Source: Leptolyngbyaceae cyanobacterium M33_DOE_097 (GTDB taxonomy: Bacteria; Cyanobacteriota; Cyanobacteriia; Leptolyngbyales; Leptolyngbyaceae). From it: a stretch of 35,379 nt of DNA. The position numbers and the translations under genes were made by a program. The first letter of the stretch is position 1. Every line of letters starts with the position of its first letter. The stretch spans positions 1 to 35,379 of the forward strand of contig DVDV01000059.1 of NCBI GenBank assembly GCA_015296075.1. The letters run 5' to 3'. Under the pieces are notes generated by a model that saw only the letters and a list, made by a program, of their open reading frames with translations, made no database searches and was not told where the DNA came from. Positions 1 to 35,379 of this stretch are shown here, piece after piece.

Positions 1-122
1 AAACATTTGTACTGTAGCCAGAGTGTCTAAAGACTTGTGCACTCAATGTTATAAACGGCAGAATGCGGGTTTCAGCCATTCATAAACGTTAAAACCGGAC
101 GTTTTTATGAGAATCATTCTCA
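1..122 (+). repeat. Direct repeat copy A, Fur-box promoter region
   Basis: These 122 bases align without gaps to 35258-35379. I count 24 mismatches, so about 80% identity. The best conserved parts are the first 15 or so bases, the stretch around ACGGCAGAATG and the last 15 bases. The copy ends in a 7-1-7 palindrome and lies 58 bp before the exporter gene, so it is probably a duplicated iron-responsive promoter. No open frame is evident in it. The family may have more copies elsewhere in the genome. Confidence 0.85.
108..122 (+). promoter_or_regulatory. Fur box upstream of siderophore-type exporter
   Basis: The 15-mer TGAGAATCATTCTCA is a perfect inverted repeat of two 7-bp arms around one base. 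This is the known 7-1-7 Fur operator layout, TGATAAT-N-ATTATCA, with G/C at the fourth position of each arm. A further half-site (GAGAATTG) follows at about 127-134. It lies 58 bp upstream of an exporter of the siderophore/cyclic-peptide family, so Fur repression under iron sufficiency is the natural inference. Confidence 0.7.
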
Positions 123-179
123 TATCGAGAATTGCTGATCTGAATGGGCTGGACTAGCAAGTTATGGCCGATTTAGTGG

Positions 180-1904
180 ATGATGAAATTCGCCTTTGAG
201 AATTCTTCGCCTGTCCGGCCAACTATGAGTCTTTTCCAATTCCTCTTGCAATCCTCGTGGCGGTTAGTTGCGATCGCAACCCTAACTGGCATCATTAGTG
301 GCGGCAGTAGCGCGGCAATTATTGCTGTCATCAACTACGTAACTGAACACGACTTCAATAACTCCCCGCTTTACATCGTGTTGGGGTTTATCGGGTTAGT
401 GCTGCTGTCATTAATCACCAACTTTATTAGCCAGCTCACTCTGATTCAACTGGCGCAGCAGGCGATTTTTGACTTACGACTGCGGCTCGCCCAACGCATT
501 CTCGCGGCTGACTTACCCCAACTCGAATCGCTCGGTGCGGCGCGACTGCTCGCGACCCTGACCGATGATGTGCAGGCCGTATCTGATGCAGTGCGACTGA
601 TCCCCTTCATTTTTGTGGATCTGGCGATCGCGGGTGGTTGCTTTATCTACATCACGTTTTTATCCTGGCAGGTGACCGTGCTAGCCCTGATCATGCTGGT
701 GGTGTGTCTGCTCATTTATCGCAATCTGTTGCGACGGGCGCGCACTAAATTAGCCTTGGCTCGCGAAGAACAAGACAGCCTGTATCAACATTTTCGGGCA
801 GTGACCGATGGCACCAAAGAGCTAAAACTGCACTACCAACGCCGACAAGCCTTTTTGCAGGAAGACCTATGGCAAACCGCAGAAGCTTATCGCCGCTATA
901 ACGTTGAAGGCTTAAGCATGTTTGCCATCATTTCTAACTGGGGCAAAATGATGTTCTTCTTCATGATTGGGCTGGCGTTGTTTATCTTGCCAGAGGTCAT
1001 GGCCGTCTCCCCCACGATGCTGTCAGGTTACATCTTGAGCTTTACCTACATGGTCGGCCCGATTGATAGCCTGATCAATCGCTTGCCTGTAATCAGCCGT
1101 TCAGGGGTTGCGCTTGAAAAGATTCAGTCGTTGAATCTGATGCTAAACGATCGCGCTGAAAAGACAACGCCGCCCCCTGCAACGCTACACAACTGGCAGA
1201 CGCTCCAACTCAAACGGGTGACTCACACCTATGGTAGCGATCGCGATGACAGACGATTCATCTTAGGTCCGCTTGACCTGAACTTACACCCCGGCGAGAT
1301 TGTGTTTTTAGTGGGTGGAAACGGCAGTGGCAAATCGACTCTAGCGAAGATCATTACCGGGCTTTACATCCCTGAAAACGGCGAAATTTGGTTCGATAAC
1401 ATCCCCATTACCGATAGCAATCGCGAGTGGTATCGGCAACATTTTTCAGTAGTCTTCGCTGATTTCTTTTTGTTTGCTCGGCTCTTGGGGCTACAAGATC
1501 CCAACCTTGAACAGCAGGCGACCAAACGATTGCGACAATTGCAACTCGACCATAAAGTCACCATCGAAGCAGGTACGCTTTCAACAACGGCCCTATCTCA
1601 GGGGCAACGCAAACGGCTAGCGCTCTTAACCGCCTATCTTGAAGATCGTCCCGTTTACCTGTTTGATGAATGGGCTTCTGACCAAGACCCTGTCTTCAAA
1701 GATTTGTTTTACCGGGAGTTGTTACCCCAACTACGTGATCGCGGCAAAGCCATTATCGTGATTAGCCACGATGACCATTACTTTCATCTGGGCGATCGCC
1801 TGATCAAGCTTGACTATGGGCAACTCGAATATGAGCGATCGATGCCTTATCAAGACTTGTCAAGTAGAGAAAATGATGCAAACAAAATATTAGATGATTG
1901 GTAG
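180..1904 (+). CDS. Cyclic peptide/siderophore export ABC transporter
   Basis: A half-size ABC exporter of 574 residues. An N-terminal transmembrane domain (about residues 20-310, several hydrophobic segments) is fused to a nucleotide-binding domain. The Walker A GGNGSGKST is near residue 378, the signature LSQGQRKR near 471 and the Walker B YLFDEWASDQ near 492. The domain layout and the phrase LLSGYILSFTYM-like TM region fit the SyrD/PvdE family, which exports cyclic peptides and siderophores across the inner membrane. The start is either of two tandem ATGs at 180 or an ATG at 225 (MSLFQFLL), which better matches family N-termini; neither has a strong ribosome-binding site. The Fur box upstream supports a siderophore role. 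The actual substrate cannot be read from sequence. Confidence 0.85.
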   Translation: MMKFAFENSSPVRPTMSLFQFLLQSSWRLVAIATLTGIISGGSSAAIIAVINYVTEHDFNNSPLYIVLGFIGLVLLSLITNFISQLTLIQLAQQAIFDLRLRLAQRILAADLPQLESLGAARLLATLTDDVQAVSDAVRLIPFIFVDLAIAGGCFIYITFLSWQVTVLALIMLVVCLLIYRNLLRRARTKLALAREEQDSLYQHFRAVTDGTKELKLHYQRRQAFLQEDLWQTAEAYRRYNVEGLSMFAIISNWGKMMFFFMIGLALFILPEVMAVSPTMLSGYILSFTYMVGPIDSLINRLPVISRSGVALEKIQSLNLMLNDRAEKTTPPPATLHNWQTLQLKRVTHTYGSDRDDRRFILGPLDLNLHPGEIVFLVGGNGSGKSTLAKIITGLYIPENGEIWFDNIPITDSNREWYRQHFSVVFADFFLFARLLGLQDPNLEQQATKRLRQLQLDHKVTIEAGTLSTTALSQGQRKRLALLTAYLEDRPVYLFDEWASDQDPVFKDLFYRELLPQLRDRGKAIIVISHDDHYFHLGDRLIKLDYGQLEYERSMPYQDLSSRENDANKILDDW

Positions 1905-1942
1905 ACTAACGACACTTGGATTTCGCGTGCTTCGGAGGCAAC

Positions 1943-2884
1943 ATGACCCAACGCCCGATTATTCTTGGCATTGTAGGAGACAGTGCAGCTGGCAAAACCA
2001 CTCTCACCAAGGGGATTGCTCAGTTTTTAGGTCCTGAAAATGTAACCGTTATCTGCACTGACGACTATCACCGCTACGATCGCAAACAACGGGCAGAGTT
2101 GGGCATCACCGCGTTGCACCCCGACTGCAACCACCTCGACATCATGCAGCAGCATCTCTCGCTGCTCCGCACCGGGCAACCGATTCTCAAACCCATCTAC
2201 AGCCACAAATCTGGCACCTTTGAGGCACCTGAATACATCAAACCTAACAAGTTTGTAATTGTTGAAGGGTTGCTGGGTTATTCGACACGTGGGGCACGCG
2301 ATTGCTACGACGTGAAGGTTTATTTAGCTCCTCCAGAAGAGCTACGAGCTAAGTGGAAGGTGCGGCGAGACACCCAAAAACGCGGTTACAGCGAAGATCA
2401 GGTTTTGGCTGAGATGCAAAAACGAGAGCCAGACTCTGAAAGCTTTATTCGTCCGCAACGGCAATGGTCTGACATTGTTGTGACGTTTTATCCGGCGGCA
2501 GACGACCCTGATGCCAGCAGTGGCAGCTTAAATGTACGTTTGGTTCTGCGGCCAAACATTCCGCACCCAGAGCTGACCCAGGTTGTGACCACCGACCCTA
2601 ATGACCACAGCTCTGCTATTCGTCTGGGGTTAGACCGCGATATGGGCAAGCCAGTGGATGTGTTAGAAATCGATCGCCATGCCACGATCGATCAAGTCGC
2701 TCAGCTTGAACGGTTCATTTGCAGTGATTTGCCGGACCTGTTGCACGTTTGCAACCGCGAGGTAAATCCCGAATTAGGAAAAGTTACAGGCACTACAGGC
2801 GAAACGTTGCAGAGCTATCCTCTCGCTTTAACTCAGTTACTGATTGCCTTTCACATGCTGAAAGCTACTAAAGGTCACGTGTAG
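1943..2884 (+). CDS. Divergent phosphoribulokinase-like kinase
   Basis: A 313-residue P-loop kinase of the phosphoribulokinase/uridine kinase superfamily. The P-loop GDSAAGKTT is at residues 12-20. ICTDDYHRYDRKQR at 37-50 matches the PRK catalytic and substrate-binding segment, and PIYSHKSGTF and VIVEGLLG follow as in PRK. The ATG at 1943 is preceded by GGAGG at about 1934, so I prefer it to the upstream TTG at 1916. The canonical cyanobacterial enzyme has Cys in the P-loop (GDSGCGK) and a C-terminal Cys pair used for thioredoxin/CP12 control. This protein has Ala in the P-loop and lacks the C-terminal pair. It lies 38 bp after the exporter and is probably cotranscribed. It is likely a paralogue of the Calvin-cycle enzyme; its substrate is unknown. 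Confidence 0.8.
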   Translation: MTQRPIILGIVGDSAAGKTTLTKGIAQFLGPENVTVICTDDYHRYDRKQRAELGITALHPDCNHLDIMQQHLSLLRTGQPILKPIYSHKSGTFEAPEYIKPNKFVIVEGLLGYSTRGARDCYDVKVYLAPPEELRAKWKVRRDTQKRGYSEDQVLAEMQKREPDSESFIRPQRQWSDIVVTFYPAADDPDASSGSLNVRLVLRPNIPHPELTQVVTTDPNDHSSAIRLGLDRDMGKPVDVLEIDRHATIDQVAQLERFICSDLPDLLHVCNREVNPELGKVTGTTGETLQSYPLALTQLLIAFHMLKATKGHV

Positions 2885-3052
2885 GAAGATCTGCTCAAGC
2901 TTCGGATGGTGGCATGTAAGGACGATTTGCCTACTTCCCCCTGACTTTGAGCGGAAAACCTCCTTTAAAGAGCCTTTTTTGTTGGAGTTTTAGCGAAGGT
3001 TTGGGAGCGGCGGAGCCGCAAGATCGGGGGACTTCCCCCCGCGCCCCCGCTC

Positions 3053-3073
3053 GTAGGGGCCTCACTCCCCTAC
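3053..3073. repeat. GC-rich hairpin
   Basis: GTAGGGG and CCCCTAC form a perfect 7-bp stem around a 7-base loop. It sits within a run of C-rich sequence. There is no T-tract after it, so it is a repeat-type hairpin and not an obvious intrinsic terminator. Confidence 0.6.
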
Positions 3074-3348
3074 AACCCCCGCAAGGTCGTGCGTGTGGGT
3101 GTTGAATGGGCAGCTAGCCAAGCGTTGTGGGTAACCAGATCGGCACTCTGATCGTTTACAAAAGGTACGGGTGACGTGAGGCGACGGTTACAAAAGCGAT
3201 CGCCCTGGCAAAAGCCGTTGAAACTGCCGAACCGCTTTTTGTAAAGAGTGCAAGATGTGGTTTAAGCCTGCGAAGCAGGGTTCCCACTCCACCCTTAAAC
3301 CCCTCTTTTTGTCAAACACTGGAACTAGCAACACCTTCCGGAGGGGAG

Positions 3349-3398
3349 GTGAGGGGAAGCGGTCGTCCCCTCACGGGGGTTTGGGGGCATGCCCCCAA
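3349..3398. repeat. Paired GC-rich palindromes
   Basis: Two structures lie side by side. GTGAGGGG (3349-3356) pairs with CCCCTCAC (3367-3374). The 18-mer TTGGGGGCATGCCCCCAA (3381-3398) is its own reverse complement. Neither has a downstream T-run. Such G-run palindromes are typical of dispersed repeats in cyanobacterial intergenic DNA. Confidence 0.65.
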
Positions 3399-3528
3399 GG
3401 ATTGCTGGCTCGGAAAAAATTGCTCTTAGAAAAAGCCTTTTTGATGGGAGTCAGACAAAATTTGGGGCCGACAAAGCCATTAAACTGAAGGAAAGCCTCC
3501 CCCCAAAAGACTCGTTTGACTCACTCAA

Positions 3529-3612
3529 CGGAGAGGGCGGGATTCGAACCCGCGAGGCTTATCACCTGCTCGATTTCAAGTCGAGTGCATTCGACCACTC
3601 TGCCACCTCTCC
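3529..3612 (-). tRNA. tRNA-Ser (anticodon UGA)
   Basis: Read on the minus strand, GGAGAGG at the 5' end pairs with CCTCTCC at the 3' end as a 7-bp acceptor stem. The anticodon arm is CTCGA-CTTGAAA-TCGAG, giving anticodon TGA for UCA/UCN serine codons. A long variable arm follows, as in class II tRNAs. The T arm is GCGGG-TTCGAAT-CCCGC. The discriminator base is G, as expected for serine. CCA is not encoded. Confidence 0.95.
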
Positions 3613-3746
3613 ACGTTGGTTTATATTAGCACTCCTCAGTAGTGAAAGCGAAACAGCAACCCATAAACAAACCAGTTCGCTAGAAGGCTTGACCAAACGC
3701 TAAGATCAGTCATGATGGAGGTATTAAGTTCTCTGCCACTACTGTT

Positions 3747-4151
3747 ATGAGCGATCGCACCCTCAACGAAGCTGCCGCCGCTGCATTGGTCGAACCTACT
3801 CCCGAAGGCATTGTTCGCATTAAACCGTGGGGCAAAATGACCCTGCTCGAAGAAAGTGAGCGTTATCGCATTAACCGCATTGAGCTTTCTCCGGGGCATC
3901 ACATTAGCACGCAAATGCATTATCACCGCAGTGAACACTGGATTGTCGTTTCAGGAACGGCAAAAGTCATCTGCGATGGCAAAGAAACGATCCTAGTCGC
4001 CAAGCAATCAACCTATGTACCAACCTGTACCCCCCATCGGGTCGAAAATCCGGGTGTGATTCCACTTGTGATGATTGAGGTGCAAAACGGAGAGTATCTA
4101 GGTGAAGACGACATCATCCGATTTGAGGATGACCCAAGTTACAAACCCTAG
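3747..4151 (+). CDS. Cupin, mannose-6-phosphate isomerase type II-like
   Basis: A 134-residue single-cupin protein resembling the C-terminal domain of bifunctional mannose-6-phosphate isomerase/GDP-mannose pyrophosphorylase. The opening phrase with KPWG, the metal-site motif HYHRSEHW (residues 58-65) and the closing EVQNGEYLGEDDIIRFEDDP are characteristic of that family. The His residues and Glu63 probably bind a divalent metal. The short length means the nucleotidyltransferase half is absent, so this is a stand-alone cupin. It may act on sugar phosphates, but its substrate is not known. It is followed 66 bp later by the HNH gene on the same strand. Confidence 0.75.
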   Translation: MSDRTLNEAAAAALVEPTPEGIVRIKPWGKMTLLEESERYRINRIELSPGHHISTQMHYHRSEHWIVVSGTAKVICDGKETILVAKQSTYVPTCTPHRVENPGVIPLVMIEVQNGEYLGEDDIIRFEDDPSYKP

Positions 4152-4217
4152 ACAACCTACTCGAATTGTTATTGAGAGTGTTACCATCTGTAAAACCTTT
4201 GTTTGAACTGAGGCTGA

Positions 4218-4715
4218 ATGAGCAAGGTTCTAGTGCTAAATGCCTCCTACGAGCCGCTCAACATAACTAGCTGGCGACGGGCTGTAGTGTTGTTGCTAAA
4301 AGGTAAGGCAGAGCAGGTTGAACATAACGGCAAGTATGTCTACGCTGGCTTTCCATTGCCAACGGTGATACGTCTGCGTCACTATGTTCGTGTTCCTTAT
4401 AAAGAGATCCCTTTAACACGTCGCAATTTGCTGCATCGAGATGGTCATACCTGTCAGTACTGCGGCTATTCTGGCGATGATTTAACACTTGACCATGTAG
4501 TACCGCGATCGCGAGGCGGTAATGACTCCTGGGAAAACATGGTGACAGCTTGTGTTCGTTGCAATGTCAGAAAAGGCAACCGCACCCCCCGCGAAGCCGG
4601 AATGCTACTTGAAATTCCACCCCGTAAACCCTATAGCGGTCTTTATTTTGAAGTGTCAAAACACCTCAAGAACGGGTTGAATCAAGAGTGGCGCAAGTAT
4701 GTCATCGGAACTTAA
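4218..4715 (+). CDS. HNH endonuclease family protein
   Basis: A 165-residue HNH nuclease. The core has CQYCG (Cys79, Cys82), LDHVVPRSRGG (Asp92-His93, catalytic His), ENMVTAC (Asn108) and CVRCNVRKGNR (Cys112, Cys115). This is the complete HNH/zinc layout with four zinc-binding Cys. The N-terminal half (VLVLNASYEPLNITSWRRAV) is the conserved leader of a small HNH family found across cyanobacteria. It is not inside an intron, intein or restriction locus, so it is probably a resident housekeeping nuclease of unknown target. Confidence 0.85.
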   Translation: MSKVLVLNASYEPLNITSWRRAVVLLLKGKAEQVEHNGKYVYAGFPLPTVIRLRHYVRVPYKEIPLTRRNLLHRDGHTCQYCGYSGDDLTLDHVVPRSRGGNDSWENMVTACVRCNVRKGNRTPREAGMLLEIPPRKPYSGLYFEVSKHLKNGLNQEWRKYVIGT

Positions 4716-4777
4716 CTTTTCACTTGATTTGACGGTTTCAGGGTGCTGACTAATTCAGCAAGTCAGCGAAGAACAGC

Positions 4778-6202
4778 CTACATCAAAGTTGGCTCAGAGT
4801 TTCTGGACTGTTGAGCATAAAAGCCAGCCACCAGCGCAATCATAAACCACCAGAGAGTGTTGACCTCTGGACGGTAGAGAACCGTGTCGAATAAGCCGTG
4901 ACCTAGCATTCCAAAGATGGAGGCGATCGCCCCAATTAACCAAAAGCCTTGTGGATTGGCCTGCTCACGTAGACGCTTCAACTGCTGCCAACCCAAACTA
5001 ATCGTGACAAACAACAACCAGAGAAAGCACGTTAACCCAATAATTCCCGTTTCGACTGCCACCTCTAAAATAATGGAGTAGGCACTTAGAGCCGAAAAAC
5101 GGGTGCGTTGATAGGCCGGATAAATCAGATTAAACGCATTATTTCCAGGCCCAATCCCCAGAATCGGGCGAGCTTTGATCATTTGCAACACTGACTGCCA
5201 CACATTAATCCGAAAGTTATTGCTGCTATCACCCCGACCCGCGAAGATACTCAGGGCGCGATCGCGCAGTGTTGGCACCACCAGCATTGCCGCCAAGATC
5301 ACCACAGCCAAACCACCCACACCGACTGGCAAAGCCCACTTGCGCCAGAACGGTGGGAAATAAACACTCCACCAGGTTGCCAGCAACACAGCCAGAGCAA
5401 ACATCGAAAACACGATGCCAATCATGCCACCCCGGCTATAAGTCCACAAAAAGCACGCACCATTCACCAGCACCATTGTCACCGCCAAAGCCTTCTGCAC
5501 CTTGCTCTGCCAGACAAAAAAGGCCATTGCACTTAAAATCACCGCAGGCAGCAAGTAACCCGCCAATAAATTGGGATTGCCCAAATAGCTATAAACCCGC
5601 GTAGTCTGAGCCAAAGGCGACTCTGGATCAACCCAAGTAGCTAAAGCCTTGACCCCATACAGCTTCTGCTGCCAACCGTAAGCACTCACCCAGAGCGCCA
5701 CCAGCAAAAAGATGCCGATCATCCATGAGCGAATCCGGGGCGATCGCAACACCCGCGCCAGCAAAGCAAAGAACAACAGATAGAGGGTCAGCTTAGTAAA
5801 CCCGGTGAAGGCAGCCCTACGAACAGGGGAAGCCACTGTTGCCAAGGCCGAAATGCCCCAATAGGCCAGCACCAGCATGTGAATCGGCGTCGTTAAGGGA
5901 GAACGCGCCACCTCGCTCCCCACCCCTTCTGGCTCTCCATCCGAGATCGTCAGCAAAAACCAGTAGACCCCACACAACCCCAGCAAGATCCCGGTGTAGG
6001 TGTTGCTAACAAAAGGAGCCAGCACAAACACCAGACCTGCCAGCCCAGCGCCGATCACCTCAGCCCACTCAGTCATCAACACACTGCCGCGTCGCCACTG
6101 TCGTAACGGGTTTAGCAGCCGATGTACCAGACTTGTCCCCCGCCATTGCTGAAACGGCACGGTTACAAGGGTGAGATTTTGCCAAAGAGCGTTTGCGTCC
6201 AT
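4778..6202 (-). CDS. ictB: IctB-type putative bicarbonate transporter, O-antigen ligase family
   Basis: A 474-residue polytopic membrane protein with about ten hydrophobic segments. It matches cyanobacterial IctB along its length. Recognisable segments are the N-terminal QQWRGTSLVHRLL, TKLTLYLLFFALLARVLRSPR, VYSYLGNPNLLAGYLLP, WTYSRGG and NNFRINVWQSVLQMI. The loop GIGPGNNAFNLIYP and the C-terminal GMLGHGLFDTVLYRPE complete the match. IctB was proposed to promote inorganic carbon accumulation. It belongs to the O-antigen ligase/polymerase (Wzy/WaaL) superfamily, so direct bicarbonate transport is debated. It is transcribed alone, convergent with the HNH gene, with 62 bp between the stop codons. 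Confidence 0.9.
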   Translation of the reverse strand: MDANALWQNLTLVTVPFQQWRGTSLVHRLLNPLRQWRRGSVLMTEWAEVIGAGLAGLVFVLAPFVSNTYTGILLGLCGVYWFLLTISDGEPEGVGSEVARSPLTTPIHMLVLAYWGISALATVASPVRRAAFTGFTKLTLYLLFFALLARVLRSPRIRSWMIGIFLLVALWVSAYGWQQKLYGVKALATWVDPESPLAQTTRVYSYLGNPNLLAGYLLPAVILSAMAFFVWQSKVQKALAVTMVLVNGACFLWTYSRGGMIGIVFSMFALAVLLATWWSVYFPPFWRKWALPVGVGGLAVVILAAMLVVPTLRDRALSIFAGRGDSSNNFRINVWQSVLQMIKARPILGIGPGNNAFNLIYPAYQRTRFSALSAYSIILEVAVETGIIGLTCFLWLLFVTISLGWQQLKRLREQANPQGFWLIGAIASIFGMLGHGLFDTVLYRPEVNTLWWFMIALVAGFYAQQSRNSEPTLM

Positions 6203-6459
6203 AGGGGGCGATCGCGATCAGAATGCATTAGACATTCTAGAGGCATAGCTGCGCCTTAACTCAGCAAATGCACCAATTAGCCGAAAATGTTTTTTCAGCA
6301 AAGCTCAAAATCTCTTCCCACCTGGGTCGTCCCTTTCTGCTCACCGTCTTCCTCCCACCTCAGTACGGTAAATTCTCCTTGAAGCTTGGGCTTCCCGGAA
6401 TCATGCCAACCCAGGTTGAGGTTAAACTAAAGTTACATCCCACTAATTTCAGGAAATCT

Positions 6460-6738
6460 ATGGCACGCCAACTTAAACGCTGGGAGTCTCCCCGCAAAGA
6501 AGGGCGCAACAACAAAGGCAAAGGAGGCAGCGCCCGCCAACGACAACGCCGCAAGCAAATGCAAACTTTACGCAAGAAATTAAAAGAACAATCCGATTTA
6601 TTTGACCAGGGGAAGCCACCACGCTTCCCTTTTTTATTGGGTGCGATCGCCCAGTTCCAAAATGTTGCGACTCCACTCCCCAAATCGCGCAACGCTACCC
6701 GCTTATCAGTCATACACAAGCTAAAAGTCATTCACTAG
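6460..6738 (+). CDS. Small basic protein, possibly stop-lost
   Basis: An ATG at 6460 preceded by AGGA opens a frame whose first 50 or so residues are very basic, for example RKEGRNNKGKGG and RQRQRRKQMQTLRKK, ending in EQSDLFDQ. From there the frame runs straight through a perfect intrinsic terminator (6610-6635). The remaining 40 or so residues look like translated intergenic DNA. A single missing T before the GAC at about 6604 would restore LF-stop just before the hairpin. The true protein is therefore perhaps 49-50 residues, and the extension may come from a mutation or sequencing error. The basic composition suggests RNA or ribosome association, but I do not recognise the family. Confidence 0.5.
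   Translation: MARQLKRWESPRKEGRNNKGKGGSARQRQRRKQMQTLRKKLKEQSDLFDQGKPPRFPFLLGAIAQFQNVATPLPKSRNATRLSVIHKLKVIH
6610..6635 (+). terminator. Intrinsic terminator inside the small ORF
   Basis: GGGAAGC (6610-6616), loop CACCAC and GCTTCCC (6623-6629) form a perfect 7-bp stem followed by six T residues (6630-6635). This is a textbook Rho-independent terminator for plus-strand transcription. It lies within the open frame that starts at 6460. Confidence 0.8.
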
Positions 6739-6791
6739 CACACTAGCAGCTTGCCGCTTTGAAGAGTCAGATTACAGGATTAATAATTTGG

Positions 6792-7190
6792 CTACTTACA
6801 GGCTCGATGTTGCGTTGCCTCACCAGGTGTAACAAACAAGATGGAACATGGTTCATGGACTTTAGCCGTATGCCAAACACCACGCGGCACAATCACATAG
6901 TCTCCTGGGTGTTCTAAGGCAACGCTGGTTTGACCATCTTCTTGCTCTAAAACAAAATCAACTCGCCCCGATAAAAGGTACACCAACTCTTCACCGTGAG
7001 GATGCATTTCCCAACTATCCCAATCGCGATCGCAGCTAAAGTGAGAAACGAGCCGCCTACCACTGAAGTCACCAAACTTATCAGCAAGATCCTGAAAGAA
7101 GTTATCACCGACTGGCACAGGAGTAGTATCGCCCTTATCCCCAAGCACTACATAGGCAGAAAGGATATTGAACGGTTTATCCTTATCCAT
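6792..7190 (-). CDS. Cupin domain protein
   Basis: A protein of 132 residues with a single cupin barrel. The first cupin motif is visible as WEMHPHGEELVYLLSGRVDFVLEQ and the second as HPGDYVIVPRGVWHTAKV. His, His, Glu and the later His are the usual metal ligands. The ATG at 7190 has a GGAG about 10 bases upstream and is preferred to the adjacent GTG. Function is not predictable; such proteins range from dioxygenases to sensory or epimerase-like enzymes. A weak Fur-like inverted repeat lies 22 bp upstream of the start. Confidence 0.75.
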   Translation of the reverse strand: MDKDKPFNILSAYVVLGDKGDTTPVPVGDNFFQDLADKFGDFSGRRLVSHFSCDRDWDSWEMHPHGEELVYLLSGRVDFVLEQEDGQTSVALEHPGDYVIVPRGVWHTAKVHEPCSILFVTPGEATQHRACK

Positions 7191-7505
7191 CACTCAATTT
7201 ACTCCATCTTATAAAAATCATTTTCATACACATATTTGACAGCAAATAAATATACGAACTGTTTTTATTGAACACAACCAGTCATCCTCTCAAAACTATC
7301 TCTAACAACAAATTGTTAGACCATAGCGCTGCAGTCGCTTACCGAACCTTCGCTTTACAAGTCATTGAAACAGAGAGCAAAAAAAGAGCGAAAGAATGTA
7401 CAAGGTTCGTCCTTCAAGCAAGACAAATACCCAATTCTTTCACTCTCTCTTATTCCATCAGTGTCTAGATACTACGCTCTCATCAGAGCATCACCTAGAC
7501 TGAAT
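7191..7505. other. AT-rich intergenic region
   Basis: About 315 bases between the start of the cupin gene and the stop of the VOC gene, both on the minus strand. The short frames here have no recognisable protein character. Next to the cupin start is an AT-rich promoter-like stretch with the imperfect palindrome TAAAAATCATTTTCA. I see no RNA gene or terminator in the rest. Confidence 0.5.
7212..7226 (-). promoter_or_regulatory. Possible weak Fur-type operator
   Basis: TAAAAATCATTTTCA has the same 7-1-7 geometry as the Fur boxes at the window ends, with the arms matching except at one pair. It lies 22-36 bp upstream of the cupin ATG at 7190. The AT-rich context makes a chance match quite possible. 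Confidence 0.25.
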
Positions 7506-7928
7506 TTATTTACTATTTTCTTGATCGCAGTTGATCATCCATGGAGTCCCAAATTGATCAATCAGCATCCCAAACCGCTCAGCCCAAAAAGTTTGCTGAA
7601 GCGGCATTCGCACCTTGCCATCTTCTGCCAACGCATTAAAGATACGCTCTACTTCTGCCACATCATCCAGGCTAATTGATACTGAAAACCCTTTCGCTTC
7701 CTCATAGTATCCAGGAGGATTGTCAGAACCCATAATTTCTTGATCACCGACCACCAAACTGACATGCATCACTTTGTCTTGCCATTCGGCTGGCAACGCC
7801 TCCATTTCTCCTTCAGGCGCATCTTTGTAAGTCATCAGATAAGTGATTTTGCCACCCAAACACTGCTCGTAGAACTTAAACGCTGCTTCGCATTGACCAT
7901 TAAAACCTAAATAAGGGGTTAATTGCAT
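7506..7928 (-). CDS. VOC family protein, PhnB/YjdN-like
   Basis: A 140-residue protein of the vicinal oxygen chelate fold (glyoxalase/bleomycin resistance superfamily), PhnB-like subgroup. Diagnostic phrases are the opening PYLGFNGQCEAAFKFYEQCLGG, cut here for length to its family core CEAAFKFYEQ. Others are HVSLVVGDQEIMGSD in the middle and MPLQQTFWAERFGMLIDQFG plus PWMINC at the end. GGAG lies 7 bases upstream of the ATG. These proteins are often annotated as 3-demethylubiquinone methyltransferase-like, but their activity is mostly unknown. It lies downstream of the DUF1772 and azoreductase genes on the same strand, possibly one stress-linked group. Confidence 0.8.
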   Translation of the reverse strand: MQLTPYLGFNGQCEAAFKFYEQCLGGKITYLMTYKDAPEGEMEALPAEWQDKVMHVSLVVGDQEIMGSDNPPGYYEEAKGFSVSISLDDVAEVERIFNALAEDGKVRMPLQQTFWAERFGMLIDQFGTPWMINCDQENSK

Positions 7929-8095
7929 GGTGTACTCCTTGGATTAACCAATGACAGAAAAACGCGATCGCAAGGCCAAACTTATCCCCCATCAGAATAG
8001 TACAGATGAACTGAATTTACAAATTTTTCTGCAACCCACCCTCTTGCTCAACATAAACTGGCTTTCCATGTGACCTTTTGGCATTTTGCACCCAC

Positions 8096-8596
8096 TTAAG
8101 ATGACCCAGCTGAACGACTGATCGCAAGCGTGAGTAGAGTTGTAGCTGCAATTGACGCGATCGTACGCACATGGTTCCACAGTGTCCAGCTATCCAGGTA
8201 GGTTGACCACACCTTTGTCGCTTCAAGACCATCCGGTTTGACAACCGCCAGCGCATTATTCAGTGGCACATTACCCGCGATCGTCACGCCAATCGAGCCA
8301 ATCAGGTACAGCAGACAACCAGCCAACCCATAACCGCTACCCACGTGTTGCCACTTCAACAGCGACGCGATCGCCACAACCAGACAAGCCACCCCTGTTC
8401 CTAAGAATGCGGTCATAAACAGTGGATTAATCACCGTAATGTTAATCACCTGCATAGTGGCAATACCTGAAGCAGAAGGTTGCTGAGCTAACGCTTTCAT
8501 TACAAACGTAGAAAAAGCGAAAAAGATGCCTGCAACCAGACCACAACCGATCGCAGAAACGATCTTCAATCCAAATAACCAGTCGTCAAGTGCCAT
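8096..8596 (-). CDS. DUF1772 family membrane protein
   Basis: A 166-residue integral membrane protein with about four transmembrane segments, near residues 10-32, 50-78, 84-107 and 143-162. The pattern GLVAGIFFAFSTFVMKAL at the start, the central NITVINPLFM and the NVPLNNAL loop, plus W..WNHVRT near the end, match DUF1772, a family related to anthrone oxygenase. AAGGAG lies 7 bases before the ATG. The azoreductase gene is 35 bp upstream on the same strand. DUF1772 genes often accompany oxidoreductases and flavin enzymes. The precise reaction is unknown. Confidence 0.8.
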   Translation of the reverse strand: MALDDWLFGLKIVSAIGCGLVAGIFFAFSTFVMKALAQQPSASGIATMQVINITVINPLFMTAFLGTGVACLVVAIASLLKWQHVGSGYGLAGCLLYLIGSIGVTIAGNVPLNNALAVVKPDGLEATKVWSTYLDSWTLWNHVRTIASIAATTLLTLAISRSAGSS

Positions 8597-8631
8597 AGAG
8601 TCTCCTTTCAGTTAGGACTAGAGCGATCGCA

Positions 8632-9261
8632 TTAGCTTGCGACCAGTTGAGCAATCTGATGGCGGGCTTGGGCGATCGATTCGGCTAATTTGTGTCCGCC
8701 ATATTCATCATTCTCAACATGAACAAAGGTAATATCCGTCACACCAATAAAACCAAACACCGTCGTCAGGTAAGGATCGTGAAAGTTCATCTTTTCATAG
8801 CGTCCCCCTGGCTGAAATCCAGAGTCTCCACGCGCTTCAACAACAAACATTTTTTTGCCAAGCACTAAAGGCTTAAAAACGTTAGCTGCATCCTGTGGTT
8901 CAAAGGCAACCGTACGCCCAACCCGAACGAGTTGGTCAATATACGCTTTGAAAGCCGCCGAAACACTAAAGTTATACATGGGAGCGCCAATCACGTAGAC
9001 ATCGGCTGCTAAGAATTCATCTACTAACTGATCGCTGAGGCGGATTGATTCCCGCATGTCAGGGGTGTGTTGCTCCATAGGTGTAAAAGCCGCCGCAATC
9101 CACAGTTCATCAATAAATGGCACCGGATGATGCCCCAAATCACGATAAGTAACGGTTGTGTTTGGATGCGCTTGCACCCATCGTTCAACAAACTCTTTGG
9201 TGAGTCGGCGCGAGTGCGATCGCTCACTGCGTGGGCTAGAATCAATGTGCAAAAGATGCAT
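8632..9261 (-). CDS. azoR: FMN-dependent NADH-azoreductase
   Basis: A 209-residue flavodoxin-like oxidoreductase of the AzoR/NAD(P)H-quinone reductase family. The FMN phosphate-binding start is LHIDSSPRSERSHSRRLT (about residues 4-21), followed by APMYNFSVSAAFKAYIDQLVR (core PMYNFSVS at about 95-102). The late segment FGFIGVTDITFVHVE is also typical. The enzyme uses NADH to reduce quinones and azo compounds by two electrons and protects against electrophilic quinones. GAGGGA precedes the ATG. It is the first gene of a minus-strand group with DUF1772 and diverges from an AraC regulator 163 bp away. Confidence 0.85.
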   Translation of the reverse strand: MHLLHIDSSPRSERSHSRRLTKEFVERWVQAHPNTTVTYRDLGHHPVPFIDELWIAAAFTPMEQHTPDMRESIRLSDQLVDEFLAADVYVIGAPMYNFSVSAAFKAYIDQLVRVGRTVAFEPQDAANVFKPLVLGKKMFVVEARGDSGFQPGGRYEKMNFHDPYLTTVFGFIGVTDITFVHVENDEYGGHKLAESIAQARHQIAQLVAS

Positions 9262-9424
9262 CGTTGTTTCCCTCTAAACAATACAATTTCAGCTTAGGAA
9301 ACAGCCCTTTTCTCTGCTATTTAATTCCTGCGTTATTATCAAAATCTTGCGATTAATTAGTAGCTTGTCGATCAGAGCGATTCGAAAGTTATCTTTTTAG
9401 AACTGGGTACTTTGGGTTTGCACT

Positions 9425-10309
9425 ATGAAAATGCCGTTTTCAAACTTGCCAGAGTGTACTTGCACACCCATTTTGTCGAGCCAGAGCCAGGGTTGGGAAA
9501 ATATTCTGGTTGAGCAATTTCAACACCCTTCAGGCGAAGGTGCTACCCAATACAACAACGAACACACGATTTGTCTCTCCCTATCACCACGTCCAGTCCG
9601 ATTCCTGCAAATCAAGGCAGGAAAAACCCATAGTAGCCTCTACGGCAAAGGCGACATCTCGATCACTCCGGCTCAAATGCCATTTTTTGCCCGTTGGGAA
9701 GGGGAGGATCACTACATGCAGATCCGCCTAACCACTCAGTTTATTCAAGCGATCGCCAGCGAGACACTGGATACACACCCGGATCGCCTTGAGTTAGCAC
9801 CCGAATTTCGCACACGCGATCCCCAGATTGAGGCGATTGCACTGATGCTATTGACCGAGCTGCAACAAAACAATGTCGGCTCAGCTCTTTATATCAACTC
9901 TCTAACCAACGTTTTAGCCGTTCACTTAATCAGAAACTATGCATCCATCAAACCCAATATCCCTATTTATTCCGCAGGGCTACCTGAACGCAAGCTTGCT
10001 CATGTTGTAGAGTATATCCACCATCATCTTGAAGAAGACATCAAGCTATCCGATTTAGCAGCGCTGCTAGGTATGAGCCAGTTTCATTTTTGTCGTCTGT
10101 TCAAACAATCCCTGGGAGTCACCCCTTACCAGTACCTGCTTCAACAGAGAGTTGAACGCGCCAAGCAACTCCTCAAGCAGACTGACCACTCCATCATGGA
10201 AATTGCTTTTCTCTGTGGATTTAACAGCCATAGCCACTTGACCAAACAGTTTCGCCAACTCACAGGCATGACACCTACGGTTTATCGCAGCCAATCTCTC
10301 AGCGTGTAA
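9425..10309 (+). CDS. AraC family transcriptional regulator
   Basis: A 294-residue regulator. The C-terminal 100 residues carry the AraC/XylS double helix-turn-helix. The first is KLSDLAALLGMSQFHFCRLF, leading to KQSLGVTPYQYLLQQRVERA. The second is IMEIAFLCGFNSHSHLTKQF, then RQLTGMTPTVYR. The N-terminal part (about residues 1-180) is a sensory domain without an obvious ligand motif. The gene is divergent from azoR-DUF1772, with 163 bp between start codons, so it probably controls those genes in response to a quinone, dye or similar small molecule. Target and effector are inferred from context only. Confidence 0.85.
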   Translation: MKMPFSNLPECTCTPILSSQSQGWENILVEQFQHPSGEGATQYNNEHTICLSLSPRPVRFLQIKAGKTHSSLYGKGDISITPAQMPFFARWEGEDHYMQIRLTTQFIQAIASETLDTHPDRLELAPEFRTRDPQIEAIALMLLTELQQNNVGSALYINSLTNVLAVHLIRNYASIKPNIPIYSAGLPERKLAHVVEYIHHHLEEDIKLSDLAALLGMSQFHFCRLFKQSLGVTPYQYLLQQRVERAKQLLKQTDHSIMEIAFLCGFNSHSHLTKQFRQLTGMTPTVYRSQSLSV

Positions 10310-10404
10310 GGCTGCTAGTTGAATTTATCGTAATTTCACGGAATGACCGCAAATCCCCGTGAAGGAATGGGCATAGTAAGTGTGTTTCTCCCGTGAGCCT
10401 CCTT

Positions 10405-11964
10405 ATGTCTCTACCCGCCAGTGTTCATGCTTTTCAAACCTTGCTGTTGTCGTTTCACCCCGTAATTGCGATCGAAACAGTAGAAGAGGAGCGCGTTCAA
10501 AATCTCTTACAAGCCGCGACAAAAGAAATGAACGTTGGGCTGTTTGAGTGGAGCATCACGGCAGGACTCACGCGATCGCGGGGTGCCAATCATCGATGGG
10601 TAGACGAATGCGCCCCTGTCGGAAGCCAAAAGCCAGCCGCATACGACAACACCACTGACCCAACTGACGCGCTGGAATATCTGCAAGAGATGCCGCAAAA
10701 GGGGGTCTACTGGCTGAAAGATTTTGCCAAGCACCTCAGCGAACCCGTAGTCGCTCGTAAATTTCGGGAAGTCGCCCAGCTTTTCTCGTTTAGTAGCTCT
10801 GCTCTGGTTGTCACCGGGGATGTCGTTAGCCTGCCCCGCGACATTGCCCATGATGCCGTCTACTTTGATTTGAAACTTCCTGACCAAGACGAATTGCACC
10901 AGACCTTTATCGAAACTGCGCGTGCCCTGAATGTCAAAAATCGGGTGCGGGTTGAGCTACAAACCCAAGAAGTGCAAGAAGTGGTGCAGTCTCTGAGTGG
11001 CATGACCCTCAAGCAAGCCCGGCAGGTGATTGCCTACGCGGCTCTGGTCGATGGCAAACTCAATCGAGATGACATCGATCGCATTTTAGAACGTAAGGCT
11101 CAGGTGATTCGTGAATCGGGCGTGCTGGAATATCTCCCCCCTAACCCCAACAATGCACCCGAATGGGGCGGTTTTATGGGGCTAAAAAACTGGTTAGCTC
11201 GGGCACGAGTTGGCTTTACCCCCCAGGCACGCGCACTCAATTTGCGTCCCCCACGCGGCATTTTGATTGTTGGCATTCAGGGCTGTGGTAAGTCACTCGC
11301 GGCCAAAGCGATCGCCCAGGAATGGAAACTGCCCCTGCTCAAGCTCGACTCCAGCCGGATTTATGACAAATATGTGGGTGAGTCAGAAAAGAACTTCCAA
11401 CGGGCGATTTCACTCGCTGAGTCGATGGCTCCCAACGTCCTGTGGTTGGATGAGATTGAGAAAATTCTCAGCAACAGCGACAGCGGTGACTCCGATGGTG
11501 GGTTAAGCCGTCGATTGTTTGGCTACTTTCTCACCTGGATGCAAGAAAAATCTCAGGATGTGTTTGTCGTCGCAACCGCCAACAACATTTTTCAACTCCC
11601 GCCCGAACTGTTGCGCAAAGGACGCTTTGACGAAATCTTTTACGTCGATTTACCCGACCCCAAAGAGCGCGAGACGATTCTCAAAATTCACCTCTGCAAG
11701 CGCAAACAAGTTCCAAGCAACTTCGATATCAACACCCTGGTTCAAGCGACCGATGGGTTTAGTGGAGCTGAAATTGAGCAAGCAGTCATCGTCTCGCTCT
11801 ACAACGCGCTTTACTTGAACCGCCCACTCGATACCGGGTTATTGATCGATGAAATTAAGCGCACCATCCCGCTCTCAATCTCCCGGCGAGAAGACCTGGA
11901 ACAACTACGCAGCATCGCCAAAGAGCGGTTTGTTAGTGCAAAAGACTCATTCTCCTATGGTTGA
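10405..11964 (+). CDS. ycf46: Ycf46-like AAA ATPase
   Basis: A AAA+ ATPase of about 519 residues matching the chloroplast/cyanobacterial Ycf46 family. Residues 1-250 are the family-specific N-terminal region. The AAA module has Walker A GIQGCGKS (near 290), Walker B NVLWLDEIEK (near 346), a sensor-1 ATAN and the arginine-finger segment LLRKGRFDE. The lid is FSGAEIEQAVI. An in-frame GTG at 10393 is an alternative start; neither start has a good ribosome-binding site. In Synechocystis a Ycf46 homologue has been linked to photosynthesis regulation and CO2 use. It stands alone here, convergent with the next small gene. Confidence 0.88.
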   Translation: MSLPASVHAFQTLLLSFHPVIAIETVEEERVQNLLQAATKEMNVGLFEWSITAGLTRSRGANHRWVDECAPVGSQKPAAYDNTTDPTDALEYLQEMPQKGVYWLKDFAKHLSEPVVARKFREVAQLFSFSSSALVVTGDVVSLPRDIAHDAVYFDLKLPDQDELHQTFIETARALNVKNRVRVELQTQEVQEVVQSLSGMTLKQARQVIAYAALVDGKLNRDDIDRILERKAQVIRESGVLEYLPPNPNNAPEWGGFMGLKNWLARARVGFTPQARALNLRPPRGILIVGIQGCGKSLAAKAIAQEWKLPLLKLDSSRIYDKYVGESEKNFQRAISLAESMAPNVLWLDEIEKILSNSDSGDSDGGLSRRLFGYFLTWMQEKSQDVFVVATANNIFQLPPELLRKGRFDEIFYVDLPDPKERETILKIHLCKRKQVPSNFDINTLVQATDGFSGAEIEQAVIVSLYNALYLNRPLDTGLLIDEIKRTIPLSISRREDLEQLRSIAKERFVSAKDSFSYG

Positions 11965-12010
11965 GTGGGCAGCTCGAGAGAGACGATACTGAGGTCAAAA
12001 GCGAGATGTA

Positions 12011-12271
12011 TCAAGCGGGTAGCTCGTCATCTACGTAAATTGTGTCACGGCTAAAGGCTTCGTCAGGTAGACTCAAATCATACTTAGGAAGTTGTGAAAT
12101 CCATTGACGAAAATCCTTCGCTCTTTCTACTGACGTTGCTCTTTGCCAAAATGGACTAGACGGCGCACTCTGTCTAGACTGGAACTCGATAAAAGCGATA
12201 AAGTCAGCAATTTTTTTAAGTTGCTCATCGTTTAGCCTATCTAATTCTTTCTTAAGTTCTTCTCGCAGCAT
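12011..12271 (-). CDS. Orphan antitoxin-like small protein
   Basis: An 86-residue acidic/helical protein. It starts MLREELKKELDRLNDEQLKK and ends with the phrase SLPDEAFSRDTIYVDDELPA. The C-terminal SLPDEA.SR..IY pattern and a preceding WISQLPK segment resemble antitoxins that sit before PIN-domain toxin genes in cyanobacteria. No toxin gene follows: only 46 bp separate it from the convergent ycf46 stop. I chose the ATG at 12271; a TTG at 12292 would add seven residues. It could be a solitary antitoxin that survived toxin loss, or a regulator with another partner. Confidence 0.6.
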   Translation of the reverse strand: MLREELKKELDRLNDEQLKKIADFIAFIEFQSRQSAPSSPFWQRATSVERAKDFRQWISQLPKYDLSLPDEAFSRDTIYVDDELPA

Positions 12272-12415
12272 AAGTCGATTTTTAAAAAGCAACCTTCATT
12301 TAGAGTAACTGATATGCCCCTACCCATTTGTTTTAGATGCTTGCTTACACGGTTTAATTTGCCCTAAGCGTTCCCTAGTTACATTGAATACTAGCCTACC
12401 GTTGTTTCCACTCAT

Positions 12416-13570
12416 CTAACCCGATCGCCGCAAGGTCTGAACCGTCTCAATTACGCTGGTTGCCACCTGATCGATTTCGGCTTCGGTGTTAAAGCGCCCA
12501 ATGCCAAAGCGAAGTGAGGCATAGGCCAGAGACTCCGATCGCCCAAGCGCCGTGAGCACATGCGAAGGAGCAATCTTAGCCGAGCTACAAGCCGCCCCCG
12601 ACGACAAAGCGACCACGGGCTGCAATCCCAAAATTAGGGCTTGCCCATCCACCCCCTCAACGCTGACATTCAAATTCCCTGTTAGCCGCTGCGTAGCGTG
12701 ACCATTGAGATCAATGCCATCCAGTTGTTGAAGCTGGTGCCAGAGGCGATCGCGCAGAGCCGTGAGACGCTGTGCTTCCTCATCTAACTGTGCCAAACCC
12801 AGCTCAACCGCTTTCGCAAACCCTACAATTTGCGGTGGATACAACGTGCCAGAGCGCAATCCCCGCTCTTGCCCACCCCCATGTAATTGAGCCGCGAGCT
12901 GCACCCGTGGATTTTTGCGCCGCACATACAAAGCACCAATCCCCTTCGGCCCATAGACCTTATGAGCTGTCATCGAGAGTAGATCAATCTGCATCGCTTC
13001 CACATCTAAAGGAACCTTCGCGATCGCCTGCGCTGCATCCGTGTGAAACAGCACTCCCTGCTGGCGGCACAACTGACCAATTGCAGCTAACGGTTGCAAC
13101 ACCCCAATTTCATTGTTGGCTGCCATCACCGAAACCAGCACTGTCTCCGGTTGCAACGCCTTCGCAAGCTGCTCTAAGTCCAACAGACCATCGGGCTGCA
13201 CTGGCAACAGCGTCACCTCAAACCCCAAATGTTTTAAATACTCGCAGGGATCCAGCACAGCGTTGTGTTCGGTCGCCACGGTGATGATATGCCGACCTTT
13301 ACTGAAATACGCCTCTGCTACACCTTTGATCGCTAAATTATTCGCCTCCGTCGCCCCACTGGTAAAGACGATTTCCTCCGGCGTCGCATTGATTGCCTTT
13401 GCCAGCGTTTCTCGCGCTTGCTTGACTGCTGCTTCTGCCTCCCAGCCATACTGGTGCGTGATGCTTCCCGGATTGCCAAAATGCTCCGTAAAAAAAGGCA
13501 GCATTGCCGCCAACACCTGCGGGTCAACAGGCGTTGTCGCGTGGTTATCAAGATAGATGGGGCGTGTCAT
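12416..13570 (-). CDS. Cysteine desulfurase (IscS/NifS family)
   Basis: A 384-residue PLP-dependent cysteine desulfurase, which transfers sulfur from cysteine for Fe-S cluster assembly and thio-modification. The start IYLDNHATTP is family-typical. His102 (TEHNAV) stacks on PLP, and Lys204 in SMTAHKVYGPKG forms the Schiff base. HGGGQERGLRSGT binds substrate or phosphate, and Cys328 in SSGAACSS is the persulfide cysteine. All catalytic residues are present. The ATG at 13570 gives the family N-terminus; an upstream start adds five residues. No iscU, iscA or nif genes are adjacent, so it is probably the housekeeping or an accessory copy. Confidence 0.92.
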   Translation of the reverse strand: MTRPIYLDNHATTPVDPQVLAAMLPFFTEHFGNPGSITHQYGWEAEAAVKQARETLAKAINATPEEIVFTSGATEANNLAIKGVAEAYFSKGRHIITVATEHNAVLDPCEYLKHLGFEVTLLPVQPDGLLDLEQLAKALQPETVLVSVMAANNEIGVLQPLAAIGQLCRQQGVLFHTDAAQAIAKVPLDVEAMQIDLLSMTAHKVYGPKGIGALYVRRKNPRVQLAAQLHGGGQERGLRSGTLYPPQIVGFAKAVELGLAQLDEEAQRLTALRDRLWHQLQQLDGIDLNGHATQRLTGNLNVSVEGVDGQALILGLQPVVALSSGAACSSAKIAPSHVLTALGRSESLAYASLRFGIGRFNTEAEIDQVATSVIETVQTLRRSG

Positions 13571-13694
13571 AGCAAAGGGTCTCAAAACCAGAGAATTGCG
13601 AAGTAAAGGGGTCAGAAATCGTGCGATCGCCCAGCACTCTGCAGCAACTTCTCCCTCATCCTAGCGTCTCGCTCTCATTCACACTTACACGCTC

Positions 13695-14747
13695 CTACAA
13701 CTGAGCCGCCCGCACAGCCGCCCCAATCAGCCCAACCTGAGCATTCAGCACAATGTGAACCGGCACTAACTCCAATAGAGGACTAATTCGCCCTTTATTT
13801 AAGAAAGAGTCCATAAAACTACAATCGGTCATCAACGGCAAAATTTTGGGTGCAATTCCCCCGGCAATGTACAAACCACCGTAGGGCAACAGCTTTAGAG
13901 CCAAGTTCCCCGCTTCTGCCCCATACAACTCGACAAAAAGCTGAAGCGTTTGCTCAGACAGGCGATCGCGCTTATCCACCGCTGCCGAACCGATCGCCGC
14001 ACCCGGATCAACACTTTTCTCACTCAGACCCAGCTGTTTTTCCCACGTTCGCACCACTTCTGCCACATCGGGCGATTCTGGAATTTCTTGGAGGTCGCGC
14101 AAAAATTGGTAAATCGATAAAATTCCGTTGCCAGACACGACCCGCTCCACCGAGACACGCCCGATACCATGCTTTTCACGCAGGTAATATAACAAGCGAA
14201 ATTCGCGTTCTGAGCGGGGAGCAAAGTCTGCATGCCCACCTTCACTGCTATAAATGCGATACCCATCCGCATGCGGAATCAAAAACCCCTGACCTAAGCC
14301 TGTGCCAGCCCCAATAATGGCGATCGGTGCTTGCGGATCAGGTTTTCCGGCTTGGAGGGTGTGTAAATCTTCGGGTTGCAGCCCTAAAATGCCATACCCA
14401 ACTGCCGCAAAGTCGTTAATTAACGCCACATGGGGAATGTTGAGATCTCGACCTAAGCGCGTTGCTTCGAGCATCCAACTCAGGTTTGTCAGCTTGCACG
14501 TATTGTTGATTACCGGCCCCGCGATCGCAAAACAGGCTTTTTCAATCCCCGGTAGCTCACCCAATTGTTCAGTCGCTTCGGTGAGAAACTGTTGCACAAT
14601 CGGTGTCAGGTCAGGATATTCAGCGCTGATATAACGGTTTTCGTGTAAGCTCTCAGCCGATGCCTGAAAGTTGCTCGGGTCATGGAGTTTAACCAACCGC
14701 AGGATCGTTTTAGTGCCGCCAATATCACCAGCCAACAGAAGGGTCAT
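13695..14747 (-). CDS. glk: Glucokinase
   Basis: A 350-residue bacterial glucokinase. The ATP-binding motif GDIGGTKT is at residues 7-14. The substrate-binding LTNLSWMLEA follows, then the catalytic segment ALINDFAAVGYGI and IGAGTGLGQGFL. EGGHADFAPRSEREFRLLYYL is typical of the proteobacterial/cyanobacterial Glk group (core EGGHADFAPR). GIYIAGGIAPK-type phosphate-binding sequence is present as LYIAGGIAPK. It phosphorylates glucose to glucose-6-phosphate in the cytosol, supporting glycogen turnover and sugar use. AAGGTGA lies upstream of the ATG. It is transcribed in the same direction as the cysteine desulfurase, 124 bp upstream of it, with no shared function evident. Confidence 0.92.
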   Translation of the reverse strand: MTLLLAGDIGGTKTILRLVKLHDPSNFQASAESLHENRYISAEYPDLTPIVQQFLTEATEQLGELPGIEKACFAIAGPVINNTCKLTNLSWMLEATRLGRDLNIPHVALINDFAAVGYGILGLQPEDLHTLQAGKPDPQAPIAIIGAGTGLGQGFLIPHADGYRIYSSEGGHADFAPRSEREFRLLYYLREKHGIGRVSVERVVSGNGILSIYQFLRDLQEIPESPDVAEVVRTWEKQLGLSEKSVDPGAAIGSAAVDKRDRLSEQTLQLFVELYGAEAGNLALKLLPYGGLYIAGGIAPKILPLMTDCSFMDSFLNKGRISPLLELVPVHIVLNAQVGLIGAAVRAAQL

Positions 14748-14906
14748 TCTTTCACCTTTACCGAGGGTCTTAGTCTTCCTCGCTTTAATCTAGAGCAGAT
14801 TTGCCCCCAAACTAAGAGAACTTAAAAGGATTCAAATTTTTTGGCTGATTTTATAAAATTTTTAGCCTTATTTCGCCGTTTTCCCGGTTACACCCCCACT
14901 TGTCAC

Positions 14907-15953
14907 TCAGGTCAACTTCACCTGAATCTTGAGAACGCTAGAGTTGCCATCGCGCCATTGTTTATCTTCAACGGGTTGGGTCTCACGCTCCGTCACGGCG
15001 TAGGCTAAAAGCGTGTAATCACCCGGCTGTTTAGGTTGCCAACGATAGCGCCACAGCGTCCATTCATGGGTTGACGAGGGATGATTTTGTTCAGCTTGCT
15101 GCCAGGTTTGCCCATTATCGGTACTCACCATCACCTGCTCAATTGGCAAAGCTCGATCCAGCGCTACTCCACCAATCCACACGCCTTGCTGCCAACCTGT
15201 TTTGCCCGATCGCTCCAGTTGCACCGCTGTCTGTCGGTTCCATACAGGTTTTGACTGCACCTGCCGAATCATGCCATGCGTCGGAATCTGCGCCTCATTT
15301 GACCAACCCCGCCGTTCCCAATGGCCTTGACGGGTGCGATCGCTCGCTTCGATCTTGACTAGCCACTTGGGCTGCTTTTGCCCATATCGACCGGGAATGA
15401 TGATTCGCACCGGATAGCCATGATCGACGGTTAATGGCTCTCCATTCATGCGATGCACCAGGCTCACATTCGATTTGAGTAAGTCTTTAATGGGTAGCGT
15501 CGTCTCATAAGAGTCAGCCCCATGCAGCACAAACTCGACCGCATCCGGCTGCACGCCTGCCTTCTGCAACCAGGGTAAGAGGGATGTGCCCTGCCACAGC
15601 GCATTCCCAATTTGATTACCACCCACCGCGTTACCAATGCACTCCAGCGTCAGGTAAAAGGATTGCTGGGGCGATCGCAAAATATCATCAAACGTGATCT
15701 GCAATGGTTGTTTCACCTTGCCAGTAATCTCTAGCCGCCACGTTGCAGACTCAACTGTAGGAGCTGACCCATACGATTGCACATAAAATTCCTCAGTTGG
15801 TGTAATTAAATGTTCTGGCAAGGTATCCGATTTTACGAGCGGGTCAAAGGCCGACAAAGGAGGTTTTGGAGCGCTACAACCTGCCACAAATCTAGCAGCA
15901 ATCAATCCGCCTGTAGAGGTTTGAAGATAACGGAGCAACTGACGACGTTTCAT
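14907..15953 (-). CDS. Exported molybdopterin oxidoreductase, sulfite oxidase-like
   Basis: A 348-residue member of the sulfite oxidase/YedY superfamily. The N-terminus MKRRQLLRYLQ is a twin-arginine-like signal. It ends in a lipobox VAGC (Cys26), so the protein is probably Tat-exported and lipid-anchored. Residues 60-240 form the molybdopterin domain, with Cys105 in LTLECIGN as the expected molybdenum ligand and HGYPVRIIIPGRYG following. The last 100 residues resemble the Mo-co dimerisation domain of sulfite oxidases (VMVSTDNGQTW, YRWQPKQPGDYTLLAYA). No heme domain is present. The substrate could be sulfite or another oxyanion. It stands alone. Confidence 0.85.
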   Translation of the reverse strand: MKRRQLLRYLQTSTGGLIAARFVAGCSAPKPPLSAFDPLVKSDTLPEHLITPTEEFYVQSYGSAPTVESATWRLEITGKVKQPLQITFDDILRSPQQSFYLTLECIGNAVGGNQIGNALWQGTSLLPWLQKAGVQPDAVEFVLHGADSYETTLPIKDLLKSNVSLVHRMNGEPLTVDHGYPVRIIIPGRYGQKQPKWLVKIEASDRTRQGHWERRGWSNEAQIPTHGMIRQVQSKPVWNRQTAVQLERSGKTGWQQGVWIGGVALDRALPIEQVMVSTDNGQTWQQAEQNHPSSTHEWTLWRYRWQPKQPGDYTLLAYAVTERETQPVEDKQWRDGNSSVLKIQVKLT

Positions 15954-16161
15954 AAAACTGAGCTACACACTTATATCAGCCGCAACAGGCTAATCACTGA
16001 GGTCTATGTATAGTGTACGAAGCAGATCTAGGGTCAGATGAAAAGCTAAGTAATACTTTTAAGGAGAATTAAAGAAATTACGTGCTAACGTGAGCATTTT
16101 GAGTTATCCTCAGTAGCCGAATCTTCTCGTTAAGATGGCAGTATTGTTTTGAGGCAAAGCT

Positions 16162-17031
16162 GTGACTGATAAGCGCCAAAATCGTTGGATGGTAAATTTG
16201 CTAATTATTCTGGGTCTGATTTCCTTCGTGGGGATCTCAGCCTATCCCCTCTTTAGCATGATGCAATCAAGCGATGTCAGCCAGGTTGCCAATACCCCAT
16301 CGCCAACCCAGTCTGCCAGCCCTCAAGTCAATCGCGGCGAGCTAGAAGCTCAGGCCAAGGGGTACGAAGCGTTACTCAAACAAGAACCTGACAACCAGAC
16401 AGCTCTGCGAGAGTTAGTGCGCGTCAAAGCTCAGCTTAAAGACACCGAGGGCGCGATCGCCCCACTCGAACGGCTGGTTAAGCTGAATCCAGGCACAACT
16501 GACTACTCAGTATTGCTAGCTCAAGTCAAGCAAGAATCGGGCGATGCGGAAGGAGCAGCCCAAATCTATCGTGATGTCTTAAAAGCAGAACCCGGTAACG
16601 TTAAAGCTTTAGACGGTTATTCCTTCTTGTTGGTGCAACAAGACCAGGCTGATAGGGCGATCGCGATGCTGCAAGACACCTTAAAATCAGCCACTCAGTT
16701 AAATAAAGCTAAACCTGGCAGCGTGGATGTCGTCGCAACTCACCTTTCATTGGGCTACGTCTACTCTAGCCAAAAGCAATATGACAAGGCGATCGCGGTT
16801 TACGACGACGCTTCTAAGGTAGACCCAAAAGATTTTCGCCCCGTTTTGAGAAAGGCGATCGTGTTACGCGAACAGGGCAAAACCGACGAAGCCAAAACCC
16901 TGTTTGAAAACGCTAAAAACCTCGCCCCTGTGGAGTATAAAGGCACCGTCGAGCGACTGGCTCAAGCACCTCAAGCATCCCCTTCGCCTGCTCCAACCGC
17001 TTCGCCTGCCGCTTCTCCCCCAGCTAAGTAG
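16162..17031 (+). CDS. TPR protein with N-terminal membrane anchor
   Basis: A 289-residue protein that starts at GTG with GAGG 7 bases upstream. One transmembrane segment, about residues 12-31, anchors it. Residues 55-265 hold about five tetratricopeptide repeats; visible examples include the YEALLKQEPDNQTALRELV type, LAQVKQESGDAEGAAQIYRD and the YDKAIAVYDDASKVDPKD type. The tail is Pro/Ala/Ser-rich with PSPAPTASPAASPP. Such proteins scaffold protein complexes at the membrane. In cyanobacteria many TPR proteins assist photosystem assembly, but nothing here identifies a partner. There is no operon context. Confidence 0.8.
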   Translation: MTDKRQNRWMVNLLIILGLISFVGISAYPLFSMMQSSDVSQVANTPSPTQSASPQVNRGELEAQAKGYEALLKQEPDNQTALRELVRVKAQLKDTEGAIAPLERLVKLNPGTTDYSVLLAQVKQESGDAEGAAQIYRDVLKAEPGNVKALDGYSFLLVQQDQADRAIAMLQDTLKSATQLNKAKPGSVDVVATHLSLGYVYSSQKQYDKAIAVYDDASKVDPKDFRPVLRKAIVLREQGKTDEAKTLFENAKNLAPVEYKGTVERLAQAPQASPSPAPTASPAASPPAK

Positions 17032-17233
17032 GGTAAAGATTCAGTCAATTGAGCCTGTAGCTGTTGAGCGCCGCAGGCTTCGCCCAGTTTTATAAAACCG
17101 TCGCGACCAACAACTATTCGGTTTTCTGCAATTCACTCTATTGTGGGATCCACCCATAATCCCCTAGCTGGAGGATGAGTAGATCCCCTCCTAGTTGTTA
17201 CCGTAAAGGTAGACGCGTGAGGCTTAGAAAACC

Positions 17234-17563
17234 ATGAAACGCAACATAGTTACCGGGTTAATAGCTATTCCATTGCTAGTTCAAGGGCTATTTGTGGCAC
17301 CAGTCAATGCCCAAGCAGGCGTTGACACTCAACAACTGCCTCAATCAGTAGTCAACGACCTACTGCGTAACGATTCACAAGACTTCTTCCGGCGTGGAAG
17401 GGAGGAGTTTGACCAACAAATTCATGATTTGCAAGAGCGGCAAGCGAAACCGCCTGGGGAAATTTTGCAGGTTAATCCTGAGCTAACCCCTACCCTAGAG
17501 CAACAGCTCAACGAGCTTTCCACACGCACCCATCGCTTCCCAGTAGAAGATCAACAGAAGTAA
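17234..17563 (+). CDS. Small secreted protein of unknown function
   Basis: A 109-residue protein with a clear signal peptide. It has a basic start MKRNI, a hydrophobic stretch to about residue 22, and a likely cleavage after VNA or AQA near residue 27-29. The mature part is charged and mostly helical by appearance, with FFRRGREEFDQQIHDLQ and PELTPTLEQQLNEL. It has no Cys and no motif I recognise. It would act in the periplasm or thylakoid lumen. It is convergent with the next gene, 9 bp between stop codons. Confidence 0.7.
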   Translation: MKRNIVTGLIAIPLLVQGLFVAPVNAQAGVDTQQLPQSVVNDLLRNDSQDFFRRGREEFDQQIHDLQERQAKPPGEILQVNPELTPTLEQQLNELSTRTHRFPVEDQQK

Positions 17564-17572
17564 GCCGATCGC

Positions 17573-17926
17573 CTAACGATCAGTAAGCAAAAACTCAAAC
17601 TCGGTTTGCAGCGATCGCATACTCCCAAACCGCGAAACCAGCAAGCTCTGGCTTCCGGCATCACTTAGGCGAGCCTTCCAGTAATCAATCGTGTCAGAGT
17701 TGTTTAACCAAAATTGAATCACTGCATTGATGGCCTGATCAATCTCCCAACCATGTCGGTAACTCACTTCTTCGACAGGTTTTAACACGGCATCTAACGT
17801 GCAGGCAAACGAGCCAAGATACTCTACGCCTGTCTTTGGACGGTTTTGCAATAGCGATTGCTGATGGTTAAAAAAATGCAGAACAGGCGATACGCCAAGA
17901 ATTTCAAACGTGTAGATCATAACCAA
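17573..17926 (-). CDS. Hypothetical protein, cyanobacterial type
   Basis: A 117-residue soluble protein without signal or membrane segments. It starts MVMIYTFEILGVSPVLHFFN; an ATG two codons in is an alternative start. There is a Trp/aromatic-rich centre, HGWEIDQAINAVIQFWLNNS. I do not recognise the family. Codon use and HIP1 content match the neighbours, and the coding frame is clean, so it is likely real. It is transcribed alone on the minus strand. Confidence 0.6.
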   Translation of the reverse strand: MVMIYTFEILGVSPVLHFFNHQQSLLQNRPKTGVEYLGSFACTLDAVLKPVEEVSYRHGWEIDQAINAVIQFWLNNSDTIDYWKARLSDAGSQSLLVSRFGSMRSLQTEFEFLLTDR

Positions 17927-18104
17927 AGAACGTATGGAAGATTACAAAGGGATTTGAAGAATGGATTTTAATGAAGCGAACTAAAGTTTGACACCTATTT
18001 GTAAAGCAGTCTTAACCATTTAGTGCTAATCCTATGAGAGTGCTAAAAAATAGAACTCGTAACCTTTTCAGCGACTGTGTCCCTCTTTACCGTGATGACT
18101 TAAA

Positions 18105-19424
18105 TTGAACTATTTTATCGGGCTTGACTTTGGAACATCCGGTGCGCGTGTCGCTCTGATTGACGCACAGAAAACGTTACTATTTCAAACTGGGCAACGC
18201 TTTGAGGCAGGTGAACACGATCGCCCGGTAGCATGGCAAGAACTACTCTTTTCTCTCTTAGCTGAAATTCCAGAAGAGTATCGCCAGACCGCCACCGCGA
18301 TCGAGATCGATGGTACGTCCTCCACCGTATTACTCTGCGATGTCGTTGGGCAGCCAATCGCCGCTCCGCTGCTCTATCACGATGGGCGTGGAGTTGATCA
18401 GCTATCTACCCTGCAACTGCTATTGGCAAAGTATCCCGATACGCCCACAAAAGATATTGTCTTAAGTTCGACTTCTAGCCTTGCCAAGTTGCTCTGGCTC
18501 TGTCAGCACACCGATGCGGCAAAAGCGCATTATCTTTTACATCAAGCGGATTGGTTGGGGTTTTTGCTACATGGACAACTCGGCATCAGTGATTACCACA
18601 ACAGTCTCAAATTAGGCTATGACGTTCAACACCTTACATATCCAGACTGGTTCCAACCAATCCATGAGTTATTGCAACAGCGCGGCGCAAACCACTTAAA
18701 GCTACCCCAGGTCAAAATTCCCGGTCAGGCGATCGCGTCCGTTCTACCGATGGTAGCCATTTCGTTGGATCTGCCAAAGCAATGTAAAGTCTGCGCTGGT
18801 ACAACTGATAGCAATGCCGCTTTTTTTGCAAGTGGGGCCAGCCAACCGGGGGAAGCCGTCACATCTCTGGGGTCAACTTTAGTGCTCAAGTTACTCAGCG
18901 AAACACCCGTTAATAGTCGCGCTCACGGCATCTATAGCCACCGCTGGGGCGATCTGTGGCTCGTGGGTGGGGCTTCTAATACGGGTGGAGCCGTTTTGCA
19001 ACACTTTTTCAGCCCAGAGGAGTTGACGACCCTGAGCCAAAAAATTCCAGTTGGCGAACCCAGCCCGCTCGATTACTACCCCCTGCTGCAACCCGGAGAA
19101 CGATTTCCAATGAACGATCCACAACTTGCGCCTCGACTTGAGCCGCGCCCAGAAGATCCAGTTGCCTTTCTGCATGGTTTGTTAGAAAGCATTGGACGCA
19201 TTGAGCGCGAGGGGTATCGTCTGTTAGAACAACTGGGTGCCTCGCCTTTAAAGCGGGTCTACACGGCTGGTGGGGGGGCAGCCAATTTACAATGGCAGCA
19301 GATTCGCGATCGCCTGTTAGGGGTTCCCGTTCAGCCTGCCACTCAAACCGAAGCGGCCTATGGAGCAGCGTGCCTAGCATTAAACGGCTGGTTGCAATCC
19401 TGTACACAGGATCCATGCTCATGA
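18105..19424 (+). CDS. FGGY kinase, D-ribulose kinase-like
   Basis: A 439-residue sugar kinase of the FGGY family. The N-terminal phosphate-binding motif is FIGLDFGTSGAR, followed by IEIDGTSSTVLLCD and PLLYHDGRG. The catalytic Asp is in CAGTTDSNAAFFASGA, and the C-terminal ADENOSINE-type motif is VYTAGGGAANLQWQQIRDRL (core TAGGGAANLQW). The start is TTG: no in-frame ATG precedes the conserved DFGTSG motif closely enough. The short length and sequence resemble the cyanobacterial/plant group shown in Synechococcus elongatus and Arabidopsis (XK-1) to phosphorylate D-ribulose. It would feed ribulose into the pentose phosphate and Calvin pathways. It stands alone. Confidence 0.82.
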   Translation: MNYFIGLDFGTSGARVALIDAQKTLLFQTGQRFEAGEHDRPVAWQELLFSLLAEIPEEYRQTATAIEIDGTSSTVLLCDVVGQPIAAPLLYHDGRGVDQLSTLQLLLAKYPDTPTKDIVLSSTSSLAKLLWLCQHTDAAKAHYLLHQADWLGFLLHGQLGISDYHNSLKLGYDVQHLTYPDWFQPIHELLQQRGANHLKLPQVKIPGQAIASVLPMVAISLDLPKQCKVCAGTTDSNAAFFASGASQPGEAVTSLGSTLVLKLLSETPVNSRAHGIYSHRWGDLWLVGGASNTGGAVLQHFFSPEELTTLSQKIPVGEPSPLDYYPLLQPGERFPMNDPQLAPRLEPRPEDPVAFLHGLLESIGRIEREGYRLLEQLGASPLKRVYTAGGGAANLQWQQIRDRLLGVPVQPATQTEAAYGAACLALNGWLQSCTQDPCS

Positions 19425-19628
19425 AAAGATGAATGGGATAAGCTTGTAGCAATAGGGATATTCCGGGGAATCTTAAGTTAAATGATAGAAATTAAGAATT
19501 GAGCTGTTATTTAAAGTTAGGAACGATATTTTACTCTAACGCTAGACAAACCTGAAAATTGTCGTGTAGCTTGTGATGTCCACCCAAAGTAGTTTGCTCA
19601 TTAGCCCGGACTTGAAGGAAGTCAGACT

Positions 19629-21596
19629 ATGCTTGTCTGTTTGCAATGTGGATTTGAAAACCCCAATAGCAATAAGTTTTGCCAGGAATGTGGGGCTTCT
19701 CTGACCCAAAACACGTGTCCAGAATGCAATAGCCTCGTTCCGTTTGACGCACTTAACTGTCAATCATGCGGTGCGATCGCGGGTGTGATTTGGCGGGCAA
19801 TTGTGCTGGGCAGCAAGAAACCGAGCGACGCTGCAAACTCCGTCCCTTGCATCAAGACAACCGATTTTCTCGATTTTCAACAACGCTACAAACTGCTTGA
19901 AGCATTGCAACCCGCCTCTGAAATGGGTGTCTCAGCCAGGGTAATTGACTGTCACCCCCTTCAGCTTTCGCTCCTCGAAGCCTTTGCCCGACAAGAAGCC
20001 GAAGAGGCTGGCAGCGGTTTTAGTGTCAATTCTTTAGCGGTGCCGCCCAGTGCCCAGCCTTATTTAGAACTGGGTAGCCAGTTTCATCAAGCGGTGCCCG
20101 CGATTCATGATGCCTGGTTTCAAGAAGGGCAAGAGATTTTGCTGCTGGTCGATCGCTCTGGGCTACCCGGTATGATCGAGCTGTGGCAAGATAACACACT
20201 GGAAATGCCTCAGATTCAACTGCTCCAGTGGATGTATGAAATGGTCGAGCTTTGGGAAGCGCTCGAACCCTGGAACTGCCAGCAAAGCTTACTAGAGTTA
20301 GAAAACCTCAAAGTCGGTGAAGACAATGCCCTGTGTTTACAACAGCTCTACTTCACACCTAGCGGAGTAAAATTTACGCTTTCTGACTTAGGGCATGTTT
20401 GGCATCGTCTGTTTGATGAATCTCAAAGGACTCATTTTGGCAACATCTCGCTGTTACTGGCAGATGTTGATAATGGTAAGCTGACTGCCCCATTTGAGGT
20501 GCGATCGCGGATTGAGGTGATCGCGCAAGAGCTACAAGCGGAAATGGACAACCCATCCCGCGAATTTAATGACCTCGCTGCCTTACTAGATATGGATACA
20601 GATGCGGATGATCTCCCAGTGACTAGCGTGCCCCAACCAGCCGTTCCTACGGGTACGCCAATTGAGCTAGCTAACGTGGCACCCACTCCAGTCAGTAGTG
20701 ACGATGAGCACGAAACCGACACCGAGCCAACCGTCGTCTTACCCATGCAGCTTTTTAGCCTTGATGATGTGGGTCGCACCGATGTCGGTCGGCAACGACA
20801 GCACAACGAAGATTACTACGGCATTGAGACACAAGTAACACGGCTTGAAAGCCCCACTGGAAAGACTTTACACGTTCGTAATCTCTACATCCTCTGTGAT
20901 GGCATGGGGGGGCAAGCAGATGGCGAAATTGCTAGCACAATGGCAGTCGATACTCTGCGTCGTTATTTCAAACAGCACTGGCAGAGCCAACCTTTTAACG
21001 AAACCAACGGCAAGCTGCCACCGTCGCAGATCTTAAATGAAGCCATTCAGCAGGCGAATAAGGCGATTTACGACGTTAACCAGCAAAATGCTCGCTCTGG
21101 CATCGGGCGGATGGGCACGACTCTGGTGATGGCCTTAATTTCAGATGCAGAGCTAGCGATCGCCAATGTCGGTGACAGCCGCCTCTATCGCTACACCCGC
21201 AAGCGAGGTTTAGAGCAACTCACGGTTGATCACGAAGTCGGGCAACGCGAGATCCAACGGGGGGTCGATGCCGAGATTGCCTATGCCCGTCCAGATGCTT
21301 ATCAACTCACCCAAGCCCTTGGCCCCAGAGACGAAAACTTTGTCAAACCCGATTTGCACTACCTTGAGCTAAACGAAGACTCCTTGTTGTTGCTCTGCTC
21401 CGATGGGCTGTCTGACAATGACCTGCTCGAAACTCATTGCAAAACTCATATTGAGCCACTCTTGAGTTCCCAAACCAATTTAGAGCAAGGGGTGAACAAG
21501 CTGATTGAGCTAGCCAACGAATACAACGGGCACGATAACATCACGGCGATCGCGATTCGAGCCAAAGTGCGGCCTAACCTTGCCCATCTCAGGTAA
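19629..21596 (+). CDS. PP2C Ser/Thr phosphatase with zinc ribbons
   Basis: A 655-residue protein. Two zinc ribbons open it: CLQCGFENPNSNKFCQECG (residues 4-22) and CPECNSLVPFDALNCQSCG. A middle region of about 300 residues has no recognised motif. The PP2C domain begins near 378 with TDVGRQRQHNEDYYG and continues with LCDGMGGQADGE (near 423), GTTLVMALI, NVGDSRLYRY, LTQALGPRD and CSDGLSDND, ending in GHDNITAIAI. The acidic metal ligands are all present, so it should be an active Mn/Mg-dependent phosphatase. GGAAG precedes the ATG. The partner kinase gene follows 4 bases after the stop, so the two are almost certainly cotranscribed as a phospho-signalling pair. Confidence 0.9.
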   Translation: MLVCLQCGFENPNSNKFCQECGASLTQNTCPECNSLVPFDALNCQSCGAIAGVIWRAIVLGSKKPSDAANSVPCIKTTDFLDFQQRYKLLEALQPASEMGVSARVIDCHPLQLSLLEAFARQEAEEAGSGFSVNSLAVPPSAQPYLELGSQFHQAVPAIHDAWFQEGQEILLLVDRSGLPGMIELWQDNTLEMPQIQLLQWMYEMVELWEALEPWNCQQSLLELENLKVGEDNALCLQQLYFTPSGVKFTLSDLGHVWHRLFDESQRTHFGNISLLLADVDNGKLTAPFEVRSRIEVIAQELQAEMDNPSREFNDLAALLDMDTDADDLPVTSVPQPAVPTGTPIELANVAPTPVSSDDEHETDTEPTVVLPMQLFSLDDVGRTDVGRQRQHNEDYYGIETQVTRLESPTGKTLHVRNLYILCDGMGGQADGEIASTMAVDTLRRYFKQHWQSQPFNETNGKLPPSQILNEAIQQANKAIYDVNQQNARSGIGRMGTTLVMALISDAELAIANVGDSRLYRYTRKRGLEQLTVDHEVGQREIQRGVDAEIAYARPDAYQLTQALGPRDENFVKPDLHYLELNEDSLLLLCSDGLSDNDLLETHCKTHIEPLLSSQTNLEQGVNKLIELANEYNGHDNITAIAIRAKVRPNLAHLR

Positions 21597-21600
21597 GGGA

Positions 21601-22896
21601 ATGGTCATTTTGACCTTGCTAGATGCTCAGACACGGGCGATCGTCAAGACCTGGCGGTTTCAGCAGGCGACGATTCGGGTTGGGCGGGCACCCGACAATC
21701 ACATTGTGGTTTCCGATATTTTGGTGTCGCGCTACCACCTTGAGTTGCACGCTGTTCGCCCGGAGCAAGTGCGAGGTCGCAAAGCTGCCCATTCTGGCTG
21801 GGAGATTGTCAACCACAGCGGCAACGGCACCTTCTTAAACGGTTACCTGATAAACCGGGCTGTTTTGCCAGCCAAGGGCGAGTTACGGCTGGCTCAGTCG
21901 GGGCCATTCTTACAGTTTGAGATTCAGGCTGAGCGGTCACCCGTCCTTACAGAAAAAGCACAAGCTGCCAAAAAGTCACCGCAGCTCCCGGTGATTGTCC
22001 GTCCAATCGAGCTTTCACAGGTTTTTTGTCAGCATCGCGGTAATCACCCGGATCAGCTTTTTTGCATTCACTGTGGTCAACCCCTCAAAGTTGAGAAAAC
22101 CATTCGCCAATACCAATTCATTCGGCCCCTAGCCCGTGGCGGTATGGGCACCACTTACCTGGTTTGGCGATCGACCAACGCCGCAACCGGTCTAACGCCC
22201 CAACGTGGCGACCTCCTGGTTCTCAAAGAAATGAATGCGGATGTTGCTCACATTCCCAAAGCCCAAGAATTGTTTGAGCGAGAAGCCACCGTCTTGCGAA
22301 ACCTCCAACATCCAGGCATCCCGCGCTTTTATGACTTCTTTGTCGAAGGCAACAAGAAGTACCTCGTGATGGAGTTGATTCACGGACTTGATTTAGAGCA
22401 GAAGGTGCGTCAGACAGGAGCCGTTCCGCTAGCGCAGGCGATCGCCTGGATGATACAAACCTGCGACGTGCTGAGCTATCTACATAGTCGCCCAACGCCC
22501 GTCATTCACCGAGATATTAAACCGAGCAACTTACTCGTGCAGCACCGTGACCAGCGCATTGTGGTACTTGATTTTGGTGCCGTCAAAGCCGTTGGGATGC
22601 CACCCGACACTCGCATTGGGGCTGAGGGCTATAGCGCACCAGAGCAAGCACAGGGTCGGCCCACGATTCAGTCTGACTTGTATGCGGTTGGCACGACGCT
22701 TGTGTTTATTCTCACCGGACTGTCACCCAGTCGCTTTTATCAAAAAGAAGCAAGCGGTTATCGCCTCTGCTTAGACGAGGTAAACCGCATCCCTCTGCGC
22801 GTGCGCCAGGTGATTGAGCAGGTCACAGCTCCACACCCCGGCGATCGCCCAGCATCAGCAACCGAACTGGCTCAAGCCCTGGCTGCCAGCCTCTAA
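21601..22896 (+). CDS. FHA-domain Ser/Thr protein kinase
   Basis: A 431-residue cytosolic kinase. Residues 10-105 form an FHA phosphothreonine-binding domain: IRVGRAPDNHIVVSDILVSRYHLEL (core VGRAPDNHI, SRYHLEL) and NGTFLNGYLI. A partial zinc ribbon (FCQHRGNHPDQLFCIHCGQPL) leads to the Hanks-type kinase domain. This has the glycine loop LARGGMGTTY, the ATP-binding Lys in VLKEM, catalytic HRDIKPSNLL, metal-binding DFGAVK and the APEQAQG activation-segment end. Every catalytic residue is present. The ATG at 21601 is 4 bases after the phosphatase stop, and I prefer it to an upstream TTG. Kinase and phosphatase probably set the phosphorylation of a shared target. Confidence 0.9.
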   Translation: MVILTLLDAQTRAIVKTWRFQQATIRVGRAPDNHIVVSDILVSRYHLELHAVRPEQVRGRKAAHSGWEIVNHSGNGTFLNGYLINRAVLPAKGELRLAQSGPFLQFEIQAERSPVLTEKAQAAKKSPQLPVIVRPIELSQVFCQHRGNHPDQLFCIHCGQPLKVEKTIRQYQFIRPLARGGMGTTYLVWRSTNAATGLTPQRGDLLVLKEMNADVAHIPKAQELFEREATVLRNLQHPGIPRFYDFFVEGNKKYLVMELIHGLDLEQKVRQTGAVPLAQAIAWMIQTCDVLSYLHSRPTPVIHRDIKPSNLLVQHRDQRIVVLDFGAVKAVGMPPDTRIGAEGYSAPEQAQGRPTIQSDLYAVGTTLVFILTGLSPSRFYQKEASGYRLCLDEVNRIPLRVRQVIEQVTAPHPGDRPASATELAQALAASL

Positions 22897-24071
22897 TATG
22901 CGGATGCAGGAGCGGCAACAGAACGGGACTGAAGGCTGCTAAACGGTCGCGCCAGGGGTTCCCCCACAAAAATACCCTGTCCTGGCCAGGCCACACTCTT
23001 CCAATAGGCTTCGATCAGGGTTTCCCCCCGCAGGTAGTGATACATGGCAATCCCAGGGTGGGGAAACTTTTGCGGAAAGTTGCAGGGTTCCACCACCGTG
23101 CCATAACTTCCAGTCGCACCTGCTTCTAGCCAGCGCAAACTACTCATTTGGGGACTGTCGGTGAGCATACCGCCCAGCGATGTCAGGTGGTCGGCGATCG
23201 CTCCCGGCAAAAACTGATTTGTTTCCAGCTTTTGCACCTGAGCAATGCCCGTAAAGTAGAACATCACATCGGCTTTACCTTCTAACATATTGGTTCGCAC
23301 CACCTGAATCTTGAACTGATCACTCAGGTACTTCACCACTTGAGCGTAGATAGCAGCCCGTACCCCCCGATCGCGGTCGTTCGTCTCAACGAGATAGGCC
23401 GTCCCGATTGGAAAGGTGCCACCAGACGACACCCCCCGGTCAATCAACGCTTTGGCTTGCTCAAAATTTGTTGCCGCGATCGCCATCGTCGGACGCACCT
23501 TTAAATCGGTATAGGGATGCTGACTCTGGCTATTGAAATAAGGGTTGCGCTTCGTTTCCTGGCACCCCGTCGCACAAAAAGATGGGTCAAACCCAAAAGT
23601 AAACGCTGCCGTAATCGACATGCAGCCAACTCGGTAAGGTGCAGCCCAGGTTAGAGCCAATGCCTGAACATAGTTTGGCAGTTGAGCATCAATCCGTTGC
23701 TTCAATTGTTGAAACTCATCCAGTGACAACTCAACGCGATCAGGTGGAAAACGCACCGAAATGAGGTTATTAGCCGGAATATTTCGCTGCTTGAGGTAGT
23801 ATTCCGCAATTTCAACGCTGAGAGGATCCTCTAGATTAACGATGACTGCTAGCTCTTTAGCGGTTAACCACGGCTCGACAGGAGTAGGAGTCAGCCAATT
23901 AGAAATAGCCCGACAACCCGATACTGAAACGAGCAAAACGATTGCAAATAAAGCACTCAGGCGGATTGGCGATCGCCCCCCTCTAAAATGGAGGCGATGC
24001 ACTCGTCGCCAAAACCAATTGAGATCCGACAACAGGACAATAACAGAGCGCCGCAGGCGGTTTAAGTTCAT
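22893..24071 (-). CDS. TIGR03790 family lipoprotein
   Basis: A 392-residue protein of the TIGR03790 family, unknown in function. It has NLEDPLSVEIAEYYLKQRNIP, ISVRFPPDRVELSLDEF and the C-terminal GATGSYGTVVEPCNFPQKFP (core GSYGTVVEPC). The long N-terminus is basic, then hydrophobic, with a lipobox-like VSGC at about residue 53, so it is probably an exported lipoprotein. Its stop overlaps the kinase stop tail to tail by four bases (22893-22896). Overlap of convergent ends may couple transcription by antisense reading. Confidence 0.78.
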   Translation of the reverse strand: MNLNRLRRSVIVLLSDLNWFWRRVHRLHFRGGRSPIRLSALFAIVLLVSVSGCRAISNWLTPTPVEPWLTAKELAVIVNLEDPLSVEIAEYYLKQRNIPANNLISVRFPPDRVELSLDEFQQLKQRIDAQLPNYVQALALTWAAPYRVGCMSITAAFTFGFDPSFCATGCQETKRNPYFNSQSQHPYTDLKVRPTMAIAATNFEQAKALIDRGVSSGGTFPIGTAYLVETNDRDRGVRAAIYAQVVKYLSDQFKIQVVRTNMLEGKADVMFYFTGIAQVQKLETNQFLPGAIADHLTSLGGMLTDSPQMSSLRWLEAGATGSYGTVVEPCNFPQKFPHPGIAMYHYLRGETLIEAYWKSVAWPGQGIFVGEPLARPFSSLQSRSVAAPASAY

Positions 24072-24553
24072 CGACTAACCAGGCAAAAAGAAAATAGACA
24101 TTTAGTTACCCAGTTAAGTTGCATAGAATGCGTTGACTAGGGTTCTTGCCTTCCAGCTGTTAGATCCACCGAATAAATGCGCGATCTAGCCTCGGTTTCT
24201 GCCTTAAACAAAGAAAGACACCGCAGGCGTGAGCAACCTCGCGATCGCGGACAAGCAAAGGAAATCAGGCAATCAAGTTTGAATTGTAAATGCCAGATGG
24301 ATCAGCCGTCACTCGCCCAATCAGAGCAAGATCAATGGATTTCAGAAAAATTCTGCGACCGGGTCTGCCATTCACGCAATTACACCCTGCTGCTTCAATG
24401 CCAATGCAGACACCCTACCTTTTCACTGTAGCTGATAAGGCAGAGCAACAATCCTGAAAAGTAGGGATTAAATCAGGTCAATCCTTATGAAGTGGGTTGA
24501 AATGCTGAACCTGCACAACCAGGAAGTGATTCATGCCACTTAATTCGCGCTCT
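24072..24553. other. Gene-free region with a spaced inverted repeat
   Basis: About 480 bases between the TIGR03790 start and the perR stop. An 84-codon frame at 24177-24431 has no protein-like character, and I reject it. An inverted pair, CCCTACCTTTTCA (24413-24425) and TGAAAAGTAGGG (24455-24466), matches but for one extra base and encloses 29 bases. It could be a transcript structure near the perR 3' end or a degenerate insertion. Nothing else is evident. Confidence 0.5.
24413..24466. repeat. Spaced inverted repeat
   Basis: The arms are CCCTACCTTTTCA and TGAAAAGTAGGG, complementary over 12 positions with one bulged base. They are separated by 29 bases. There is no T-run on either side, so it is not a standard terminator. 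It lies about 90 bp beyond the perR stop on the minus strand. Confidence 0.5.
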
Positions 24554-24973
24554 TTAGGGCTGGCAGCGATCGCACACACCTTTAATCGTGACTTCGTACT
24601 TTTCTGCCTTTAGCCCCGTTCGCAGCTTGTTAAAATCAACCCGTTGCACCGCTTCCCAGTCAACGTCTTCAATTGCCCCGCAGTGAGTGCAGAGAAAGTG
24701 GTGATGCAACCCAATGTTGGCATCGTAGCGAGAAACCCCTTCTTCTAATAGCACTTCGCGCACTAAACCCACTTCTCGTAAGGCTTGCAGCGCCGCATAA
24801 ATTGTCGCCTGAGAAGAAGTCGGCACCTCTTTGTTTAAGTCGGTATGCAGTTGCTCAACTGTAGGGTGATCGTGACGCGCTAACAAGTTGGCATACACGG
24901 CATAGCGCTGAGGAGTCACCCGCAGCTTCTTGCTCTTTAAGGTTTGAACGATTTCGTTAGCCTGCCACTGCAT
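24554..24973 (-). CDS. perR: PerR-type Fur family peroxide regulator
   Basis: A 139-residue regulator. The winged-helix part has RVTPQRYAVYANLLARHDHPTVEQL, core RVTPQRYAVY, and SSQATIYAALQALREVGLV. The metal domain has RYDAN, the HHHFLCTHCG cluster and the final CDRC (structural Zn Cys4). The residue after the CTHCG motif that distinguishes PerR from Fur aligns as Asp (IEDVDW), as in Bacillus PerR Asp104. It senses peroxide by metal-catalysed oxidation. I chose the ATG at 24973; an upstream TTG at 24991 adds six residues. It diverges from a peroxiredoxin gene, the arrangement known in Synechocystis (slr1738/sll1621), so it probably represses both. Confidence 0.9.
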   Translation of the reverse strand: MQWQANEIVQTLKSKKLRVTPQRYAVYANLLARHDHPTVEQLHTDLNKEVPTSSQATIYAALQALREVGLVREVLLEEGVSRYDANIGLHHHFLCTHCGAIEDVDWEAVQRVDFNKLRTGLKAEKYEVTIKGVCDRCQP

Positions 24974-25064
24974 AACCGTAATAAAACCCAATCTGAAAAA
25001 GGAATGATTTATTAGTTCTAATTATAAAACGTTCTTCTTAAGAATTCAAAGCAAACAAAAGCTA

Positions 25065-25093
25065 CAATAATAATTAAGTATTTATTACTATTG
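25065..25093. promoter_or_regulatory. Imperfect 29-base AT-rich palindrome
   Basis: The sequence from CAATAATAAT to TACTATTG is an imperfect inverted repeat, with 11 of 14 pairs complementary by hand count. It lies in the perR-peroxiredoxin intergenic region, just before the perfect palindrome at 25103. It may be a second operator or a promoter element. AT-rich background makes this uncertain. Confidence 0.35.
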
Positions 25094-25102
25094 CATCATT
25101 CT

Positions 25103-25125
25103 TAAATCAGAATTATTCTGATTTA
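25103..25125. promoter_or_regulatory. PerR/Fur-type operator
   Basis: A perfect inverted repeat of 11-bp arms around one base. Its core TCAGAATTATTCTGA is a 7-1-7 Fur-family operator. It lies between the divergent perR and peroxiredoxin genes, 84 bp before the peroxiredoxin ATG. Both genes are probably controlled from it. It differs from the Fur box at 35365-35379 only at positions 2 and 14. Confidence 0.7.
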
Positions 25126-25208
25126 CATGCGGTCTGACTGGTATTTTGTGCGCCACTCATTCTGCAACCCACCCTTGAGACTGAAAAGTTAGACATTGAG
25201 AGGTATTC

Positions 25209-25781
25209 ATGGCTGTTATCACTCGCGTACCAGAAGTTACATTCAAAACTCGTGTCCGTGACGAGTCCGTTCCAGGCCCTAATCCTTACCGTTGGCAAGA
25301 CCTGACCAGCCAAGAGATCTTTGGTGGCAAGCGAGTGGTTGTGTTTTCATTACCCGGTGCATTCACCCCAACCTGCTCTTCTAACCACCTGCCTCGCTAC
25401 GAAGAACTGTACGAAGAATTCAAAGCGCTAGGCGTTGACCAAATCATCTGCGTTTCTGTTAACGATGCTTTCGTCATGTTCCAGTGGGGCAAGCAAATCG
25501 GTGCTAAGAATGTGTTCTTGCTGCCCGATGGCAATGGCGAATTTACTCGCAAGATGGGCATGTTAGTTGACAAGTCCAACCTGGGCTTTGGCATGCGCTC
25601 CTGGCGTTATTCGATGTTTGTCAACGATGGCAACATCGAGAAAGTATTTGTCGAAGCTGACTATGGCGACAACTGCCCAGTTGACCCCTTTGAAGTTTCT
25701 GACGCTGACACCATGCTGGCTTACCTCAAGGGCAGCACTCCCACTGGAGTTTCGGCACCTCGGCTGGCATTCGTTGGCTGA
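25209..25781 (+). CDS. Type II peroxiredoxin
   Basis: A 190-residue Prx5/type II peroxiredoxin. The active site is PGAFTPTC with peroxidatic Cys56, and a conserved Arg lies in RSWRYSMFV near residue 134. The phrases [20 protein letters not shown] (first part of the family block) and [12 protein letters not shown] are typical. It reduces hydrogen and organic peroxides using a thiol donor such as glutaredoxin or thioredoxin. GAGAGG precedes the ATG. It matches the Synechocystis sll1621 type by context, paired with PerR. A clear intrinsic terminator follows at 25821. Confidence 0.9.
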
Positions 25782-25820
25782 TTACGCCATTGCGTAATTG
25801 AGTTTCCCTTGATTGATAGT

Positions 25821-25867
25821 GGGTAGAAGTAGTGGGCGATCGCCCTGGTTGCTTCTACCCCTTTTTT
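25821..25867 (+). terminator. Intrinsic terminator after peroxiredoxin
   Basis: GGGTAGAAG (25821-25829) pairs with CTTCTACCC (25852-25860). The loop contains a further palindrome, GGGCGATCGCCC. A run of six T residues follows (25862-25867). It is correctly placed 40 bp after the peroxiredoxin stop. Confidence 0.85.
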
Positions 25868-26034
25868 AGTCAGCACCACCGCTTGGCTAAACCAAAGCTG
25901 AGATAATATAGCTCTGGTCAGAGTACTTAAGACAGGGTTGCTCGGTCAAAGTCGCCTCTAGAAAGGCATTCGACTCATCCCCGTCGCGTTCCACCTGGCT
26001 ACGGCTGTAAAAGCACTTAATTTGCAAAGAGCGT

Positions 26035-26874
26035 ATGGCGATCCATTTCACGAAGTACCACGGCTTAGGAAACGATTTCATTCTGATTGACAATCGGGCT
26101 TCAGCAGAGCCTTGTTTGACGACTGACCAAGCAATTGCCCTCTGCGATCGCCACTTTGGCATTGGGGCGGATGGTGTGATCTTTGCAATGCCAGGACAAA
26201 ACGGCACCGATTATGCCATGCGGATCTACAACAGCGACGGCTCTGAGCCAGAGATGTGCGGTAACGGCATTCGCTGTTTGGCTCGCTTCATCGCTGAGTT
26301 AGAAGGTAACAATGAGCCACGCGCTTACACGATTGATACTCTGGCAGGTGTGATTACGCCGCGCTTAGAGGCCGATGGGTTAGTCACCGTTGACATGGGC
26401 GAACCACGACTCCTGGCAGCAGAAATTCCCACGGTGTTAACAGCGGCTGACGAGAAAGTGATTAATGCACCGCTAGAGGTGGCAGGGCAAACCTGGCAAG
26501 TTACCTGCGTCAGCATGGGCAATCCCCACTGCATTACCTTCGTTGAAGATGTCGCAGCCATTCCCCTGGAAACCGTGGGGCCGCAATTTGAGCATCACTC
26601 CGCCTTCCCCAAACGGATCAATACCGAGTTCATTCAAGTAGTGAGTCGCGATTACCTCAAGATGCGCGTCTGGGAGCGGGGGGCTGGCATTACCCTGGCC
26701 TGCGGTACCGGAGCGTGTGCCTCTCTAGTTGCAGGTGTGTTAACCGGAAACTGCGATCGCCGCGCGACCGTAGAGCTACCCGGTGGGCCATTGTTGATCG
26801 AGTGGTCAGCGGCTGACAACCGACTCTATATGACCGGGCCTGCCGAAAAAGTCTTTGCTGGAGAAGCCTTCTAA
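26035..26874 (+). CDS. dapF: Diaminopimelate epimerase
   Basis: A 279-residue PLP-independent epimerase that converts LL- to meso-diaminopimelate in lysine and peptidoglycan synthesis. The start [16 protein letters not shown] is family-typical. Cys75 in EMCGNGIRC and the second catalytic cysteine near residue 223 in ACGTGACAS form the two-thiol active site. Substrate-binding [16 protein letters not shown] and GNPHCITFV are also present. Length is normal. It is transcribed alone and followed by a MITE-like repeat. Confidence 0.95.
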
Positions 26875-26880
26875 TATCAA

Positions 26881-26987
26881 ATCCAGTGCATCAATCATTC
26901 AGGTTGCGTAGGGGCGGGTCTTGCTTCGACCCATCTTGATTCGCCAGGTTATGCCTGCTAAACCCGCCCGTACAGATATCCAATGCA
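26881..26987. mobile_element. MITE-like inverted repeat with flanking direct repeats
   Basis: GTAGGGGCGGGT (26908-26919) and ACCCGCCCGTAC (26962-26973) are inverted with one mismatch and bound a 66-bp element. Flanking it are ATCCAGTGCA (26881-26890) and ATCCAATGCA (26978-26987), direct repeats with one difference. This looks like a small non-autonomous element with imperfect target duplication. It contains no gene. It lies between the convergent dapF and serpin genes. Confidence 0.5.
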
Positions 26988-27008
26988 CCCGTAAAGGGGA
27001 ATTTTGAT

Positions 27009-28295
27009 TTAGGCTTGTGGGTCAGAAATCGTACCCAAAAACAGCACAACCCCCGTTTTGCCATCGCGAATCGCAAACCAGAAGGGGCGATCAACCGTCA
27101 TCGTAAACGGTTCACTGGGTGGAGGAGCTGAGGTGACACCCATTCGCACAGCTGTACTCGCAGCGGCTTCTGTGCCCGCTTCGTCCACACTGATCACAGC
27201 CGCATGTTGCACCTGGTCGATGTGGGTTGAGACAGAGCTAAGCTTGGCAAAGGTGGCGCGTTCTGGATCAAACGCCACTCCCATACCTAAAGCCGACAAC
27301 GCCGTATTCAGTTCAACACTGGTCTGTTGCTTAAATCGCGGCAGCTTGATCATCCCCTGGCGCGACTGAAATTGCTTCATCCACGCCTGCCAGTTTTCGG
27401 GAGTCAGACTCTGCTCAAACGCAACGAGATTGCTTTTGGCCTTGGGCAAGAAAACCAACATACTCAGGCGACCGTTATTGCCGTAGGGCAAGCTAATCGC
27501 CTGAAAATCAGCCGTCTCAAAATAAGGATAGCGACCACCCCGCGACATTAAAGGATGCGGCTTTTGCTTGCCACCCGCCAGGTAGAAAGGGGCATCTTGC
27601 GTAGCCTCCGGCTGAAACGGATCGCTCCACGGCCCCTTAAAGTACAACGTGTTGATCAACACCATCACATCTGTTGGGTTGAGTTGATCAACAATCTGAC
27701 GAATTTTGCCCTTGGTGCTTTGGTTGACCCAGGCATTAATCTGCGTCGGAGCGTTGCGATCGCCAAAGTCAAGCGTCGTCACCTCAGCCCCATAAAACTG
27801 TTGGTTAGTCTGCAGGAAAGATGCATCGAACGGCACGCCTTTCCTCGCCCAGAGCGAGTTTGCAATCACCAACTCTACCAACTTATCGGGATTTTCGAGC
27901 GAGGTTTTGAGCGCCGCGTTTGCCTGGTTTAACTCTTCCACGCTCATCGACTGAATCGCCAGAGCCGTTTCCATCGCCTTTTGAGTTTCGCCCGTCGCAC
28001 CGTTGTAGGTCATTGACAGGGCAAAAGCGACACTCGCAGGCGACAAAAACAGATTCTGATCGGCTGCTTGCTTCCGAATCGCTGAAAATAGGTTAAGGCT
28101 AAATCGGTTGCTCGCTTCAACCAACTTGGGATTAATTGTTTCTGCACGGGGTGTCATAGGAGAAGCCACGGGTGACAGTGTGGGCTGTGGACTCGCGATC
28201 GCCGAGTTATCTGGAGCTTTCCAACAGCCGACTAAACCCAGGAAAACAAAACAGACCAGTGCGATGGTACTTACCCGCGATCGCTGATTCATCAT
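27009..28295 (-). CDS. Serpin, probable lipoprotein
   Basis: A 428-residue serine protease inhibitor. The N-terminus is a lipoprotein signal with lipobox LVGC at about residue 24. A Pro/Ser linker follows, then a full serpin fold: NLFLSPASVAFALSMTYNGATGET (core SPASVAFALSM), VLINTLYFKGPW and GDRN-APTQINAWVNQSTKGKI. The hinge of the reactive loop is DEAGTEAAASTAV. Counting as in antitrypsin, P1 would be Thr and P1' Ser (GVT-SAPP). The start of FTMTVDRPFWFAIRD closes the fold. The hinge has small residues, so it should be inhibitory. It would act outside the cytosol. I prefer the tandem ATGs (28295/28292) to the upstream TTG. Confidence 0.9.
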   Translation of the reverse strand: MMNQRSRVSTIALVCFVFLGLVGCWKAPDNSAIASPQPTLSPVASPMTPRAETINPKLVEASNRFSLNLFSAIRKQAADQNLFLSPASVAFALSMTYNGATGETQKAMETALAIQSMSVEELNQANAALKTSLENPDKLVELVIANSLWARKGVPFDASFLQTNQQFYGAEVTTLDFGDRNAPTQINAWVNQSTKGKIRQIVDQLNPTDVMVLINTLYFKGPWSDPFQPEATQDAPFYLAGGKQKPHPLMSRGGRYPYFETADFQAISLPYGNNGRLSMLVFLPKAKSNLVAFEQSLTPENWQAWMKQFQSRQGMIKLPRFKQQTSVELNTALSALGMGVAFDPERATFAKLSSVSTHIDQVQHAAVISVDEAGTEAAASTAVRMGVTSAPPPSEPFTMTVDRPFWFAIRDGKTGVVLFLGTISDPQA

Positions 28296-28399
28296 CTGCC
28301 CCAAACCCTAACCCAACAACTATAGCAAGTCCCAAATTAGTTGAGGGATTAGGAGAAAGTTATGAGAGGCCTCTCCCCTGAACATCTTTCACAATCCAA

Positions 28400-28446
28400 A
28401 TTTGGGGAGGGCAAAGCCGGAGAGGAGAAATTCTGCCTCCCCAAAT
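28400..28446. repeat. Inverted repeat upstream of the DUF6816-like gene
   Basis: ATTTGGGGAGG (28400-28410) and CCTCCCCAAAT (28436-28446) are exact reverse complements around 25 bases. No T-run follows. It lies 75 bp before the next start codon, in the divergent region between that gene and the serpin. It could be a repeat remnant or a transcript leader structure. Confidence 0.5.
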
Positions 28447-28520
28447 CAACCAAATCCATAGGAAAATTTTTATAAAGTTGTATGACACAACCTGAACTGC
28501 AAACCACTGCTTAGGAAACT

Positions 28521-29360
28521 ATGACATTCCGTCGATTGCTAGAAACATTGAGAACGACCTTAAAACCAGGTTCTCTACTGAGCGGCAAAATGGTTTGCTG
28601 GTTCATTTGCCTATTAGGTGTAAGTTGGTTTGTCGCGAGTGGAGCGATCGCCTCGCCCCTGAGCGATCGCCTGACGAGCTTTCCTGATTGGCAGACAAAA
28701 CCTCCAATTGAGGCCAGTGCGGGTGAGTTGGTTTACCCCGATTGGTTTGCAGGAAGTTGGAAGCTGACCAGCACTCTGGTTGAGACGTATTCGCCCTTAG
28801 CCCCAGAGGTGACAACGCCAGGGTACGAAGGCAATCAGCAATTTTTGAATCAACCCATCACGTGTCAGGTGCGGTTTGTCGCTCAAAATGCCTTAAGCAG
28901 AAAGCGATCGCCCTTACCCGTGCTGTCGCTGCCGACCCAATCACTCGTCAAGGCGCAAATTGTTTCCGATCGCTCCTTTAACGGGCTGAGTCTAGCTAAG
29001 GCTTACCTGGGCGATCGCGTCTGGAAGGTGTGGGTAGACCCGCGTGACGCAACCCGGTTGATCACCAAATTTCGTGATAATCGCAAACTGTTTTCCACCG
29101 TGATTGGGCAAGCCGCCGAAGCCCCCGATGCCGATCATTTTCTCGCATCCGAATTGTTTCAACAGTTCTTTCAAGTACCCGAAAAACCAGTCAAGAATGA
29201 AGTTGAAACAACCACCCTTTACACACGCGAGTCAAACACCAAAATTACAGCCGATCAGATCACCGCTGTTTACTTAACCCCACCTCATCCACGCGCGTAT
29301 TTAGCAGGCGATCGCCCGGTTGCGCTTTACCGCTATCAACTGGAGTTAACCAGAGGATAG
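28521..29360 (+). CDS. DUF6816-like exported protein
   Basis: A 279-residue protein with an N-terminal signal or anchor, hydrophobic at about residues 26-43 and ending in AIASPLSDRL. The mature start SDRLTSFPDWQTKPP and ELVYPDWFAGSWKLTSTLVE (core YPDWFAGSWKLTSTL) are conserved in a family of cyanobacterial and plastid proteins that I believe is DUF6816. The fold looks like a lipocalin-type beta barrel by pattern, an inference only. It is probably lumenal or periplasmic. No partner is implied by the neighbours. A hairpin terminator lies between it and the convergent sulfite reductase gene. Confidence 0.7.
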   Translation: MTFRRLLETLRTTLKPGSLLSGKMVCWFICLLGVSWFVASGAIASPLSDRLTSFPDWQTKPPIEASAGELVYPDWFAGSWKLTSTLVETYSPLAPEVTTPGYEGNQQFLNQPITCQVRFVAQNALSRKRSPLPVLSLPTQSLVKAQIVSDRSFNGLSLAKAYLGDRVWKVWVDPRDATRLITKFRDNRKLFSTVIGQAAEAPDADHFLASELFQQFFQVPEKPVKNEVETTTLYTRESNTKITADQITAVYLTPPHPRAYLAGDRPVALYRYQLELTRG

Positions 29361-29383
29361 AAAGCCCCGCTATAAAAAGCACA

Positions 29384-29412
29384 ATCCCCGAATTCGTTAA
29401 GAATCCGGGGAT
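29384..29412. terminator. Hairpin between convergent genes
   Basis: The arms ATCCCCGAATTC and GAATCCGGGGAT pair at 11 of 12 positions around a GTTAA loop. A T-rich stretch (CTTTTTATAG, minus strand) follows about 6 bases after the stem. It best fits as the terminator of the sulfite reductase gene and may work for both convergent genes. Confidence 0.7.
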
Positions 29413-29435
29413 CTGGAGTGAAGCAGTTAAACCAG

Positions 29436-31397
29436 TTAACTCAGTTGTTGCAAGTAAGACTCGATCGCCCCATTAATCAGATAGCTGACTGACACACCTT
29501 TTTGGGTTGCAACAGCCTGCAAACGAGCGTAGACCTCCGGGCGCACCGTCACCCGATGGCGATTGTCCTTCTTCGGAGTCTTCGTCACCTGAGCAACCAC
29601 CGCTTCAACCGCTTCTTCGACAGCCGCTTCAACCGTGGATTCGTAGGTTTGAGCAAAATCGTGCAGGGCTTGCAGACCCACGCGATCGCAGAAGTCACCA
29701 AACGACTCTGCGGGTTTTTGCTCTTGCTTAAAGTAGACAAACAGCGGTTCAAACGTCTCCTCTAGCTGCGAGATCGGCATCTTTTCGAGATAGACCTTTG
29801 AAAGACGTGTCTGGTTAGCCGAAGCTCCCAGCCAAACCTGATATTGGTCAGGCCCATTGCCGACAAAACCGACTTCCGCCAGGTACGGACGCGCACACCC
29901 GTTAGGGCACCCCGTCATCCGTAGAATAAATGCCTGCTCAGGGATGCCAACTTTTGCCAGCAACGCCCGGAACCGATCCAAAATGGCCGGCAGCACCCGC
30001 TCCGACTCCGCGTTGGCTAAACCGCAAGTCGGCAACGCTGGACATGCCATTGCGTAGCGCTCAAGCAAGTCAATTTCGTCTTCCCGCTTAATGCCATAGG
30101 TGCTGAGCAAGGCTTGAATCTCAGCCTGATTTGCCGGATCAATGTCGTACAGCAGAATGTTTTGGCTGGGAGTCAGCAGCATCGGCAACTGAAACTGCTG
30201 AATAATCGTACGCAGTGCCGTTTTTAGCCGGAAGTCATCGTGGTCTTGGACGCGTCCACACTGAACGTTGATGCCCAAAAATAGCTTGCCGTCACCCTGC
30301 TCATGCCAACCCAAGAAATCCTCATAGCGCCATTCAGGCAGCGGACGGTACGGCTGAAAAGCCTTGCCAAAATACTCTTCGGCCTTGGCGCGAAACTTCT
30401 CAACCCCCCAATCTTCGATCAGGTACTTGAGTCGCGCATGACGCCGATCAGTGCGATCGCCATAGTCGCGCTGAGCTGCCACGATCGCCTTCACTGCATC
30501 GTAAACATCTGCTTTGTCAACATAACCAAGCGGGTCTGCCAGTCGGGGGAAGGTTTCCTCTTTGCCATGAGTACGCCCCAGACCACCTCCAGCCAGAATG
30601 TTGAAGCCTTCTAACTCGCCTGCGGCATTAGTGATCACCACCAGGGTCAAGTCTTGCGAGTAGAGATCAACCGAGTTATCTCCCGGCACTGTCACACAAG
30701 CTTTGAACTTGCGCGGCATGTAGTGGGTGCCGTAGATCGGTTCTTCGTTGTCGTGAATTAGCGTCCCAGTCCCATTTTTTTGACGGGCTGCGACCACTTC
30801 GGGATGCTCTTCTGCACTGATCAGCTTTTCACCATCGAGCCAGATCTCGTAGTAGGCTCCGGTCTGAGGCGTCAGCAGGTCAGCGATCCGATTCGCATAA
30901 TCCAGCGCATAAACATACTCTGGGCGATCGCGAAACGGTGCCGGAGGAGCCATCACGTTACGATTCAGGTCACCGCAAGCACCCAGCGTCGAACCCATAC
31001 TCTTAACGATGGCGGCGATCGTAGCTTTCAGATTCTTTTTGAGAATGCCGTGGAGCTGAAAGCCTTGGCGAGTCGTCGCCCGCATCGTGCCGTTGCCATA
31101 ATCATCAGCGAGCCGATCCAGCGTCAGATACAACTGGGGGGGAATAAAACCACCTGGACTGCGGGTACGCAGCATCATCTGGTAGTCTTTTTCTTGCCCT
31201 TTGACCCGGTTATCGCGGTTGTCTTGTTGATAAGAACCGTGAAACTTGAGGATTTGAATCGCTTCTTCAGTAAAGAAGTTAGTCGTCAAGTCTTCTAACT
31301 CTGAAGCAAGCGGTTCTCTCAGAAAGTTACTCCGCTCTTTGATTCCTTCAACCTTAGAGGGCTTACGAACAGCAGGCTGTGTTGGGGTAGTTACCAT
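29436..31397 (-). CDS. sir: Ferredoxin-sulfite reductase with RHH-like tail
   Basis: A 653-residue assimilatory sulfite reductase that reduces sulfite to sulfide with ferredoxin electrons. It carries a siroheme and a [4Fe-4S] cluster. The substrate/siroheme segment has [13 protein letters not shown] and [14 protein letters not shown]. The cluster cysteines are in [10 protein letters not shown] (near 451 and 457) and [10 protein letters not shown] (near 497 and 501). The enzyme ends near residue 595. The last 48 residues (about 606-653) look like a ribbon-helix-helix DNA-binding domain: a strand [13 protein letters not shown], then helices ending [19 protein letters not shown] basic [10 protein letters not shown] links it. 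No other sulfur gene is adjacent. Confidence 0.93.
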
Positions 31398-31629
31398 TGC
31401 GATCGCTCAAAAATAAGCAGCAGATTTGTATTGTGACCGCTAATTCCAGCAGAACGTTCTGATCGCCTAAAAAAAACTGGGATCGTCACATTCTTTCCCG
31501 GTAATCCGGTCGGGATTAAGTGGATCCTTATCCTACCATTGCTGTCTCCGAACCCACACCCTTTTCAAGAAATTCTGACTATATTCACCAAATGCCCTAG
31601 ATGTAAGGCTTTCAAAAACAGGTGACACC

Positions 31630-32049
31630 TCAGCGTTGAATATTGGGACAGACGGTACTCTTTGATAAACCCTCTGGAAACTGCTCTCGCCAGCCTGAAA
31701 GCAGAGCCAACAACTCACTTCTAAGAATTGTTAATTCTTCAATTTGGCGCGTCACATCTGATACCTTTTCCTGCAAATGTTGCTTAACCTCGCCACAGGG
31801 CAAATCTCCCTGGTCGTAAACCGCCAAAATCTGCTTAATCTCCGCCAAACTTAACCCCAGATTTTGAGCGCGCTTAATAAACGCTAACCGCGACAAAACA
31901 TGAGGCTGAAACAGTCGATAACCCGTTGCCGATCGCTCAACGCTGGGAGCCAACAACCCAATCTCTTCGTAATAGCGAATCGTTTTAACAGGTAGCCCAC
32001 TTTCTTGAGCAACCTCACCAATTTTTAAGAATGCTGGTAGAACCTCCAT
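31630..32049 (-). CDS. MerR family regulator, heavy-metal type
   Basis: A 139-residue MerR family protein. The N-terminal winged helix has LKIGEVAQESGLPVKTIRYYEEIGLL (core VKTIRYYEEIGLL). A long dimerisation helix follows. Metal-responsive members use three cysteines near 79, 114 and 124. Here the first, Cys85 in DLPCGEV, and last, Cys134 in TVCPNI, are present, but the middle cysteine is missing. The metal, if any, is uncertain. It lies 8 bases downstream of a small membrane-protein gene on the same strand, so the two probably form an operon. No metal pump is adjacent within the window. Confidence 0.8.
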   Translation of the reverse strand: MEVLPAFLKIGEVAQESGLPVKTIRYYEEIGLLAPSVERSATGYRLFQPHVLSRLAFIKRAQNLGLSLAEIKQILAVYDQGDLPCGEVKQHLQEKVSDVTRQIEELTILRSELLALLSGWREQFPEGLSKSTVCPNIQR

Positions 32050-32057
32050 GCTCTAAC

Positions 32058-32336
32058 CTATCTTTCGGGTGGCTTTTTCTTCGACATCGTTAACATTGGC
32101 AGGCTATTGCTCGACGATTGAGGCGGCAATAGAAATTGCGCTGACCGCACGGGTTCACGCCGTTCAATCACCTGTTGCGACTGCCACCAGCGCAGCGCGA
32201 TCGCCACACCGCTTAAACCCAGGCCAAACCACAATAGCGAATATTGCTGGCTTACCCCCCCTAAAACCGCGTCAACCGCACCAATAGTAACAGCAAACGC
32301 AATGATAGGCTCTCGTCGATAAAAAGATTTCAACAT
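32058..32336 (-). CDS. Small two-TM membrane protein
   Basis: A 92-residue protein with two hydrophobic segments, about residues 10-28 and 33-49. A basic, Pro/Ser-rich tail follows. No motif is recognised. Its ATG is at 32336. The gene is directly upstream of the MerR gene, with 8 bases between, so it is likely cotranscribed and perhaps regulated by it. It might be a small transport accessory, but there is no direct evidence. Confidence 0.6.
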   Translation of the reverse strand: MLKSFYRREPIIAFAVTIGAVDAVLGGVSQQYSLLWFGLGLSGVAIALRWWQSQQVIERREPVRSAQFLLPPQSSSNSLPMLTMSKKKPPER

Positions 32337-32463
32337 TAGTAGAAAAATCGCAGTTTAAGACAGCAGATTGAATCTAACTCAATTCTAAAACGTGGGTTGA
32401 AGATAGGGGAGTGTAGGTAGAGAGAGATAGCGGAAGCCGTGGAGGGGTGAATCAAACGATTTT

Positions 32464-32859
32464 TTAGCTGGAGACGACGCTAGAAGACTCGGCTGACTGC
32501 CAGGGTGTGCAACCCTTTAAGCCCAGTTGGGGATCTTGCTTATAGGCAGAGCCAGGTTCCCAAACGGTGACTTTGCGATCGCTGCCAATGTCGTACAAAT
32601 ACGCCGCAGCGGGGAAATATTTGACCCCCACCTTCAAGTTAGAAAAATCGTCTTCAGCCGTTTCGTAGGCAAAGCGTGCCGTCAGTTGAGCCACTAAACA
32701 TTCGGGAGTGTCGCTCTCCTCACCCGAAATATCGCGCTCTTGCCAAAACTTTGCGAGGAATTTTTTTAAAACTGGCAGAATTTTTTTAGGTTCGCCCCCT
32801 CGGCTGATGTAGATGATCGCGGGATTGTTTGCTACGAGAATGTGACACGGAGTTGCCAT
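32464..32859 (-). CDS. Hypothetical protein, 131 residues
   Basis: A soluble protein of unknown function with no signal or membrane segments. It begins MATPCHILVANNPAIIYISRGG and has a Lys-rich stretch KKILPVLKKFLAKFW. A more hydrophobic part, VKYFPAAAYLYDIGSDRKV, and a Ser-rich tail follow. Two or three Cys are scattered with no zinc pattern. I do not recognise the family. It diverges from cobM, 159 bp away, and there is no operon context. Confidence 0.6.
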   Translation of the reverse strand: MATPCHILVANNPAIIYISRGGEPKKILPVLKKFLAKFWQERDISGEESDTPECLVAQLTARFAYETAEDDFSNLKVGVKYFPAAAYLYDIGSDRKVTVWEPGSAYKQDPQLGLKGCTPWQSAESSSVVSS

Positions 32860-33018
32860 AACGCTGATTTTTGCTGCTGATTTTCGCTGCCTAGTCTATT
32901 TTAGAAGGCGAGTTTGTTAGAGCAATCGGGCAAACCACAAAAAGTTTTTATACACTAAATAGTCGGTCTAACCTGGGCGATCGCGTCCAATTTCCTTTCG
33001 CTTCAATAATTTTCCTTT

Positions 33019-33861
33019 ATGAATGATACTGCTACCCCGTCCCCTGACCTATCCCTACCCGCCGCTGTTTATATTGTGGGAGCCGGGCCGGGCGATCCGG
33101 AATTACTCACCATCAAAGCCCAACGCCTGCTCGCACACGCAGATGTGATTTTGTTTGCCGACTCCTTAGTGCCCCGTCAAATTTTGCAGGGGGTACGCCC
33201 CGATGCGGAACTGGTTCGCACCGCCCACAAAACCCTAGAAGAAATTTTGCCGCTCATGGTCGATCGCGTGAAAGCGGGTAAATCCGTTGTACGCCTGCAT
33301 TCGGGCGATCCCTGCTTGTATGGAGCGGTGCAAGAACAGATGCAAGCCCTGTTAGAAGCCGACATTCCCTTTGAGGTGATCCCCGGCATCAGCGCCTTTC
33401 AAGCGGCAGCCGCGCGACTGCGAGTTGAGCTAACCGTACCCGGATTGGTGCAAAGCATCATCTTAACCCGCATCAGTGGCCGCACCCAGGTGCCCGTCGA
33501 TGAAGAACTTGCCAGCCTTGCAGCTCACAAAGCGAGTCTCTGCCTCTACTTGAGCGCCCGCCACGTCGCCGACGCAGAAGCCAAATTACTGCAACACTAC
33601 CCCTCAGAGACTCCGGTGGCAGTTTGCTTTCGCCTCGGCTGGCCCGACGAAAAAGTGTGGCTCGTCCCGCTCGACCAAATGGCCACCCTAACCGAGCAAG
33701 AAAACTTGATTCGCACCACCTTATATGTCGTGAGTCCCGCTTTGGCAGCAGCCACCGTACCCGACGCGATCGCCCAAACCGCAGAAAACACAGGCTTAAA
33801 AACCGGGCGATCGCGCTTGTATCACCCAGAGCACTCCCACCTGTTCCGCCAGTCGCAGTAG
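33019..33861 (+). CDS. cobM: Precorrin-4 C11-methyltransferase
   Basis: A 280-residue SAM-dependent methyltransferase of the cobalamin pathway (CobM/CbiF), adding the C11 methyl to precorrin-4. The SAM loop VYIVGAGPGDPELLTIKAQ (core GAGPGDPELL) is near residue 20. VVRLHSGDPCLYGAVQEQM (core SGDPCLYGA) follows near 95, then VIPGISAFQAAAARL. The third motif is LTRISGRTQVP. All signature stretches are present and the length is normal. No other cobalamin gene is in the window, and I see no cobalamin riboswitch upstream. It is convergent with rnc, 9 bp between stop codons. Confidence 0.92.
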   Translation: MNDTATPSPDLSLPAAVYIVGAGPGDPELLTIKAQRLLAHADVILFADSLVPRQILQGVRPDAELVRTAHKTLEEILPLMVDRVKAGKSVVRLHSGDPCLYGAVQEQMQALLEADIPFEVIPGISAFQAAAARLRVELTVPGLVQSIILTRISGRTQVPVDEELASLAAHKASLCLYLSARHVADAEAKLLQHYPSETPVAVCFRLGWPDEKVWLVPLDQMATLTEQENLIRTTLYVVSPALAAATVPDAIAQTAENTGLKTGRSRLYHPEHSHLFRQSQ

Positions 33862-33870
33862 CTCACCAGA

Positions 33871-34542
33871 TCACAACAAGCCCAGTTTCTCCAAAGCGTT
33901 ACGAGCCGCTAACTTTTCGGCTTCTTGTTTGCGCTTGCCACTGCCCTGCCCATAGACCTTGCCCGACACCCGCACCTCAACGGTAAATTGCTTGGCATGG
34001 TCGGGGCCTGTTTCGGCGATCGCGTAGTAGCGGGGTACCTCTCCGACTTGAGCCAGTGCCCACTCTTGCAAGCGGCTTTTGGGGTTGGTAGTTTCGGGCG
34101 CGGCGACAACCAGTTGATCAACCACCGACTCAAAGAACGGTGTGACGTAGATTCGCACCATATCGATCTGCGAACCGTTATCCAAAAAATAAGCCCCAAT
34201 CAGGGATTCAAAAGCACAACTCAGCAGGTTTGGATTGCGTCTGCCGCCATCAAGATCAGCCCCTTTGCCTAAGCGCAACTGCGCCCCCAGATTTAATAAC
34301 TCAGCAAAATGGGCCAGTTGTTGCTCATCCACCAGCAGCGATCGCAGCAAGGTCAATTCACCTTCTGGCTTTTCGGGAAATTTTTTGTAGAGAAATTCCC
34401 CGCTTAAAAAGTTTAGAACCGCATCCCCCAAAAACTCTAGCCGCTCATTATGCTCTGCACTGGGATGCTCATTGGTGTAGGAGCGATGCGTCAGCGCTTG
34501 CTCTAAACGTTTGGCATGTTGAAACTGAGGAAGTTTAAACAT
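33871..34542 (-). CDS. rnc: Ribonuclease III
   Basis: A 223-residue endoribonuclease that cuts double-stranded RNA in rRNA and mRNA processing. The catalytic signature ERLEFLGDAVL (Glu33, Glu36, Asp40) is intact. The second acidic pair lies in NLLSCAFESLIGAYFLD: Glu112 is present, but the Asp expected three residues before it (E. coli Asp114) is Cys109. Residues 155-223 are a dsRNA-binding domain with GSGKRKQEAEKLAARNALEKL. The ATG at 34542 is preferred to the longer frame. Cyanobacteria often carry more than one RNase III, so this may be a specialised copy with altered metal use. Confidence 0.88.
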   Translation of the reverse strand: MFKLPQFQHAKRLEQALTHRSYTNEHPSAEHNERLEFLGDAVLNFLSGEFLYKKFPEKPEGELTLLRSLLVDEQQLAHFAELLNLGAQLRLGKGADLDGGRRNPNLLSCAFESLIGAYFLDNGSQIDMVRIYVTPFFESVVDQLVVAAPETTNPKSRLQEWALAQVGEVPRYYAIAETGPDHAKQFTVEVRVSGKVYGQGSGKRKQEAEKLAARNALEKLGLL

Positions 34543-34642
34543 AATGGGGATGCAAATAATCTCAGAGGGGAGCCATAGCAACCCTTTTATGGATTATATC
34601 TCTCCAAAATTAAGCTCACATCTTTCCAACCGCACTCACCTT

Positions 34643-35143
34643 TTACCCTAAGGATTTGTCATTACCTGATTGACTCAAATCTGCTGTCACCGCCCAAAAA
34701 ATTGTCCAAAAACCGAGAGCTGCGATCGGTAAACCCAAAAGTACAAACAACCATTCAGCCTGATAACGATTGAGATTCAAAGTAGAGAGACTCGCATCTT
34801 TCAGAAACACCTTCACCTTCGATAAATCGGCTTCAACTTCTTCTCGATCTAACGAATTTCCAAAAATTAATTCACCATTTCTTCCGGTTAAGGCAACCGC
34901 AAAAACTTCACCATCATACGCATTTTCACCTTTGAGCAACCGAGCCGATTTCAACCCGTTTAAGGGAATGGTTTCGATCGGGATAAACCACAAAATCTTC
35001 GCTTGCTGTTGACAATCCATCTCTTTTTCGGGCGATCGCTGACACACCACCGAAGCCGAGTGAGGCATTCCATGCCAGAGAAAGACCAAGCCCACCGCCG
35101 AAAGCGCACTGCCTAGTAATAAACTTAAAAGCCGCTGCCCCAT
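34643..35143 (-). CDS. Two-TM membrane protein of unknown function
   Basis: A protein of about 166 residues with a transmembrane segment near each end, about residues 5-25 and 133-155. Between them is an external or cytosolic domain with beta-rich pattern (ILWFIPIETIPLNGLKSARLL; GENAYDGEVFAVALTG), suggestive of a PH-like fold. I prefer the ATG at 35143, with an AAGG 10 bases upstream, to the ATG at 35173. No motif gives a function. It is transcribed in the same direction as rnc, 100 bp upstream of it. Confidence 0.65.
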   Translation of the reverse strand: MGQRLLSLLLGSALSAVGLVFLWHGMPHSASVVCQRSPEKEMDCQQQAKILWFIPIETIPLNGLKSARLLKGENAYDGEVFAVALTGRNGELIFGNSLDREEVEADLSKVKVFLKDASLSTLNLNRYQAEWLFVLLGLPIAALGFWTIFWAVTADLSQSGNDKSLG

Positions 35144-35257
35144 TTTTTGCACACCTTCAGAATGACCATCCATCCAATTTCACAAAATAATTTTGGCGCA
35201 AAAATTGCGCGCTGAATTCACAGGTTGGAGGCTCAATTTCCAGCAATTCTCATTTTG

Positions 35258-35379
35258 AAACATTTGTACTGAAGTCAGAGCCTCTAAAGGCTTGTGCGCT
35301 CAATTTTATGAACGGCAGAATGGGTATTCCAGCCATTGATAGCTGTTCAAAATGAATATTTTTGTGAGAATTATTCTCA
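35258..35379 (+). repeat. Direct repeat copy B, Fur-box promoter region
   Basis: The second copy of the 122-base repeat, ungapped against 1-122 at about 80% identity. It ends exactly at the window edge with a Fur box (35365-35379). By analogy with copy A it probably is the promoter of an iron-regulated gene beginning just outside the window to the right. Confidence 0.85.
35365..35379 (+). promoter_or_regulatory. Fur box at right edge
   Basis: TGAGAATTATTCTCA is a perfect 7-1-7 palindrome identical to the left-end Fur box except for the central base. The gene it controls is not in the window. Confidence 0.65.

Follow-up and report, generated by a model that had tools for sequence, protein, structure and literature searches.

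What kind of sequence repeats at the two ends of the window (the whole stretch analysed, 35,379 nucleotides), and does the palindrome that closes each copy mark an iron-regulated promoter? An ungapped alignment of bases 1-122 with bases 35258-35379, both read in the same orientation, has 24 mismatches, a count that was given in an earlier note on this DNA and proved exact on re-check, as did the perfect 7-1-7 palindrome at both ends. No third match to the repeat exists within the window, the next best place having about 69 mismatches. The earlier note read the pair as a duplicated iron-regulatory module. The account favoured here, with a probability of roughly 95%, is instead that the repeat is a 154-bp MITE, probably moved in trans by a helper insertion sequence, that its palindrome is most likely a motif for transposition, and that the edges of the window are assembly breaks. 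The features of the window that bear on this reading are collected in Table 1.

Table 1. Coordinates of the repeat copies and adjoining features in the window.
Feature	Position	Strand	Evidence or remark
Right-hand 137 bp of A-subfamily MITE (copy A)	1..137	+	Same sequence at dozens of other contig ends
Palindrome TGAGAATCATTCTCA, the so-called Fur box, inside the MITE's conserved right-terminal block	108..122	.	Sequence
Right terminal inverted repeat GAGAATTGCTG of copy A	127..137	-	
Position of the 9-bp target duplication (ATCTGAATG) of copy A	138..146	+	
Cyclic-peptide export ABC transporter, host gene outside the element	180..1904	+	TIGR01194, 6.6e-141
9-bp target-site duplication CTCAATTTC of copy B	35232..35240	+	Recurs on partner contig C266 (L184)
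Left-hand 139 bp of B-subfamily MITE (copy B)	35241..35379	+	Last 15 bp lost at contig edge
Left terminal inverted repeat CAGCAATTCTC of copy B	35241..35251	+	
Palindrome TGAGAATTATTCTCA of copy B	35365..35379	.	Sequence

The window is an entire contig (G000:C287, 1-35379) of a 6.96 Mb genome assembled in 437 contigs, and both copies lie at contig ends for that reason. The earlier suggestion of contig breaks at a multi-copy element is borne out, and the boundaries of the window are assembly breaks at the repeat. That they coincide with the edges of the repeat holds in part: both fall at the element, but the element continues past 122 bases. Copy A runs on to base 137, where it closes with its terminal repeat, and copy B already starts at 35241. 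The contig edge cuts off the initial 17 bp of copy A (CAGCAATTCTCATTTTG). The 122-base limits are a product of the assembler and not the element's own. A complete A copy, 154 bp long, is found at G000:C73:16243-16396 (L061); the 154-bp element starts with CAGCAATTCTC and ends with GAGAATTGCTG, its terminal inverted repeats. It is short (a MITE is under about 600 bp) and contains no transposase ORF.

Searching the genome with the 122-base copy, as had been proposed earlier, gave at least 40 perfect matches, nearly all of those listed being at contig ends. Pattern searches located 114 left ends and 109 right ends, again nearly all at contig ends, so that the element is present at no fewer than 110 places and its ends make up roughly one in four of the contig ends in the assembly. 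Every contig that continues to the right has ...TTCTCA TATCGAGAATTGCTG followed by unique sequence; in those that continue to the left, unique sequence always precedes CAGCAATTCTCATTTTG AAACATTTG... Two near-invariant subfamilies are present, A (at the window start) and B (at the window end). In each, at least 40 left-end copies are identical across 137 bp, and these dozens of identical copies point to a recent burst. The predicted dispersed multi-copy family exists, but as a MITE and not as a set of iron promoters. A search of plasmids did not find the MITE. In L061 (G000:C73), at 743-1044, an A copy stands tail to tail with a B copy in inverted orientation, with 9 bp between them (GCCTAACCT). 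Near 14528 in L151 (G000:C15), a solo 21-bp MITE right end follows unrelated sequence and is possibly a deletion remnant; it was considered as the end of an autonomous element and rejected, since no transposase is found there.

Insertion leaves a characteristic mark. Flanking sequence was compared for about 100 left ends and 98 right ends: 65 left/right pairs had an exact 9-mer beside the element in common (0.04 expected), and none shared 10 or more bases. The subfamily was always the same within a pair (31 A/A, 34 B/B and no mixed pairs). These pairs establish a 9-bp target-site duplication and also rejoin contigs broken at the element; the window's copy B, for example, pairs with contig C266 through CTCAATTTC. 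Flanks without a duplication partner number 37 on the left and 33 on the right; copies may have recombined with one another, or some ends may be absent from the list. Copy A is among the unpaired: a left partner with the 9-mer ATCTGAATG is absent from the assembly, even with one mismatch allowed. Terminal inverted repeats, a target-site duplication of fixed length and a high copy number, all found here, are features of a MITE, here a 154-bp non-autonomous element with ends CAGCAATTCTC and GAGAATTGCTG and a 9-bp duplication of its target.

The insertion sites were examined by removing the element and one copy of the duplication and scoring ORFs of at least 80 aa. Of the 65 restored sites, 31 lie inside such an ORF, compared with 81% for random points; insertions thus favour intergenic gaps, yet often interrupt genes. 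Many interrupted ORFs are restored in this way, clear cases including ORFs of 1461 (the longest), 886, 694, 648 and 608 aa.

The genes beside the element bear on the proposal that it is a duplicated iron-promoter module marking a co-regulated regulon. Outward-reading genes adjoin the palindrome-bearing end in 22 instances, and among the 20 of these tested against Pfam no iron-uptake or siderophore gene was found. A Fur promoter has its site at a metal-uptake gene, and none of these 20 outward neighbours places the palindrome there. They include a dehydroquinase, a relative of inositol monophosphatase, MFS, VTT-domain and caspase-like proteins, AraC, AI-2E, an exonuclease, ArgJ, HlyD, HypA, an M16 peptidase, Ycf66, the ferredoxin-thioredoxin reductase alpha subunit and a PemK-like protein. 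The downstream genes, which were to be inspected, are thus not iron-uptake genes among those tested, and about half of the paired copies lie inside ORFs; the idea of a co-regulated iron gene set is not supported. The exporter after copy A fits the cyclic-peptide exporter family TIGR01194, which includes siderophore exporters. Ten further window genes tested, however, include no siderophore-synthesis gene and show no siderophore cluster; the next gene after the exporter is a relative of phosphoribulokinase/uridine kinase. Set against terminal inverted repeats, 9-bp target duplications, interrupted ORFs and neighbours of unrelated function, which identify a transposable element, a duplicated iron-promoter module is barely credible. 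The case warns against inferring promoter function from repeats at contig ends.

If the repeat is a MITE, something must be made of its palindrome. The sequence TGAGAATNATTCTCA occurs in both copies, within the conserved block at the right end. It has the 7-1-7 form of a Fur box and resembles TGATAATNATTATCA, with two positions off the canonical form. It can also be described as two inverted copies of the heptamer TGAGAAT, which is part of the terminal repeat as well. The right block of subfamily B is TGAGAATTATTCTCATACTGAGAATTGCTG, in which the left half of the palindrome repeats TGAGAATT from the terminal repeat. Of the 26 rows in an alignment of related elements, 21 have the palindrome with no more than one asymmetric pair. 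Its outer part, TGAGAA...TTCTCA, persists in relatives, and the inner T-A pair is replaced by C-G, C-A or C-C in nine of the 26. Some related MITEs have the same left end and no palindrome at all (e.g., L216, L221 and L225). Since the palindrome consists of two inverted copies of a heptamer shared with the terminal repeat, it most likely serves transposition, perhaps by providing extra transposase sites. A centre that varies among relatives, together with MITEs that do without the palindrome, fits a motif of the element better than a Fur operator.

That a Fur-type regulator binds the palindrome is possible but unsupported. The Anabaena FurA consensus, AAATAAATTCTCAATAAAT, contains ATTCTCA (PMC4005646), so a member of the Fur family might bind. 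The palindrome resembles the cyanobacterial FurA box (PMC4005646) in its 7-1-7 form and its ATTCTCA half-site, and differs from it in lying inside a transposable element, in having a centre that is not conserved and in having neighbours that are not iron-related. The stronger version, in which the palindrome would be a working operator for FurA, Zur or PerR conserved in the body of the element, can point to the retention of the form in most alignment rows and to the placement of the intergenic insertions, 11 of 34 being between divergent genes and 23 having an outward right-hand gene. The bias in orientation is weak, though (12 '++' versus 5 '--'), the inner pair that varies belongs to the Fur heptamer, that heptamer is the same as the terminal repeat's, and the neighbours are not iron-uptake genes. 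Nor was an exact copy of the palindrome with C or T immediately before it found in this genome. A working operator is on balance unlikely. Were it real, a recent dispersal of more than 100 metal-responsive sites across the genome would have rewired promoters or titrated the regulator; the MITE family makes it testable whether such elements spread regulator sites. A diverged palindrome away from any contig end, CTGAGAATGGTTCTCA at G000:C78:16883-16898, might represent either an old MITE or a site of the host.

The preferred reading, a MITE with a transposition motif, calls for a source of transposase, and a candidate was recognized through a relative. In that genome (G009), a terminal-repeat pattern search detected convergent terminal repeats 1419 bp apart that enclose a 446-aa transposase ORF. 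Searched against the genome of the window, this protein has 14 matches. Three of them overlap and represent one degraded copy; the others, at contig edges, are the ends of a collapsed multi-copy insertion sequence. The two ends of this resident insertion sequence lie at about six and five contig edges, and its middle portion is missing from the assembly. Its termini begin CAGCAATTCTCAGTATGG, and three copies have matching 9-bp duplications. The genome thus holds a candidate autonomous partner whose ends and duplication length match those of the MITE. Because both are shared, the resident insertion sequence would move the MITE in trans and is its likely helper. The two have no more than about 17 bp of their ends in common, and origin of the MITE interior by deletion from the resident insertion sequence was rejected on that account.

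The transposase of the relative (G009/L213) is 46.7% identical over 94% of its length to WP_013335080.1 of Gloeothece verrucosa, a plasmid-borne protein annotated as an ISNCY family transposase and encoded between CAGCAATTCTCATTTTG ends, at which no duplication is visible. ISNCY stands for 'not classified yet'. Through this homologous transposase the helper would be of ISNCY type. Membership in the IS701 family was not indicated, the score being a marginal 19.1 bits against a cut-off of 170 (NCBIfam). The MITE differs from an ISNCY insertion sequence in being without an ORF and having only the ends in common.

Bacterial MITEs such as the Correia elements of Neisseria, or Nezha and other MITEs of cyanobacteria, are likewise short, non-coding and multi-copy, with inverted-repeat ends, target duplications and larger relatives that have matching ends (PMC10969869). 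Sites for host proteins on MITEs are also known, for example the IHF site in Correia (PMC10969869). The present family differs from known bacterial MITEs in its own ends (CAGCAATTCTC) and 9-bp duplications, in the Fur-like palindrome of its right-terminal block and in a middle block, AACGnnAGAAT..G..TTTCAGC, shared across genera. A literature search with the terminal repeat sequence gave only unrelated matches, mainly primer-type, and none of the papers searched joins Fur box, insertion sequence and MITE. This is an ordinary MITE family that is new in detail. It can be defined as a recently amplified family with a likely helper and three conserved blocks, present in Leptolyngbyaceae and other cyanobacteria.

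Homologous elements are found in 27 of 144 relatives and in 47 of 388 genomes of the class, this genome being counted in both, and many of the elements have perfect 9-bp duplications. Diverged copies are spread across many cyanobacterial genera, with Leptolyngbya and Phormidesmis among the named hosts. Alignment of the related elements defines the three conserved blocks as the left 30 bp, the middle AACGnnAGAAT..G..TTtCAGC and the right 30 bp. Such conservation could in principle reflect a structured RNA encoded by the repeat, and whole-element folds do have z values of about -4.2 to -4.4. With the terminal repeats and palindrome excluded, however, the mean z of the interior is -0.13 over 27 copies; RNAalifold shows little besides the terminal stem, and there is no credible Rfam match. 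A structured RNA is therefore very improbable, and with no folding signal in the interior, conservation is more likely to act at the level of DNA.

The middle block, MITE positions 71-93 (about 54-76 of copy A), is retained across genera by almost every related element, even by those without the palindrome. Other sets of MITEs also occur in relatives. Four (L215, L217, L218 and L222) are 122 bp long and have the same terminal repeats with a different interior, three of them with perfect 9-bp duplications. GC-rich inverted repeats are found in a related set, about 131 bp long (L207 and L228).

Follow-up and report, generated by a model that had tools for sequence, protein, structure and literature searches.

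Introduction

Phosphoribulokinase (PRK) is usually treated as the single redox-gated entry point to ribulose 1,5-bisphosphate (RuBP) in cyanobacteria. According to PMC9199185 and PMC9978339, enzymes of class IA are controlled through an N-terminal and a C-terminal pair of cysteines, the latter of which matters both to regulation by thioredoxin and to the GAPDH/CP12/PRK complex. Residues that bind ribulose 5-phosphate (Ru5P) and ATP are named for the PRKs of Methanospirillum hungatei and R. sphaeroides in Kono et al. 2017 (PMC5241800), where Arg59, Tyr98, His100, His55, Lys151 and Arg154 of the M. hungatei enzyme are given for substrate or ATP binding.

The described proteins closest to the gene studied here, which we call prk2, are those of three PDB entries, 9QKN (Gloeocapsa PCC 73106) and 9QKO/9QKP (Chroococcidiopsis/Hyella disjuncta PCC 6712), which were released on 2026-04-08 under the depositors' title "Structure of the cyanobacteria specific PRK", the molecule of 9QKN being named "Uridine kinase". 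All three match prk2 with an E-value of about 1e-145, at 67-70% identity over the whole chain, and share its P-loop and its four cysteines in the alignments. No difference of kind was seen between them and prk2, which is a further member of the family in an unusual genomic place. The family is already recognised by the structure depositors; the gene itself is ordinary, and it is the physiological question that is interesting. A search of openly available articles found no paper on this family, on which a preprint or a subscription publication may exist; in its available text, PMC12587747 mentions PRK only in passing.

Outside the cyanobacteria, the only two places in the plasmid collection that cover at least 80% of prk2 are the PRKs of Mycobacterium intracellulare (WP_069954220.1, 45.4% identity) and Allomeiothermus silvanus (WP_013159592.1, 44.2%), both homologous over 98% of the chain and, like prk2, without the P-loop Cys and without the CP12-type Cys loop. 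Each is located in a RuBisCO gene cluster, where the genes for the form I large and small subunits are accompanied by cbbX, rpe, tkt and an aldolase gene; in the Allomeiothermus cluster prk follows cbbX on the same strand, and in the Mycobacterium cluster a rpe-tkt-prk run is oriented away from the RuBisCO genes. We give a probability of roughly 0.7 to the reading that prk2 encodes a second genuine PRK (Ru5P and ATP to RuBP), related to this RuBisCO-cluster type and kept beside the plant-type enzyme.

Results

The prk2 gene and its product

The window, by which we mean the whole stretch of DNA that was analysed, is 35,379 nucleotides long and corresponds to contig C287:1-35379 of a cyanobacterial genome of 6.96 Mb. 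Three features concern the gene itself:

1943..2884, plus strand: prk2, a 313-residue cyanobacteria-specific phosphoribulokinase, the second PRK (PF00485, E 5.6e-37; NCBIfam PRK07429, 460.7 bits, curated cut-off 236; PDB 9qko, E 8.9e-146; AF2 model with pLDDT 88 and Z 40.2 against 9qkn)
1976..1999, plus strand: P-loop GDSAAGKT in the translation, with Ala where class IA has the regulatory Cys (A16, invariant in 148/148 distinct sequences)
2720..2752, plus strand: C260 to C270, a family-specific invariant C-terminal Cys pair (148/148 sequences)

The PRK07429 score covers residues 1-310 and places the protein among the phosphoribulokinases; with the NCBIfam uridine kinase profile it scores 107 bits, well under the 180-bit cut-off. 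An earlier note on this DNA had described a PRK paralogue whose P-loop has Ala instead of Cys and which lacks the canonical C-terminal Cys pair, and had asked for a second, canonical prk in the genome. This description holds. A canonical prk of 334 residues lies on contig C210 (L001) as the sole other PF00485 match in the genome, its P-loop reading GDSGCGKS, and the alignment confirms that the insert IDWIPCGRKLTCSYPGIR, which bears the C-terminal pair, is absent from prk2; the segment of the IDWIPCGRKLTC loop, in which the pair of class IA PRK lies, is likewise missing. The two proteins share the kinase core, the catalytic residues and membership of PRK07429, but their identity (40%) is confined to the first 210 or so residues and the C-terminal regions are different.

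The best AlphaFold model of prk2 has a mean pLDDT of 88.0 and a pTM of 0.88, the remaining four models reaching 42-77. In structure comparison it matches 9QKN/9QKO/9QKP with Z 38.6-40.2; the next-best fold match is the archaeal PRK of M. hungatei (5B3F, Z 30.2), which at 28% identity is of another class, followed by plant-type PRKs (25.8-28.7) and that of R. sphaeroides (20.8). Solved uridine and uridine-cytidine kinases, which have the P-loop kinase core in common with prk2, give Z 21.0-23.2, but over about 190-200 residues only, whereas the match to PRKs spans the whole chain.

Catalytic residues and substrate

Residue conservation was counted on the 148 distinct prk2 sequences obtained from 160 loci (lowest pairwise identity 62%), leaving out a gene split in two frames (L144, G393) and a fragment (L178, G153). 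Sixteen positions were checked, namely twelve catalytic or P-loop positions and four cysteines, and all 16 (D13, A16, C38, D40, H43, R47, C62, Y86, H88, E108, K139, R142, D143, R147, C260 and C270) are invariant in 148/148. The entire alignment has 89 invariant columns out of 313, and 24 of these lie past residue 185. By motif reading, the six M. hungatei residues listed above (Arg59, Tyr98, His100, His55, Lys151, Arg154) correspond to R47, Y86, H88, H43, K139 and R142. The roles of D40, E108, D143 and R147 are those given to them in work on the R. sphaeroides enzyme. Among the positions checked, prk2 appears to retain what a PRK needs and, because the Ru5P- and ATP-binding and catalytic residues are invariant, it is most likely a true Ru5P kinase, and one lying outside the known CP12/thioredoxin switch.

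The note had proposed that the enzyme phosphorylates another substrate. Such a change of function, in which the PRK scaffold would now act on another sugar phosphate or on a nucleoside, is unlikely in our opinion. It could find some ground in the limited extent of the identity to canonical PRK, which concerns the kinase core only, in the fact that the cell already owns a canonical prk, and in the segment following the Walker B Glu, which reads EGLLGYST in prk2 versus EGLHPLYD in canonical PRK, a difference by which substrate preference could differ as well. The RuBisCO-cluster PRK of Allomeiothermus, however, also deviates in this segment, every Ru5P/ATP residue checked is unchanged in all 148 sequences, the model fits PRKs rather than uridine kinases over its full length, and the nearest full-length non-cyanobacterial relatives, those of the plasmid collection, reside in RuBisCO clusters; the claim of another substrate is not upheld by these data. 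Even less probable is that prk2 has become a PRK-like protein of mainly regulatory role, which does little catalysis itself and acts, for example, as partner or competitor of canonical PRK: a C-terminal region of different make, a new invariant Cys pair and the presence of two PRK matches in each of 78 genomes would be compatible with it, but the checked catalytic set is wholly retained, unlike in typical pseudo-enzymes.

Cysteines

The note had also called the protein free of redox cysteines, which is correct for the known class IA pairs. The P-loop Cys of the class IA N-terminal pair is Ala in all 148 sequences and its partner position is retained as C38; together with C62, C260 and C270 this makes four cysteines of the family's own, none of which varies. 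Neither C260 nor C270 is present in the PRKs of Mycobacterium and Allomeiothermus or in the two canonical PRKs used in the alignment. The two fall in one of the model's less confident regions, with blocks of 75, 71 and 64 over residues 261-290. Because they form a new invariant pair, calling prk2 "redox-free" would be premature, and so would the note's term "light-insensitive".

Phylogeny

Trees were built with 18 of 50 prk2 representatives (less than 86% identity, chosen from the 148 sequences) and 12 canonical rows; L187 (truncated), L189 and L193-L196 were left out. In all four trees prk2 and the two RuBisCO-cluster PRKs are separated from canonical prk, so that prk2 lies outside the canonical group, as its description as a paralogue would have it. 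Support for the branch uniting prk2 with the RuBisCO-cluster PRKs was 88/84 in the tree of all 40 rows, and three outgroup sets gave 97/96, 80/77 and 99/97, values that are moderate in two of the four trees; these two rows are the sole ones of their kind in the trees and have long branches, and the canonical group itself received 15/69 in the all-rows tree. Holding canonical prk together with the RuBisCO-cluster PRKs was rejected by the AU test in two outgroup sets (p 0.038 and 0.0088) and was not rejected in the third (p 0.127). On these trees, prk2 groups with the PRK type that non-oxygenic bacteria carry in their RuBisCO gene clusters. Unlike those PRKs, which adjoin form I RuBisCO and cbbX, the cyanobacterial prk2 is an accessory gene, and most of the loci read contain no such cluster and no Calvin-cycle operon among the neighbours.

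Distribution

In an even draw of 386 genomes from the phylum, a full-length prk2 was found in 78 (66-100% identity, the window's own genome counted), each of which has two PRK matches in our table, a part of the second matches being seen among the places listed. These represent about 60% (78/128) of the Cyanobacteriia rows with a PRK match at E <= 1e-25. Median genome size in that class is 5.8 Mb with prk2 vs 4.3 Mb without, and the small-genome family f19 had no prk2 match in this sample. A nifH match above cut-off was present in 45/78 genomes with prk2 vs 13/50 class rows without it, as raw counts in which kinship is ignored; there is no strict link with nitrogen fixation, because 33 of the 78 prk2 genomes have no nifH. 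The plasmid and phage collections contain no close relative (best plasmid matches 44-45%, best phage matches about 29-35% over part of the chain), and spread of prk2 by mobile elements was rejected on this basis.

A second RuBisCO was sought in five genomes, the window's genome among them, and each gave a single large-subunit match. Two of the same five, the window's genome and a congener, encode a CbbX-like AAA protein (G000:C93:8049-8858 in the former, 38% identical to Allomeiothermus CbbX), possibly RuBisCO-activase-like, which was not found in the other three relatives. Two further kinds of PRK-related protein came to light. One cyanobacterial genome without prk2 has a very divergent second PRK-like protein of 35% identity and no cysteine (L192, G223:C240:8110-8919). 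A separate PRK-domain family of about 660-710 residues (L187-L190, L115, L198, L199) occurs in phylum members that do not photosynthesise and on plasmids from E. coli, Hirschia and Azospirillum, its plasmid neighbours being glycosyltransferase, PI-PLC-like and HAD genes.

Genomic neighbourhood and the exporter junction

The following features lie upstream of prk2 and at the far end of the window:

1..137, plus strand: the right-hand 137 bp of a MITE-like repeat of 154 bp, truncated by the end of the contig (at least 41 matches in its own genome)
108..122, plus strand: Fur-box-like palindrome TGAGAATCATTCTCA (7-1-7), inside the repeat and upstream of the exporter (repeat-end pattern search)
180..1904, plus strand: ORF of a cyclic-peptide/siderophore-type ABC exporter (TIGR01194, 470.6 bits, cut-off 286.2), whose last residues run into the prk2 leader
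1834..1942 (left edge approximate), plus strand: probable ancestral prk2 leader, now also holding the 3' end of the exporter ORF (local alignment)
35241..35379, plus strand: second copy of the repeat, 80% similar over 122 bp, at the right-hand end of the contig and bearing TGAGAATTATTCTCA at 35365-35379

The exporter does adjoin prk2 as the note had reported, its ORF ending 38 bases before the gene. This arrangement was seen in the present strain only. A pattern scan of species genomes yielded 452 stretches encoding a relative, and in none of the best 80 of these did an exporter adjoin prk2; in a second set of 80 loci (the G loci, in which G179 and G171 each appear twice) an exporter was near prk2 once, at the window itself. 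The two genome sets may overlap, and the flanks seen vary in extent, with only 600 bases upstream in L031 and about 1.5 kb upstream in many G loci. Among 24 genomes examined, the window's genome included, 13 relatives hold both genes and in none are they adjacent, the two being more than 300 kb apart in two relatives and on different contigs in 11, a result that contig breaks make slightly uncertain; one of the 11 is the same-genus genome, with the genes on C2 and C15.

Other neighbours recur. Within the best 80 of the 452 loci, radC was in the fetched flank of prk2 in 46, and canonical prk with petH was about 3 kb away in three. A gene of family PF04029 (2-phosphosulfolactate phosphatase, ComB-like) is divergent from prk2 in 11 of the same 80 (examples at L004:4783-5538, minus strand, and L114:10592-11326, plus strand); the Allomeiothermus RuBisCO cluster has a ComB-like relative at 30% identity, and this protein is a possible partner of the prk2-type PRK. 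The order prk-petH-comB-prk2, in which the two PRK genes occupy opposite strands at a distance of about 3 kb, was seen in L004:1823-6945, L006 and L081, and may be old.

Sequence comparison at the junction suggests how the exporter came to stand here. Homology to the congener's exporter is strong up to about position 1832 and weak beyond, and in 11 relatives the protein alignments end at residue 553-565 of 574. Window positions 1782-1942 align locally with the leader that precedes prk2 in the closest relative (L003, prk2 protein 89% identical, no exporter at the leader) with a score of 67 vs shuffled maxima of 39 and 44; that leader is identical to the one in the same-genus genome G386 (L128). 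As the alignment extends to 1782, into exporter-like DNA, the left edge of the leader is blurred. The motif GAGCGATCG, which resembles the HIP1 octamer, stands at the junction of exporter and leader. The simplest account would be a rearrangement that joined the exporter gene to the prk2 leader near 1832, with the exporter ORF now stopping inside the leader and prk2 retaining about 109 bp of leader of its own; the position of the exporter beside prk2 in this strain is thus probably a product of DNA rearrangement. Read-through from the exporter into prk2 would be possible, in an arrangement that is not the usual one of the family.

The palindrome and the repeat

Positions 1-179 of the window have at least 41 matches in the genome (40 of 230 candidates scored), and a pattern for the repeat end that includes the palindrome has 61+48 = 109 copies with at most two mismatches, vs 0 for the reversed control. 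Every place listed, a part of the 109, matches the pattern exactly, and the listed copies carry the Fur-box-like palindrome TGAGAAT(C/T)ATTCTCA. The one complete copy seen (G000 contig C73:16243-16396) is 154 bp long, a length that we assume for the others, and is bounded by CAGCAATTCTC...GAGAATTGCTG; the repeat has 11-bp terminal inverted repeats (CAGCAATTCTC) and two subfamilies. The surroundings of 18 distinct copies were read, and 17 of these copies lie at contig ends. Six relatives searched for the repeat gave one single copy (77%), one 30-bp match and, in four, none. Since the palindrome belongs to the repeat, it provides no evidence for the Fur-controlled exporter that the note had assumed. 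Neither a conserved linkage to the exporter nor a gene-specific Fur site, as a Fur-regulated siderophore operon would have, was found for prk2. With a regular expression that recovered the exporter gene in only 3/11 relatives' loci, the best Fur-like sites before it had 4-6 mismatches; a 19-base Fur consensus had 0 matches in the congener's exporter locus. If FurA binds the palindrome, the repeat could place many loci under iron control.

The note's iron-linked expression of prk2 was rejected on the neighbourhood counts and the repeat-borne palindrome. That prk2 is an enzyme of siderophore or iron-stress metabolism, co-transcribed with a Fur-controlled exporter, is highly improbable: the 38-bp gap between the two ORFs on the same strand, with no terminator called in between, and the palindrome upstream would speak for it, but the exporter was seen as a neighbour in this strain only, the palindrome lies in a repeat whose end has 109 copies in the genome, and a similar prk2 leader is present in the closest relative with no exporter before it.

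Discussion

The reading of prk2 as a second genuine PRK has consequences for how RuBP is made. The enzyme would phosphorylate Ru5P and, lacking the class IA pairs, would stay outside the GAPDH/CP12/PRK complex; its position outside that complex would make RuBP supply possible at times when the main enzyme is switched off or is limiting. Any redox control would act through its own cysteines, C260/C270, C38 and C62. It is possible, although we consider this extension doubtful, that many beta-cyanobacteria run two PRKs under different switches, the class IA enzyme obeying thioredoxin and CP12 and being shut in the dark, and prk2 being exempt from both and governed by a cysteine switch of its own, C260-C270 (possibly with C38/C62), to sustain RuBP synthesis in the dark, under dim light or while the cell recovers from stress. 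If true, this would amount to a parallel control of the branch point of CO2 fixation that is left out of textbook models of the cyanobacterial Calvin cycle.

Because prk2 is without the known switch and has invariant cysteines of its own, models with one PRK may be incomplete. This may apply to knock-out, flux and redox models alike in the Nostocales and in many filamentous species.
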